Origin: Clostridia bacterium
GTDB lineage: Bacteria > Bacillota > Clostridia > Christensenellales > Borkfalkiaceae
DNA length: 49,625 bases
Direction: 5' to 3'
NCBI GenBank assembly: GCA_017467265.1
Contig: JAFTSO010000029.1
Location: forward strand, 1 to 49,625
Positions within the stretch are counted from its first letter, which is position 1; every line of letters starts with the position of its first letter. A program made the position numbers and the translations under genes. The notes beneath the pieces are model-generated. The model was not told the origin of the DNA. It did not search any database and worked only from the letters and a program-made list of their open reading frames with translations. This document shows, one piece after another, positions 1-49,625 of this stretch.

Positions 1-201
1 TCCAAAGGCGTAAAAGAATTTTTCGTATCGGATATTTTGGAAGAAGATATTCTTATGCAATACGGTTTTGACGAATATAAGGTGATACTGTCCGACGATT
101 TCCAATGTATTATGGACGGCGAATTGTTGGGGCGCGTTTCGCCCGAACTGATACGATACCTGATAGAAGCGGAAAACACGCAGAATAAAAAAGGCTCATA
201 A
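1..201 (+). CDS. 3' end of an unrecognised gene
   Basis: An open frame runs in from the left edge and stops at TAA 199-201, giving the last 66 residues of a protein whose start lies outside the window. The visible part is acidic with alternating hydrophobic residues (for example DILEEDILMQYGFDEYKVIL) and a Lys-rich end (NTQNKKGS). No signal, membrane segment or family motif is recognisable. A long structured non-coding stretch follows. The reading frame is well supported by codon use like that of its neighbours, but no function can be given. Confidence 0.6.
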   Translation, partial: SKGVKEFFVSDILEEDILMQYGFDEYKVILSDDFQCIMDGELLGRVSPELIRYLIEAENTQNKKGS

Positions 202-211
202 TCAATTTTAC

Positions 212-275
212 GCGCGACGGAGAATAATCGGGCGTTTGCAAGCGGGTCAGCGCAAACCCCGATTTCCGTCGGCGC
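212..275. repeat. long imperfect hairpin
   Basis: Inverted arms: GACGGA (216-221), AATCGGG (226-232) and GTTTGC (234-239) pair with GCAAAC (252-257), CCCGATT (258-264) and TCCGTC (265-270). GCGC at both ends extends the stem. The interruptions are small bulges. No U-tract follows, so it is not a standard terminator. It lies just after the partial gene. Confidence 0.6.
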
Positions 276-279
276 ATTG

Positions 280-388
280 ATTTACTTTGTTTGTGGAGTT
301 TGCTTTGCGGTTGCTTGTCTCGGCGGCGCGCCAGCGCCGACGACTTGTTCAAGACAAGCAACCGCAAATATCCCAAGCCGTAGTAAAT
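280..388. repeat. 17-bp perfect inverted repeat with nested hairpin
   Basis: Arms 304-320 and 352-368 (TTTGCGGTTGCTTGTCT and its exact complement) enclose a second hairpin, CGGCGC 324-329 with GCGCCG 334-339. An outer pair, ATTTACT 280-286 with AGTAAAT 382-388, brackets the whole. It could be a structured RNA, a decayed mobile-element end or a recombination site; nothing in sequence decides. Confidence 0.6.
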
Positions 389-448
389 TTCATACAAAAT
401 CACAACTGACCTAACACTATTTTTATTAAAATTTAAGGAGAATTATTT

Positions 449-562
449 ATGAAAGAAAATACGATTATTGTAACTAAACAACCCTGCCCTAAAATAAAGA
501 CAACGGACGGAAAATCACCCCTGTCGAAAAAGGCAGGGGTGCGTGTTCCGTTTGTTTTTTAG
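449..562 (+). CDS. possible 37-residue small protein
   Basis: ATG 449 follows a good ribosome binding site (AAGGAG, 436-441) and the frame runs 37 codons to TAG 560-562. The product is basic and has no recognisable motif (it begins MKENTIIVTKQPCPKIK). An 8-bp inverted repeat (CACCCCTG 516-523, CAGGGGTG 534-541) lies inside it, followed by a T-rich stretch, so this may be a leader peptide or attenuator ahead of the GH2 gene rather than a functional protein. Confidence 0.35.
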   Translation: MKENTIIVTKQPCPKIKTTDGKSPLSKKAGVRVPFVF

Positions 563-603
563 ACAAATGGCAGATGGAATAAAAATGTAGAGTGTATGAA
601 AAT

Positions 604-3000
604 ATGGAAAAATTGCTGTTAAAAAATTGGCGTATAACAGGCGCTAACTATACGGACGTTCAGGCAAACGTGCCTGGGGACGTTGTTAACGATTTGTACG
701 AAAACGGATTGATAGACGATCCGTTGCACGGGGATAATTTGCAACGTTTAGACAACGTGTTCGAGAGTGATTGGACGTACACGTGTTGCTTTGACGTGTC
801 GAAAACGTTGTATCAACAACAAAGAATCGTTTTAACGTTTGAAGGGATTGATACGATTGCGGAAATTACGTTGAACGGAAAACAGCTCGGGAAAACCGAG
901 AATATGTTTTTGCGTTATGATTACGATATAAAAGACTGCGTAAAGGAAAAGAATAACGAATTGACCGTTAAGGTTTTTTCGGCGGTGTGCTACGGCAAAG
1001 AGAATAAGGGGAATTACCGTACGTTGTTCAGCGACGGGCGGTTGATGCTGCGAAAGGCGCAATGCCAGTTTGGTTGGGATTGGGCACCGTATTGTCCGAC
1101 AATGGGAATTTGGCTGCCCTGCTATATCACGGGTGGACACGAAAACCGTATGCGAGATATACAGCTACGTACGACCAACGACGGGGACGTTTCCTTTATC
1201 GTCACACTCGATAAAAAGGGTGGAGAGTATTATAGAGATAAAAAATTCACCCTACGGATTACGTTGGACGGGCAAGAGACGGAATATCCAGTCACCCAGC
1301 ATTGTAGCTTGGTGAATTTTAGAATAGAAAATCCCAAGTTATGGTGGCCGAACGGCTATGGCGAGCAGAATTTGTACGGCTACAAGGTGGAGCTCTTATA
1401 CGACGGTGCGTGTCTGGAAGAAAAAACGGGGCGGTTTGGCTTTAAGGAAGTCCGCATTGTGGAACGTGCAGTGGGAACGGATTGCAACAAATTTATGCTC
1501 GAAGTCAACGGTACGGTGATTTTTGCCAAGGGTTCTAACTGGGTGCTTGTCAGCGCGACGCTTGGCGCGACAAGAAAAGAAACGTATAAAAAACTGCTCA
1601 CGTATGCAAAGGACGCGTATTACAATATCCTGCGTGTATGGGGCGGCGGCATTTACGAAACGGATTATTTTTACGACCTGTGCGACGAAAAGGGAATTTT
1701 GGTTTGGCAAGATTTTGCGTTTGCCTGTTCAGAAATTCCGTTTGAAAGAGCGTTTGTGGAAAACGTGGAAAAGGAAGCGGAATATCAAGTAAAACGGTTG
1801 CGTAATCACGTGTCCCTCGGATTGTTTTGCGGCTGCAACGAAGTGTTGGAGTGGGATTCCAATCTCGATTTATTGCGTTATACCTTGCGTGGTATTACGG
1901 GGCATTTAGCGCCGAATATTCCCTATCTTTACAACAGTCCGACCAGCTGGACAGACAATACTTGGGATTGTAGGACGGGGGATGCGCACGATTCGTGTAT
2001 GCAAAAGTGTTTAGATGCGGATGACGTGGCGAATTTCCGTGATTATATCGAGCAAAATAAAGGCTCGTTTTTGTCCGAGTGCACGGCGTTGGGCTCGTCA
2101 CGGTTGCGTAGCTTGCGACGTTTTACGCCCAGAAAAGCGTTAAAAACGGACAGCAAAATTTTGGAATATCATTTCGTTGAAAATCCTTATATTATACCGC
2201 GCGAAAGCTTTTTGACGAAAGAAAAACGGTACGCGGAGGGGCTGTTTGGCGATATTTCCAATATGGAGAAATTCGTTCGCAAGAGTATGATCGCGCATGC
2301 GGAAGTGTTGGCGGCGGAAATTATGTACGCTCGCTCGCGCAAGGGCGATTGTAACGGGTTTATGAATTGGATGTACAACGATACTTGGGGCTGCGGTACT
2401 TGGGCTGTCGTCGATTACTATTTGGAACGCAAGCCTGCGTATTATTATCAAAAGCGTGCATACGAGCCTTGTGCGATTTTCTTTATTCGCGAAAATGGGG
2501 AATATTACCTTTGCGTGGTGAACGATACCGATAAGGAGCTTAAAGGTACGATGACCTATTTGAATAAAAAAATGGACGGCGGCGGTTTGGACGGTAACGG
2601 GTTGACCGTGTGCGTAGCGCCACACGGCGTCGAAAGGGTAAAGGCGGAAATTTGCGAAGGCACGGAATATACGTCGGCGGGCTTGATTACGGAAGACGGA
2701 CAATCTTTGAGCACGATTATGTTTCCAAACGGCTGGGATTATCCTTGGAAAACGGACGTTCGCACAGAGGTTACCGAAACGGAAGAAAACGGTGAATTTG
2801 TGTATCATATAACGCTGTGGGCTAACGAATTTGCAAGGTGTTTATTCGTGGATACTCCCAACAATGAGAATGTTCGTTTTTCTAACAATTATTTCGATAT
2901 TGAAAAAGGATTTAGAGGGGATATAGTCTTGCGTTCAAACGAAAAAATTGCAATTTCCGATATTGTTGTAAAAACTTTCGCAGACGAGTGGAAGGAATAA
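604..3000 (+). CDS. beta-mannosidase, glycoside hydrolase family 2
   Basis: Predicted to hydrolyse terminal beta-mannose residues from oligosaccharides in the cytoplasm; there is no signal peptide. The N-terminal sugar-binding jelly-roll region has the typical VPGDVVNDLYENGLIDDP stretch (about residue 27, counting from 592). The TIM-barrel part carries RVWGGGIYE (348-356), the acid/base Glu417 in FCGCNE and a likely nucleophile Glu496 in LSECTALG. The length of about 800 residues is normal for GH2 beta-mannosidases. The start is uncertain: the frame is open from GTG 592, but ATG 604 gives the family-like MEKLLLKNWRITG; neither has a clear Shine-Dalgarno. Codon use matches its neighbours. The family is secure; the exact substrate (mannan, N-glycan or another glycoside) is inferred. 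Confidence 0.88.
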   Translation: MEKLLLKNWRITGANYTDVQANVPGDVVNDLYENGLIDDPLHGDNLQRLDNVFESDWTYTCCFDVSKTLYQQQRIVLTFEGIDTIAEITLNGKQLGKTENMFLRYDYDIKDCVKEKNNELTVKVFSAVCYGKENKGNYRTLFSDGRLMLRKAQCQFGWDWAPYCPTMGIWLPCYITGGHENRMRDIQLRTTNDGDVSFIVTLDKKGGEYYRDKKFTLRITLDGQETEYPVTQHCSLVNFRIENPKLWWPNGYGEQNLYGYKVELLYDGACLEEKTGRFGFKEVRIVERAVGTDCNKFMLEVNGTVIFAKGSNWVLVSATLGATRKETYKKLLTYAKDAYYNILRVWGGGIYETDYFYDLCDEKGILVWQDFAFACSEIPFERAFVENVEKEAEYQVKRLRNHVSLGLFCGCNEVLEWDSNLDLLRYTLRGITGHLAPNIPYLYNSPTSWTDNTWDCRTGDAHDSCMQKCLDADDVANFRDYIEQNKGSFLSECTALGSSRLRSLRRFTPRKALKTDSKILEYHFVENPYIIPRESFLTKEKRYAEGLFGDISNMEKFVRKSMIAHAEVLAAEIMYARSRKGDCNGFMNWMYNDTWGCGTWAVVDYYLERKPAYYYQKRAYEPCAIFFIRENGEYYLCVVNDTDKELKGTMTYLNKKMDGGGLDGNGLTVCVAPHGVERVKAEICEGTEYTSAGLITEDGQSLSTIMFPNGWDYPWKTDVRTEVTETEENGEFVYHITLWANEFARCLFVDTPNNENVRFSNNYFDIEKGFRGDIVLRSNEKIAISDIVVKTFADEWKE

Positions 3001-3009
3001 GGCGTATCT

Positions 3010-3084
3010 ATGAATTATAAAAACGGGTACGACGTGATTTGTGTCGGCAGTGTAAAATTGTACTTTGACGAAGTATATAAATAA
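3010..3084 (+). pseudogene. 24-codon remnant resembling a PfkB sugar-kinase start
   Basis: Directly after the GH2 stop a frame encodes MNYKNGYDVICVGSVKLYFD and then ends. The DVICVGS pattern resembles the first beta strand of PfkB-family carbohydrate kinases, but nothing of the kinase follows before a terminator. Its last 19 bases (3067-3085) recur exactly at 3418-3436. It is most simply read as a truncated gene end left by a deletion or duplication; it could also be chance. Confidence 0.3.
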
Positions 3085-3111
3085 AATAAATTTTTCAATA
3101 TCATTTTCAGC

Positions 3112-3144
3112 AAAAAAGCACAGGAACAGTTCCTGTGCTTTTTT
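3112..3144 (+). terminator. intrinsic terminator after the GH2 gene
   Basis: GCACAGGAAC (3118-3127) pairs with GTTCCTGTGC (3129-3138), with an A-run before and six T after (3139-3144). The stem is near perfect and can act on both strands. Confidence 0.85.
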
Positions 3145-3186
3145 GTATAGTAAAACCACGCCATAGTGATATGCCAATGGATATTT

Positions 3187-3420
3187 TTTTACTTTGTTGT
3201 CAAAATATTTGATCAAAAAAGCTTGAAAAAACCAAACGTATATGATAAGATAATTGCATAAGTATCCTTGCAGGAGAGAAAATAATAAAATAGCGGCGGC
3301 GAAGATATTTATATCGATCAGCCAGACGTTTACGAGCTCGCCGATTAGCTTCTTTTGGGCGACGATAGGTCGCTTTGTTTTTGTGTGGGCGCGTACGCAA
3401 AAGGTAAATAACCCCGAGAC
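3187..3420 (+). pseudogene. decayed copy of the promoter and 5' end of the beta-helix gene at 4554
   Basis: This stretch aligns base for base with 4457-4757. The promoter is kept (TTGAAA 3223-3228, TAAGAT 3246-3251), as is the leader ending TTGCATAAGTAT. The start codon is lost (AATAAAATAG in place of AACAATGAAACTAG). About 70 bp are deleted between two GCGGC repeats, and coding sequence resumes at GATATTTATATCGATCAG and continues to GGTAAATAACCCC with many substitutions and frame breaks. The YitT gene lies between the two copies. No functional protein can be made from it. Confidence 0.85.
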
Positions 3421-3525
3421 GAAGTATATAAATAAAAAATCTTGGACGAATTTTTAAAAACGTAATAAAAGAAAAGTGCTTTTATTTTTTTTTCTATTAT
3501 TAAATAAAAAAGAGGAAATACAAAA

Positions 3526-4416
3526 ATGGATAAATCAAAGCTTGGGCAGTCGGTCAAACAATGCCTTGTGGACGTCACGTATGCGATTGTGGCAGGGCTG
3601 ATTGTTTCTGTGGCGTATTATTTCTTTCAGAACAGCAACGGCTTTGCGCCTGGGGGCGTAGGCGGTTTGGCAACGATGACCTATTATCTTTGCGATTATA
3701 GGGTGAGCTGGGCAATTTTGATGCTGGCGTTTAATATTCCGATTTTTTTATTGGTCAGCATTTTTGTTAATCGAAAGCTTGGCATCTATTTGATGATCTA
3801 TATATTCGTGCAATCTGTCGGTACGGAAGTGTACGCTTTACTCGATTGGAAACCGTATTGCCTTGCCAACAATGGTGCGGATTTTGAAATCGTGTTTGCC
3901 TGCATCGCTACGGGCGTTGTGTCGGGGATAGGCTTTTCCCTGATGCTGCGGCATTTCGGTGCGAGTGGCGGTACGTACGCCATTTCCGCACTTATAAAAA
4001 AAGCGAAACCAGAAACGAACATCGCCTACGTGTCCTTTTTGATGGACAGCAGCGTAGTCGCGATTGCCTTTTTTGTGTACGGTATGAAGATCACGCCCGT
4101 GATCTGTACGTTGCTCAACCTATTTATCGCCAACATCGTGGTCGATTACGTCTTGACGGGCGTAAAAAACGGGTATAAATTTGAAATCATCACGGACAAG
4201 CCCGAAGAAATATCGGCGGAATTGCTGGAAAGATTAGGGCGTGGCGTGACGGAAATCCGCGTCGTGGGCATGTATTCGCACACGGAAAAATATATGCTCG
4301 TTTGTATTGTCCGCAAAAAGCAGGTCGGCGAAACGATGAAAATTATTCAGCGTTATCCAGGAACGTTCGCGAGCTTTGCAAAGGTCAACGAAGTGTTCGG
4401 AAAATTCAAAAAATAA
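3526..4416 (+). CDS. YitT family membrane protein (first copy)
   Basis: A 296-residue integral membrane protein with about five or six hydrophobic segments in residues 10-210 (for example YAIVAGLIVSVAYYFF), carrying the family stretch NGFAPGGVGGLATMTYY and the glycine-rich FGASGGTYAI. A soluble C-terminal domain of the DUF2179 type (about 220-296, EEISAELLERLGRGVTEI) follows. YitT proteins are common in Firmicutes; their transported substrate is not firmly known. The ribosome binding site AGAGGA lies about 10 nt before ATG 3526. It sits between the decayed and intact copies of the beta-helix gene, and a paralogue is encoded at 37259. Confidence 0.88.
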   Translation: MDKSKLGQSVKQCLVDVTYAIVAGLIVSVAYYFFQNSNGFAPGGVGGLATMTYYLCDYRVSWAILMLAFNIPIFLLVSIFVNRKLGIYLMIYIFVQSVGTEVYALLDWKPYCLANNGADFEIVFACIATGVVSGIGFSLMLRHFGASGGTYAISALIKKAKPETNIAYVSFLMDSSVVAIAFFVYGMKITPVICTLLNLFIANIVVDYVLTGVKNGYKFEIITDKPEEISAELLERLGRGVTEIRVVGMYSHTEKYMLVCIVRKKQVGETMKIIQRYPGTFASFAKVNEVFGKFKK

Positions 4417-4418
4417 TA

Positions 4419-4460
4419 AAAAAAAGGATAGGAGTATATCAAAAACGCCTATCCTTTTTT
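4419..4460 (+). terminator. terminator after the YitT gene
   Basis: An A-run followed by GGATAGG (4426-4432) pairs with CCTATCC (4448-4454), followed by six T. The 15-nt loop is long, but the A/T tracts extend the stem. Confidence 0.8.
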
Positions 4461-4492
4461 ACTTTGCTGTCAAAATGTTTTATCAAAAACGC

Positions 4493-4521
4493 TTGAAAAA
4501 ACCAAACGCATATGATAAGAT
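4493..4521 (+). promoter_or_regulatory. sigma-A promoter of the beta-helix gene
   Basis: TTGAAA (4493-4498), 17-nt spacer, TAAGAT (4516-4521). The same boxes survive in the decayed copy at 3223-3251. Confidence 0.65.
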
Positions 4522-4553
4522 AATTGCATAAGTATTCTTACGGGAGAATAACA

Positions 4554-5912
4554 ATGAAACTAGCGGCAGATTACGGGTTTAAGGTCGATAACGACGGTTT
4601 GGCAAACGCGCGTGCGTTGCAGAGCGCGGTAGAGGGCGGCGGCGATATTTATATCGATCAGCCGGGCGTTTACGAGCTCGCCGATCAGATTATTTTGGGC
4701 GACGATACGTCGCTGTATTTTTGTGCAGGCGCGTATATAAAACGGGTAAATAACCCCAAAGAAAACGGCTACGTGTTCGTCAACAGCGGCGCATATACAA
4801 AAACGTATAATCATAATATCCAAATCATCGGTTTGCACCTGATTTGCAACGAAGTGCGTTCCGTAGATAAAATGAAAAAAAGCCCAAAGGTCATTTTGGG
4901 CTTGCGTGGACATTGTTCGTTTTTCTATATCAAGAATTTGGTGATTCGCGATTTCGAGTGTTATGATTTGCCTGTGGAAGATTTCGGTATTCATATCTGC
5001 ACGTTTGAGAACGTTTTGCTGGAAAATTTACGTATCGAAGGTATGAAAGACGCCGTGCATTTTGGTAGAGGGAGCAAGTTTGTGGTGCGCCACGGCTTGT
5101 TCCGCACGTACGACGATCCGATTGCGCTCAACGGGCACGATTACGTGACGTCCAACCCAGAGCTGGGCTGGATTGAAAACGGCTTGATCGAAGATTGTTA
5201 TGATCTCAATGCCGATGCCACGGTGGGGTATTTTTGCCGCATTTTGGCAGGCGCGTGGACGGACTGGTACGAAGGTATGCTCGTTCAGCGTTCGGACACG
5301 GTCGTATCCAACAACCGCCTGTATCGCGTGTATATGCCCGTGGACGGTAAAACGTACGTTTCTCGCACCCGTCCTACGCACGAACAGGGTGAAAAGGAAT
5401 ACGACGGCATTGTTTGGGCGGTGGTGCAGGACGGAGCGCTGTACGGCGCAGGCTGCAAAAATATCCACTTTAAGGATATCTATTTGCAGAAAAACCGCTC
5501 GGTTGCGTTCTCTATCCATTTTGATAAGGACGACTATTCCCGTAGCTATTATCCCCACGCAAAATCTCCCGTGCAGGAGAATTTGACCTTTGAAAACGTA
5601 GTGGTGCAGGCGGAGAAAATTCCCAGACTGCTCTGGTCGATTTCGCCCGTGGAAAACGTGCGCTTTATCAATTGTACGTTGAAAAATAATTCTCTGCACT
5701 TTGCTCATATTCTCGAAGACGGGATTTGCTACCCGACGACGAATTTGCTCTTTAATGGCACGAAATTCGAGGAAGAAATGCCGACCTTTATCCGTTGTGA
5801 AAAGGGGACGAGTGCCAACCTTTGCATAGCGAATACGATGCATACGGGGTTTTCTTCGACTGCGGAAGGCGACGTCTATATTCGTGCAGCAGATATTACC
5901 TTGCAAAAATAA
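4554..5912 (+). CDS. intracellular right-handed beta-helix protein, GH28-like
   Basis: A 452-residue protein with the Pectate-lyase/GH28 type of right-handed parallel beta-helix: a start region of the form DYGFKVDNDGLANARALQSA, then repeated short strand turns (NIQIIGLHL, NLVIRDFECYD, NVLLENLRIEG, HFKDIYLQ, NVRFINCTLKN). The pair of Asp in TYDDPIALN resembles the GH28 catalytic DD, but the full GH28 set (NxD, GHG, RIK) is not clear, so it may act on an unusual galacturonide or be a non-canonical lyase. No signal peptide. ATG 4554 is chosen over an upstream TTG because GGGAG lies 8-12 nt before it and the product then starts at the conserved DYG region. A decayed second copy of its 5' end is at 3187-3420. 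Confidence 0.75.
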   Translation: MKLAADYGFKVDNDGLANARALQSAVEGGGDIYIDQPGVYELADQIILGDDTSLYFCAGAYIKRVNNPKENGYVFVNSGAYTKTYNHNIQIIGLHLICNEVRSVDKMKKSPKVILGLRGHCSFFYIKNLVIRDFECYDLPVEDFGIHICTFENVLLENLRIEGMKDAVHFGRGSKFVVRHGLFRTYDDPIALNGHDYVTSNPELGWIENGLIEDCYDLNADATVGYFCRILAGAWTDWYEGMLVQRSDTVVSNNRLYRVYMPVDGKTYVSRTRPTHEQGEKEYDGIVWAVVQDGALYGAGCKNIHFKDIYLQKNRSVAFSIHFDKDDYSRSYYPHAKSPVQENLTFENVVVQAEKIPRLLWSISPVENVRFINCTLKNNSLHFAHILEDGICYPTTNLLFNGTKFEEEMPTFIRCEKGTSANLCIANTMHTGFSSTAEGDVYIRAADITLQK

Positions 5913-5930
5913 CTTCCTTATATAATATAT

Positions 5931-5964
5931 AAAAGCGGATGTCCACGTATGGACGTCCGCCTTT
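5931..5964. terminator. convergent terminator
   Basis: AAAGCGGATGTCCA pairs with TGGACGTCCGCCTTT around a CGTA loop, with one G-U pair and a small bulge. It lies between the convergent beta-helix and XRE genes and overlaps the XRE stop, so it probably serves both. Confidence 0.7.
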
Positions 5965-6163
5965 ATCCGTTGATTAAATCGTCTATGCTAACGTTAAAAA
6001 TTACGCCGAGCTTTCGCAGCATATCAATGTTCGGTTCTGTTCTGCCCTGTTCCCAGTTCGCATAGCAACTCTCTACGACGTTTAATGCTGTAGCTACCTG
6101 TTTTTGCGTTAGAGAACAGGACTTCCGCGCCTCCTTTAAGTTTTGACAAAATTTTTTATCCAT
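5963..6163 (-). CDS. XRE (Cro/C1-type) helix-turn-helix regulator
   Basis: A 66-residue single-domain DNA-binding protein: KEARKSCSLTQKQVATALNV forms the first two helices, with SCYANWEQGRTEPNIDML as recognition helix and turn. This is the whole length of many small XRE repressors. It is divergent from the surface-protein locus; its start is 35 bp from a perfect-consensus promoter (6198-6226) whose spacer is a palindrome, the expected kind of XRE operator. The inference is that it represses that promoter and possibly itself. No strong promoter of its own is seen. Confidence 0.88.
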   Translation of the reverse strand: MDKKFCQNLKEARKSCSLTQKQVATALNVVESCYANWEQGRTEPNIDMLRKLGVIFNVSIDDLING

Positions 6164-6197
6164 ACTAAAATTTTACACCATAGCTACACAAAATGTC

Positions 6198-6226
6198 TTG
6201 ACACTAGATAAAATATCTAGTATAAT
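6198..6226 (+). promoter_or_regulatory. perfect sigma-A promoter with palindromic spacer (candidate XRE operator)
   Basis: TTGACA (6198-6203), exactly 17 nt, TATAAT (6221-6226): both boxes are consensus. The whole spacer is an inverted repeat, CTAGATA-AAA-TATCTAG, so a dimeric repressor bound there would block RNA polymerase. It reads away from the XRE gene and toward the TasA-like genes. Confidence 0.85.
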
Positions 6227-6236
6227 ATATGCAAAA

Positions 6237-6356
6237 ATGCGTGTAAGTATGCAACAAAATTTGCGTTTGCGCTGTTATAATATAAAAGGGGATAAAGCGC
6301 GGCTGTCGTGTAAGGTGACGAAAAAAGAAGTCGCAGATGTAAGTTTTTTGCATTAA
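6237..6356 (+). CDS. possible 39-residue basic small protein with almost no leader
   Basis: ATG 6237 lies 10 nt after the consensus -10 box, so the transcript would have only about four untranslated bases. The frame encodes 39 residues, strongly basic (QQNLRLRCYNIKGDKARLSC) with two Cys, ending at TAA 6354-6356. No Shine-Dalgarno is present. It could be a leaderless small protein or simply untranslated leader; a second ATG lies at 6249. No family recognised. Confidence 0.3.
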   Translation: MRVSMQQNLRLRCYNIKGDKARLSCKVTKKEVADVSFLH

Positions 6357-6394
6357 AAGGGAATAAGAAACAGATTTTTTCTAAAATGGGGAAA

Positions 6395-6454
6395 AACGCC
6401 TTTTTAGTTAAATTTTTTTTGGTAAGAAATTAATTTTTTTTGTAAAAAGGCGTT
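6395..6454. repeat. 12-bp inverted repeat with T-rich loop
   Basis: AACGCCTTTTTA (6395-6406) and its exact complement TAAAAAGGCGTT (6443-6454) flank 36 nt holding two near-identical T-runs (AATTTTTTTTGG and AATTTTTTTTGT). The transcript from 6198 would fold here. It lies between two promoters and may end the first transcript or modulate it. Confidence 0.55.
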
Positions 6455-6461
6455 CAAATAC

Positions 6462-6490
6462 TTGTATTCAAAAAGTGATTATGCTATAAT
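6462..6490 (+). promoter_or_regulatory. second sigma-A promoter before the TasA-like genes
   Basis: TTGTAT (6462-6467), 17-nt spacer, TATAAT (6485-6490). The expected start is near 6497, immediately ahead of the attenuator-like hairpins. Confidence 0.75.
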
Positions 6491-6520
6491 GTTATACGCA
6501 AAAAAAATGTAAAAATGGGC

Positions 6521-6573
6521 AACAACCCCTAGGGGTTGTTTGTTGTCGCAGAACAACAAACAAAATTTTTTTT
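6521..6573 (+). promoter_or_regulatory. attenuator-like overlapping hairpins with terminator
   Basis: Hairpin 1 is the perfect palindrome AACAACCCCTAGGGGTTGTT (6521-6540). Hairpin 2 pairs TTGTTTGTTGT (6536-6546) with ACAACAAACAA (6553-6563) and is followed by eight T (6566-6573), a standard intrinsic terminator. The hairpins share 6536-6540, so both cannot form fully at once. Placed between promoter and gene, this fits transcription attenuation; alternatively it ends a short RNA of about 75 nt. Confidence 0.6.
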
Positions 6574-6684
6574 GTGAAGCACGATTAAAAAATTTGTCGA
6601 AAAAAGTCGGCGATACATATTACGCCGCTTTGATAAATATCAATAAAGGAACAAAATTTATTAGACCATTAGGAGGATATAAAA

Positions 6685-8805
6685 ATGGCTAAGAAAAACG
6701 TAGCAAAACGCAACTTTATTGCGAGCATTTTGGCGACGACTGTTAGCGCGTCGATGCTCGTAGGCTCGACGTTTGCGTGGTTCACCGATTCGGCATCCAG
6801 TAGCAATAACGTCATCAAAACGGGTACGTTGGATCTGGGTATGTACTGGACGGAAACGTTTGGTGGTGCGTGGACGAACGCGGAAGGGGACAACGCTCCC
6901 GCGATCTACGGCAACGAAAAATGGGAACCTGGCTACACCGACGTGAAATACGTGAAGATCGCGAACGAAGGTTCTCTTTCCTTCAAGTACGAGATGAACG
7001 TATTGCCTAACGGCGAAGTAGGTGCACTTGCAGAAGTCATCGACGTATATTTGATGCAAGACGTTGCATCGGCTGTGACGAAAAAAGACGTGGCAGACGC
7101 AACGCCCGACGGCACGTTCCAAGATCTCATCGACGGCGAGATTACGCTTGCAGGCACGCTGCAGGCAGGTGAGAACTGTGTATCCGCGATCGTGTTGAAA
7201 ATGCAGGAGACCGCAGGCAACGAATATCAGGACGAATCGATCGGCGACAGCTTCGAACTGCGCGTACTCGCAACGCAGTATACGTATGAAGAAGACAGCT
7301 TTGGCGATGATTACGATGGCGGCGCAACGTTCGGTACATATATTGAACTCAACGACGGCGAAGATTTGTTGACAGCAATGGCGTCTGCAAAAGAGAATAT
7401 GCCCCTTACCATCAAGCTGAACAGCGACGTTGAATGGGCAACGGAAGGTCATCACGGCGAAAACGATATTACGCGCGCGTCCGTAATAACGATTGAAGGA
7501 AACGGACATACGCTCACGGCAACGGGTTCGGGTGTCACGCCTTTGGGTGATATCGAAGCGCCGATGATCTTGAAAAACCTTACGGTAGTTGACAACTCGG
7601 TTTCCTACAATGAAGGCGCTTGGGAACTTACCTATCTTGAAATGGGTAGCCCGAGACTTGTATGTGAAAACGTCACGTTTGCAGACGAAATTCAGATCGG
7701 CACGAACGCAACGTTTACGAACTGCTCGTTTGAAAGCAACGAAGAGAGCGTATATGCCGTTTGGGTAGAAGGCGGCTCTGCTAAGTTTACGAACTGCACG
7801 TTCACGGGTTACAGAGGTCTGAAAATGCACGAGGCATACGGCAGCGAAATCAGCTCTGTCATCGTAAAAGATTGTACGTTCAATAAACTGACGAAGAAAC
7901 CCGGTATCGCTATCGGTACGCTCAATGCAGACACTACCGTTTCTGTAAAGGACAGCAAATTCTTCGGCTGTCAGGCAGGCGATCAAGGTCTGTACATTTA
8001 CGAAACGGATACGGACGTGACCACGTTCAACTTCATCAACGAGAACAATCAAGTCTACGGTGGTAGCCTTACCGTAACGGAGAATACGACGACGGAGGAG
8101 CTTTCTGATGCTCTTGCGAATGGGTATTACGTTGCTTTGGATAAGGACGTGGAAATGGAAGCGGAAACTACTGCTCCTTACGGTAATAAGTACGGCGTTG
8201 CATTGACTGGCGGCGTATTGGATGGCAACGGCAAAGAGCTTGATATCGAATGCTACGGCGACGATTACGGCATTATGACGACGGGCGGCACCGTTAAAAA
8301 CCTTACGATCAAGAACGCTTGCCGTGCAATTATGATTATGAATGCAGAGCAGGACGTTATTCTCAATAACGTCAATATCGGCGGCGACGGCGTTCTGTAC
8401 ACCATCAATACGGGTGAAGAAGGTTCTACGCCTATTAAATTGATTGTAACAAACTCCACGCTTGCTGGTTGGACGAGTTTCGCTGCAAACGTAGAAAGTG
8501 CGTCGTTTACGAACGTTACGTTTGAACAGGGTACGTATTACAACAACATTTACGGGCGCGTGATAAAACCTTACGTAAGCACGACCTTCACCGATTGTTC
8601 GTTCATCGAACATATGAACCTTGACCTTTCGGCTCTTGAGCTGGGACAGAAGATTACGATGAAAAACTGTACGGTAAACGGTCAGGCGGTAACTGCGAGC
8701 GTATTCACAATTCCTACGACGGACGCAGAATATGACACGGAGCTTTTCACGGTGGATCTTCCTTCTTGGGCTAGCTCGATTACCGACTGCATAATTTTTG
8801 CTTGA
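6685..8805 (+). CDS. TasA-like secreted protein with C-terminal beta-helix
   Basis: 706 residues. A SipW-type signal sequence (1-31: MAKKNVAKRNFIA, hydrophobic core, then STFAWFTDSAS) is followed by a TasA/camelysin-like module (about 34-200) with TGTLDLGMYW, YVKIANEGSLSF and the GNEYQ...SFELRVLATQ end strand. TasA of Bacillus has the same order: GTWAAFND then TGTLDL-type. Residues about 215-690 are a right-handed beta-helix of short N/T-rich turns (TFTNCSFE, KFTNCTFTG, VIVKDCTF). Role inferred: an extracellular fibre or matrix subunit carrying a display domain, exported and cut by the signal peptidase encoded at 14450. AGGAGG lies 8 nt before ATG. Its first 200 residues are about 82% identical to the next gene by hand alignment. 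No cell-wall anchor motif. Confidence 0.8.
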   Translation: MAKKNVAKRNFIASILATTVSASMLVGSTFAWFTDSASSSNNVIKTGTLDLGMYWTETFGGAWTNAEGDNAPAIYGNEKWEPGYTDVKYVKIANEGSLSFKYEMNVLPNGEVGALAEVIDVYLMQDVASAVTKKDVADATPDGTFQDLIDGEITLAGTLQAGENCVSAIVLKMQETAGNEYQDESIGDSFELRVLATQYTYEEDSFGDDYDGGATFGTYIELNDGEDLLTAMASAKENMPLTIKLNSDVEWATEGHHGENDITRASVITIEGNGHTLTATGSGVTPLGDIEAPMILKNLTVVDNSVSYNEGAWELTYLEMGSPRLVCENVTFADEIQIGTNATFTNCSFESNEESVYAVWVEGGSAKFTNCTFTGYRGLKMHEAYGSEISSVIVKDCTFNKLTKKPGIAIGTLNADTTVSVKDSKFFGCQAGDQGLYIYETDTDVTTFNFINENNQVYGGSLTVTENTTTEELSDALANGYYVALDKDVEMEAETTAPYGNKYGVALTGGVLDGNGKELDIECYGDDYGIMTTGGTVKNLTIKNACRAIMIMNAEQDVILNNVNIGGDGVLYTINTGEEGSTPIKLIVTNSTLAGWTSFAANVESASFTNVTFEQGTYYNNIYGRVIKPYVSTTFTDCSFIEHMNLDLSALELGQKITMKNCTVNGQAVTASVFTIPTTDAEYDTELFTVDLPSWASSITDCIIFA

Positions 8806-8850
8806 TAACGGAAATCAAAAATTATATTATATATTAGGAGAAACAAAACA

Positions 8851-10548
8851 ATGGCAAAAAAATCAACGGCAAAACGCAATTTCATTGCAAGTGTCTTGGC
8901 AATGTCGCTCAGCGCGTCTATGCTCGTAGGCACGACGTTTGCGTGGTTTACGGACTCCGCGTCCAGCAAGAACAACGTCATTAAGACGGGTACGCTGGAC
9001 CTCGGTATGTACTGGACGGATACCTTTGGTGGTACGTGGATGGACGTAGAGGCGGATAACGCTCCTGCTATCTACGACAACGAAAACTGGGAACCTGGCT
9101 ACACCGACGTTAAGTACGTAAAGATCGCAAACGAAGGCAGCCTTTCTTTCCAGTACGAGCTTAACGTATTGCCTAACGGCGAAGTTGGGAAGCTGGCGGA
9201 AGTGATCGACGTATATCTCGTGGCGAACGCGACGAAAGCGGTGACGAAGAAAGACGTAGCAGATGCAACGCCCGACGGCACGTTCCAAGATCTCATCGAC
9301 GGCGTCATCACGTTGGACGGCACGCTGCTTGCAGGTGAAGAGGCGGTATCGGCAATCGTATTGCAGATGCGTGACAACGCAGGCAACGAATACCAGAACC
9401 AGTCGATCGGCGACAGCTTTGAGCTTCGCGTACTCGCAACGCAGTACACGTACGAAGAAGACAGCTTTGATAAGGACTATGACGCAGGCGCGATTATTCC
9501 CCCCAAGGCAGTTGTAAAGACGTTTGACAAAGAAGAGCTCACGGCGATCAACACCGCAGGTTTCTACGGCTATCAGGCAGGCGAAGTAGTGCTGGAAACG
9601 GCATACAGCTTTACGACGACGGACACCTTCGATGAGGCACAGGCAGAAACGTATAAATACTGGCACGTGGACTATGTGGTTTCCTTTGATAAGGACGTAG
9701 CGGCAAACACGGTAGGTCTTGCTGGCTATTACGAATCTTGGTGCTCTGCAAATACGAACAACCAGTGGGTTGCGATTCCCGTTGATCAGGACGTAGCAGC
9801 AAATACGCCCGTACGTCTGTTGGAAACGGCTGGCGGTAGTATGAACTATGAAGAACTTTGCCTTTTGGTGCAGGAATTCCAATGCGGCGCGTTCAATCTG
9901 TCTCCGAACAACTACGGCACGACGATGACGGTGGAGCTTCGTATGTACGAAACGAAATCCGCAGACATCACCGACAACAATACGACGAACGAAGAAACGG
10001 GTGAGTATATCGTTGTGAACTCGACGAGCTATACGTTCGCCGAACCCGAAGCGCCCGTGGCGAGCATCGAAACGGCATCGACGGATGAATTGGCTGCAAT
10101 CAACGCAACGAAACCGACAATCTACAACTCGACCGAAATAATCGAGATAGAAACGGCGTACACCTTCAAAGCGACGGAAACGGCTGCAGAAGCAGCGGTT
10201 AGCCCCTATGCAGATTGGATTGCAGATTACTACGTGACGGTTGATAAGAATATTGCGGCAGGTACGCTTGGTCTTGCAGGTCAGTACGACGCGTGGAGCA
10301 CCGATTGGGTAGCATTCTACGCACCTGAAACGCAGGCGAACGTAGCGACGCCCTTGCTCGGTTCGGTGTCGAACGGTATCACGTATGCAGAGCTTATCGA
10401 GATGTTGGATGGCGGTGATTTCCAATGCGGTGCGTTCGATAAAGACGGTGCTTGCAGTGGTACGACGATGACGGTTGAACTTCGTTTGACGAACCCGAAC
10501 GATGCAACCGATTACAAAGTAATCAGCTCTACGAGCTATACGTTCTAA
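8851..10548 (+). CDS. TasA-like secreted protein with two C-terminal repeats
   Basis: 565 residues. The signal sequence (MAKKSTAKRNFIA ... TTFAWFTDSAS) and TasA-like module to about residue 200 nearly copy the preceding gene, but the C-terminus is unrelated. It holds two tandem repeats of about 160 residues (about 215-390 and 400-565), each with an EL.AIN start, an ET.Y.F strand, a D..V..DK...A.T.GLAG segment, FQCGAF, and a GTTMTVELR.....STSYTF end. The repeats look like all-beta adhesion or carbohydrate-binding modules, not identified further. It is 45 nt downstream of the first gene with its own AGGAG site, so presumably cotranscribed. Inferred role: a second variant subunit of the same extracellular structure. 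A good example of one conserved export/assembly module joined to a different display module. Confidence 0.8.
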   Translation: MAKKSTAKRNFIASVLAMSLSASMLVGTTFAWFTDSASSKNNVIKTGTLDLGMYWTDTFGGTWMDVEADNAPAIYDNENWEPGYTDVKYVKIANEGSLSFQYELNVLPNGEVGKLAEVIDVYLVANATKAVTKKDVADATPDGTFQDLIDGVITLDGTLLAGEEAVSAIVLQMRDNAGNEYQNQSIGDSFELRVLATQYTYEEDSFDKDYDAGAIIPPKAVVKTFDKEELTAINTAGFYGYQAGEVVLETAYSFTTTDTFDEAQAETYKYWHVDYVVSFDKDVAANTVGLAGYYESWCSANTNNQWVAIPVDQDVAANTPVRLLETAGGSMNYEELCLLVQEFQCGAFNLSPNNYGTTMTVELRMYETKSADITDNNTTNEETGEYIVVNSTSYTFAEPEAPVASIETASTDELAAINATKPTIYNSTEIIEIETAYTFKATETAAEAAVSPYADWIADYYVTVDKNIAAGTLGLAGQYDAWSTDWVAFYAPETQANVATPLLGSVSNGITYAELIEMLDGGDFQCGAFDKDGACSGTTMTVELRLTNPNDATDYKVISSTSYTF

Positions 10549-10569
10549 TTAGAATTACATAATTTTGGT

Positions 10570-10595
10570 GTTCCGCGCGTGCAAACGCGCGGAAC
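10570..10595 (+). terminator. GC-rich hairpin after the second TasA-like gene
   Basis: GTTCCGCGCG (10570-10579) pairs perfectly with CGCGCGGAAC (10586-10595) around a 6-nt loop. No T-run follows, so it may stabilise or process the upstream mRNA rather than terminate. Confidence 0.5.
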
Positions 10596-10659
10596 GATAG
10601 CCAAAGTACACTACCGTAGAAAAAATGGCTGAAAAGCGCGGTGGTGTACTTTGGCTATC
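10596..10659. repeat. 20-bp inverted repeat inside the operon
   Basis: GATAGCCAAAGTACACTACC (10596-10615) pairs with GGTGGTGTACTTTGGCTATC (10640-10659) with a single G-U pair around a 24-nt loop. It abuts the previous hairpin without a gap. The pair of hairpins separates the abundant-subunit genes from the peptide/Hint/peptidase genes and may set their expression ratio. Confidence 0.75.
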
Positions 10660-10717
10660 TAAAAAAGCAAAAGGGGAAAGTGTGAAATTTTTGTTTCAGG
10701 CAGGAGTTTGTAAAAAA

Positions 10718-10828
10718 ATGAAACATTATGAGAAAGTAGAGATCACCGTGCTTTTAATACAAGACAGCGACATTGTTCGGACTAGTCCCGGGGTTGATGT
10801 GCAGGATTCAAGTAATGGGTGGTGGTAA
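10718..10828 (+). CDS. 36-residue peptide of the small KYEKP...GW-type family
   Basis: ATG 10718 follows AGGAG (10702-10706). The product is MKHYEKVEITVLLIQDSDIV followed by RTSPGVDVQDSSNGWW. Its layout (basic/aromatic start, a hydrophobic strand, an acidic D-x-V turn, a TS-rich stretch and a terminal Trp pair) recalls small uncharacterised peptides I know from Firmicutes genomes. A sister with the same layout is at 17124. The TAA at 10826-10828 is one base from the ATG of the Hint gene, so translation is probably coupled. It has no signal peptide. A longer frame from 10625 is open but starts inside a hairpin. Function unknown; a leader, adaptor or peptide-signal role is possible. Confidence 0.65.
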   Translation: MKHYEKVEITVLLIQDSDIVRTSPGVDVQDSSNGWW

Positions 10829-10829
10829 A

Positions 10830-13800
10830 ATGAAGATTTCAAGACAGATTAAACGATTTTTATTATCAGCTCTGTGTGCGATTTTTTGTGCACTGATCGG
10901 TTTTGCGTTTGCTGCGATTACTCCGACAACGGCAAGAGCAGAAACCGCGACAACGTCAAATAAGGGTATGTATTTTGGTGGCGCAAGTATCCGTCTTTCC
11001 GCAGGAACAGTCGACGGAGTAGATACGAACGGTATCCGTTTCCGCCTGTGCATAGACCTTGACAGCGAAGATGCGGAAGTGGTGTTGAACGAGAAAACGT
11101 ATTCCCAAGAGCAATTTACTGATCCGACTAACGAGAATTTTATTAAGACGGGTATGGTGATTATGCCCTCCGATTTAATTAAGGAGGGGGAAAACTTAAT
11201 TGATGGATATACAAACGGAAATGCAAAAGCGGTGACGGTTAATAACGACACTGAAGGTTGGGCTTGGCAAAAAGTGTCCGAGGGTACGAAGTGGTATTTG
11301 CAAGCGGTTGCTTATTTGTATAATATCCCAAACACAGACTATGGACGTGACCGTTTGTTTACTGTTCGCGGATATTATGTTGACGGAGAAACATTTTATT
11401 CTGAAGTAGCAGAACGTAGTATATCGTGGGTTGCGGTAAGTGCCTTATATGCCCACGATCAAGGAACAAGTACCGTTGTTTTTTCCGATGACGATCTTAA
11501 GAACATTAAGAGTTATTTGACCAATCGCGTAAAATCTTTTGAAAACGTTAACGAGTATCTTTACCGCGTAGGGAATCAAAATCAGGTAACGGTAGAACAG
11601 CTCTTTTTTGACAAATTTGGAACGGAAGTGCCTATTGTTCCTGAAAGTGTGACGTTTGATCCCCCTGACGGTTCGGGTGCTGGTTGTACTGTTACGGACA
11701 ATAAAATTCTGCAGTTTTCAGGAACAGGTCCTATCAAGGTAACGGTAAAAGATAAGTATAGCAATAATGCTGAAAGTAATAATGTTTACACCTTGAACTT
11801 AGAAGTGGTTGATGCGAAAAATATAACGACGGCAGAGAGTGCAACGGGAAACAACGTTGTGTTGCTCAACGACGTTAGCGGTACGTTTACCGTCAGCAAC
11901 GGCTATACGTTCTACGGCAACGGCTTTACGGTCAAGTTGCCCACAACGTCTGTACAAAACGTAGGGAATGGCTTTACGGGCTATATTAGCGTTGGTGCAT
12001 CACAGGATGACGGCCTCGCAAATGGGGGGCATTTGGATAACGTCCGCATAGAAGGACCAGTTTATCCCGAAATGTATATTTATCGCGACCAAGCCAAAAT
12101 CACCGATTCGAGCGATCCTGATTACGGCGATGGTTACAATATGCGCTATTTCAAAAACAGCGTGATAGTGTACGGCGGTAATTGTACGATTAGCAACTGC
12201 TATATTTCTGGTTCGCGTACGGCGCTTTGCTTACGTGGCGGCAACAACGTTTTGGTTGAAAATACTACGCTTGCAGGCGGTGCGTATGCCAATATGCAAA
12301 TCTGCGCTGGCTCTAACGTCACTCTTCGAAATTTGACGACAGTACAGGTCGACGTTAGCGATTCCTACGGAAAAGGTAAAACGGCGCACGGTTTGGGTAT
12401 TGCGGTCGATTCTAGCGTTGTCGATCTTTATATCGAGGGCGAACTGAATCAATACAACTGGCTCTGCCAAGCTCAATGGAACAGTATTGTGCCGAGTACG
12501 TATCAAAGTCAGTTTCCGGAATTTTTTACCAACAATACCTTTAGTGCATATTGGCATTATTTGGACGGGGAGACAGCTCCTTACGTGAATATGGCATTTG
12601 TGTATGCTTGCAACTGGGATACGAGCAAGATTCACGACAACCGTACTACAGTGGATTATGGAACGTGTAATGCAACGATTGCAACGGTTGCTGGCGGTAT
12701 CTATTCCAAAGTGAATACGGTGGGCGGCAACGCAATAACGGAGGACAATCTGGCTGAACCGAGCTATTCGGCAAGTGGATTTAATCCCGTTGCGCCTACG
12801 TTTACGTTTGACAATACTGCAAATAACGATGATGATGACGAGAACGATACGGCAGACACTTATTGTGTGTATGACGAAAGTAGCGGTACGTTAAAGATCG
12901 GTCTTACAAGTGATAGCAAAGTTCTTGACTTGTCGGGCGTATCTATCACAAAGAGTGGTACACCTCTTACGCATACTGTGTTCTTGAATGGTACGCAGAT
13001 CAGTGGCAATTCCTTGACAATCAATACGGCAGACGGGACAAAACAAACGTTAACGTTTAAGGTGACGACTAACGATGCTGGTTATGATAAAGACGGCAAT
13101 CCGATCGAGGGCAGTATCGACTATACGTGGACGATCACGGTAGAAGTGGCTACGCTTGGTTATCCTGCGCCCGTATGGAATATGAGTGGCGATTATCAGT
13201 TTGATACGAGTAATTGCGTATATGCGTATTATCAAACGTCTCAAGGTTATGGTGAAGCCGTTCCCATTTACGAGGGCATAAAGATCAATTATTATAACAA
13301 GAGCGGCACGTTGGTAAATCTGGATCTTTCGGATACGACGACGTTGCCTACGGGTAGTGGTAATAGCAACGCAAACGCATTCACCTATACGCTTGCGGAC
13401 GGCTCTACGTTGACAATGAAATTCTCCTCGGGCTGGAAGAGCGGCGCAACAACGCACCAGTTTACAAACTATAATAATAAAGTTTATATCTATCCACAGT
13501 CCTTGGATAACGATAACTACGTGCGCGCAAAGACGACGAATCAAGATTTTGACGTAAAGATCACGTATACGTTTACCGATCCCAATGGTCAATCCACGGA
13601 TACGCAAACAATGCAGTGGTATAACGCCAAGGCAAGCAACGGCTCGGTGTCGACGGTACAATGGAAGACGTTTGATAGTACAAACGGAAAGGAGCCTTCT
13701 TGTATTATAGAAGGCACGATGATTACGCTTGCGGACGGTACGCAAAAAGCAGTAGAAGATTTGCAAGTAGGCGATATGATCTTGGCGTTTAACCATGTTA

Positions 13801-14405
13801 GTGGTCAATATGAGGCGATGCCTTTGATTTTTAATACGCATGCAGATGAAAACGAGGCAACGGAAAGAGACGTTTTGTATTTGCAGTTCGAAAACGGTAA
13901 AGAATTGGGGATCGTATCGTCGCACGGGTTGTTTGATATGACGTTAATGCAGTACGTGTATATAACGCCTGAGAATTATCAGGAGTATATCGGGCACGAG
14001 TTCTATACGTTGAATGAAACAACGAAATTGAGCGAAAATGTTCGTCTGATTAGCGGTGAAATCGTTAAGAAAGTGGTTCGTATTTTCTGCCCCGTTACCT
14101 ATTTCCATATGAATAGCTTTGCGAACGGATTCTTGAACACACCGAATATTCCTGGGGATATTACGGGGCTTGTGAATTATTTTGCATACGATGGTGATTT
14201 GAAGTATAACGAAGCACAAATGCAGGCAGATATTGAAAAATATGGTCTGTATACGTATGAGGATTTCAAAGATTATATTTCGGAAGAGGCTTATAATTCT
14301 TCGCCTGCGGTTTATTTGAAGGTCGCGGTGGGGAAAGGAATGATCACTTTTGAGGAAATCTTGGATGTTATTTATTATTTGTTGGATGGCTCTTTGATTT
14401 CATAA
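10830..14405 (+). CDS. large secreted beta-helix protein with C-terminal Hint domain
   Basis: 1191 residues from ATG 10830; an upstream TTG at 10773 is open but lacks a site and would spoil the signal peptide. Signal peptide 1-37 (ends TTARA). Residues 45-230 form a beta-rich domain starting MYFGGASIRLS. About 335-545 is a right-handed beta-helix (CTISNCYIS, VLVENTTLAGG, VTLRNLTTVQV). An acidic linker (NDDDDENDTAD) and Ig-like strands follow. Residues 958 to about 1090 are a Hint (Hedgehog/intein) domain: Cys958 in SCIIEGTMITLADGTQ, VEDLQVGDMI, and His1032 in GIVSSHGLFD. The tail ends YLKVAVGKGMITFEEILDVI. There is no C-terminal His-Asn-nucleophile, so it is Hedgehog-like, not a splicing intein. 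Predicted: self-cleavage before Cys958 with release or covalent attachment of the beta-helix part. Similar tails recur in Clostridia surface proteins by recall; biochemistry unknown. Confidence 0.75.
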   Translation: MKISRQIKRFLLSALCAIFCALIGFAFAAITPTTARAETATTSNKGMYFGGASIRLSAGTVDGVDTNGIRFRLCIDLDSEDAEVVLNEKTYSQEQFTDPTNENFIKTGMVIMPSDLIKEGENLIDGYTNGNAKAVTVNNDTEGWAWQKVSEGTKWYLQAVAYLYNIPNTDYGRDRLFTVRGYYVDGETFYSEVAERSISWVAVSALYAHDQGTSTVVFSDDDLKNIKSYLTNRVKSFENVNEYLYRVGNQNQVTVEQLFFDKFGTEVPIVPESVTFDPPDGSGAGCTVTDNKILQFSGTGPIKVTVKDKYSNNAESNNVYTLNLEVVDAKNITTAESATGNNVVLLNDVSGTFTVSNGYTFYGNGFTVKLPTTSVQNVGNGFTGYISVGASQDDGLANGGHLDNVRIEGPVYPEMYIYRDQAKITDSSDPDYGDGYNMRYFKNSVIVYGGNCTISNCYISGSRTALCLRGGNNVLVENTTLAGGAYANMQICAGSNVTLRNLTTVQVDVSDSYGKGKTAHGLGIAVDSSVVDLYIEGELNQYNWLCQAQWNSIVPSTYQSQFPEFFTNNTFSAYWHYLDGETAPYVNMAFVYACNWDTSKIHDNRTTVDYGTCNATIATVAGGIYSKVNTVGGNAITEDNLAEPSYSASGFNPVAPTFTFDNTANNDDDDENDTADTYCVYDESSGTLKIGLTSDSKVLDLSGVSITKSGTPLTHTVFLNGTQISGNSLTINTADGTKQTLTFKVTTNDAGYDKDGNPIEGSIDYTWTITVEVATLGYPAPVWNMSGDYQFDTSNCVYAYYQTSQGYGEAVPIYEGIKINYYNKSGTLVNLDLSDTTTLPTGSGNSNANAFTYTLADGSTLTMKFSSGWKSGATTHQFTNYNNKVYIYPQSLDNDNYVRAKTTNQDFDVKITYTFTDPNGQSTDTQTMQWYNAKASNGSVSTVQWKTFDSTNGKEPSCIIEGTMITLADGTQKAVEDLQVGDMILAFNHVSGQYEAMPLIFNTHADENEATERDVLYLQFENGKELGIVSSHGLFDMTLMQYVYITPENYQEYIGHEFYTLNETTKLSENVRLISGEIVKKVVRIFCPVTYFHMNSFANGFLNTPNIPGDITGLVNYFAYDGDLKYNEAQMQADIEKYGLYTYEDFKDYISEEAYNSSPAVYLKVAVGKGMITFEEILDVIYYLLDGSLIS

Positions 14406-14449
14406 GGAATTAACCACCCAACCACACAAAAAACTAGGAGGAAAACGCA

Positions 14450-15316
14450 ATGTCGGAATTGAATACGGAAAACGGCAAGGATTTGCCTAGAGCAGAGACT
14501 TCGCCCGAAACGGTAAAAACGCCGACGACGGCGGATTCGACAACGGAATCAACTGTGCAAACGACAGTAGAAGAAACGTCCGAAACGGCGGTCGAAACGG
14601 AAGAAAAAACTCCCGTTTACAAGAAAATTATCAATATTTTTTCGTACGTGTTGCTTGCGTTTTCACTCCTGACGGTGATTTTTACCGTTTTCGCCTCGTC
14701 TACGTTTAACAAGAAAAAGGAAGTTTTCGGCGTGAAAATGTACGTCGTACTTTCCGACTCGATGAAAGCGACGGATTTTGCGGCAGGCGATTTGATTTTC
14801 ATTAAAGGAGTCGATCCCGAATCTTTGCAGGAAGGGGACGTGATCGCGTTCATTTCGCAAAACAAAGAGAGCTACGGCGAGACGGTCACGCACAAAATCC
14901 GTGTAAAGACGGTGGACGACAAGGGCAAACCTGGGTTCATTACGTATGGTACGACGACGGGCACGGACGACGCTGTAATTGTCACGTACGAGTGGATCGA
15001 GGGCAAATACGTAGGCAGAGTGCCTGCGGCAGGACGGTTTTTCAACTTTTTGAAAACTCCGAAAGGGTATATCACGTTCGTGCTGTTGCCGTTTGCATTT
15101 TTGATTGTGGTGCAGGGCTGGAATTGCGTGGTGGCATACAGAGAGTACCGCGGCGAAAAGACGGACGAACTGAAAACGGAACGTGAAAAATTGCAAAAAG
15201 AAAAGGAAGAAAACCAACGCATGTTGGAAGAAATGCGTTTGCTCCGCGAAGAATTGAAAAAGCAAAAGGAGCAAGGCGCGTGCAAGGAAGAAACAGAAGG
15301 CGACGACGCACCATAA
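14450..15316 (+). CDS. type I signal peptidase, Ser-His (SipW/ER) type
   Basis: 288 residues. The catalytic Ser104 lies in VLSDSM and His148 in ETVTHKI, replacing the Lys of ordinary bacterial enzymes, which defines the ER/archaeal S26B class to which SipW belongs. Other class marks are AGDLIFI, EGDVIAF and GTDDAVI. Topology: a Thr/Glu-rich tail (1-55), transmembrane segment (about 61-83), extracellular catalytic part, second transmembrane segment (about 208-230) and a charged coiled coil (about 236-278, EREKLQKEKEENQ). Both cytosolic extensions are unusual for the family. SipW enzymes cut TasA-type precursors; four candidate substrates are encoded on either side. AGGAGG precedes ATG 14450. 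It follows the Hint gene by 44 nt. Confidence 0.9.
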   Translation: MSELNTENGKDLPRAETSPETVKTPTTADSTTESTVQTTVEETSETAVETEEKTPVYKKIINIFSYVLLAFSLLTVIFTVFASSTFNKKKEVFGVKMYVVLSDSMKATDFAAGDLIFIKGVDPESLQEGDVIAFISQNKESYGETVTHKIRVKTVDDKGKPGFITYGTTTGTDDAVIVTYEWIEGKYVGRVPAAGRFFNFLKTPKGYITFVLLPFAFLIVVQGWNCVVAYREYRGEKTDELKTEREKLQKEKEENQRMLEEMRLLREELKKQKEQGACKEETEGDDAP

Positions 15317-15352
15317 CGGCAAGCGACGGCGCACATAACAGGAGAAGATAAT

Positions 15353-15943
15353 ATGGCAAAGAAAAATGGTGCAATTTCCAATTTGATCATGAATATCGGG
15401 TTCGTTCTCGTGTTGTTATTCGAGTGTTTTTTGCTCACGATTTCCATCCCGAAACTCGTGAAAAAAAATGGGCAGGACAGTTCGGTGATCGTATCGGGCA
15501 ACGCAAACGTAGAGCTGAATTATTACGCCGCTAGCGGTGAATACGAAGAGCTGACGGACGGCGTATTGTTCGGGGGCGAGTGGGCACCCGACACGGCGCA
15601 GACCGTTTATTTGCAGATCAAAAACGACAGCGAATATCATATTCAATGTATGCTGACGTTATCGGCAGATATGGGCGAAATGGACGGTGCGTTCGAGTAC
15701 GCGGCGATCGAAGGCGCACAGGCAAACGGTACGTATCTCACGTGGAAGGATTTTGTCGCAACGCAAGGCGTGCGCGATTTGCACGACGGTATGAACGCAT
15801 TGAACGGGCAAGAATATCTGTACGTAGCGCCGAATTCTTCGGCGTATGTAGCTTTCGCGGTGCATATGCGTGAAGAAAGTGGCAACGAGTACCAAAACAA
15901 ATCGTTCGTAATCGACGTGATGTTGTTGGCTGCACAGGTGTGA
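15353..15943 (+). CDS. membrane-anchored TasA-like protein
   Basis: 196 residues. After MAKKNGAISN comes one long hydrophobic segment (about 10-35, NIGFVLVLLFECFLLTI) with no FAWFTD-type cleavage region, so it probably stays as an N-terminal anchor. The outside part (40-196) keeps the TasA-like frame: VYLQIKNDSEYHI matches YVKIANEGSLSF of the two large subunits, and MREESGNEYQNKSFVIDVML matches their GNEYQ...SFELRVL end. It may serve as the membrane base or assembly factor for the fibres, comparable to TapA by analogy only. It lies 36 nt after the signal peptidase with AGGAGA before ATG. Confidence 0.7.
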   Translation: MAKKNGAISNLIMNIGFVLVLLFECFLLTISIPKLVKKNGQDSSVIVSGNANVELNYYAASGEYEELTDGVLFGGEWAPDTAQTVYLQIKNDSEYHIQCMLTLSADMGEMDGAFEYAAIEGAQANGTYLTWKDFVATQGVRDLHDGMNALNGQEYLYVAPNSSAYVAFAVHMREESGNEYQNKSFVIDVMLLAAQV

Positions 15944-15958
15944 CGGTGAGGCTTTGTC

Positions 15959-16444
15959 GTGAGAAAAGAATATAAATATAAGAAAGGAAAATCGAGCGTA
16001 AAGACGTGGAAAAACACCTTTATTGCCGGCATTTTGAGTGCCGCTGTATGTGTGGGATTGCTCAGTTTCTCCACGTATGCGATGTTTACGGCGGACGTTT
16101 CCACGAAACCGTCCGTGGTAGCGACGGCGGATTATAAAATGTCGCTGGTGGTGGAAGGCGGTAGCGTGTCGATCGCGCACGAAGGTGAAAAGCTCCGCTA
16201 TGATCTGTCTGCTGGCACGTACGAAGTGACGTTGCAAGCCTCGGGCACGTCTTCGACGGGTTTTGCGATGTTTCAGCTGAACGGAATCTCTTATTACGGC
16301 GCGCAGCTTGCGCCGACGGAGCGTATGACGTTTACACTCACGTGCGAGGCGGAAACGGTATTCGAATACGATTATCAATGGGGACGTCACGGGAGAACGG
16401 AAAACGTCATTTCGGACGGCAACACTTTGACGGTGACAATATGA
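15959..16444 (+). CDS. small SipW-substrate-like secreted protein
   Basis: 161 residues from GTG 15959, with GGTGAG about 9 nt upstream; last gene of the operon, 15 nt after its neighbour. The basic start (MRKEYKYKKGKSS) leads to a hydrophobic segment and FSTYAMFTADVSTKPSVVA, the same cleavage-region pattern as STFAWFTDSAS in the large subunits. The remaining about 110 residues are beta-rich (YEVTLQASGTSSTGFAMFQL) with no recognised family. Inferred to be a minor subunit, cap or chaperone of the extracellular structure. A terminator follows at 16454. Confidence 0.65.
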   Translation: MRKEYKYKKGKSSVKTWKNTFIAGILSAAVCVGLLSFSTYAMFTADVSTKPSVVATADYKMSLVVEGGSVSIAHEGEKLRYDLSAGTYEVTLQASGTSSTGFAMFQLNGISYYGAQLAPTERMTFTLTCEAETVFEYDYQWGRHGRTENVISDGNTLTVTI

Positions 16445-16453
16445 TAGATAAAC

Positions 16454-16500
16454 AAAGCGAGATTGCAACGACGTTGTAGTCTCGCTTTAATGCTTTCTTT
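16454..16500 (+). terminator. terminator at the end of the TasA-like operon
   Basis: AAAGCGAGA (16454-16462) pairs with TCTCGCTTT (16480-16488), with a second inner stem TGCAAC/GTTGTA around GAC. T-rich sequence follows (CTTTCTTTTTT). Confidence 0.75.
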
Positions 16501-16544
16501 TTTCGACAAAAAACAATAAATGTTTATGATATACGCTAAAACTC

Positions 16545-16573
16545 TTGCCTTTTGCAGCTAAAAGTGGTATAGT
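16545..16573 (+). promoter_or_regulatory. sigma-A promoter for the small lipoprotein genes
   Basis: TTGCCT (16545-16550), 17-nt spacer, TATAGT (16568-16573). Confidence 0.65.
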
Positions 16574-16654
16574 ATAACTGTTAAAATGGGTTGGTATTTT
16601 GAAAAAATATTAAATCTTCCACCCAAAATCGATCATAGCAATCATAAAAAACGC

Positions 16655-16691
16655 AGTCCCGCGGGACTATTTGCTGATTTTATCAGCAAAT
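16655..16691 (+). promoter_or_regulatory. two adjacent leader hairpins
   Basis: A perfect 14-bp palindrome AGTCCCGCGGGACT (16655-16668) is directly followed by ATTTGCTGAT-TTT-ATCAGCAAAT (16669-16691), a perfect 10-bp stem with 3-nt loop, then AAAACATTTATTT. They lie in the 5' leader of the lipoprotein gene; a terminator or attenuator role is likely. Confidence 0.65.
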
Positions 16692-16735
16692 AAAACATTT
16701 ATTTAGAAAAGTTTTTTCAAAAAAAGGATAGATAT

Positions 16736-17047
16736 ATGAAATTTATGAAAAAGGCGTTGTTGGCATTGCTTGCGCTGTGTTCACTTTCCCTGATCGCGTG
16801 CGCCGAGAAGGGCAATAATAGCTCCGCTACATCGAGCGTGGAACAATCGTCGAGTGAACAAAGTGAAGAGAGAGAAGAAAGTGCAGAAAGCGCGGAGATA
16901 ACAGATAGCTCTGTTGTGGAAGAAAGTTCGTCCATAGAAAGCGAAGAGAACGTTGAGAGTGAAGAGAAGAGTGAATCTACGTCTTCTCTGGGTACGGGAA
17001 CGTTGGTAGGCGACGGTGTAGAGTTGCCCGATATTATATTACCGTAA
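16736..17047 (+). CDS. small Ser/Glu-rich lipoprotein
   Basis: 103 residues. A lipoprotein signal (KKALLALLALCSLSLIAC) places the lipid-modified Cys at residue 22. The mature part is a low-complexity Ser/Glu linker (VEESSSIESEENVESEEKSE) with no folded domain, ending GTLVGDGVELPDIILP. The last motif, GVELPD, recurs at the ends of the next two small genes. The protein is predicted to sit on the outer face of the membrane as a flexible tether presenting this short motif. AAGGATAG lies about 9 nt before ATG. The binding partner is unknown. Confidence 0.7.
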   Translation: MKFMKKALLALLALCSLSLIACAEKGNNSSATSSVEQSSSEQSEEREESAESAEITDSSVVEESSSIESEENVESEEKSESTSSLGTGTLVGDGVELPDIILP

Positions 17048-17123
17048 GCTCTATCGCAACCAAAGAGAAACAATTTTTTAACAATTTTGACATAGAAACG
17101 AAAGGTAAGAAAGGAGAAAGAAA

Positions 17124-17231
17124 GTGAAAGAATACGTACCTATTAGATTAGAGATTGTGTGCATAGCCCAAGACATTGTCACGTTAAGCGGCGTGCAGTT
17201 GCCTGAAGACGAATTGGATTTCACATCTTAA
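17124..17231 (+). CDS. 35-residue peptide with GVQLPED end
   Basis: GTG 17124 follows AAGGAG by 7 nt. The product is MKEYVPIRLEIVCIAQDIVT followed by LSGVQLPEDELDFTS. It has the same plan as the 36-residue peptide at 10718: a charged/aromatic start, a hydrophobic beta-like stretch, a D-I-V turn, Ser/Thr, then the GV-x-L/V motif. No signal peptide. It is followed four bases later by the start of a lipoprotein gene that lacks its own ribosome site, suggesting coupled translation. Function unknown. Confidence 0.6.
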   Translation: MKEYVPIRLEIVCIAQDIVTLSGVQLPEDELDFTS

Positions 17232-17235
17232 TGCT

Positions 17236-17388
17236 ATGAAAAGGAAAGTAATATTTTTGTTAGCGGTTGTTTGTGCGGCGCTACTTGTTTGTGGGTGCAA
17301 ATCCAAAGGACAAACGAATTCGTCGCAGGAGAGTACAGGGAATAGCTCTTCACGTGTAGGTGTGGAATTGCCCGACGTAGAGATGTAA
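17236..17388 (+). CDS. 50-residue lipoprotein with GVELPD end
   Basis: A lipoprotein signal (KRKVIFLLAVVCAALLVCGC) puts the modified Cys at residue 21. Only about 30 mature residues follow, Ser/Gln/Asn-rich, ending SSSRVGVELPDVEM. This is a shorter version of the 16736 lipoprotein with the same terminal motif. No Shine-Dalgarno; it is probably translated by coupling to the peptide gene ending at 17231. Downstream comes the 1219-residue secreted protein after 42 nt. Confidence 0.65.
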   Translation: MKRKVIFLLAVVCAALLVCGCKSKGQTNSSQESTGNSSSRVGVELPDVEM

Positions 17389-17430
17389 GGCTGTACAGAG
17401 CTTAAAGAAATCAAAAAGGAAGAGAAGAAA

Positions 17431-20400
17431 ATGAGAAAAACGATTAAAAAATATCTCGTAAGTATATTAGGCGCATTATCGGCTTTGTGCATAGTATTTG
17501 GCGGCGTATGTTCGGCGAAGAAGAACGACGTGACTATAGCCTCGGCAGATGCTGTGGCGATGGAGTGGTCGCTTGGCAATGGCAGTCCTTCTGCGAGTTA
17601 TGACAGCGCAACGGGCATCAGTACGTTTTCTAACGCGACGTGGGATTGGCTGCATTATAGCAAGGGTAATACGGCTGTTAAATTAGATGGATTAACGCTT
17701 ACGCTTGGCGCAAGCCATCAGGTTAGTGGTGCGCGCTTCGGGCTTGCTTTTACTTCGGGAGAGCCGACGACATATCCGCTGAATTCTACGGATAACGTTA
17801 AACTTTACATAGAATATAATTTATATAGTCAGGTGCGTTTGTTCTTTGATAATGATCACGACAGAGATAACAATAAAAATGCTGATCAATCCATGAATAC
17901 GTTGACGTATCTCGATCCCCACGGTAATCAGAAAGGGTTCTCTAATGCAGGTGGTCCGTGTGAAGCGTACGTATCGAATTTAACGGGTAGCTATGAATAC
18001 ACATTGACCTTTAAGTATGAGGGACTTCATTCTAGCGGGAACTACAGTTATTGGTCTATTACGATTGAACAAACGGTAGGTAGCTCACTAGCAAGCAACC
18101 CGTTAACTGTTTACTTGTTGGATGGACAAATTGCGCCGTTTAGCGGTAAAGATGCAACGGCGTACCTTTCGGCTTGGGGATTTTCGGGGAATTACTCTTT
18201 CTATACAAAAGTGACGGAAAAAACCCAAGTTCAAAAATATCTCGACGAATACAACGTGGCGAAAGCGAGTGGTAATGAAGTAGAAGCGGTTGCTTTGCGC
18301 CGTCAGGCGTTGGATATGATCGCAACGCTGCCTGCTGACGAGCAGGCTGCCTATCAGACGAAGCTCGATACGATCGACGAAAGGGAATATCGTTGGGTTA
18401 TCCGTGATGCAGCAAAAACGAACGAGGCGACGTTTGACGCCAACACGGGGCATACGCAATTAAGACCCCTTGGTTGGGGTGGTGGCTACACCTATAAAGA
18501 TCGCGTCACTCTCGACGGGCTTACTGTTGAGTTTGGATCAGATAATCACAAAGCACAATCCCGTTTTGGGTTCGGCTTGGCCGCAAATATGGGCGATTGG
18601 ACGCCAGATGCAAAGACGGTAAACTTTACAATGATTCCGCATTTTTCGGAATTTACAAATAACAATGTCGGAACGGGCAAGTACCAAGACGGTTTGTTTG
18701 TTTACGATACGCACGCAGCTGACCAAGGTGTGTTCGGGGTAGAAACGATTTTGTATATGGACGAAAACTGTACGCAGCGGGGTATCTATAAGCCGTATGC
18801 ATCGACTTTGAATTACTTTGTTTCGTACGAAGCGGAAAATACGGCGTACAAGATTACGTTCAATAAAAGCACGAATACGGGAAACTGGAAGATTACCATC
18901 GAATTGACGCAAGGTAGCCCGTATGGTGCAACGGTAGTGGTTGCATATATGAAAAATGACGAGGTTTCGGGGCTGTTGGACGCAAATGGTCAGTGCTATC
19001 TGACGGCGTGGGCAGCAAACGAAGCGATCGCAGGCTATCCGTTCTATGTTGAAGTAAGGGAGAGCTCATACACGGCATACACGGAGAAAGAAGCGGCTCT
19101 TGAAAAGTATGAAGCAGCGATTAGAAAGGGTGCGACCGAGGAAGAGCTGAACGCCTACAAGGCGGCGTTCGAGGCTACGTTCAACGGGTTAAGCATTTAC
19201 GATTATGAACAGGTGACGAACGAATCGGCAGAGTTGGAATCGGTTCGCGCGATAATGGTAGATCTTACGCACGCAACCAGCATTACCATCAACGAAGGCT
19301 TGACGTTAAATTACAAATTGGGTATTCCCCAAGAAGTTTTGAATAATTTCGGTAGCATTACGGTAGAAACGATTTTGAACAGCGGCACGGAAGATTACGG
19401 CACGATCGAGGAAGTGTACGACGTTAGTGCATTTGCGCTTAAAGACGGAAAGTGGGTGTGTACGATCGGGCAATTTGGTCCTCAATGGATGACGGCAACG
19501 ATGGATTTGCATTGTGTTGCATTAGATCAGCGCGGCGAATTGTTGTTTGAACGCATGGTGGACGATTACAGTATGAAATCGTATTGCGAAGCGATATTAA
19601 ACAGCACCACTTCTTCCTATTTGAAGACGCTGGTTGCCGACTTGCTCAACTATGGCGCGGCGGCGCAGGCATATACAAACCGCAACGTGGATACACCGGC
19701 AAATGCGGGGATCGACAGTACACTCTCGTCGAAGTTCAGCGACGTGGACGTGGAAAACGATATTCAGAACGCGTTGTCGGTCACGCAAAGCTCTATGGTC
19801 ACCTTTACGTCGATCAGCGCGTATTTGGAAGATCAGGTCACTTTGCAGGCAAAATTCTCTTGCGCGGCAGCGTACAGTGATATTGTGGCGCAAATTGTAA
19901 AACCCGACGGCTCGTCCCAAACGATCACGCACACGGATCTTGGCAACGGCAAATATCTCTTGCAATCTCCTGCGCTTACGCCTTTGCAATTTGACGAAGT
20001 ATATACGTTCCGAGTATATGAAAGAAGCACCTATTCTTCTGAAAGTGCTGCCTGCTCGTTCAGCGTAAACACGTACGTTAAGCGTAATTATCAACACGAA
20101 AAGGCTGGGGAGCTGGTACAGGCGTTGTATCTCTATGGCGTCAGCGCCAACAACTATGCGGTGACGATGCCGACCAACAGATTGGTGGACGCAGGGTTTG
20201 AGAATAACATCAAGGTATATAAAAACACGAACTCTAATAATGCTACCGTTTCGGGTGCATTGGAAACGGTAAACACGGCGGCGACGCCGACGTGGGTTTT
20301 GGCACAATGGGATTCGAAATACGACATCACGCAAGGCACGGACTCAAACCAAAATGGTGTGTTTACCTTTGCCGATACGTCGAAGAGTGTTGTAATCGAT

Positions 20401-21090
20401 ACGAATTACGATACTTTGGAATTAGAATTAAACGCGGAATACGAATACACAGACGGTCTTTATCAGAGCGGTAATGGCTGGGCGCATTTGCTTTTACAAC
20501 AGGATTTTTACGGCGAAAATCTGATTCGTCTTGCCGATCAATCGTCGCTCAATATGCGTATGGATTATACGATTACCAAATGCGACGCAAAGGCGACAGG
20601 GATGAATAGCAATATTCACACTGCCCAGTTTGTTTGGTATATTACCTTGCAAAACAGAAATGCAGATAGTGAAGATTTCGGCAAATATATTTGGTTTGGT
20701 CTTTTGCTCTACGACAACCGTTATGAAGGGGTAGTGACAAATGATTACAGCGCGATTGACGCAGGTAAAGTAGATGCGACCAGAATGATGATTTGTCAGC
20801 CTAGTTCGAGCAAGTGGTCTTCGCTTGCAGGCGGCGTATCGCCTAGAGTAGGGGATAAAGTTTCGATCAATCTCAATATTCTTTCCTTGGCGCAAGAGGC
20901 GTTTTTGGCTGCGCAACAAGACGCAACGAACCCTTGCCTTACGAAGACGAAATGGGAAGATCTGTATATCGGTTCGACGAACTTCGGGTTCGAAGTGCCC
21001 GGCACGTATAACGTTGGGGTAAAAATCAGCAATCTTGGCTTGATTGCTTCGCGTAATCTCAATGTCTTACCTGCTCAAAACGTACAATAA
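17431..21090 (+). CDS. 1219-residue secreted multidomain surface protein
   Basis: Signal peptide (about 1-29, ending GGVCSA), no LPxTG or membrane tail. Two related beta-sandwich domains begin near residues 44 and 319 (shared pattern LDGLT(L/V)..G........RFG), each followed by a helical Ala/Glu-rich linker (EEELNAYKAAFEATFNGL). Residues about 595-760 form a domain ending YSMKSYCEAIL...LVADLLNYGAAAQAY, a pattern I recall from Clostridia surface proteins. Then come Fn3/Ig-like strands (about 770-880), and a C-terminal beta-sandwich (about 940-1215; FVWYITLQNRN, STNFGFEVPGTYNVGVKISN) resembling carbohydrate-binding modules. No catalytic motif was recognised. Role inferred: glycan binding or adhesion at or beyond the cell surface. 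AAGAGAAG precedes ATG 17431. Confidence 0.7.
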   Translation: MRKTIKKYLVSILGALSALCIVFGGVCSAKKNDVTIASADAVAMEWSLGNGSPSASYDSATGISTFSNATWDWLHYSKGNTAVKLDGLTLTLGASHQVSGARFGLAFTSGEPTTYPLNSTDNVKLYIEYNLYSQVRLFFDNDHDRDNNKNADQSMNTLTYLDPHGNQKGFSNAGGPCEAYVSNLTGSYEYTLTFKYEGLHSSGNYSYWSITIEQTVGSSLASNPLTVYLLDGQIAPFSGKDATAYLSAWGFSGNYSFYTKVTEKTQVQKYLDEYNVAKASGNEVEAVALRRQALDMIATLPADEQAAYQTKLDTIDEREYRWVIRDAAKTNEATFDANTGHTQLRPLGWGGGYTYKDRVTLDGLTVEFGSDNHKAQSRFGFGLAANMGDWTPDAKTVNFTMIPHFSEFTNNNVGTGKYQDGLFVYDTHAADQGVFGVETILYMDENCTQRGIYKPYASTLNYFVSYEAENTAYKITFNKSTNTGNWKITIELTQGSPYGATVVVAYMKNDEVSGLLDANGQCYLTAWAANEAIAGYPFYVEVRESSYTAYTEKEAALEKYEAAIRKGATEEELNAYKAAFEATFNGLSIYDYEQVTNESAELESVRAIMVDLTHATSITINEGLTLNYKLGIPQEVLNNFGSITVETILNSGTEDYGTIEEVYDVSAFALKDGKWVCTIGQFGPQWMTATMDLHCVALDQRGELLFERMVDDYSMKSYCEAILNSTTSSYLKTLVADLLNYGAAAQAYTNRNVDTPANAGIDSTLSSKFSDVDVENDIQNALSVTQSSMVTFTSISAYLEDQVTLQAKFSCAAAYSDIVAQIVKPDGSSQTITHTDLGNGKYLLQSPALTPLQFDEVYTFRVYERSTYSSESAACSFSVNTYVKRNYQHEKAGELVQALYLYGVSANNYAVTMPTNRLVDAGFENNIKVYKNTNSNNATVSGALETVNTAATPTWVLAQWDSKYDITQGTDSNQNGVFTFADTSKSVVIDTNYDTLELELNAEYEYTDGLYQSGNGWAHLLLQQDFYGENLIRLADQSSLNMRMDYTITKCDAKATGMNSNIHTAQFVWYITLQNRNADSEDFGKYIWFGLLLYDNRYEGVVTNDYSAIDAGKVDATRMMICQPSSSKWSSLAGGVSPRVGDKVSINLNILSLAQEAFLAAQQDATNPCLTKTKWEDLYIGSTNFGFEVPGTYNVGVKISNLGLIASRNLNVLPAQNVQ

Positions 21091-21103
21091 TAAATCGATA
21101 GAT

Positions 21104-21132
21104 CGGCGCGTCGAAAGATGCGCCGTTTCATT
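21104..21132 (+). terminator. terminator after the 1219-residue surface protein
   Basis: CGGCGCGTC (21104-21112), GAAA tetraloop, GATGCGCCG (21117-21125) with one G-U pair, then TTTCATTTT. Confidence 0.75.
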
Positions 21133-21221
21133 TTACCGTAAGCGGTGTATAAAAATAATAGAAAAACAATGCGTAGGTTTTGATTTTTTTACGCATACTA
21201 CATAAAAAGGACGGTGAAATT

Positions 21222-22223
21222 ATGATTAAAATAGCATTTTTCGATACGAAACCGTATGATAAGCAGGCGTTTGAAAAAGCTCTGGAAAATCACGAAAATT
21301 CTGGGCTGGAATTTCATTATTACGAAACGAAATTGAACGCGGACACGGTGGAGCTTGCAAAGGGCTTTGACGGTGTGTGCGTGTTTGTCAACGATACGGT
21401 GGATGACGTAGTGATCGAGCGTTTGCACGCTTTGGGCGTCAAGCTCATAGCCCTTCGCTGTGCTGGGTTTAATAATGTCGATCGGAAAAAGGCAGCAGGG
21501 AAACTTCGTATTGTGCGCGTACCTGCCTATTCGCCGTATGCGGTCGCGGAGCATACTATCGCGTTGCTCTTGACGTCGATTCGCCGTATTCACAGGGCGT
21601 ATATCCGCACGAAAGATTTTAATTTCAGTTTGTCGGGCTTGACGGGGTTCGATTTGCACGGAAAAACGGTGGGCGTAATCGGTACGGGGCGTATCGGGCG
21701 CGTGTTTGTGGATATTTGTCGTGGTTTTGGTATGAACGTCTTGGCGTACGATAAATACCCTGCGGCAGATTTTGAACGCGAAGGCGTAAAATACGTCACG
21801 CTGGACGAGCTGTTTGCTGGCAGCGACGTGATCTCGCTTCATTGTCCGCTCACGGAAGAGAGCTATCATATCATCGACGAAAAGTCGATCGAAAAGTGCA
21901 AGCGTGGCGTCGTGCTATTGAATACTTCTCGCGGTGCGTTGGTGGATGCCGAGGCGTTGTTGGCGGGGATTAAAGCACGCAAAGTCGGTGCTGCGTGTTT
22001 GGACGTATACGAAGAAGAAGGAGATTTCTTCTTTGAAGATTTTTCTGGTCATATCGTAGATGACGACGTGTTGGCACGGCTTATTTCAATGCCTAACGTT
22101 TTGGTCACTTCGCACCAAGCCTTCTTAACCGACGAGGCACTCTCGAATATTGCGGAAACGACGGTGCAAAACGTGCTGGACGTATTCGAAAGAAATCAAT
22201 GCGAGAACGAATTGACCTTATAA
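21222..22223 (+). CDS. ldhA: D-lactate dehydrogenase, LdhA-like
   Basis: 333 residues of the D-isomer 2-hydroxyacid dehydrogenase family: reduces pyruvate to D-lactate with NADH, regenerating NAD+ in fermentation. Visible are the Rossmann motif GVIGTGRIG (151-159), the catalytic Arg237 (NTSRGAL), Glu264 region (ACLDVYEEE) and His298 (VLVTSHQAF). The pair CAGFNNVD and YSPYAVAEH is typical of the LdhA branch. ATG 21222 is preferred to an upstream frame start at 21180 because AAAGGACGG precedes it and the protein then starts at the family position. It stands alone, with a terminator after it. A related specificity such as 2-hydroxyisocaproate is possible. Confidence 0.88.
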   Translation: MIKIAFFDTKPYDKQAFEKALENHENSGLEFHYYETKLNADTVELAKGFDGVCVFVNDTVDDVVIERLHALGVKLIALRCAGFNNVDRKKAAGKLRIVRVPAYSPYAVAEHTIALLLTSIRRIHRAYIRTKDFNFSLSGLTGFDLHGKTVGVIGTGRIGRVFVDICRGFGMNVLAYDKYPAADFEREGVKYVTLDELFAGSDVISLHCPLTEESYHIIDEKSIEKCKRGVVLLNTSRGALVDAEALLAGIKARKVGAACLDVYEEEGDFFFEDFSGHIVDDDVLARLISMPNVLVTSHQAFLTDEALSNIAETTVQNVLDVFERNQCENELTL

Positions 22224-22252
22224 AATCGCGAGAATACCCTATAATTCAACGT

Positions 22253-22282
22253 AAACAGCGCTCTGGTGGGCGCTGTTTTTGT
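22253..22282 (+). terminator. terminator after ldhA
   Basis: AAACAGCGC (22253-22261), 8-nt loop, GCGCTGTTTTT (22270-22280). Confidence 0.85.
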
Positions 22283-22320
22283 TTCTTTTGCGAAAAAATA
22301 AATAAATATATCTAAAATGC

Positions 22321-22349
22321 TTGAAAATGTCATAAAGATATGTTACAAT
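22321..22349 (+). promoter_or_regulatory. sigma-A promoter of fakA
   Basis: TTGAAA (22321-22326), 17-nt spacer, TACAAT (22344-22349). Confidence 0.7.
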
Positions 22350-22391
22350 TAAAATCGAAAAAATGCAAACGAGGGAAAGGAGATTCTTGCT

Positions 22392-24068
22392 TTGTTAAAC
22401 AAAAGAAAAACAATTGACGGGGCATTGTTCAAACAGATGGTCTTGGGTGGCGTGGCGAATTTGCGCGCGAATTTACAAGAAGTCAACGATTTGAACGTAT
22501 TCCCGATCCCCGACGGCGACACGGGCGAAAATATGTATCTTACGCTACAAGGGGGCTTGGATCAGCTGCAAAATTGTCAAGGCGAAACACTCGCAGAGAC
22601 TTCGCAGGCGATGTCGCAAGGTATGCTCCTTGGCGCAAGGGGGAATTCGGGCGTGATTTTGTCCCAGCTGTTCTATGGGCTTGCAGAAGGACTGACAGGG
22701 CTGGAAACGGCGGACTTGCGGCAGCTTGGCAGTGCGTTGAAGATGGGCGTCAAATGCGCTTATGGTGCGGTAGCGCATCCCGTTGAAGGTACGATTTTGA
22801 CGGTCGCGCGCGAGGCGGTGGAGAACGCGTGCGCAAAGCTGGAAACGGATACGACGGTGCAGGAATTTTTTGTCGGGTATCTGTACGAGATGAAAAAATC
22901 TTTGGAAAAAACGCCCGATCTGTTGGCTGTGTTAAAAGAGGCAGGCGTGATCGATTCAGGCGGCGCAGGGCTCGTGTATATCACGGAAGGTTTTTGCAAA
23001 ACGCTGGGCGGCGAAGAGCTGGCAAACGAGCTTTCCGTTGCGGATAGCGGCGCAAAAAAGGCGATCGATCTTTCCAAATTCAACGAAAACTCGGAGATGA
23101 TTTTCGGGTATTGTACCGAATTTTTGCTCCAACTGCAAACGAGCAAAACAGACGTGCGTAATTTTGACCTTGAAGGCTTAAAGACGTTTTTAGAGAGCGT
23201 TGGCGACTCGGTAGTGGCGTTCCAGACGGGCACGATTATCAAAATCCACGTGCACACGCTTACGCCTTGGAAGGTAATGCAGGAGTGTCAAAACTACGGC
23301 GAATTTTTGACGGTAAAAATCGAAAATATGACGTTGCAGCACAATGAAACATTGCGGGCGGAAAAGTCGCAAAAAACGGCAATTAAACGCCCCAAACGCG
23401 CTCGTAGAAAGTTTGCGCTCGTCACGGTAGCGACGGGGGAAGGCTTGCGAGAGACGTTCTTGGAGATGGGGGCGGACTACGTGATTTACGGCGGTCAGAC
23501 GAACAACCCCTCGGCTGAGGATTTCGTGCAGGCGTTTGACGAAGTCAACGCCGATCATATCTTTGTGTTGCCCAACAACGGCAACGTAATTTTGGCGGCG
23601 AATCAAGCCGCAAAGATCTATGCTGATTCGGATATTCGCGTGATTGAAACGAAGAATATCGGGCAGGGGTATTCCGCGCTTTCGATGCTTGATTACGGAG
23701 CGGACGACGCGGACGAAATCGCGGCGCTGCTCGTTGAGAGTATGCAGGCAACGCAGACGGGTATGGTGGCGAAGTCCGTACGCGATACGTCGCTCAACGG
23801 CGTAGACGTGAATAAGGACGAATATATGGGCTTTACGGACAAGACAATGCTTGTCTGCAAACCTGAAAAGATCGCCGCGCTGTGCGCGTTGGCAGAAAAA
23901 ATGCACGTTGGGAAAAAGGAATATTTTCTCGTTTCGTACGGCAAAGGCGTGACGGAAACGGAAAAAGACGCCTTCCGTACATATACGGCGGAGCATTATT
24001 CCGCGGTAGAGTTATATGAAATTGACGGTGGACAGGACGTTTACGATTTCCTGTTGATCGTAGAATAA
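22392..24068 (+). CDS. fakA: fatty acid kinase catalytic subunit, DAK2/DegV-regulating type
   Basis: 558 residues, the usual length. FakA phosphorylates fatty acids bound by FakB (DegV) partners, feeding exogenous or recycled fatty acids into phospholipid synthesis. The N-terminal DAK2 (dihydroxyacetone kinase L-like) domain has NVFPIPDGDTGENM (35-48) and GARGNSGVILSQ, the ATP/metal site; the C-terminal half (about 350-558) is the FakA-specific domain with FVLPNNGNVILAA. The start is TTG 22392, supported by AAAGGAG about 9 nt upstream and by alignment with the family start. The next gene, 16 nt away, is a DegV protein, the expected partner. Confidence 0.9.
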   Translation: MLNKRKTIDGALFKQMVLGGVANLRANLQEVNDLNVFPIPDGDTGENMYLTLQGGLDQLQNCQGETLAETSQAMSQGMLLGARGNSGVILSQLFYGLAEGLTGLETADLRQLGSALKMGVKCAYGAVAHPVEGTILTVAREAVENACAKLETDTTVQEFFVGYLYEMKKSLEKTPDLLAVLKEAGVIDSGGAGLVYITEGFCKTLGGEELANELSVADSGAKKAIDLSKFNENSEMIFGYCTEFLLQLQTSKTDVRNFDLEGLKTFLESVGDSVVAFQTGTIIKIHVHTLTPWKVMQECQNYGEFLTVKIENMTLQHNETLRAEKSQKTAIKRPKRARRKFALVTVATGEGLRETFLEMGADYVIYGGQTNNPSAEDFVQAFDEVNADHIFVLPNNGNVILAANQAAKIYADSDIRVIETKNIGQGYSALSMLDYGADDADEIAALLVESMQATQTGMVAKSVRDTSLNGVDVNKDEYMGFTDKTMLVCKPEKIAALCALAEKMHVGKKEYFLVSYGKGVTETEKDAFRTYTAEHYSAVELYEIDGGQDVYDFLLIVE

Positions 24069-24084
24069 AAGGACGGTAAATATT

Positions 24085-24984
24085 ATGAAAAAATACGTAA
24101 TTGTCAGCGATTCCTGCTGTGATTTGAACAAAGAACTGCGTGAGCAATATAATATCGATTATCTCCCGATGCACTTTTCGTATGACGATAAAGATTTGCC
24201 GGCGGATTTAGACTGGAAAGAACTTTCCTTTAAGGATTTCTATGCGGAAATGCGCGCAGGCAAACGTATGATTACTTCGCAGGTCAACGCCGCGCAATAC
24301 CGCGAGGCGTTCGAGAAATACATTGCGGACGGCTATGATATTTTGTCTATTTCCTGCTCGTCGGGATTGTCTAATTCGGTAAAAGCCAGCTATACGGTAC
24401 GCGATGAATTGCTCGCGAAGTATCCCGATAGCAAAATTATCTGTATCGACAGTTTGATTTCCTGCTACGGCTTGGGGTTGCTTTGTATTCGCGCGTCGGA
24501 GCTCCGCGCCGAGGGCAAAACGATCGAAGAAACGGCAGCTTGGATTGAAGAGAACAAGCTCACGGTCAATCAAGAGTGCACGCCCGAAAAACTCACCTAT
24601 TTGAAAAAAGCAGGCAGAGTGAGTGCGGCGAGCGCGTTTTTCGGCGGACTTTTGAGCGTAAAACCGATTCTTATTTCGGACGTGAACGGCTATAACGCAG
24701 CGGTGGAAAAGGTAAAAGGAAGACTTACGTCGTTAAAGCGTTTGGCAGAGCGCGTCAAGGAAGAATACGTACGCGTACCCCACCAGCGCATCGTCGTGGT
24801 GCACGCAGATTGCGAAGAAGATGCGGAAACGTTGAAAGGCTTGGTGGCAGAGGCGCTTGCAGGCGAAGATGTGACGATCGAAACGGGTTTTATCGGGCCG
24901 ATTGTTGGCGGCTCGGCAGGTCCGGGCACGGTTGCCGTGTATTTTTACGGAAAAGAAGTGACTTTTGATTCCAAAGCAAATTAA
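24085..24984 (+). CDS. DegV family fatty-acid-binding protein (FakB-like)
   Basis: 299 residues. DegV proteins hold a fatty acid in a closed pocket and present it to FakA. Typical marks: VSDSCCDL at the start, TSQVNAAQY, the ISCSSGLSNS loop that binds the carboxylate, RVSAASAFFGGLLSVKPIL and the end GSAGPGTVAVYF. It is in an operon with fakA. Fatty acid preference cannot be read from sequence. Confidence 0.9.
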   Translation: MKKYVIVSDSCCDLNKELREQYNIDYLPMHFSYDDKDLPADLDWKELSFKDFYAEMRAGKRMITSQVNAAQYREAFEKYIADGYDILSISCSSGLSNSVKASYTVRDELLAKYPDSKIICIDSLISCYGLGLLCIRASELRAEGKTIEETAAWIEENKLTVNQECTPEKLTYLKKAGRVSAASAFFGGLLSVKPILISDVNGYNAAVEKVKGRLTSLKRLAERVKEEYVRVPHQRIVVVHADCEEDAETLKGLVAEALAGEDVTIETGFIGPIVGGSAGPGTVAVYFYGKEVTFDSKAN

Positions 24985-24987
24985 GAA

Positions 24988-25012
24988 GGAGCGGCTGTAA
25001 GAGCCGCTTTTT
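24988..25012 (+). terminator. terminator after fakA-degV
   Basis: AGCGGCT (24990-24996) pairs with AGCCGCT (25002-25008), then TTTT. Confidence 0.8.
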
Positions 25013-25058
25013 CCGTAGAAAAGGACATAAGTGGACGTGTTATATTTCCGCATTTCAC

Positions 25059-25087
25059 TTTACAAACGTAAAAAAATGTAGTATAAT
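25059..25087 (+). promoter_or_regulatory. sigma-A promoter of the acyltransferase-uxaC-GH78 operon
   Basis: TTTACA (25059-25064), 17-nt spacer, TATAAT (25082-25087). Confidence 0.75.
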
Positions 25088-25130
25088 AAAAAGTATAGGA
25101 TAAGATCAAAGATCTTAAAGGAGCGGCGAT

Positions 25131-25988
25131 ATGTCGGGAGTAAAGCAGGAAACGCAAGAAACGGAAGTAAAACAAAAGAAAACGAAGGTAAAAAAGCAAA
25201 AGGAATTCAAAGTTCCTAACCGTAAAAAACCTATTTTTAATATTGTGCGGTGTTTTTTGCGATTGCGCTATAAAAAACCGCAAATTATCAATCTCGCAGG
25301 GGATATTGAAGATCGAAGCATTGTCGTCGTCAATCACTCGGGCAAAAACGGGCCGCCTGCGTTAGATATCCGCTATCCGAAGTTTACGGTAAAGTGGGGC
25401 GCGCACGAAATGCTGGGCAATTATTTCAGCAGAAGAGCATATCTTCGCGATATTTTGTATATCAAAAAATACGGTAGAAAGCCGGGCTTTTGGACAACGT
25501 TTAAGGCGAGCTTTGAGGCGATTTTCTCGTTGCGTATTTACCGTGGGATGCGTTTTATGCCCACCTATCAGGACGGGCGCTTCGCAACGACGCTCCGCAA
25601 TAGTGTAAAGGTGTTGGACGCGAACATGTCCGTTATGGTCTATCCTGAAAATTCGAACGAAGGGTATAAGGACGTGCTGACGGAGTTCTTCCCCGGGTTC
25701 GTTATGCTCGCGGAAAAATACTATCGCCAAAAGGGCGAAGACGTGCCCGTATATCCCGTGTATTACAGTATTAAAAAGCGGATTATGGCCATCGGTAAAC
25801 CCCTGTACGTGCAAGATATGGTGAAGGAAGGTCTGGATCGTTATCAGATTGCGCAGCGTTATTGCGACGCGGTAAATCAACTGTATTTCGATTACGTGCA
25901 GAACGCCCCGGAAAAGGGCAAGAAAAACAAGAAGAAAAAGGGCGCGGAAAGGGCGGACGCAGTCGCACCGACCGCTGAAAATAAATAA
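25131..25988 (+). CDS. divergent acyltransferase-like (LPLAT/PlsC fold) protein
   Basis: 285 residues with Lys-rich ends (KQKKTKVKKQKE; KGKKNKKKKG). The core resembles glycerolipid acyltransferases: IVVVNHSGKNGPPALD at the HX4D position, a basic aromatic middle (RRAYLRDILYIKKYG), VYPENSNEGYKDV at the FPEG position, and VPVYPVYYSIKKRIM late in the domain. The spacing between His and Asp is longer than HX4D, so activity or substrate may differ. No membrane segment is clear; the basic ends may bind membrane surfaces. First gene of an operon with uxaC and a rhamnosidase-like gene, an unexpected pairing. AAAGGAG precedes ATG. Confidence 0.6.
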   Translation: MSGVKQETQETEVKQKKTKVKKQKEFKVPNRKKPIFNIVRCFLRLRYKKPQIINLAGDIEDRSIVVVNHSGKNGPPALDIRYPKFTVKWGAHEMLGNYFSRRAYLRDILYIKKYGRKPGFWTTFKASFEAIFSLRIYRGMRFMPTYQDGRFATTLRNSVKVLDANMSVMVYPENSNEGYKDVLTEFFPGFVMLAEKYYRQKGEDVPVYPVYYSIKKRIMAIGKPLYVQDMVKEGLDRYQIAQRYCDAVNQLYFDYVQNAPEKGKKNKKKKGAERADAVAPTAENK

Positions 25989-26012
25989 GCAATAAAAACG
26001 GAGATAAAAATT

Positions 26013-27407
26013 ATGAGTACTTATATCAAAGATAATTTCTTGTTGACGAACAAAACGGCGGAAAAGCTGTATTTTGGCTATGCAAAAGATATGCCTATTT
26101 TCGATTACCATTGTCATTTGCCCGAAAAGCAGATCTTGGCAAACGAAACGTTCAACGACGTGTACGAAATTTGGTTGGCTGGAGATCACTACAAGTGGCG
26201 TTTGATGCGTAATTACGGCGTAAACGAAGAATATATCACGGGGAACAAGACGAACAAGGAAAAATTCATCGCCTATTGCACGGCGCTCGGTACGGCGTTC
26301 GGCAATCCCTTGTATCATTGGTCGCAGGTAGAACTCAAAGAGTTCTTTAATTGCGAACTGGAAATCAACGCGGACAATGCCGAGCTGATTTGGGATTGGT
26401 GCAACGATTATATCGCGCTCAATAAGATCACGCCGCAAAAGCTGATCGAACAGTCGAACGTCAGCCACATTTTCACGACGAACGAAGTGTTTGACGATTT
26501 GACGACGTTCACGGAAATCGCGAAAAAAGATTACAAATTCAAGGTAATTCCTGCTTTCCGCGGGGATAAAATTATGAACATCGACGCGGTGGGGTATTGC
26601 GATCAGTTGGCGAAATTAGAGGCGCTCACGCAGCCGATTAACAGCCTTGACGATTTAATGGCAGCGCTCGAACAGCGCTTGCAGGCGTTCATCGCGGTAG
26701 GCACGACGGCTAGCGATATTTCGGTAGAGAGCGTATATCCCGTGCCCACGGCGGACGAGGCAAACGCGGTGCTTTGCAAGGTAAAGGCAGGGGGAGTGCC
26801 CACGGTAAAAGAGGCGGAAACGTTCAAGGGCTACCTTACGTATGCACTTATGAAGATGTATGCACGTTATAACATCTCGACGGAATTGCACGTCGGCGCG
26901 ATGCGTAATAACAACGCGCAGATGCTTAAAAAGCTGGGCTTGGACGCAGGCTACGATTCGATGTCGGACGAAAACAGCATCAAGACGATGTCCCGTCTGT
27001 TTGATAAACTCAACGACGAAAACTTGCTGCCTAAGACGATCGTGTTCAATCTGAATCCGAAAATGAACGCAGAGATAATGACGCTCATCGGTTCGTTCCA
27101 AAGCGACGAGGCGCGCGGCAAAATGCAATACGGTCCTGCTTGGTGGTTCTTGGATAACAAGGTGGGTATGGAAAAACACCTGCTCGATCTGACGTCTACG
27201 GGGCATATTGCGGCGTTCGTGGGTATGCTTACGGATAGCCGTTCGTTGCTTTCCTACCCCCGTCATCACTATTTCCGTCGTATTTTGTGTAACTACCTTG
27301 GCGGTATGATGGAAAGGGGTGAAATGACGCAAAACGAAACGCTCGTAGGCAAAGTAGTGCAGGATATTTGTTATCACAACTCGATTGCATATTTCCGTAT
27401 GAAATAA
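26013..27407 (+). CDS. uxaC: glucuronate isomerase
   Basis: 464 residues, the normal UxaC length. Converts D-glucuronate to D-fructuronate and D-galacturonate to D-tagaturonate, the first cytosolic step of hexuronate breakdown. The N-terminal region carries the metal-binding FDYHCHLPEKQI, then WLAGDHYKWRLMR, TTNEVFDDLTTF and VIPAFRGDKIM; a second metal/substrate segment is ELHVGAMRNNN, and the C-terminus has MLTDSRSLLSYPRHHYFRRILC. Later steps in this window are KdgK (38223) and Eda (36718); the reductase and dehydratase steps are not present here. It is 24 nt after the acyltransferase-like gene and 16 nt before the GH78-like gene. Confidence 0.95.
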   Translation: MSTYIKDNFLLTNKTAEKLYFGYAKDMPIFDYHCHLPEKQILANETFNDVYEIWLAGDHYKWRLMRNYGVNEEYITGNKTNKEKFIAYCTALGTAFGNPLYHWSQVELKEFFNCELEINADNAELIWDWCNDYIALNKITPQKLIEQSNVSHIFTTNEVFDDLTTFTEIAKKDYKFKVIPAFRGDKIMNIDAVGYCDQLAKLEALTQPINSLDDLMAALEQRLQAFIAVGTTASDISVESVYPVPTADEANAVLCKVKAGGVPTVKEAETFKGYLTYALMKMYARYNISTELHVGAMRNNNAQMLKKLGLDAGYDSMSDENSIKTMSRLFDKLNDENLLPKTIVFNLNPKMNAEIMTLIGSFQSDEARGKMQYGPAWWFLDNKVGMEKHLLDLTSTGHIAAFVGMLTDSRSLLSYPRHHYFRRILCNYLGGMMERGEMTQNETLVGKVVQDICYHNSIAYFRMK

Positions 27408-27423
27408 AAGGAAGGGGCTGTGT

Positions 27424-29028
27424 ATGCAGTACGTATATCCAAACAAAATAATCGCGGCGCAGGGGCTTTGCGGCGCAGAGAATTTTCATAAAGAAAAGCC
27501 TTTTCAGATCGGGTTAAACGAACGTGATTTGGTGATTGCGCACGGCAAAGGATACGTAATTTTCGATTTTGGAAAAGAACTGTCAGGTGGGGTACGTATC
27601 CTTACCTTTTTGGTGAAAGGTAGCGGAAAAGTGCGTTTGCGCTTTGGCGAATCGGTGGGCGAAACCTGCGCCGAAATCGGCGAAAAGAACGCAACGAACG
27701 ATCATAGCTTGCGCGATTTTTGTGTAGAGCTCCAAAATTATTCGGATATGACGTTTGGGCAGACGGGTTTTCGTTTTGTCCGCATAGACGTCCTTGACGA
27801 CGCTACGGAGATTTCGTTCAAGAGCGTCGTGGCGGCGGTGAATACGGATACGCGTGAACAGGTAGGTACGTTCGTTTGCGACGATTCACTTGTCAACGAA
27901 ATATTCGATACGGCAGCATACACGATGCGCCTTTGCTTGCAAAACGGGTATATCTGGGACGGAGTGAAACGCGACCGTTTGGTATGGATTGGCGATCTGT
28001 ATCCTGAAATGCGCGCGGCGCGCTGTTTGTATGCAGACGTGCCTGAAATAACGCGTTGTTTAGACTTCGCGATGGACGAAACGCCGCTACCAAACTGGAT
28101 GGCAGGGATGCAGACGTATTCCGTTTGGTGGTTGATTGTCCTTTGCGAAGAATATGCGACAAGTGGGGATAAAGCGGCTTTTGTAAAATATCTGCCGTAC
28201 GTGCGTGGGCTGTTGCAGCAAATTGCAGCCTATGTTGCTGAGAGCGGCGAAACGTCGTTCGGTTCCAATTTTATCGATTGGCCGACGAGTTACGAAGACG
28301 GTGATAAAATCAAAGAACACGATTGTATGGCAGGCACGTACTATTTGACGAAACTTGCGTTCACAAAAGCAGCGGCGTTTTTACGGGATATGGGTGAAGA
28401 CGTTTCCCTTTGTGAAGAATTGCAGCGAAAACAGGCAAAAACGAGTGTATGTGTGCATCGTTATAAACAGGTGGCAGGGCTGGGCGTTTTGTCGGGCGAC
28501 TGCTCCGAGAATAACAAAAAAATCCTGTTGGAAGGGGGCGCAAATGGATTTTCCACCTTTATGTCCTATCCGATTTTGACAGGCGTAGCAATGTGCGGTG
28601 AATACGAAAAGGCGCTGTCCATGGCGAAGGAGTATTACGGTGGTATGCTCTCCGTGGGGGCGACGACGTTTTGGGAAGATTTCGATTTGGCTTGGCTGAA
28701 AAATGCTGGTAGGATTGACGAGCTGCCTACGCCCGAGAAAAAGGATATTCACGGCGACTACGGCGCATTTTGCTACAAAGGGTATCGGCATAGCCTTTGC
28801 CACGGTTGGTCGGCAGGCGTTGTCGCGTATCTTATGGAAACGGTGGCAGGGATCAAGCCCGTGGGTACAGGGTTGCGGCGATTTAAGATCGAACCGCATT
28901 TGAGCGGATTGCGCTGCATAAAGGCGACGTATCCCACGCCCTACGGCGCGCTTACGATCACGCATGAACAGACGGCGGACGGCATAAAAACGACGGTGAA
29001 TAAGCCCGACGGCGTTGAAATTGTATAG
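27424..29028 (+). CDS. GH78-like alpha-L-rhamnosidase, short form
   Basis: 534 residues with an N-terminal beta-sandwich (YVIFDFGKELSGGVRI, typical of GH78) and an (alpha/alpha)6 barrel. The catalytic-acid region reads WDGVKRDRLVWIGDLYPE, a variant of the DxxxRDERxGWxGD signature, and the barrel continues with NFIDWPTSYEDG, FWEDFDLAWL and YRHSLCHGWSAGVVAYL. It lacks the extra sandwich domains of larger rhamnosidases and has no signal peptide, so it should act on imported oligosaccharides. Cotranscription with uxaC suggests rhamnose-uronate substrates such as rhamnogalacturonan fragments. Specificity is inferred. Confidence 0.8.
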   Translation: MQYVYPNKIIAAQGLCGAENFHKEKPFQIGLNERDLVIAHGKGYVIFDFGKELSGGVRILTFLVKGSGKVRLRFGESVGETCAEIGEKNATNDHSLRDFCVELQNYSDMTFGQTGFRFVRIDVLDDATEISFKSVVAAVNTDTREQVGTFVCDDSLVNEIFDTAAYTMRLCLQNGYIWDGVKRDRLVWIGDLYPEMRAARCLYADVPEITRCLDFAMDETPLPNWMAGMQTYSVWWLIVLCEEYATSGDKAAFVKYLPYVRGLLQQIAAYVAESGETSFGSNFIDWPTSYEDGDKIKEHDCMAGTYYLTKLAFTKAAAFLRDMGEDVSLCEELQRKQAKTSVCVHRYKQVAGLGVLSGDCSENNKKILLEGGANGFSTFMSYPILTGVAMCGEYEKALSMAKEYYGGMLSVGATTFWEDFDLAWLKNAGRIDELPTPEKKDIHGDYGAFCYKGYRHSLCHGWSAGVVAYLMETVAGIKPVGTGLRRFKIEPHLSGLRCIKATYPTPYGALTITHEQTADGIKTTVNKPDGVEIV

Positions 29029-29036
29029 AACGTAAG

Positions 29037-29067
29037 AAACGGACGGAAAAAACCGCCCGTTTTTTGA
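29037..29067 (+). terminator. terminator after the GH78-like gene
   Basis: AAACGGACGG (29037-29046) pairs with CCGCCCGTTT (29053-29062) with one mismatch, followed by T-run. Confidence 0.75.
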
Positions 29068-29107
29068 TGCGAAAATAGGAAAATGCTACCTTTTACCCAT
29101 TCTTTCC

Positions 29108-29136
29108 TTGACAGCGTTTATTTTTTATGATATAAT
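29108..29136 (+). promoter_or_regulatory. perfect sigma-A promoter of the symporter operon
   Basis: TTGACA (29108-29113), 17-nt spacer, TATAAT (29131-29136). Confidence 0.85.
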
Positions 29137-29195
29137 CATAAAAATCGATATAAAAGTAAATAAAAATCGAAAAAATAAATCAAGAGAGTAAAGAT

Positions 29196-30740
29196 ATGGT
29201 TTTTGATTACTTGATTTTGGTAATATATGCATTGGGTATGGTGGGGATCGCGATCTACACTAGAAAGCGTTCTTCGTCCGTAAAGGATTTTTTGCTGGCA
29301 GGCAAGGGGTTGAACGGCTGGATGAGTGCGTTTGCGTACGGCACAACGTATTTTTCGGCGGTGATTTTTATCGGCTACGCAGGCAAATTTGGCAAGCAGT
29401 ACGGTCTGGCAGCGACGTGGATCGGTATCGGCAACGCGATTCTCGGGTCGCTGTTTGCGTGGCTTGTTCTGGCAAAACGCACGAAGAAAATGACGGCGCG
29501 TCTTTCGGCGAAAACAATGCCTGAATTTTTTGAAAAACGATATGACAGTCAAAAATTAAAGCTCGTTTCCGCAGTGATTATTTTCTTGTTTTTGATACCG
29601 TACTCGGCGTCCGTGTATAACGGATTGAGCTCGTTGTTCACCATTGTGTTCGATATACCAGGTTGGACGATTATGCTCGCGTTGGCGGCACTCACCGCGT
29701 TGTATCTATTCTTCGGCGGATATTTTGCAACGGCGCTCTCTGATTTTATTCAGGGTATCATAATGCTGATCGGCGTGGTAGCGATGGTCGTGTGTTTTAT
29801 GAATCACGGCAATATCGATTGGAGCATTAAAGAGCTGACGGGCAGCGATGAGCTTGGTTGGTTTACCTTTTCTAGTGCCAACAAAGGATTGTACGGCAAT
29901 ACCGTGTCCTTGCTTTCGCTCATTATGCTCACGTCGTTCGGCGTATGGGCGTTGCCGCAGACGATACATAAATATTACGCCGTGCGCGACGACAAAGCCA
30001 TTATGCAGGGCACGGTGGTGAGTACGCTGTTCGCGCTCATTATTGGCTTTGGGGCATATTTTACGGGCGCGCTCTCCTATTATTTCCCCGAAGTGGCGAA
30101 TGTAGGAGCGGACAACGTAGTCCCGTATATGATCAAAATCGTAATCCCTTCGGGGCTGGTCGGGGTATTGGCGGTGCTGATTTTGTCGGCGAGCATGTCC
30201 ACGCTCTCGTCCGTATCGCTGGCGTCCGCGTCCGTCGTCGCCGTCGATATTTATAAGGGAAAAATCAATCGCGGCGCGTCCGATAAACGGGTGAATTGGA
30301 CGATGAAAATTCTCTGTTTGGTATTCGTGGCGATTTCGGTCGTGCTGGCGATCGTGAACGAAAAATGCAACATTTCCGCCATCGCGTATCTAATGGGGTT
30401 AAGCTGGGGCGTTTTGGCAGGTTGCTTTATGGGCCCGTACGTGCTCGGTTTATTGTGGAAAAAAGTCACGCGCCCTGCGGTATGGACGTCGATTATCGGT
30501 TCGCTCGCGCTCACCGTTGCGCTTATCTTTTTCTTCGGGTATCACCAAAACGGCTGGGACGCATCGTTCGCGTTGGCGGTAAAATGCGGTATCGCCTGCT
30601 CACCGATGATCGGGGTGATTTGTATGGCGTATTCGCTGATTGCAACGGCGCTCGTCAGTCTGTTTACCAAAGCCCCCGACAAAACAACGCTCGCTGCAGC
30701 GTTTGGCGCAGATACACAAACGGAACAAAGCAAGGAATAA
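29196..30740 (+). CDS. sodium:solute symporter (SSS family)
   Basis: 514 residues with about 13 hydrophobic segments. The N-terminus (YTRKRSSSVKDFLLAGKGLNGW), AYGTTYFSAVIFIGYAG and the core GSALSTxS-like region (LILSASMSTLSSVSLASASVVAVD) are those of Na+-coupled SSS transporters. The substrate cannot be read directly. Because its stop is only 6 nt from paaK, an aromatic acid or amino-acid-derived acid is one guess, while the neighbouring uxaC operon would favour a sugar acid. AAGAGAG lies about 9 nt before ATG. Confidence 0.85.
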   Translation: MVFDYLILVIYALGMVGIAIYTRKRSSSVKDFLLAGKGLNGWMSAFAYGTTYFSAVIFIGYAGKFGKQYGLAATWIGIGNAILGSLFAWLVLAKRTKKMTARLSAKTMPEFFEKRYDSQKLKLVSAVIIFLFLIPYSASVYNGLSSLFTIVFDIPGWTIMLALAALTALYLFFGGYFATALSDFIQGIIMLIGVVAMVVCFMNHGNIDWSIKELTGSDELGWFTFSSANKGLYGNTVSLLSLIMLTSFGVWALPQTIHKYYAVRDDKAIMQGTVVSTLFALIIGFGAYFTGALSYYFPEVANVGADNVVPYMIKIVIPSGLVGVLAVLILSASMSTLSSVSLASASVVAVDIYKGKINRGASDKRVNWTMKILCLVFVAISVVLAIVNEKCNISAIAYLMGLSWGVLAGCFMGPYVLGLLWKKVTRPAVWTSIIGSLALTVALIFFFGYHQNGWDASFALAVKCGIACSPMIGVICMAYSLIATALVSLFTKAPDKTTLAAAFGADTQTEQSKE

Positions 30741-30746
30741 GGGAAT

Positions 30747-32048
30747 ATGATTTGGTCAAAAGAAGAAACGCTTTCGCGTGCAGAGATGGAACAATTGCAG
30801 CTTTCGCGCTTGCAGGAAACGGTGGCGCGCGTGTATGAAAAAGTGCCTTATTATCGTGCAAAGATGCAGGAAAAAGGATTGACGCCCAACGATATACACT
30901 CGCTTGCCGATCTTAGAAAACTCCCGTTCACCACAAAGCAGGATATGCGTGACACGTATCCCTTTGGGTTGTTTGCCGTGCCCAAGGACGAGTTAGTGCG
31001 TATCCACGCTAGCTCAGGTACGACGGGCAAACCTACGGTGGTCGGTTATACACGCGGCGATCTCGAAACGTGGACGGATTGCGTCACACGTATTGCGTGT
31101 ATGGGCGGTGCAACGACAAAGGACGTGGCGCAGATTTGTTTTGGCTACGGTATGTTCACGGGTGCGTTTGGTTTGCATTACGGCTTGGAACAGCTGGGCG
31201 CGGCGATCGTGCCTTCGTCCACGGGCAACTCTGAAAAGCAGCTAATGTTTATGCAGGATTTCGGCACGACCTTGCTCGTGGCAACGCCTTCGTATGCCTT
31301 ACGTCTCGCGGAAGTGGCACAAGGTATGGGGATCAATCCCAAAACGGATCTACATATCAAAACGGCGCTGGTGGGGAGTGAATTGCTTACCGACGCGATG
31401 CGCGAAGAAATGCACGCAGTTTGGGGCAAGGACGTTCGCATTACGTCCAACTACGGTATGAGCGAGCTGATGGGCCCTGGGGTTTCGGGTGAGTGTTTAG
31501 AGCATTGTGGTATGCACATCAACGAAGACTACTTTATTCCCGAGATCATCGATAGCGAAACGGGTGAAGTGTTGCCGGCAGGGGAAAAGGGCGAGCTGGT
31601 CATTACTTGCATCAAAAAGGAAGGCTTACCCTTGATACGGTATCGAACGAAGGACGTGACAAGGCTGTTTTACGAGCCGTGCGCGTGCGGCAGAACGACC
31701 TGTCGTATGGAGAATCCGTCGGGGCGCAGCGACGATATGCTGAAAATACGCGGTGTCAACGTATTCCCCGGGCAGATCGAAGAAGTGGTCCTCTCCGTTG
31801 AAGAGCTCGGTCCGCACTACGAGATTATTGTGGAGCGCGAGGGGTACACGGACAAGCTCACGGTGCGCGTAGAGCTCAACAAGGAAACGGACTCGTTTGC
31901 GGAGTTGCAGCGTATAGAGAACGTCACGCGCAACAAACTGAAAGTGGTGCTTGGCTTGGATGCGAAGATTCGTTTGGAATCCCCGAACACGTTGCAGCGT
32001 TTTGAAGGCAAGGCAAAACGGATCAAGGATTTGCGAAAAAAACAATAA
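30747..32048 (+). CDS. paaK: phenylacetate-CoA ligase family protein
   Basis: 433 residues. Forms an acyl-adenylate and then CoA thioester of phenylacetate or a related aryl acid. AMP-binding motif IHASSGTTGKPTVVGY (about 90-105), NYGMSELMGPGVSGEC, YRTKDVTRL, and the zinc-site-like CACGRTTCRMENPSGRSDDMLKIRGVNVFP are all typical of PaaK. In anaerobes PaaK-type ligases often sit with ACT proteins and indolepyruvate oxidoreductases and may run in the energy-conserving (ATP-forming) direction; here only the ACT protein follows. AAGGAATAAGGGA precedes ATG. Confidence 0.9.
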   Translation: MIWSKEETLSRAEMEQLQLSRLQETVARVYEKVPYYRAKMQEKGLTPNDIHSLADLRKLPFTTKQDMRDTYPFGLFAVPKDELVRIHASSGTTGKPTVVGYTRGDLETWTDCVTRIACMGGATTKDVAQICFGYGMFTGAFGLHYGLEQLGAAIVPSSTGNSEKQLMFMQDFGTTLLVATPSYALRLAEVAQGMGINPKTDLHIKTALVGSELLTDAMREEMHAVWGKDVRITSNYGMSELMGPGVSGECLEHCGMHINEDYFIPEIIDSETGEVLPAGEKGELVITCIKKEGLPLIRYRTKDVTRLFYEPCACGRTTCRMENPSGRSDDMLKIRGVNVFPGQIEEVVLSVEELGPHYEIIVEREGYTDKLTVRVELNKETDSFAELQRIENVTRNKLKVVLGLDAKIRLESPNTLQRFEGKAKRIKDLRKKQ

Positions 32049-32061
32049 GGTGGACAGACGT

Positions 32062-32484
32062 ATGGTGACGAAACAGATTTCAGTATTTATTGAGAATAGA
32101 AAAGGGCGCTTGGGCGAAGTGCTCGACGTATTAAAAAGCGGCGGCGTAAATATCATTTCGATGAGCCTTGCCGATACGGCGGAATACGGCTTGCTCCGAA
32201 TTATTTCGGACAAACCGCAGGACGGCCGCGCCGCGTTGTCGGCAGCCGGATTTTCCAGTATGCTGACCGATGTGTTTATCTTAAAAATTCCGCACGAACC
32301 GGGCGCATTGCAGCAGATTTTGCGCGTAATTGCCGACGAAGAATTGAGCGTGGAATATATGTACGGGCTTTCCGCAGGCGGAAACGAAGCGTCGATCGTT
32401 GTCAAAATGTCCGACCTTGCAAAAGCGGACGAAGTATTTGCAAAGCATAAAATTCAAACGCTTTGCTATTCCGATTTGATATAA
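32062..32484 (+). CDS. tandem ACT-domain protein
   Basis: 140 residues with two ACT folds: QISVFIENRKGRLGEVLDVL (about 4-65) and VFILKIPHEPGALQQILRVI (about 72-138). ACT domains bind amino acids as regulatory ligands. It follows paaK by 13 nt, the usual arrangement, and probably senses an aromatic or branched amino acid to tune the ligase or transporter. No catalytic domain. ATG 32062 is selected after AAGGTGG; a longer open frame from 31951 lies inside paaK. Confidence 0.85.
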   Translation: MVTKQISVFIENRKGRLGEVLDVLKSGGVNIISMSLADTAEYGLLRIISDKPQDGRAALSAAGFSSMLTDVFILKIPHEPGALQQILRVIADEELSVEYMYGLSAGGNEASIVVKMSDLAKADEVFAKHKIQTLCYSDLI

Positions 32485-32505
32485 TAGCGTAAATAGTGTA
32501 CAAAA

Positions 32506-32535
32506 AACCCCGTCTGCATTAACAGACGGGGCTTT
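32506..32535. terminator. convergent terminator
   Basis: CCCCGTCTG (32508-32516) and CAGACGGGG (32523-32531) with 6-nt loop and A/T flanks; serves the ACT gene and the convergent CofE-like gene. Confidence 0.85.
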
Positions 32536-32547
32536 CATTTTTATCTA

Positions 32548-33741
32548 TTATTCGGTAGTGTAGTTATCGAAATAACCTTGGATAAAGACGATAGGTGTAC
32601 CTTTATCGCCAGAACCGCTGGTAAGATCGCACAGCGAACCGATCAGGTCGGTCAGACGTCTAGGGGTAGTACCTTCAGACACCATTTGACCGTACAGGTT
32701 TTCGTCCTTCGCTTTGATTTTGTCTTTGATTGCATTCTTCAATTCTTCGCCCGAAAGAGAGGAGAATTCGTTGTCCGCAAGATATTTCAGCTTTAATTCG
32801 TTCGGCGTACCCACGAGCCCTGAAGTGAAAGCAGGGGACACCACGGGATCGGCGAGCTCCCAGATTTTACCGACGGGATCCTTGAAAGCGCCGTCGCCGT
32901 AAACCATAACTTCCACGACTTTACCCGTCGCATCGTAAATGTTCTTCTGGATCGCGTCCACGATAGGTTGGCAATTGCGGGGGAAGAGCTTTACTTGATC
33001 TTCCGTTGCCTTGTTCGAGCCAAGCAACCCGTAGTTTTCGTTATAACCGCTGCCGTTTACAGGTGCGTTCAGGATTTCGTCCAGACCAAACACACGTTCC
33101 GCACCAGCCGCTTTCAACAGACGTTTGGATCTTGCTCTGCTGTGAATATCGCAGGTGATCACGTTCTTGGTGTAGTTCAAGATTGCACGGCAATCGTTTG
33201 CGAAAATGATTTCTGCTTCCGCGCCGCACGCTTTGATCAGATTTTCATAATATTCCACGTAATCGATGCCCGTAAAGGTGTGCTTTTCATAGCCGAACAG
33301 CTCGCGATATTTTTTAAGATCGAGCACGTCGCGATAGGGGTCAACGCCCTTTTCGTCGAGCGCGTCGAGTGAGATCAAATGGTTGCCCACTTCGTCGGAC
33401 GGATAGGAGAGCATCAAAACGACTTTTTTTGCGCCCTTTGCAATACCGCGAAGGCAGATAGCAAAGCGGTTGCGGCTCAAAATGGGGAAGATAACCCCGA
33501 CGGTTTCGCCGCCGAGCTTCGCTTTTACGTCCGTTGCGATGTCGTCCACGGACGCGTAGTTGCCCTGTGCGCGTGCTACGATCGCTTCCGTCATAGCAAT
33601 AATGTCTCTATTCTGAATTTCAAATCCTGCGTCTTTAGACGCTTCCAACACTGATTCGGTGACGATTTTTACGATATCGTCGCCATTTCTGATGATGGGT
33701 GCACGTACGCCACGGGATATAGTACCGATCATACGACTCAT
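32548..33741 (-). CDS. CofE-like (F420:gamma-glutamyl ligase fold) protein
   Basis: 397 residues. The N-terminus (GTISRGVRAPIIRNGDDIVKI, then DIIAMTEAIVARAQGNYASV) matches the coenzyme F420-0:glutamate ligase family. The rest holds conserved acidic/glycine stretches (VMVYGDGAFKDPVGKIWELADPVVSPAF; NEFSSLSGEELKNAI) and is longer than archaeal CofE. No F420 biosynthesis gene is visible and most Clostridia lack F420, so it more likely adds an amino acid to another substrate. AAAGGAG precedes ATG. Monocistronic, with its own consensus promoter. Confidence 0.75.
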   Translation of the reverse strand: MSRMIGTISRGVRAPIIRNGDDIVKIVTESVLEASKDAGFEIQNRDIIAMTEAIVARAQGNYASVDDIATDVKAKLGGETVGVIFPILSRNRFAICLRGIAKGAKKVVLMLSYPSDEVGNHLISLDALDEKGVDPYRDVLDLKKYRELFGYEKHTFTGIDYVEYYENLIKACGAEAEIIFANDCRAILNYTKNVITCDIHSRARSKRLLKAAGAERVFGLDEILNAPVNGSGYNENYGLLGSNKATEDQVKLFPRNCQPIVDAIQKNIYDATGKVVEVMVYGDGAFKDPVGKIWELADPVVSPAFTSGLVGTPNELKLKYLADNEFSSLSGEELKNAIKDKIKAKDENLYGQMVSEGTTPRRLTDLIGSLCDLTSGSGDKGTPIVFIQGYFDNYTTE

Positions 33742-33796
33742 AAAATAAACACTCCTTTGTTTATGCCGATCTACTCGGTTTTTTCAAACAACTATC

Positions 33797-33825
33797 ATTA
33801 TATAACAAAGCAAGCCAACTGTCAA
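33797..33825 (-). promoter_or_regulatory. perfect sigma-A promoter of the CofE-like gene
   Basis: On the minus strand TTGACA (33825-33820), 17-nt spacer, TATAAT (33802-33797). Confidence 0.8.
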
Positions 33826-33925
33826 GTTTTTTTTGCGAATTTGGCGTACTTTCTCATTGATTTTTTTTATGGAGGGTATTCGTTTTCATTAAGGATAAAT
33901 CTCTTGTTTTTTTTGTAAAAAACTC

Positions 33926-33954
33926 TTGAAAAACGAAAAGAGATATGTTATAAT
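33926..33954 (+). promoter_or_regulatory. sigma-A promoter of hpt
   Basis: TTGAAA (33926-33931), 17-nt spacer, TATAAT (33949-33954). Confidence 0.8.
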
Positions 33955-33984
33955 AGTAATATTAAATATTAGGAGTATTTCTCT

Positions 33985-34536
33985 ATGCAAATGAAGAACG
34001 AAGTATCGGAATACGAACGCAAGATCAAACGGGTTGCGATCACGGAAGAAGAGATCGCGGCGGCAATCAAAAAAGCAGGTGCGCAGATTAGCAAAGAATA
34101 CGAAGGTAAACCGTTGCTCTTGGTCAGCATTTTGAAAGGGGCTTTCGTGTTTATGGCAGATCTTTGCCGTGCGGTCACGATCCCGCACGATATTGATTTT
34201 ATGTGCGCGAAGAGCTATTATGCAGGCACGGAATCGTCGGGCGTGGTAAAAATCACGATGGATCTTGTCCACGAAATCAAGGATTATCACGTTGTTATTG
34301 TCGAAGATATCGTCGATACGGGCAGAACGCTCACCGATATTGTCAAACTCTTAAAAACGCGTGAACCGCTTTCACTCAAAGTTGTCACGTTGCTCGATAA
34401 GCCTAGCCGTCGTTTAGTAGATTTCAAAGCGGATATGGCGCTGTTTACGATCCCCGATTTTTTCGTGATCGGCTACGGTTTAGATTGCGACGAGAAATAT
34501 CGTAATCTTCCTTATATTGCAGAATACGGTGAATAA
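33985..34536 (+). CDS. hpt: hypoxanthine phosphoribosyltransferase
   Basis: 183 residues. Salvages hypoxanthine and guanine to IMP and GMP using PRPP. The PRPP loop VVIVEDIVDTGRTL (about 100-113), the LLVSILKGAFVFMADL strand, the flexible-loop SYYAGTESSG and the base-contacting VTLLDKPSRR / FVIGYGLDCDEKYRNLPYI are all in place. Monocistronic. TAGGAG precedes ATG 33985; a second ATG three codons in is possible. Confidence 0.93.
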   Translation: MQMKNEVSEYERKIKRVAITEEEIAAAIKKAGAQISKEYEGKPLLLVSILKGAFVFMADLCRAVTIPHDIDFMCAKSYYAGTESSGVVKITMDLVHEIKDYHVVIVEDIVDTGRTLTDIVKLLKTREPLSLKVVTLLDKPSRRLVDFKADMALFTIPDFFVIGYGLDCDEKYRNLPYIAEYGE

Positions 34537-34555
34537 TATACGAAAACAGACAAAA

Positions 34556-34587
34556 AACACGCTCCGAACGGGGCGTGTTCATTTTTA
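34556..34587. terminator. convergent terminator after hpt
   Basis: AACACGCTCC (34556-34565), GAAC loop, GGGGCGTGTT (34570-34579) with one G-U pair, A-run before and T-run after; also serves the gene on the minus strand. Confidence 0.85.
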
Positions 34588-34591
34588 TAGG

Positions 34592-35086
34592 TCAATTCTT
34601 TTTGTCTGCGTCCTTGTCTGCGGTGGCGAGTGTAAAGCTAAAATCGATCTTTTTATTCATTTCACGCATCGCTTGCACAAAGGCGTCGTTTTGTTCGGGG
34701 ACAATGGAAAGGACCATGTATTGTTCGCCGACGAACACGGTCAGTTTCTTCGTGTCGCTGTCCAGCTCAATTGCAGTCACGTCCTTGATCAAAAAGCGGC
34801 TCTTGACGAACCCAAACTGCGAGATATAGTGTTTTTCGGTGACAACGTATTGCGATTTTGCCATTACGGAAATGATAAAGACGATCGCGAACACGCAAAT
34901 CAAAATCAGTAGGGGAGATTGCAGCGCGTCGATAAATTCGTGTACACCTTGGTTGTAGATGCGGAAGATGCTAACGGCAAGCCCAGCCACGCACAGTACC
35001 AAAGCCACGATCAATAAAACGAACATCGTCGTCGTGAATTTGTATTTAAAATATTTAGCTTGTTTTTGAGTGGAAGAATTTTTCAT
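34592..35086 (-). CDS. two-pass membrane protein with PH-like domain
   Basis: 164 residues: two hydrophobic segments (about 21-42, MFVLLIVALVLCVAGLAVSIF; and 58-76, LLILICVFAIVFIISVMA), then a cytosolic beta-rich domain (about 80-150, YVVTEKHYISQFGFVKSRFL then KDVTAIELDSDTKKLTV) of the bacterial PH-like type. Such small proteins are common and uncharacterised. ATG lies 7 nt after the -10 box of its promoter and has no Shine-Dalgarno, so its mRNA should be leaderless. Confidence 0.65.
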   Translation of the reverse strand: MKNSSTQKQAKYFKYKFTTTMFVLLIVALVLCVAGLAVSIFRIYNQGVHEFIDALQSPLLILICVFAIVFIISVMAKSQYVVTEKHYISQFGFVKSRFLIKDVTAIELDSDTKKLTVFVGEQYMVLSIVPEQNDAFVQAMREMNKKIDFSFTLATADKDADKKN

Positions 35087-35092
35087 ACCAAC

Positions 35093-35121
35093 ATTATAAC
35101 ACGCTCAAAACAAAAAAGCAA
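35093..35121 (-). promoter_or_regulatory. promoter placing transcription start at the ATG
   Basis: On the minus strand TTGCTT (35121-35116), 17-nt spacer, TATAAT (35098-35093); the ATG begins at 35086, 7 nt after the -10 box. Confidence 0.75.
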
Positions 35122-35205
35122 CCGTAAACGGGGCGGTGTGTTGTCGAAGAAGTGAAAACTATGAAAAAAATATCCTATTTTTTCATAGAATTTACGCGTT
35201 GGGGC

Positions 35206-35234
35206 TTGCAAAATATTTCGTAAAGATGTATAAT
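35206..35234 (+). promoter_or_regulatory. promoter of the MATE operon, start site at the ATG
   Basis: TTGCAA (35206-35211), 17-nt spacer, TATAAT (35229-35234). Transcription should begin at about 35241-35243, where the second ATG lies. Confidence 0.75.
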
Positions 35235-35242
35235 GGATGCGT

Positions 35243-36718
35243 ATGAACGAAATAAAGGAAGAACAATTAAACGCGGCGGACGCCGCTGTTATTGAAAGAG
35301 AGAAAAAGCAGTTCGTTAAGATGACGCAAACGCGTATGTCGCGCTTGATTATCAGTCTGGGAATCCCTACGACGTTGAGTATGATGGTCACGTCGTTGTA
35401 CAATTTGGCAGATACATATTTTGTGTCTCGTATCGGCAACGATTCGATCACCGCAGCGGCGAGTAATTTGCTCGCGCTGATGTCTATTATTCAGGCGATC
35501 GGCTTTACGTTCGGTATGGGTAGCGGAAATCTCGTTTCCCGATTGCTCGGCAAACGGGACAGAGAAGGTGCGGACAAGGTTTTTTCGTCCACGCTACTTG
35601 TGTCTTGTGCGTGCGGATTATTGATTTTAGGGCTTGGTTTTGCATGTTTTGAGCCGATGCTAAAATTGCTTGGGTGCAAAGACGCGGAAACGCTAATGCA
35701 CGCAAAAGATTACGCAAGATGGCTCTTGATTGCCGCTCCGTTTATGTGCATGTCGTTCGTTTTGAATAACGTTCTGCGCGCGGAGGGCAAAGCGGTGCTT
35801 TCTATGGTCGGGCTGGTTGTTGGTGCAGTCATTAACGTCGTATTAGACCCGATTTTGATTTTTGGGGCGGATATGGGCATTGCAGGTGCGGCAATCGCTA
35901 CCTGTGTCAGCCAGATTACAAGTTTTGTGATTTTGCTGTTTATGTTCCTGTCGGGCAAGACGATCGTGCGTTTCCGTATGAAAGCCGTTTCCCGTGAATT
36001 CTCTGTCTATAAAGACGTTTTAGCGACGGGGTTCCCGTCCTTTTGTCGGCAAATTCTCGCCAGCCTTTGCACGGTGTTCTTGAACAGAGCTGCCTATACG
36101 TACGGTATTGAAAAATATGCCACCGAAGACGGCGGCAAAGCGGCGCAGGCGGCGCTGGGTGTTGTCAACAAAGTCTTTATGCTGGCGTTCTCGCTCTCGC
36201 TCGGTATCGGGCAGGGGTATCAGCCCGTCCTTGGCTACAATTACAGCGCAAAGCGTTTTGACCGCGTAAAATCGGCGTATTTGTTCACGTTGACGTTCTC
36301 GACGATCGTTATGACGGTATTTGCGACGGTGTGCGCGATTTGTGCGGTGCAAGTAATGGGGTGGTTTAGCTTATCCCCTGAAGCAAAAGAAATCGGGGCA
36401 TTGGCACTCCGCTTACAATGTATCTGTATGCCGTTATTGCCGTTGAACTTTATGGCAGGGCTGACCTATCAATCGGTGGGGAACAAGGCGCTCGCGTCCT
36501 TGCTCTCGATATCCCGTCAGGGTTTGTTTTATATTCCTGCGGTGTTGGCGTTGCCCGAAATTTTTGGCTTGCTCGGCGTGCAGATGTGTCAATCGGTGGC
36601 AGACGCGTTCGCGTTCTTGTTTGCTATTCCGTTCACCTTTATGTTCTTTAACACGCTAAAAAAAGAGCAGGCAAAGGTTATCGAAGAAGAAAAAAACTCT
36701 AAGGAGAATTTAGGATAA
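35243..36718 (+). CDS. MATE family multidrug/metabolite exporter
   Basis: About 491 residues with 12 hydrophobic segments. MATE marks: SRLIISLGIPTTLSMMVTSLYNLADTYFVS near the start, GMGSGNLVSRLLGKRD, the RAEGKAVLSMVGLVVGAVINVVLDPILIF segment, and the matching second half (LGIGQGYQPVLGYNYSAKR; YQSVGNKALASLLSISRQGLFYIP). It exports organic cations or metabolites using a Na+ or H+ gradient. Two in-frame ATGs (35237, 35243) lack a Shine-Dalgarno; 35243 fits a leaderless transcript. Its stop overlaps the eda start (TAATG), so it is first in an operon for KDG breakdown. Confidence 0.88.
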   Translation: MNEIKEEQLNAADAAVIEREKKQFVKMTQTRMSRLIISLGIPTTLSMMVTSLYNLADTYFVSRIGNDSITAAASNLLALMSIIQAIGFTFGMGSGNLVSRLLGKRDREGADKVFSSTLLVSCACGLLILGLGFACFEPMLKLLGCKDAETLMHAKDYARWLLIAAPFMCMSFVLNNVLRAEGKAVLSMVGLVVGAVINVVLDPILIFGADMGIAGAAIATCVSQITSFVILLFMFLSGKTIVRFRMKAVSREFSVYKDVLATGFPSFCRQILASLCTVFLNRAAYTYGIEKYATEDGGKAAQAALGVVNKVFMLAFSLSLGIGQGYQPVLGYNYSAKRFDRVKSAYLFTLTFSTIVMTVFATVCAICAVQVMGWFSLSPEAKEIGALALRLQCICMPLLPLNFMAGLTYQSVGNKALASLLSISRQGLFYIPAVLALPEIFGLLGVQMCQSVADAFAFLFAIPFTFMFFNTLKKEQAKVIEEEKNSKENLG

Positions 36719-37269
36719 TGGAAAAATGTATTCCCGTAGTTGTTATCAAGGAACTGTCCGAAACGGATAAAATCCTGTCGGCGCTCAAAAACAACGGTAT
36801 TAATTGTGCAGAGATCACCTTCCGTACCGCGTGTGCGGCAGAGGCGATTGCGTACGCTTGCAAACACTATCCCGATATGAGCATCGGTGCAGGTACGGTT
36901 ATCAATGCGCAGCAATGTGAAGCGGCACTCGCAGCGGGCGCGCAGTTCATCGTATCGCCCGGCCTTTCTGTTTCCGTGGCAAAGATTTGTAATGAACGGA
37001 ATATCCCGTATTACCCCGGTTGCGTGACGCCTACCGAAATTATGGCAGCGTTGGAGCTGGGGATCACGACGGTGAAATTTTTCCCTGCGAACGTCTATGG
37101 CGGTTTGAAAGCGATGAAAGCGTTGGCAGCACCCTTCCCTCAGATTAAATTTATCCCCACGGGCGGTGTGGATAGAAACAATATTGACGAATTCTTGGCT
37201 TGGGATAAGATTGCTGCTATCGGTGGCAGTTTCTTTGTTAAGGAAGCGTTGGAAAAATATGACAACTAA
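36718..37269 (+). CDS. eda: KDPG/KHG aldolase, short form
   Basis: 183 residues. Splits 2-keto-3-deoxy-6-phosphogluconate into pyruvate and glyceraldehyde 3-phosphate. Class I aldolase marks: AEITFRT (catalytic Glu), SIGAGTVINAQQ, FIVSPGLS, YYPGCVTPTEIM, the Schiff-base Lys in TTVKFFPANVYGG, FIPTGGV and AAIGGSFF. It ends about 25 residues earlier than E. coli Eda, lacking the last helix, and its end overlaps the yitT start by 11 nt. It works after KdgK (38223) in the same operon. Confidence 0.9.
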   Translation: MEKCIPVVVIKELSETDKILSALKNNGINCAEITFRTACAAEAIAYACKHYPDMSIGAGTVINAQQCEAALAAGAQFIVSPGLSVSVAKICNERNIPYYPGCVTPTEIMAALELGITTVKFFPANVYGGLKAMKALAAPFPQIKFIPTGGVDRNNIDEFLAWDKIAAIGGSFFVKEALEKYDN

Positions 37270-38206
37270 AAGCGTTTGGAAAGAACTGCAAGGCTATTTC
37301 TTTATGTTGCTCGGGTGCTGTGCTTACGGTTGCAGTACCAGCCTTTTTCTCGCGCCGAATAAAATTGTCGCAGGCGGAATCAGCGGCCTTTCCGTTATGC
37401 TGAACCTATTGAACGGAAAGCTGAAAATCGGTATGCTCTTGATTGCGCTCAACGTGCCTATTCTTTTGCTTGGTTTGCGTTTGCAGGGTTGGAAATTTAT
37501 CGTTCGCTGTCTTGCTACCATCGTATCGTTGGGTGTTATCACCGATTTGTTTGCGTATATCAAGCCGATCACAGCCGACCCGTTGCTCGCTTGCTTGTAC
37601 GGCGGTGTGTGTCAGGGTATCGGCATCGGTCTGTTTGTTCGTTTCGAGTTTTCTAGCGGCGGTACAGAGCTGTTAGGGCGTGTCTTTTCGCGCCTGCTCC
37701 CCGTGCTGAAAATTCCCGTTTGCGTAGGGATTTTGGACGGAATTATCGTTGTTTTGGGTGCGATTGTCACTCGTTCGCCCGATAATATGCTGTATGCACT
37801 CATTGTAATTTTTTCGAGTACAAAGGTGTCGGAGCTTGTGCTGACAGGCTTGGAAAAATCCAAACTTTGCATCATTATTACGGATAAGGGCAAGGAAATA
37901 TCCGACTTGCTCGTACATAAGAGTCCGCGTGGCGTGACGATGATGCAGGGGCAAGGTATGTACACGCACAACGATCACGACGTGTTGCTCACTTGCGTAA
38001 AAAACCGTCAGTTGACGCAGCTGAAAATGCTGGTAAATTCCATAGATCAAAACGCCTTTATCATCATCAACGAATCGAGTGAAGTGCGCGGCAAGGGCTT
38101 CCAGTCCTTGCAGGCAGACGTGGATACCGTAATCCGCAAAAAAGAGAAAGAAACGTTGGACGTGCAAAATGTAGAAACGTCTGCGTTGGATAAAAAAGAA
38201 AATTAA
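37259..38206 (+). CDS. YitT family membrane protein (second copy)
   Basis: 315 residues. Same plan as the protein at 3526: membrane part (about 12-200) with APNKIVAGGISGLSVML and FEFSSGGTELLGRV, and a cytosolic DUF2179 domain (about 205-285, EISDLLVHKSPRGVTMMQGQGMYT) plus a charged tail. ATG 37259 lies inside the eda gene end, implying coupled translation; longer upstream frames lie wholly within eda. Its place between eda and kdgK suggests a link to uronate metabolism, but YitT substrates are not known. Confidence 0.85.
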   Translation: MTTKSVWKELQGYFFMLLGCCAYGCSTSLFLAPNKIVAGGISGLSVMLNLLNGKLKIGMLLIALNVPILLLGLRLQGWKFIVRCLATIVSLGVITDLFAYIKPITADPLLACLYGGVCQGIGIGLFVRFEFSSGGTELLGRVFSRLLPVLKIPVCVGILDGIIVVLGAIVTRSPDNMLYALIVIFSSTKVSELVLTGLEKSKLCIIITDKGKEISDLLVHKSPRGVTMMQGQGMYTHNDHDVLLTCVKNRQLTQLKMLVNSIDQNAFIIINESSEVRGKGFQSLQADVDTVIRKKEKETLDVQNVETSALDKKEN

Positions 38207-38222
38207 GTAAGGAGAAAATATA

Positions 38223-39245
38223 ATGAAAAAAATCGTAACCTTTGGCGAGCTTATGCTCCGCCTTGCACCTGAAAACTATCTTCGTTTCGTACAGAGCGAA
38301 AAATACGAAGCGACCTTCGGCGGTGCAGAAGCGAACGTAGCGGTGTCGCTGGCAAACTACGGTATGGACGTAGCGTTCGTATCGAAATTGCCCACGCACG
38401 AAATCGGTCAGGCGGCTGTTAACTCTCTTCGTAAATTTGGCGTAGATACGACGAAGATCGTTCGCGGCGGCGAAAGAGTAGGTATTTATTACTGCGAAAA
38501 GGGTGCGTCCCAGCGTCCTTCCAAGGTCATTTACGATCGCGCGTACAGCTCGATTGCAATGGCGAAAAAGGGGGATTTCGACTGGAACAGCATTTTTGAA
38601 GGTGTGGAGTGGTTCCATTTCACGGGGATTACTCCGGCTCTGTCCGACGAAACGGCGGAGATCTGCTTGGAGGCTTGTAAAGCCGCAAAGGAAAGAAATA
38701 TTACCATTTCTTGCGATTTGAATTTCCGTAAAAAGCTGTGGACGAAAGAAAAGGCTGGGCAAGTAATGGACAAACTCTGCCACTATATCGATTACTGCAT
38801 CGCAAACGAAGAGGACGCAAAGGACGTATTCGGGATCGAAGCGGATAACACCGACATTTACGGCGGCAAGCTGGACAGAAACGGCTACATTTCCGTTGCC
38901 AAGAAACTCACGGACAGATTTAATTTCAAGGGCGTTGCGATTACCCTGCGTGAGAGCAAGAGCGCGAACGACAACGACTGGTCGGGTATGCTTTACACGA
39001 ACGGCGAGGCTTGTTTCTCCAAGAAATATTCGATGCACATCGTTGACCGTGTAGGCGGTGGCGACAGCTTTGGCGGCGGTTTGATCTATTCGCTGGTCAA
39101 CGGTTATGATGCGCAGAGTGCCATCGAATTTGCCGTTGCGGCGAGCTGTTTGAAACACTCCATTGAAGGGGACTACAATATGGTATCCGTTGCGGAAGTG
39201 AAGAATCTTGCAGGCGGCGACGCGAGCGGCCGTGTACAGAGATAA
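38223..39245 (+). CDS. kdgK: 2-keto-3-deoxygluconate kinase, PfkB family
   Basis: 340 residues. Phosphorylates 2-keto-3-deoxygluconate to KDPG for Eda. The start VTFGELMLRLAPENYLRFVQ, FGGAEANVAVSLANYG (substrate/first PfkB signature) and the catalytic VDRVGGGDSFGGGLIYSL near residue 280 (Asp of GGDSF) are characteristic; SCDLNFRKKLW and ANEEDAKDVFG lie between. AAGGAG precedes ATG 38223, 16 nt after yitT. Together with eda and uxaC it forms the lower Ashwell pathway for galacturonate or glucuronate. Confidence 0.92.
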   Translation: MKKIVTFGELMLRLAPENYLRFVQSEKYEATFGGAEANVAVSLANYGMDVAFVSKLPTHEIGQAAVNSLRKFGVDTTKIVRGGERVGIYYCEKGASQRPSKVIYDRAYSSIAMAKKGDFDWNSIFEGVEWFHFTGITPALSDETAEICLEACKAAKERNITISCDLNFRKKLWTKEKAGQVMDKLCHYIDYCIANEEDAKDVFGIEADNTDIYGGKLDRNGYISVAKKLTDRFNFKGVAITLRESKSANDNDWSGMLYTNGEACFSKKYSMHIVDRVGGGDSFGGGLIYSLVNGYDAQSAIEFAVAASCLKHSIEGDYNMVSVAEVKNLAGGDASGRVQR

Positions 39246-39265
39246 TCAACACGATTTTACAAGTG

Positions 39266-39305
39266 AAAAAACACAAGCTTTTCTTGTAGAGAGGCTTGTG
39301 TTTTT
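39266..39305 (+). terminator. terminator after kdgK
   Basis: AAAAACACAAGC (39267-39278) pairs with GCTTGTGTTTTT (39294-39305) across a 15-nt loop. Confidence 0.8.
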
Positions 39306-39316
39306 CTTTATATAAT

Positions 39317-39351
39317 AAAAACGGACGAGGAGGTTTTCTCTCGTCCGTTTT
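39317..39351 (-). terminator. terminator after hydA
   Basis: AAAACGGACGAG (39317-39328) and CTCGTCCGTTTT (39340-39351) form a 12-bp stem; read on the minus strand it follows the hydA stop and ends in a T-run. Confidence 0.85.
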
Positions 39352-39367
39352 CACTTGCGTGAAAAAT

Positions 39368-41134
39368 TTAGTTGCTGAACTTTTCTCTCGCCGAATAGTG
39401 CGTATGCAGCAATTCGTGCGCCTTGTGCGAGTTGGGCTCGCCCAAATACTCTTCGTACAATTTTGCGATTTGGGGGTTCTTATGCGAGCAGCGGAGCAGT
39501 TTGCTTTCGTCTTCCTGATAGAGCGCCGCCGCGCGTTTAGCCTTGAACGTGTCGAGAATATCCGCGTCTTCGTTGGGCAGGAAACAGGGCTGAACGTAGG
39601 GCTGACCGCCGCCTGCCACGCATCCGCCGGGGCAACCCATAATCTCGATGAAATGATATTCGCTTGTGCCGTTTGCGATCTGATCGAGCAACACTTTCGC
39701 GTTCTTCATACCGTGTGCTACGGCTACCTTAATTTCCTTGCCGCCAAGGTTATAGCTTGCCTCTTTAATGCCTTTCAAACCGCGAACTTCTTTGAGTGCA
39801 GAACGATCGATTTCTTCGCCTGTCAGTTTGAACGCTGCCGTACGGAGTGCCGCTTCCATAACGCCACCCGTCGTTCCAAAGATAACGCCAGCGCCCGTGT
39901 AATCGCCAACCACGTCGTTGTCGAACTCCGCATCGGGCAGTTTTACAAAATTGATCCCCGAACGCTTAATCAGTTTGCCCAGTTCTCTCGTGGTCAATAC
40001 TGCGTCCACGTCCGCAAGTCCGTTGACGGACAGTTCAGGACGTTCTTTTTCATATTTCTTTGCCGTACAGGGCATAATCGAAACGACAAACATATCCTTA
40101 GGATCAATGCCGTTCTTTTCGCAGTAATAGCTCTTCAAAATCGCGCCGAACATTTCGTGGGGGGATTTGCAGGACGAAAGGTGGGGGAGCAGGTCGCCGT
40201 AATTATATTCGGCATAGTTCACCCAGCCGGGCGAACAGGACGTAATCATCGGCAATTTGCCGCCGTTTTGGATTCTGTTGAGCAGCTCCGTCGCTTCTTC
40301 CATAATGGTAAGATCTGCCGCAAAGTTCGTATCAAACACTTTCTTAAAGCCAAGGCGTTTGAGCGCTGCCACCATTTTACCCGTCACCAAAGACCCGATA
40401 GGCATACCGAATTCTTCGCCGAGAGCGGCACGCACCGCAGGCGCGGTCTGCACGACTACGTACTTGCCAGCTTTCATAGCGGCGTCAACTTTATCAATTT
40501 CGGATACTTCCATCAGCGCGCCTGTAGGGCATACGCTCACGCATTGACCGCAAAGGATACAAGGGGAAGCAGCAAAACTTCTGTTTTCCGCAGGGGCAAC
40601 GATGGTGTTAAAGCCACGCTTTTCAAAGCCTAAAATGCCGAGCCCGTGCGCATTTTTACATCTCTCTACGCATCTGCCACAAAGGATGCATTTGGACGTA
40701 TCTCTCACGATAGACGGGGTAAGACGATCGAGCGTCGTCGGGGTTTGTTCCCCCTGATACATATCGTCGCGAGCGCCCGTCACCTTCGCTACGTGCAGCA
40801 ATTCGCACTTGCCGTTTTTATCGCATTGTTGGCAGTTTTTATTGTGATTAGAGAGCAGGAGCTCTACGGACGATCTTCTTGCTGCCGTCGCCTTGGGGGA
40901 CGAAATGGTGATTTCCATACCGTCCGCAACGGGATATACGCAGGAGGCTACCAAACCGCGCGCACCCGTCGCTTCGACCAAGCACACACGGCACGAGCCT
41001 TTAGAACACTCGCCGTGGTTGTACGCGCAAAGGGAAGGGATTTCAAAGCCGCATTGTTTTGCCGCTTCCAAAATCGTTAAGCCTGCCTCTACTTCAAAGG
41101 GGATACCTTCAATTTTAATACTGATTTTTGCCAT
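39368..41134 (-). CDS. hydA: [FeFe] hydrogenase catalytic subunit
   Basis: 588 residues. Reduces protons to H2 (or the reverse). Domains in order: N-terminal 2Fe-2S domain (about 1-80, CAYNHGECSKGSCRVC), His/Cys 4Fe-4S segment (about 80-120, HNKNCQQC), two 4Fe-4S motifs (CILCGRCVERC at 149 and CILCGQCVSVCP at 192), then the H-cluster domain with L1 TSCSPGW (298-304), L2 MPCTAKK (354-360) and L3 GCPGGCVAGGGQP (500-512). With hydB and hydC it should form a trimeric electron-bifurcating enzyme using NADH and reduced ferredoxin. The maturation genes hydEFG are not in the window. GGAGG precedes ATG. Confidence 0.96.
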   Translation of the reverse strand: MAKISIKIEGIPFEVEAGLTILEAAKQCGFEIPSLCAYNHGECSKGSCRVCLVEATGARGLVASCVYPVADGMEITISSPKATAARRSSVELLLSNHNKNCQQCDKNGKCELLHVAKVTGARDDMYQGEQTPTTLDRLTPSIVRDTSKCILCGRCVERCKNAHGLGILGFEKRGFNTIVAPAENRSFAASPCILCGQCVSVCPTGALMEVSEIDKVDAAMKAGKYVVVQTAPAVRAALGEEFGMPIGSLVTGKMVAALKRLGFKKVFDTNFAADLTIMEEATELLNRIQNGGKLPMITSCSPGWVNYAEYNYGDLLPHLSSCKSPHEMFGAILKSYYCEKNGIDPKDMFVVSIMPCTAKKYEKERPELSVNGLADVDAVLTTRELGKLIKRSGINFVKLPDAEFDNDVVGDYTGAGVIFGTTGGVMEAALRTAAFKLTGEEIDRSALKEVRGLKGIKEASYNLGGKEIKVAVAHGMKNAKVLLDQIANGTSEYHFIEIMGCPGGCVAGGGQPYVQPCFLPNEDADILDTFKAKRAAALYQEDESKLLRCSHKNPQIAKLYEEYLGEPNSHKAHELLHTHYSAREKFSN

Positions 41135-41148
41135 TGTCCATATCCTCC

Positions 41149-43032
41149 TTATTTTTTAATGATCGCCTTAAACTTACAGGTAGCGATACACATACCGCAC
41201 TTGATACACTTTTCCTGATCGATGGTGTACGCAGGCAGTTTTTTGCCAGGTGCAACGTAATCGGTCTTGATGAACGCGTTCACGGGGCACGCTCTTGCAC
41301 ACACGCCGCAGCCAAAACACTTGTCTTTTTCAATTGTATATTCCATCAAGTTCTTGCAGATATGCGCAGGGCATTTCTTGTCGACGATATGCGCTACGTA
41401 TTCGTCACGGAAATGTTTCAAGGTGGAAAGAACGGGGTTGGGCGCAGTCTGTCCCAAGCCGCAGAGCGAATTGCTCTTGACGTTTTCTGCCACGTTTTCC
41501 AGCTCTTCCAGATCCTTCATCGTTGCTTTGCCGTCGGTGATCTTGGTCAGGATTTCCAGCATACGTTTTGTGCCGATACGGCAGGGAGTACATTTACCGC
41601 ACGATTCGTCGCAGATGAATTCCATATAGAATTTCGCAACGTCCACCATACAGTTGTCTTCGTCCATTACAATCGCGCCGCCCGAACCCATCATCGAGCC
41701 TTTCGCAACCAAGTTATCAAAGTCGATAGGCGTGTCGAGATCTTCTTCGGTCAAACAACCGCCCGAAGGACCGCCCGTTTGAATCGCTTTGAATTTTTTG
41801 CCGTCGGGAATACCGCCGCCAATGTCATAGATCAGTTCGCGCAAGGTCGTACCCATAGGGATTTCCACCAAGCCGACGTTGTTGATTTTGCCGCCGAGCG
41901 CGAAAACCTTCGTGCCTTTCGATTTTTCCGTGCCGTGTGCCGCGAACGCCGCTGCACCTTCGCGCAGAATATACGGCACGCAAGCCAGCGATTCTACGTT
42001 GTTGATAATGGTAGGCTTGCCCCACAGCCCCTTAACAGCAGGGAAGGGGGGACGGGGACGGGGCATACCGCGCTGCCCTTCGATGGAGTTCAACAGCGCC
42101 GTTTCTTCGCCGCATACGAACGCACCTGCACCCAAACGCAAATGCACGCGGAAAGAGAAATCCGTACCCAAAATGTTATCGCCAAGCAAGCCTAATTCTT
42201 CCGCTTGCTGGATCGCAAGGCGCAGGCGGTTGACCGCGATAGGATATTCCGCACGCACGTAAAAATAGCCGTTCTGTGCGCCGATCGCGTACCCTGCGAT
42301 CATCATGCCTTCGATTACGGCAAGGGGGTTGCCTTCCAAAATCGAACGGTCCATAAACGCGCCGGGATCGCCCTCGTCGCCATTACAAACGACGTACTTT
42401 TCGCCTTCGGGTTGCGCGTAAGCAAACTGCCATTTTCTTCCCGACGGGAAGCCGCCGCCACCACGTCCGCGAAGCCCCGAATCGAGCACTTCTTTGATGA
42501 CGTCTTCACGGCTCATTTTGAGCGCGCGTGCAAGGCCTTGGAACGCACCAGCACCAAGGCTTTCGTTGATATCTTCGGGGTTGATACTGCCGCAGCCGTG
42601 CAGAGCAATACGCACCTGTTTTTTATAGAAATTGATATCGTCCTGTTTGGTGACCTTTTCCGCGGTGTTGGGATCGACGTACAAAAGACGGTCGATCACT
42701 TCGCCGTTTTCAATGTCTTTTTCCACGATTTCCGCTACGTCTTCGAGCTGAACAAGACGGTAAAGGGTATCCTCGGGATAAATTTTGACGAACGGACCTT
42801 GCGAGCAGAACCCGAAACAACCTACTTGGTTAACGGTCACTTTGTCGCCAAGATTTTTCTCCGCGATGATCTTGTTGAATTCAGCGGTGATTTCGTCTGC
42901 GCGCGAAGAAAGACAGCCCGTACCGCCGCAAAGTACGATATGACGTTTGTTGTCGCTCCCCGTAAATTTCGCGCTAAGGCAAGCGGCACAATTATTGCGA
43001 ACTGCATTTAACTCATCAAAATTCTTAATCAT
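41149..43032 (-). CDS. hydB: electron-bifurcating hydrogenase, NuoF-like subunit
   Basis: 627 residues. An N-terminal thioredoxin-like 2Fe-2S domain (about 30-115, VLCGGTGCLSS and VGCFGFC), the FMN/NAD(H) NuoF domain (GLRGRGGGGFPSGRKW; NGDEGDPGAFMDR; GAGAFVCGEETALLNS), the 4Fe-4S site SCGKCTPCRIG, and a C-terminal pair of 4Fe-4S motifs (CFGCGVCARACP; CIKCGMCIATC). This is the full HydB layout and the place where NADH electrons enter. The start overlaps the hydC stop (TAATG), and hydA follows 14 nt later. Confidence 0.95.
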   Translation of the reverse strand: MIKNFDELNAVRNNCAACLSAKFTGSDNKRHIVLCGGTGCLSSRADEITAEFNKIIAEKNLGDKVTVNQVGCFGFCSQGPFVKIYPEDTLYRLVQLEDVAEIVEKDIENGEVIDRLLYVDPNTAEKVTKQDDINFYKKQVRIALHGCGSINPEDINESLGAGAFQGLARALKMSREDVIKEVLDSGLRGRGGGGFPSGRKWQFAYAQPEGEKYVVCNGDEGDPGAFMDRSILEGNPLAVIEGMMIAGYAIGAQNGYFYVRAEYPIAVNRLRLAIQQAEELGLLGDNILGTDFSFRVHLRLGAGAFVCGEETALLNSIEGQRGMPRPRPPFPAVKGLWGKPTIINNVESLACVPYILREGAAAFAAHGTEKSKGTKVFALGGKINNVGLVEIPMGTTLRELIYDIGGGIPDGKKFKAIQTGGPSGGCLTEEDLDTPIDFDNLVAKGSMMGSGGAIVMDEDNCMVDVAKFYMEFICDESCGKCTPCRIGTKRMLEILTKITDGKATMKDLEELENVAENVKSNSLCGLGQTAPNPVLSTLKHFRDEYVAHIVDKKCPAHICKNLMEYTIEKDKCFGCGVCARACPVNAFIKTDYVAPGKKLPAYTIDQEKCIKCGMCIATCKFKAIIKK

Positions 43033-43520
43033 TATGCGTTTGCCTCCATATCTTTATATTCTTTCACTACCTTGGGGACAGCATCCACGCTCAATTTAGG
43101 ATATACCTTGCCGTTAATGGTGACGGCGGGGGCAATACCACACGCGCCGATGCAACGTAAAGCGTCCAAAGTAAACAAGCCGTCTGCGGTTGTTTCACCG
43201 GGTTTGATGCCGAGCAGCTCGGAGAATTTATCCAAGACCTGCTGAGCGCCCTTCACGTAGCACGCCGTACCAAGACATACGCCGATGACGTATTTCCCTT
43301 TCGGGGTGAGCGAGAAGAAGGAATAAAAGGTGACGACGCCGTAGATTTCCGCAACGGAAACGCCCGTGCGCGCGGAAACGATTTCTTGTACTTCCAGCGG
43401 AATATATCCGTATTCTTTTTGGATGTCGCTCAAAATCATCATAAGCGGTGTTTTGTCGTTGGCGTATCTGTCGCAGATCTCGTTGATCTTTTTTACAGCC
43501 GCCGCTTGTAAATGAGCCAT
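43032..43520 (-). CDS. hydC: electron-bifurcating hydrogenase, NuoE-like subunit
   Basis: 162 residues of the 24-kDa NuoE family: an N-terminal helical bundle (MILSDIQKEYGYIPLEVQEI) and a thioredoxin-like 2Fe-2S domain whose four Cys lie in GVCLGTACYVKGA and LRCIGACGIAPAV. First gene of the hydCBA operon, with AAGGAGG before ATG and a strong promoter. Passes electrons between HydB and the rest of the complex. Confidence 0.95.
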   Translation of the reverse strand: MAHLQAAAVKKINEICDRYANDKTPLMMILSDIQKEYGYIPLEVQEIVSARTGVSVAEIYGVVTFYSFFSLTPKGKYVIGVCLGTACYVKGAQQVLDKFSELLGIKPGETTADGLFTLDALRCIGACGIAPAVTINGKVYPKLSVDAVPKVVKEYKDMEANA

Positions 43521-43565
43521 AGTTGCCTCCTTAAAGTAGATATGTGATTTTACTCATACATCATT

Positions 43566-43594
43566 ATTATACAATATTTATAAAGTAAAGTCAA
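43566..43594 (-). promoter_or_regulatory. sigma-A promoter of hydCBA
   Basis: On the minus strand TTGACT (43594-43589), 17-nt spacer, TATAAT (43571-43566). No redox-regulator palindrome is obvious. The rest of 43595-43763 is AT-rich with no supported gene. Confidence 0.8.
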
Positions 43595-43763
43595 TAGCAA
43601 AAAGGTAATTGAGAAAAATTTATCGATTGAGCGATTGAATATTTTTGATGACAAAGGGAGAAGGGGGAACAATGCAGAGTTTGTCGAAAAGCAAGACGAA
43701 GTTTGTAGAAAAAAATATTTTACACAAAAATAATAAAAAATGTAGAATTTCTCCACAAAACGT

Positions 43764-43792
43764 TTGACAAATGTGGAAAAAAGTGCTATTCT
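43764..43792 (+). promoter_or_regulatory. sigma-A promoter of the four-pass membrane protein
   Basis: TTGACA (43764-43769), 17-nt spacer, TATTCT (43787-43792). Confidence 0.7.
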
Positions 43793-43851
43793 TAATTCCG
43801 TTGAAAGATTGTAAAAACTCTTTCAAAAAAAATTTTTGGAGGCTTTTTCAG

Positions 43852-44304
43852 ATGAAAAAAGTTGTAAAATTTCTTCCTGTGATCGCCGCTGTACTCGGTT
43901 TGGTTGCGGTGATCTCTCTGTTCCTGCCTGCGATCGTTTTAGAGAGCGGCGACAAGTTCCCCGGCTTTACGACGGTGTTCGGGTATGACAAGAACGTATC
44001 GGGCATGAAGATCCCTATGCTTGGGTTCTCCTTCATGAACTTGCTCACGTATGTTTTGGTGATCGTAGGGATCGTAGTCGCGGTGCTTACATACCTTGGC
44101 AAAGGTGGCAAATTTATGACGTGGATCGCGGTTGCATGTCTGTTGGTTGCAGGGATTTTCTTCTTCTGCGTTCGCGCGTTCGCAACGGTTGAATACGAAC
44201 CTTTGAAAGCGGTGTGGAGTCTTGGTTTCGGCGCAATTTTGGCTGGTATCTGCTCGATTCTCGGCGCACTTTCCTTGGCAACGTCTAAACTTTTGAATAA
44301 ATAA
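43852..44304 (+). CDS. four-pass membrane protein of unknown function
   Basis: 150 residues from ATG 43852, with TGGAGG about 10 nt upstream (a longer frame from 43771 starts inside the promoter). Four hydrophobic segments: FLPVIAAVLGLVAVISLFLP, LTYVLVIVGIVVAVLTYL, WIAVACLLVAGIFFFCVRA and LGFGAILAGICSILGALSL. The first loop (ESGDKFPGFTTVFGYDKNVSG) would be outside. No family recognised; monocistronic, with a strong convergent terminator toward leuS. Confidence 0.65.
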   Translation: MKKVVKFLPVIAAVLGLVAVISLFLPAIVLESGDKFPGFTTVFGYDKNVSGMKIPMLGFSFMNLLTYVLVIVGIVVAVLTYLGKGGKFMTWIAVACLLVAGIFFFCVRAFATVEYEPLKAVWSLGFGAILAGICSILGALSLATSKLLNK

Positions 44305-44317
44305 GAAACAGAGCAAA

Positions 44318-44358
44318 AAAGAGCCGCCTCTTGCGAGTAATTCGCAAGAGGCGGTTTT
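44318..44358. terminator. convergent terminator before leuS end
   Basis: CCGCCTCTTGCGA (44324-44336) and TCGCAAGAGGCGG (44342-44354), a perfect 13-bp stem with 5-nt loop, A-run on one side and T-run on the other, so active in both directions. Confidence 0.9.
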
Positions 44359-44374
44359 CATGTTTTTGATATTT

Positions 44375-46816
44375 TTAACCGACGATCAGGTTAATGAGTC
44401 TGCCTTTGACGATGATGCACTTTCTCACCGTTTTACCTTCGAGAAGGGGAGCGATCTCTGCGTGTGCACAGACCGCCGATTGCATTTCTTCGTCGGAAAG
44501 GTTTTCCGCCAGCATCATTTTCGCCTTGATCTTGCTGTTTACCTGTACGGCATATTCCACTTCGTCTTTTACGAGCGCGCTCTCGTCGAATTCGGGATAG
44601 CTTTCGTTAAATACGGAGTCTTTATTGCCGCAGATTTCCCACAGCTCTTCGGAGAAGTGCGGAGCGAAGGGGGCGAACATACGCACGAGATCGAGCGCAC
44701 AAGCCTTGTAGAACGCCACGTTCTTGTCTGCCACTTCACTGTCGTATTTTTGCATTGCGTTCACGTATTCCATAAGACGGGCTACGGACGTATTGAACGA
44801 GAATACTTCGACGTCACGCGTGATGTTTTTGATGGCATAATGCTTTGCGTAGTTGAGCGCTTTTTCCGCCGCCGTAATATCCGTACGCGCGCCTTCTTCG
44901 TTCATTTCGTTTGCTTTCAACACGATACGTTCCACACGGTCGGCAAATTTTGCCACCGATTTGATACCGTCGTCACTCCAAGGGCCGCCTTCGGTATAGC
45001 TGAATCCAAACATCAGGTACAGACGGAACATATCCGAGCCGTATTCGTCGATATACGTATCGGGGGATACGACGTTCCCGTGCGATTTGGACATACGGTT
45101 GCCGTCAGGGCCAAGGATAATGCCTTGGTGCACCAAACGCTTGAACGGTTCGTCAAAATTGACGTAGCCCATATCGCGCAGAGCTTTTGTAATAAAACGT
45201 GCGTACAAAAGGTGCATACACGCGTGCTCCGAACCGCCTACGTATACGTCAACGGGGAGCATTTTGTTCGCGATTTCGGGTGTGAACGCGTGCTTGTCGT
45301 TGTGCGCTTCGGGATAGCGGAGATAATACCAGCTGGAACATACGAAGGTGTCCAGCGTATCGGGATCACGGGTAGCTTTGCCGCCGCATTCAGGGCAGGT
45401 GCAGTTCATAAATCCTTCGTGACCTGCAAGAGGGGAGCGTCCCGTAGGACGGAATTCTACGTCGTAGGGGAGCTTTACAGGCAGATCCTTTTCAGGAACG
45501 GGAACGGTGCCGCACTTTTCGCAATAGATCATAGGGATAGGCGCGCCCCAATAACGCTGACGGGATACCGACCAGTCGCGCAGACGGTAATTTACCTTTC
45601 TACCGCCTTTTCCGATCTTGGAAAGGTGCACGGCAATCGCTTCGCGTGCGTCGTCACCGGACAAACCGTCGAACGTGCCGCTGTTGACCAAAATACCGTC
45701 TTCGGTATAAGGCAGGGTCGTTTCGCCGCCCACTTTTTGAATGACCTGCGTGACGGGCAAGCCGTATTTTTTTGCGAAAGCATAATCGCGTTCGTCGTGC
45801 GCTGCCACCGCCATCACAGCGCCCGTGCCGTACGAATACAAAACGTAATCGGCAAGGTAGATGGGTACTTGTTTACCCGTAAGGGGGTGTGTCGCATACG
45901 CGCCGGAGAACGTACCCGTCTTTTCGCGTGCCGTCGAAAGACGGTCGATATCGTTTGCTTCAGCGGCATACTGTACGTATGCGTCGATGTCTTTCGCGCG
46001 TTCGGGATGCGCCGCTTTCAGTTTTTCCACCAAGGGGTGTTCGGGAGCAAGCACAACGTAGTTAACGCCGAATACCGTATCGGGACGTGTCGTAAACACG
46101 GTAATATCATCGCCCGTTTCGCACTCAAAATGAATTTCACAGCCCGTCGATTTCCCGATCCAGTTCTTCTGCATTAGTTTCGTCTTTTCCGGCCAATCGA
46201 TAGTGTCGAGATCTTTCAACAGCTCTTCCGCGTAATCGGTGATTTTCAAAAACCATTGCGTCATATCCTTACGCAAGACGGTAGAGCCACAGCGTTCACA
46301 CTCGCCACCGATAACCTGTTCGTTCGCAAGGACGGTTTCACAGGACGGGCACCAGTTCACGAGTGCGTTTTTGCGATAAGCCAAACCTTTTTTATACAGC
46401 TGTACAAACAGCCATTGCGTCCACTTATAATAATCCTCGTTGCAGGTGATCATTTCCGCCGACCAGTCGAACATAGCGCCCATATTTTTGAGCTGCTGTT
46501 CCATTGTTTCGATGTTCTTCTCGGTGGAATCCTTGGGATGAATACCCGTTTTGATGGCGTAGTTTTCCGCAGGCAGACCGAACGCGTCAAACCCCATCGG
46601 TTGGAACACTTCGTATCCCTGCATCTTCTTAAAGCGTGCATACGTATCGGTAGGGCCGTAGTTATACCAATGCCCGACGTGCAGCTTTGCGCCCGAGGGA
46701 TAGGAGAACATTTCCAAAACGTAAAGCTTTTTATCCATACGCTTTTTGTTAAAAACGTTCAGTTTGCTCTTCTCCCATCTGGCTTGCCATTTGCTTTCAA
46801 CAGATTTCATATCCAT
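44375..46816 (-). CDS. leuS: leucyl-tRNA synthetase
   Basis: 813 residues. Charges tRNA-Leu; class I. The HIGH-type motif is in [15 protein letters not shown], a CP1 editing domain follows ([21 protein letters not shown]), zinc-ribbon-like Cys pairs are present ([21 protein letters not shown]), and the KMSKS motif reads [11 protein letters not shown] at 46816 is chosen because GGGAGG precedes it; eight more in-frame codons upstream lack a site. Single gene with its own promoter; no T-box is seen in its short leader. Confidence 0.95.
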
Positions 46817-46898
46817 AACCGAAAACCTCCCAGCGCGCACACGCGGCGCGCAACTAATTACCGTAAATTCTACGTATTCATTATAATACCGTTTTCCT

Positions 46899-46927
46899 AT
46901 TATAAAACATTTTTCTCGTCAAGTCAA
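46899..46927 (-). promoter_or_regulatory. sigma-A promoter of leuS
   Basis: On the minus strand TTGACT (46927-46922), 17-nt spacer, TATAAT (46904-46899). Confidence 0.75.
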
Positions 46928-47006
46928 GCAAATAAACAAGGGGAAAGGGCAACGAAATTGCACAAACGGATAAATAATTTTCATTTTGCAGCATACAATA
47001 ATCGTG

Positions 47007-47705
47007 ATGGAAGAAATCACGATTACGCAAAACGGTTTTGACGGCTTGTATATGTCCTATTTGTACGGCAAAGTAAAGGAGCGATTTTCCTTTCTGCCCG
47101 CCACCTGTGATTTACAAAGGCAAGGGGATTGCGCGCGCCTGCAATTCACCGCCGAACGGGAATACTGTCCGTATGTGCGAAAATTCGCCGAAGAACATAT
47201 CGCGGACGTAATTGCCATCGGCTACAAATACGAGTATTTTAACCGCCGCCTACCCCTGCCTATGCTGACAAAACCCCAAAGACGTATCTTGTTGACGGCG
47301 CTTGTCGCTGCTGATTACAAGGAGGATCGTGCCTTTATCCGAAAGCGTATTCGCGGCTATTCGCAGTACTGCTTGGACGGCGTTTTCCACTTTCGCTTGC
47401 AAGAGCTGAAAAAGCGTTGGGACGGGATTGTGGAGTATATTCCGACGGATATGGGCGAGAGCGCCACGGATGGCTTTTTAGAATTTTTGGTGGATGACGG
47501 CGAGGGGAAACTATATGTAAAATCGGGCAAAGTCTATGACAGCGACTACCGCCCGATCACGCGCAGTCTTTTGACGGGTGTGGAGAGCGTAGTGGGCGAG
47601 ATTATATTAGGCGGCGCGGAGCGCGTGTACTGTTTTGGGGAAACGGACGGGGAAACGCGCGCGTTTTTGAAAAAATATTACGGCAAAAAGGGTGTATTTT
47701 GTTAA
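47007..47705 (+). CDS. ytxC: YtxC-like putative sporulation protein
   Basis: 232 residues. Basic and aromatic (FAEEHIADVIAIGYKYEYFN; FHFRLQELKKRWDGIVEYIP), without membrane segments. In Bacillus a ytxC gene precedes thrS, and the same order here supports the name; its role is not established. ATG 47007 or an open TTG at 46986 may be the start; neither has a clear ribosome site. The TAA is 20 nt before the thrS promoter. Sequence resemblance is by recall, so the call is moderate. Confidence 0.6.
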   Translation: MEEITITQNGFDGLYMSYLYGKVKERFSFLPATCDLQRQGDCARLQFTAEREYCPYVRKFAEEHIADVIAIGYKYEYFNRRLPLPMLTKPQRRILLTALVAADYKEDRAFIRKRIRGYSQYCLDGVFHFRLQELKKRWDGIVEYIPTDMGESATDGFLEFLVDDGEGKLYVKSGKVYDSDYRPITRSLLTGVESVVGEIILGGAERVYCFGETDGETRAFLKKYYGKKGVFC

Positions 47706-47724
47706 AAAACAGAGTAAAAAACCG

Positions 47725-47753
47725 TTGACAAACGCGAAGAAAAGGGGTACAAT
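47725..47753 (+). promoter_or_regulatory. sigma-A promoter of thrS
   Basis: TTGACA (47725-47730), 17-nt spacer, TACAAT (47748-47753); start expected near 47760. Confidence 0.8.
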
Positions 47754-47759
47754 AGAAAC

Positions 47760-47985
47760 GTAAAGACAAGTAGCGTCGCTTTGCGTTTTGCAGAGAGTCC
47801 GCCCTTTGGCTGTAAGGCGGATAAACGTGGGTGAAAGGCGAAACCACTTTGCGTTATCACAATCAAGCAGAAAAAAGAGCGGTCGCAGCAGGCTACGGCA
47901 GGCTACGGCAATTAAGGTGGAACCGCGCAAAATGATGCGTCCTTAAACTTTCCGACAGGGAGAGTTTAAGGATTTTTATTTTTTC
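47760..47985 (+). ncRNA. T-box leader of thrS
   Basis: The T-box core AATTAAGGTGGAACCGCG ends at 47927. It is followed by a terminator whose stem TCCTTAAACT (47940-47949) / AGTTTAAGGA (47963-47972) ends in a T-run. Stem I lies at about 47765-47860; ACC at 47843-47845 is a candidate Thr specifier but I could not fold it to be sure. Uncharged tRNA-Thr would favour read-through into thrS. A 10-bp tandem repeat, GGCTACGGCA twice (47891-47910), sits just before the core. Confidence 0.9.
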
Positions 47986-48038
47986 TGCCGAAAAAATCGA
48001 AAAAAATAATAAAAGACACATAAAAAGGAGAAAAACTT

Positions 48039-49625
48039 ATGAAGATTATTCTCAAAAGCGGCGACGGATTAGAAGTCGCTGAAAACGCTACCGCATTTGC
48101 GGCGGCGCAGGCTATTTCCGAAGGGCTGGCAAGAAACGCAATTTGCGCGAAGGTGAACGGCGAGCTCGTCGATTTGTCCTACGAACTCAAAGACGGAGAC
48201 AATCTGGAAATCGTCACGCTCAAAGACAAAGAAGGCTTGCAGGTATATCGTCACACTTGCGCACACGTTTTGGCGCAGGCGCTCAAAACGGTATATCCCA
48301 CCTGCAAACTCTCCATCGGCCCTGTCATTGAAAACGGCTATTATTACGACGTGGATTTCGTCACGCCGATCGCACAGTCCGACCTTGTAAAGGTAGAGAG
48401 CGAAATGCAGAAGATTATCAAATCCAATCTGCCTATCGAGCGTTTCACGCTGCCCAGAGAAGAGGCGATCAAGCTGATGGAAGAATTTGGCGAAAATTAT
48501 AAAGTGGAGCTGATTCAGGACTTGCCCGAAGGGGAAACGATCTCTTTTTACAAGCAGGGCAATTTTATCGATCTTTGCCGCGGTCCGCACCTGCCTTCGA
48601 CGGGCAAAATCAAGGCGTTCAAGCTGACGAGCATCGCAGGCGCGTATTGGCGCGGTGACGAGCATAACAAAATGCTTACGCGTATCTACGGTACGGCGTT
48701 TGCGAAAAAGGACGAAATGGACGCGTATTTCACGATGCTGGAAGAGGCGAAAAAGCGCGACCATACGAAACTTGGCAAAGAACTCAAACTGTTTGCGATT
48801 ATGAACGAAGGCAAGGGTTTGCCGTTCTTCCTGCCCAACGGTATGGTATTAAAGAACACGCTCGTGGATTACTGGCGTCAGATCCACACCAGAGAAGGGT
48901 ACGTGGAGATCCAAACGCCGATTATGCTCAACCGCACGCTTTGGGAAACGTCGGGGCATTGGTTCCATTACCGCGACAATATGTACACGACGAAAGTGGA
49001 CGAAGAAGACTTTGCGATCAAACCGATGAACTGCCCGGGCAGTATTCTGGTTTACAAAAACGAACCGCATAGCTATAAAGATTTGCCTATCCGTATGGGT
49101 GAGCTTGGTCTTGTGCACCGCCACGAAAAATCGGGACAGTTGCACGGCTTGTTCCGCGTACGTTGCTTTACGCAGGACGACGCGCATATCTTTATGACGC
49201 GTGAACAGATCAAGGACGAAATCAAAGGCGTCGTACGTCTTATCAACGAAGTCTATACGCTGTTCGGGTTCAAATACCACGTCGAACTCTCCACCCGTCC
49301 TGAAAACAGTATGGGTAGCGACGAAGATTGGGAGATCGCAACCGAATCTTTGCGTAGCGCGCTCAACGATCTTGGGCTTGACTACGTTGTCAACGAAGGG
49401 GACGGTGCGTTCTACGGCCCGAAGATCGACTTCCACCTCGAAGATTCCATCGGAAGAACGTGGCAATGCGGCACGATTCAGCTCGATTTCCAACTTCCTC
49501 AACGCTTTGAAATGGAATACGTCGGCGAGGACGGTCAAAAACACCGCCCGATTATGGTACACCGCGTAGCGTTCGGCTCGATTGAGCGTTTTATCGGTAT
49601 CTTGATCGAGCATTTCGCAGGGAAA
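48039..49625 (+). CDS. thrS: threonyl-tRNA synthetase, 3' truncated by window end
   Basis: 529 residues are visible of about 635-640. Charges tRNA-Thr; class II. Order: TGS domain (1-60), editing domain with [12 protein letters not shown] and later [10 protein letters not shown], and the catalytic core with [18 protein letters not shown], the [11 protein letters not shown] zinc/active-site segment, motif 2 ([20 protein letters not shown]) and [27 protein letters not shown]. Motif 3 is reached near the edge; the anticodon-binding domain lies outside. AAAGGAG precedes ATG 48039. Controlled by the T-box upstream. Confidence 0.96.

Follow-up and report, generated by a model that had tools for sequence, protein, structure and literature searches.

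The window, by which we mean the whole stretch of 49,625 nucleotides analysed here, appears to carry an operon for TasA/SipW-type surface fibres, in which the large display protein would end in an exchangeable, Hog-like autoprocessing cassette. We give this reading a probability of about 0.5.

The SipW/TasA-like locus

The operon (6685–16444) encodes on a single strand two TasA-like proteins, a 36-aa peptide, a Hint protein, SipW, a membrane-held TasA-like protein and a small exported protein (Table 1). A first-pass annotation had proposed a SipW/TasA-like locus running in one direction, with a Hint protein and a closing terminator, and the gene calls, profiles and 16-pair stem bear it out. 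The XRE gene, which the same annotation had placed in the operon direction, was found on the opposite strand (6163–5963), beyond the left edge of the locus. Of the operator proposed there, the palindrome stands as the 17-bp spacer of a sigma-70 promoter, the sole 12/12 site across the 11.6 kb scanned; the divergent XRE regulator is a candidate repressor of the operon, a role that we infer.

Table 1. Features of the operon and of its flanks, in window coordinates.
Feature	Position	Strand	Evidence
XRE-family regulator (HTH_3), candidate repressor	5963..6163	-	Pfam HTH_3 47.7 bits; RstR-like below cut-off; regulation putative
Sigma-70 promoter TTGACA-17-TATAAT; palindromic spacer CTAGATAaaaTATCTAG, operator candidate	6198..6226	+	12/12 match
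TasA-like 1 (706 aa): SipW-type signal, TasA-like module, beta-helix display region	6685..8805	+	Exceeds TIGR04088 and PF12389 cut-offs; Beta_helix match at 2.6e-11
TasA-like 2 (565 aa): SipW-type signal, TasA-like module, two ~160-aa C-terminal repeats	8851..10548	+	PF12389 30.8 bits, TIGR04088 25.1 bits; repeats by eye
Two strong RNA hairpins (stems 11-bp and ~22-bp) between TasA-like genes and peptide	10570..10659	+	Folding energy
36-aa peptide	10718..10828	+	Sequence; stop 1 base 5' of the Hint gene ATG
Hint protein (1191 aa): Sec-like signal, ~210-aa N-domain, beta-helix/Ig-like body, C-terminal Hint cassette	10830..14405	+	Signal type by eye
Hint domain, Cys958 codon 13701-13703	13701..14147 (end approximate)	+	Alignment A2: Cys 63/63, block-B His 63/63
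Conserved tail following Hint; resembles an adduct-recognition region solely in position	14148..14402	+	Mean top-residue frequency 0.62 vs Hint 0.53
SipW-type signal peptidase, Ser104 and His148	14450..15316	+	TIGR02228 above cut-off; alignment A5
TasA-like protein held in the membrane; N-terminal TM present, SipW-type cut site absent by eye	15353..15943	+	hhalign
Small exported protein, SipW-like signal	15959..16444	+	tblastn relatives in L099, L187, L194, L202
Intrinsic terminator, operon end	16454..16488	+	16-pair stem, 3-base loop

The TasA-like call of the earlier annotation holds at the profile level. Both large proteins score above the curated thresholds of PF12389 (Pfam) and TIGR04088 (NCBIfam), the latter for the SipW-type signal peptide of the TasA/camelysin family, and they are 82% identical in the module alignment (A3). 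Comparing A3 by hhalign with a TasA set (A6, in which the first sequence hits TasA 8aur at 4.9e-93) gave 99.2% (E 2.3e-19), and still 98.5% without the post-signal strand, against at most 0.2% for 20 column shuffles. The mature part of the module alone stays below the Pfam cut-off (17.5 vs 22.5) and found no TasA chain when searched against the PDB with HMMER. The membrane-held protein reaches 97.8% with the other 11 A3 modules and 74% with the TasA set. No TIGR04088 match was obtained for the small exported protein, whose tblastn relatives stand at 40% in L099 and at 26–27% in L187, L194 and L202. The profile kinship with TasA supports an assignment of the locus to the SipW/TasA type.

The peptidase passes TIGR02228, the model for ER/archaeal-type signal peptidase I (71.0 bits, cut-off 51.85), and falls below the cut-off of the Bacillus-specific SipW equivalog NF046067 (74.9 vs 190). 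Its Ser104 and His148 are kept in 9/9 aligned peptidases (A5), confirming the Ser-His enzyme first called at this position. Together with the two TIGR04088 proteins, it provides the only matches of this kind in its own, 79%-complete genome.

The locus shares with the tapA-sipW-tasA operon and the TasA fibres of Bacillus subtilis, as described in PMC9674648, the presence of SipW, SipW-type signals and TasA-related subunits. It differs from that described operon by the beta-helix and repeat display regions of its subunits, by the addition of the Hint protein and the peptide, and by TapA, whose model (TIGR04087) matched none of 10 proteins at E 0.1. A search of plasmids gave no TasA-like match at E 0.01. 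In Clostridium perfringens, the sipW-bsaABCRSD operon encodes SipW and a secreted filament-forming subunit under two-component control, with a predicted terminator allowing readthrough behind the first subunit gene (PMC7395162). The window likewise has an element 3' of a subunit gene, in the form of hairpins; the cited description of the C. perfringens operon mentions no Hint protein. Folding of the RNA at 10549–10717 gave -73.5 kcal/mol (z -9.99, with 0/200 shuffles equally stable), and an Rfam scan at the gathering score matched nothing in the window, this region included. The hairpins may form a processing or attenuation element.

The C-terminal Hint cassette and its exchange

Judged by its anatomy, the Hint domain with its conserved tail is a C-terminal cassette of the Hedgehog 'Hog' build. 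Taken alone, the domain scores 26.9 bits in Pfam, under the 29.7 cut-off. A2 (63 members) includes 62 of the best 80 named Hint relatives among 212 found; among the 18 omitted, some were missed by a motif search and others removed by hand as similar-looking by eye. Cys1 and the block-B His are invariant in A2, where the C-terminal Hint is followed by a region more conserved than the Hint domain itself. PF01079 is the most frequent Pfam match (36/63), and PT-HINT matches 9/63 weakly. A profile of the window's own family (A1, covering 32/35 Hint loci, the other three missed by motif search) hit 20 PDB sequences with E values no higher than 1, the best being a ~150-residue chain named ADP-ribosyltransferase (9.6e-5), presumably its intein-like domain, followed by the bacterial intein-like domain 2lwy (0.0014), Ataxin-1 (0.0024) and Hedgehog 1at0 (0.027). 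The Thr of the TxxH motif is present in only 3/63 A2 members, which counts against the preferred reading.

The likeness to the Hog domain, composed of Hint and SRR/ARR (PMC2362128; PF01079), lies in the C-terminal Hint position, the invariant Cys1 and His, the conserved region behind them and the lack of a C-extein. Unlike the Hedgehog proteins described there, the cassette is bacterial, its tail shows no sequence kinship with SRR and no Pfam, NCBIfam or PDB family was reported over it, and no Hedge domain was matched by Pfam in the window proteins at E 0.1. The A and B types of bacterial intein-like (BIL) domain, as summarized in PMC7765530, also occur in bacterial host proteins and keep the N-terminal reaction residues. 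The cassette departs from inteins and BIL-A by the absence of a (His-)Asn end, since the C-terminal residue is Asn in 5/63 and Ser in 38/63 A2 members; BIL-B domains have the intein motifs except the C-terminal one and lie in hypervariable regions (PMC7765530), a pattern with which the Cys and His of the cassette agree, while its tail is conserved, not hypervariable. C-terminal Hint proteins, some of them secreted, are known from Myxococcus, Photorhabdus and others (PMC2362128); likened here by description, they belong to other phyla, and that description mentions no fibre context.

Comparison with relatives shows that the cassette is swapped between proteins as a unit, at the catalytic Cys. 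The window protein and L194 are 90–100% identical over residues 790–939, the ~150 before this Cys, and 10–37% over 970–1119, within Hint, with L124 giving the reverse pattern. DNA similarity to L194, L201 and L178 stops at most 11 bases 5' of the Cys codon. Because one tail stretch, 1120–1149, retains 67% identity to L194, the break is sharp for Hint but less sharp for the tail. The Hint protein of the window is itself a mosaic.

In four relatives (L124, L190, L194 and L228), a SipW-type signal and a TasA-like N-module are fused to a Hint-ended protein, so that in some species the two are one molecule. All SipW homologues found in G377 (L124/L227) and G452 (L228) lie on different contigs from the Hint gene. 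Other Hint relatives begin with a type IV prepilin module (L162), a lipobox by eye (L128, L136, L156) or TM helices; the lipobox pattern, which over-calls, flagged 8 proteins, and by eye only L128, L156 and the missed L136 were right. Phages (8 records) and plasmids (18) gave only weak, partial Hint matches.

Peptides resembling by eye the 36-aa peptide sit 4–15 bp 5' of 7/58 named Hint genes with a start available. The peptide is present in the fibre locus, as first annotated, but these 7 other loci have no SipW match in the DNA examined around them, and its association is therefore with the large gene that follows, whose product is exported by Sec.

Linkage of Hint genes to SipW and TasA-like genes

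As a C-terminal unit, the Hint cassette is general: 212 relatives were found, and most carriers have no TasA genes nearby. For the best 80 of these relatives, the DNA examined lacks an AWFTD-type gene in 74 and a SipW homologue in 75; in the window's own family, AWFTD-type genes are likewise absent from the DNA examined around the Hint loci (0/35). SipW homologues lie near 5/80 named and 2/35 unnamed Hint loci. The named and unnamed sets overlap (L124 = L227, L064/L126, L076/L151) and some named loci share a genome; the counts are therefore not summed.

In a subset of relatives, however, the data support the Hint protein as a true partner of the SipW/TasA system, with TasA-like modules fused to Hint-ended proteins and SipW-type genes flanking Hint genes of kindred body, and to that extent the proposed linkage holds. 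With long body kinship set at 38% or more over ~900 residues, thresholds chosen after seeing the data, flanking SipW-type genes accompany 5/6 named loci vs 1/74 others (Fisher 1.5e-6). The contrast becomes 6/7 vs 0/73 (Fisher 2.3e-8) with L178 counted as body kin, a status resting on 45 body residues at 87% because its protein is cut by the contig end. SipW-type genes occurred in 0/20 control regions, drawn from the window's family only. General unlinkage of Hint and SipW genes fits most loci of the window's family and was overturned by the fusions in named relatives. The outcome that the first-pass annotation had set as its refutation, Hint and TasA-like genes unlinked in every relative, did not occur.

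Signal peptides were considered separately. The signal-peptide model picked out 6/80 named loci at >=14 bits; a seventh, L180, at 12 bits, was rejected as a SipW-type locus, since there the model had matched the Hint protein's own signal, an ordinary Sec-like one. A W-type pattern, drawn up after the sequences had been seen, occurs in 14/51 Hint proteins (7/58 genes of uncertain start left out), in 0/109 control N-termini, in 4/159 in SipW loci and in 12/142 in unnamed Hint loci, their Hint proteins included; TIGR04088 recognizes only 3/51 Hint proteins. The ~230-aa W-type proteins ahead of W-type Hint genes reach 0.4% by profile and are therefore not counted as TasA.

Proposed mechanism, alternatives and implications

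Most likely, the Hint protein would cleave itself at Cys958 and transfer the display protein to a nucleophile, both chemistry and target being putative. SipW would remove the signal peptides of TasA-like 1 and TasA-like 2, which, by analogy with TasA, could assemble into a fibre by donor-strand exchange, with the membrane-held protein as possible base or nucleator. The Hint protein would be exported via Sec, an N-to-S acyl shift at Cys958 would then take place where body and Hint meet, and the nucleophile that would take over the thioester may be offered by the conserved tail. The display protein would thus end with a C-terminal covalent adduct and the Hint-tail would be released. There being no conserved C-terminal Asn or C-extein, splicing is not expected. 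As a counterpoint to this scheme, the signal of the window's Hint protein is Sec-like, not SipW-type.

More tentatively, the cassette could be a bacterial Hedgehog-like self-attachment unit (cis-acting Hint and tail), traded among giant surface proteins at the catalytic Cys and covalently coupling TasA-type fibres or display proteins to an acceptor (own envelope, lipid or outside surface) without a separate enzyme. Sortase is the trans-acting counterpart of such attachment. That the cassette replaces sortase, anchoring giant surface proteins (here display protein or fibre) to the own envelope in lineages that have lost sortases, we consider unlikely. Sortase (PF04203) occurs in 1/151 genomes of the window's family, with none found in its own 79%-complete genome, and among 386 genomes of the order, 123 have sortase, 76 the Hint cassette (E 1e-20) and 2 both (Fisher 5.6e-12 by genome). 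By family, however, the association only reaches p 0.07, so that shared ancestry may explain the exclusion. Sortases are also carried by the genomes of L190, L194, L202, L187 and L201, whose long Hint-protein bodies are the closest (5/10 examined), and by G377, the genome of L124. Together with the many cassette carriers without TasA genes nearby, they speak against a general sortase-substitute reading, as do the Hint proteins apparently held N-terminally already, by a TasA-like or prepilin module, a lipobox or TM helices.

The same N-terminal modules, TasA-like in L124, L190, L194 and L228, type IV prepilin in L162 and lipobox by eye in L128, L136 and L156, would suit a distal chemical harpoon, whereby N-terminally held proteins expose a thioester coupling to nucleophiles of host, mucus or neighbour cells. 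We find this quite improbable, as an unshielded exposed thioester would hydrolyse, and the window's Hint protein shows no N-terminal holding module and has no known target.

A separate large surface protein lying by chance inside a SipW/TasA locus would agree with body relatives at E 1e-10 in only 3/396 genomes of the order, its own included, with a cassette mostly away from SipW among the examined loci and with the mosaic build of the protein. Yet the same body adjoins or is fused to TasA-like modules in L124, L190, L194, L202 and L228, and adjoins SipW-type genes in L187 and L178 (a partial protein); the TasA-like/Hint fusions strain this explanation, and we hold it to be slightly less probable still. 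Least credible is a polymorphic toxin-like use, in which Hint frees a C-terminal effector: in its favour are the weak PT-HINT matches and 18 weakly matching Streptomyces plasmid records, of which 10 were listed, several of them with polymorphic toxin-type HINT annotations. Conservation is nevertheless higher in the tail than in Hint, where such effectors vary, and the gene that follows encodes SipW instead of an immunity protein.

A fibre operon with a Hog-like cassette on its display protein thus remains our preferred reading. A cassette relative, L164 (gene start uncertain), belongs to the named strain Pumilibacter muris CLA-AA-M08, which we take to be cultured and which would therefore make the proposal testable outside metagenomes. 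Hog-type autoprocessing is best known from animal signalling. Should the cassette have the reactivity that its anatomy suggests, this chemistry would become part of bacterial fibre biology, may answer how giant surface proteins are handled in gut Clostridia with almost no sortase (1 of the 151 family genomes), and would provide a new self-coupling tag.

Operon architecture and kinship with TasA and SipW

The window, contig 5 of a genome assembly of 1.39 Mb and 79% completeness, carries the operon, which consists of seven genes in one orientation. The terminator that the first-pass annotation had proposed to close it was recovered. The XRE gene assigned to the locus does exist but is divergent from the operon and lies just beyond the left edge of the named span, while the palindrome read as an operator candidate is present as the spacer of a consensus promoter.

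Features of the operon and its surroundings
Feature	Position	Strand	Remarks
Sigma-70 promoter	6198-6226		12/12 consensus positions; 17-base spacer is the palindrome
Operon	6685-16444	+	seven genes
Two large TasA-like proteins		+	first genes of the operon
Hairpins	10570-10659		two, very stable (z -10), between TasA-like genes and peptide
36-residue peptide	10718-10828	+
Hint protein		+	1191 residues; Cys codon at 13701
SipW-type peptidase		+
Membrane-held TasA-like protein		+
Small exported protein	ends 16444	+	last gene of the operon
Terminator	16454-16488		16-pair stem
Two small lipoprotein-like genes	16736-17047; 17236-17388		3' of the operon; common C-terminal motif GVELPD(I/V)
Second peptide	17124-17231		GTG start; contains GVQLPED, similar to the motif of its neighbours

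Both large TasA-like proteins exceed the TIGR04088 and PF12389 cut-offs. The mature part alone falls below that of PF12389 (17.5 versus 22.5 bits) and did not retrieve TasA from the PDB with HMMER; camelysin/TasA proteins were therefore collected across the phylum (199 genomes, of which 24 gave a match) for a profile-profile test. One of these proteins, L230, has a match of 4.9e-93 to TasA (chain 8aur). The clostridial modules (12 aligned rows) matched the camelysin/TasA reference set (15 rows) at 99.2% (E 2.3e-19, 155 columns), and still at 98.5% without the strand behind the signal, against a maximum of 0.2% for 20 column-shuffled versions. The membrane-held protein gave profile matches of 97.8% to the other modules and 74% to the TasA set, and the SipW Ser-His pair of the peptidase is found in 9/9 aligned sequences. 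Judged from these profiles, the locus is a real TasA/SipW-type operon, in which the hairpins might set the subunit-to-display ratio.

Peptides of 35-48 residues, without signal peptide and mostly with an acidic/Trp end, lie 1-15 bp 5' of large Sec-exported surface genes, twice in the window and upstream of the Hint gene in the relative loci L137, L138, L140, L144, L147, L150 and L171. The second peptide of the window precedes the genes of a lipoprotein and of a surface protein of 1219 aa. L100 has a similar stretch as well, there preceding a surface gene that lacks Hint and adjoins SipW/TasA-like genes.

Linkage of the Hint gene with the system

In the family of the window, SipW has a match in 81/151 genomes and the Hint region in 37/151; 18 genomes have both, on one contig only in G000, G046 and G057. 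In the available sequence, a SipW homologue occurs around 5 of the 80 named Hint loci (the best 80 of 212 relatives found), 2 of the 35 unnamed loci of the family and 0/20 control regions. With a signal-peptide model built on 22 seeds from SipW loci and the window, AWFTD-type genes (SipW-type signal, at least 14 bits) were detected at 6/80, 0/35 and 0/20, respectively.

Among the named loci, L194, L202, L187, L201, L190 and L124 encode Hint proteins like that of the window (at least 38% identity over about 900 residues), and SipW-type genes lie alongside 5/6 of these versus 1/74 of the others (Fisher 1.5e-6), under thresholds picked, as for both Fisher counts, after the data were seen. The sole positive among the 74, L178, encodes a protein truncated by the contig end whose 45 available body residues are 87% identical; counted as kin, it brings the contrast to 6/7 versus 0/73 (Fisher 2.3e-8). 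The exception, L201, has its upstream side cut off, and the weaker full-length kin L144 (33%), L188, L197 and L193 have no SipW-type genes. A SipW homologue shares the stretch of the Hint gene in L190, L194 and L202; L124, L190, L194 and L228 encode fusions, in which the N-terminal part of the Hint protein is a SipW-type signal plus a TasA-like module, both closely resembling the window's. The association is therefore real in some of the relatives, among them the fusions, and it is absent from most examined carriers of the cassette (the Hint domain, from Cys958, with its conserved tail). The Hint gene proposed as a partner of the fibre system thus stands as one in this subset but not in most carriers, and the search of other genomes found Hint and TasA-like genes not unlinked in all relatives.

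The body preceding the cassette is rare (at E 1e-10 it was found in 3/396 genomes across the order, source genome included), and two of its segments are 89% identical to L194; together, these findings suggest that the gene or the operon has been transferred.

In L125, L126, L134, L160, L166, L167, L168, L170 and L172, a gene of about 215-260 aa with a GF(S/A)xW signal directly precedes a Hint gene with a like signal, and in L134 and L170 a SipW homologue lies downstream. As TasA-like candidates, these small proteins were rejected by profile.

No publication joining a Hint domain with SipW was found in a search mostly outside subscription papers, nor, among the matches listed from mostly non-subscription literature, a system of Hint domain with sortase or with a clostridial surface.

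Anatomy, exchange and possible chemistry of the cassette

Across the window and 62 of the best 80 named relatives, Cys1 and the block-B His are kept in 63/63 cassettes, and the Thr of the TxxH motif is not conserved (3/63). At the position of the terminal Asn of inteins, 38/63 have Ser. Conservation of the tail is no lower than that of the Hint domain (0.62 versus 0.53), and no Pfam, NCBIfam or PDB family was reported across the tail. Hedgehog-type Hint is the commonest Pfam match (36/63), besides Hom_end_hint (19), Hint_2 (15), PT-HINT (9) and Intein_splicing (5). By its alignment the cassette has the anatomy of a Hog domain, likewise a Hint with an additional C-terminal region, and differs from a splicing intein, the terminal Asn being kept in only 5/63; Pfam and NCBIfam returned no dedicated model for it. 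Comparisons drew on published accounts of Hog/Hint (PMC2362128), sipW-bsa (PMC7395162), TasA fibres (PMC9674648) and BIL domains (PMC7765530). The same cassette ends a protein of L162 (5057-10708; 1884 aa) whose N-terminus is of the type IV prepilin kind and exceeds the PF07963 cut-off.

The Hint protein of the window is a mosaic, with a body closest to L194 and Hint and tail closest to L124. Identity to L194 is 90-100% at residues 790-939 and 10-37% at 970-1119 (numbered one lower than in the full protein), with one tail stretch at 67%; L124 shows the opposite pattern, low before and high across Hint. DNA similarity to L194, L201 and L178 stops at 13690-13694, shortly 5' of the Cys codon. Since this border coincides with the cassette's own predicted cutting point, the cassette is best understood as a working unit swapped there. 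Its likeliest chemistry would be an acyl shift at Cys958, after which the display protein would be transferred to a nucleophile.

The acceptor may be the cell's own envelope. The family is nearly without sortase (1/151 genomes), and among 386 genomes of the order, 123 with sortase and 76 with the cassette, the two rarely meet (2 genomes). However, the sortase/cassette association by family is weak (p 0.07), sortases occur in 5/10 further genomes, namely the five in which the long bodies are closest, and G377, the carrier of L124, also has one. The acceptor may instead be an outside target: several relatives are apparently held N-terminally, by a TasA-like module, the prepilin module of L162 or, by eye, a lipobox, which would leave the Hint end free.

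Read from sequence, the Hint partner belongs to the TasA/SipW system in a set of relatives and ends in a Hog-like cassette, the chemistry of which is directly testable.
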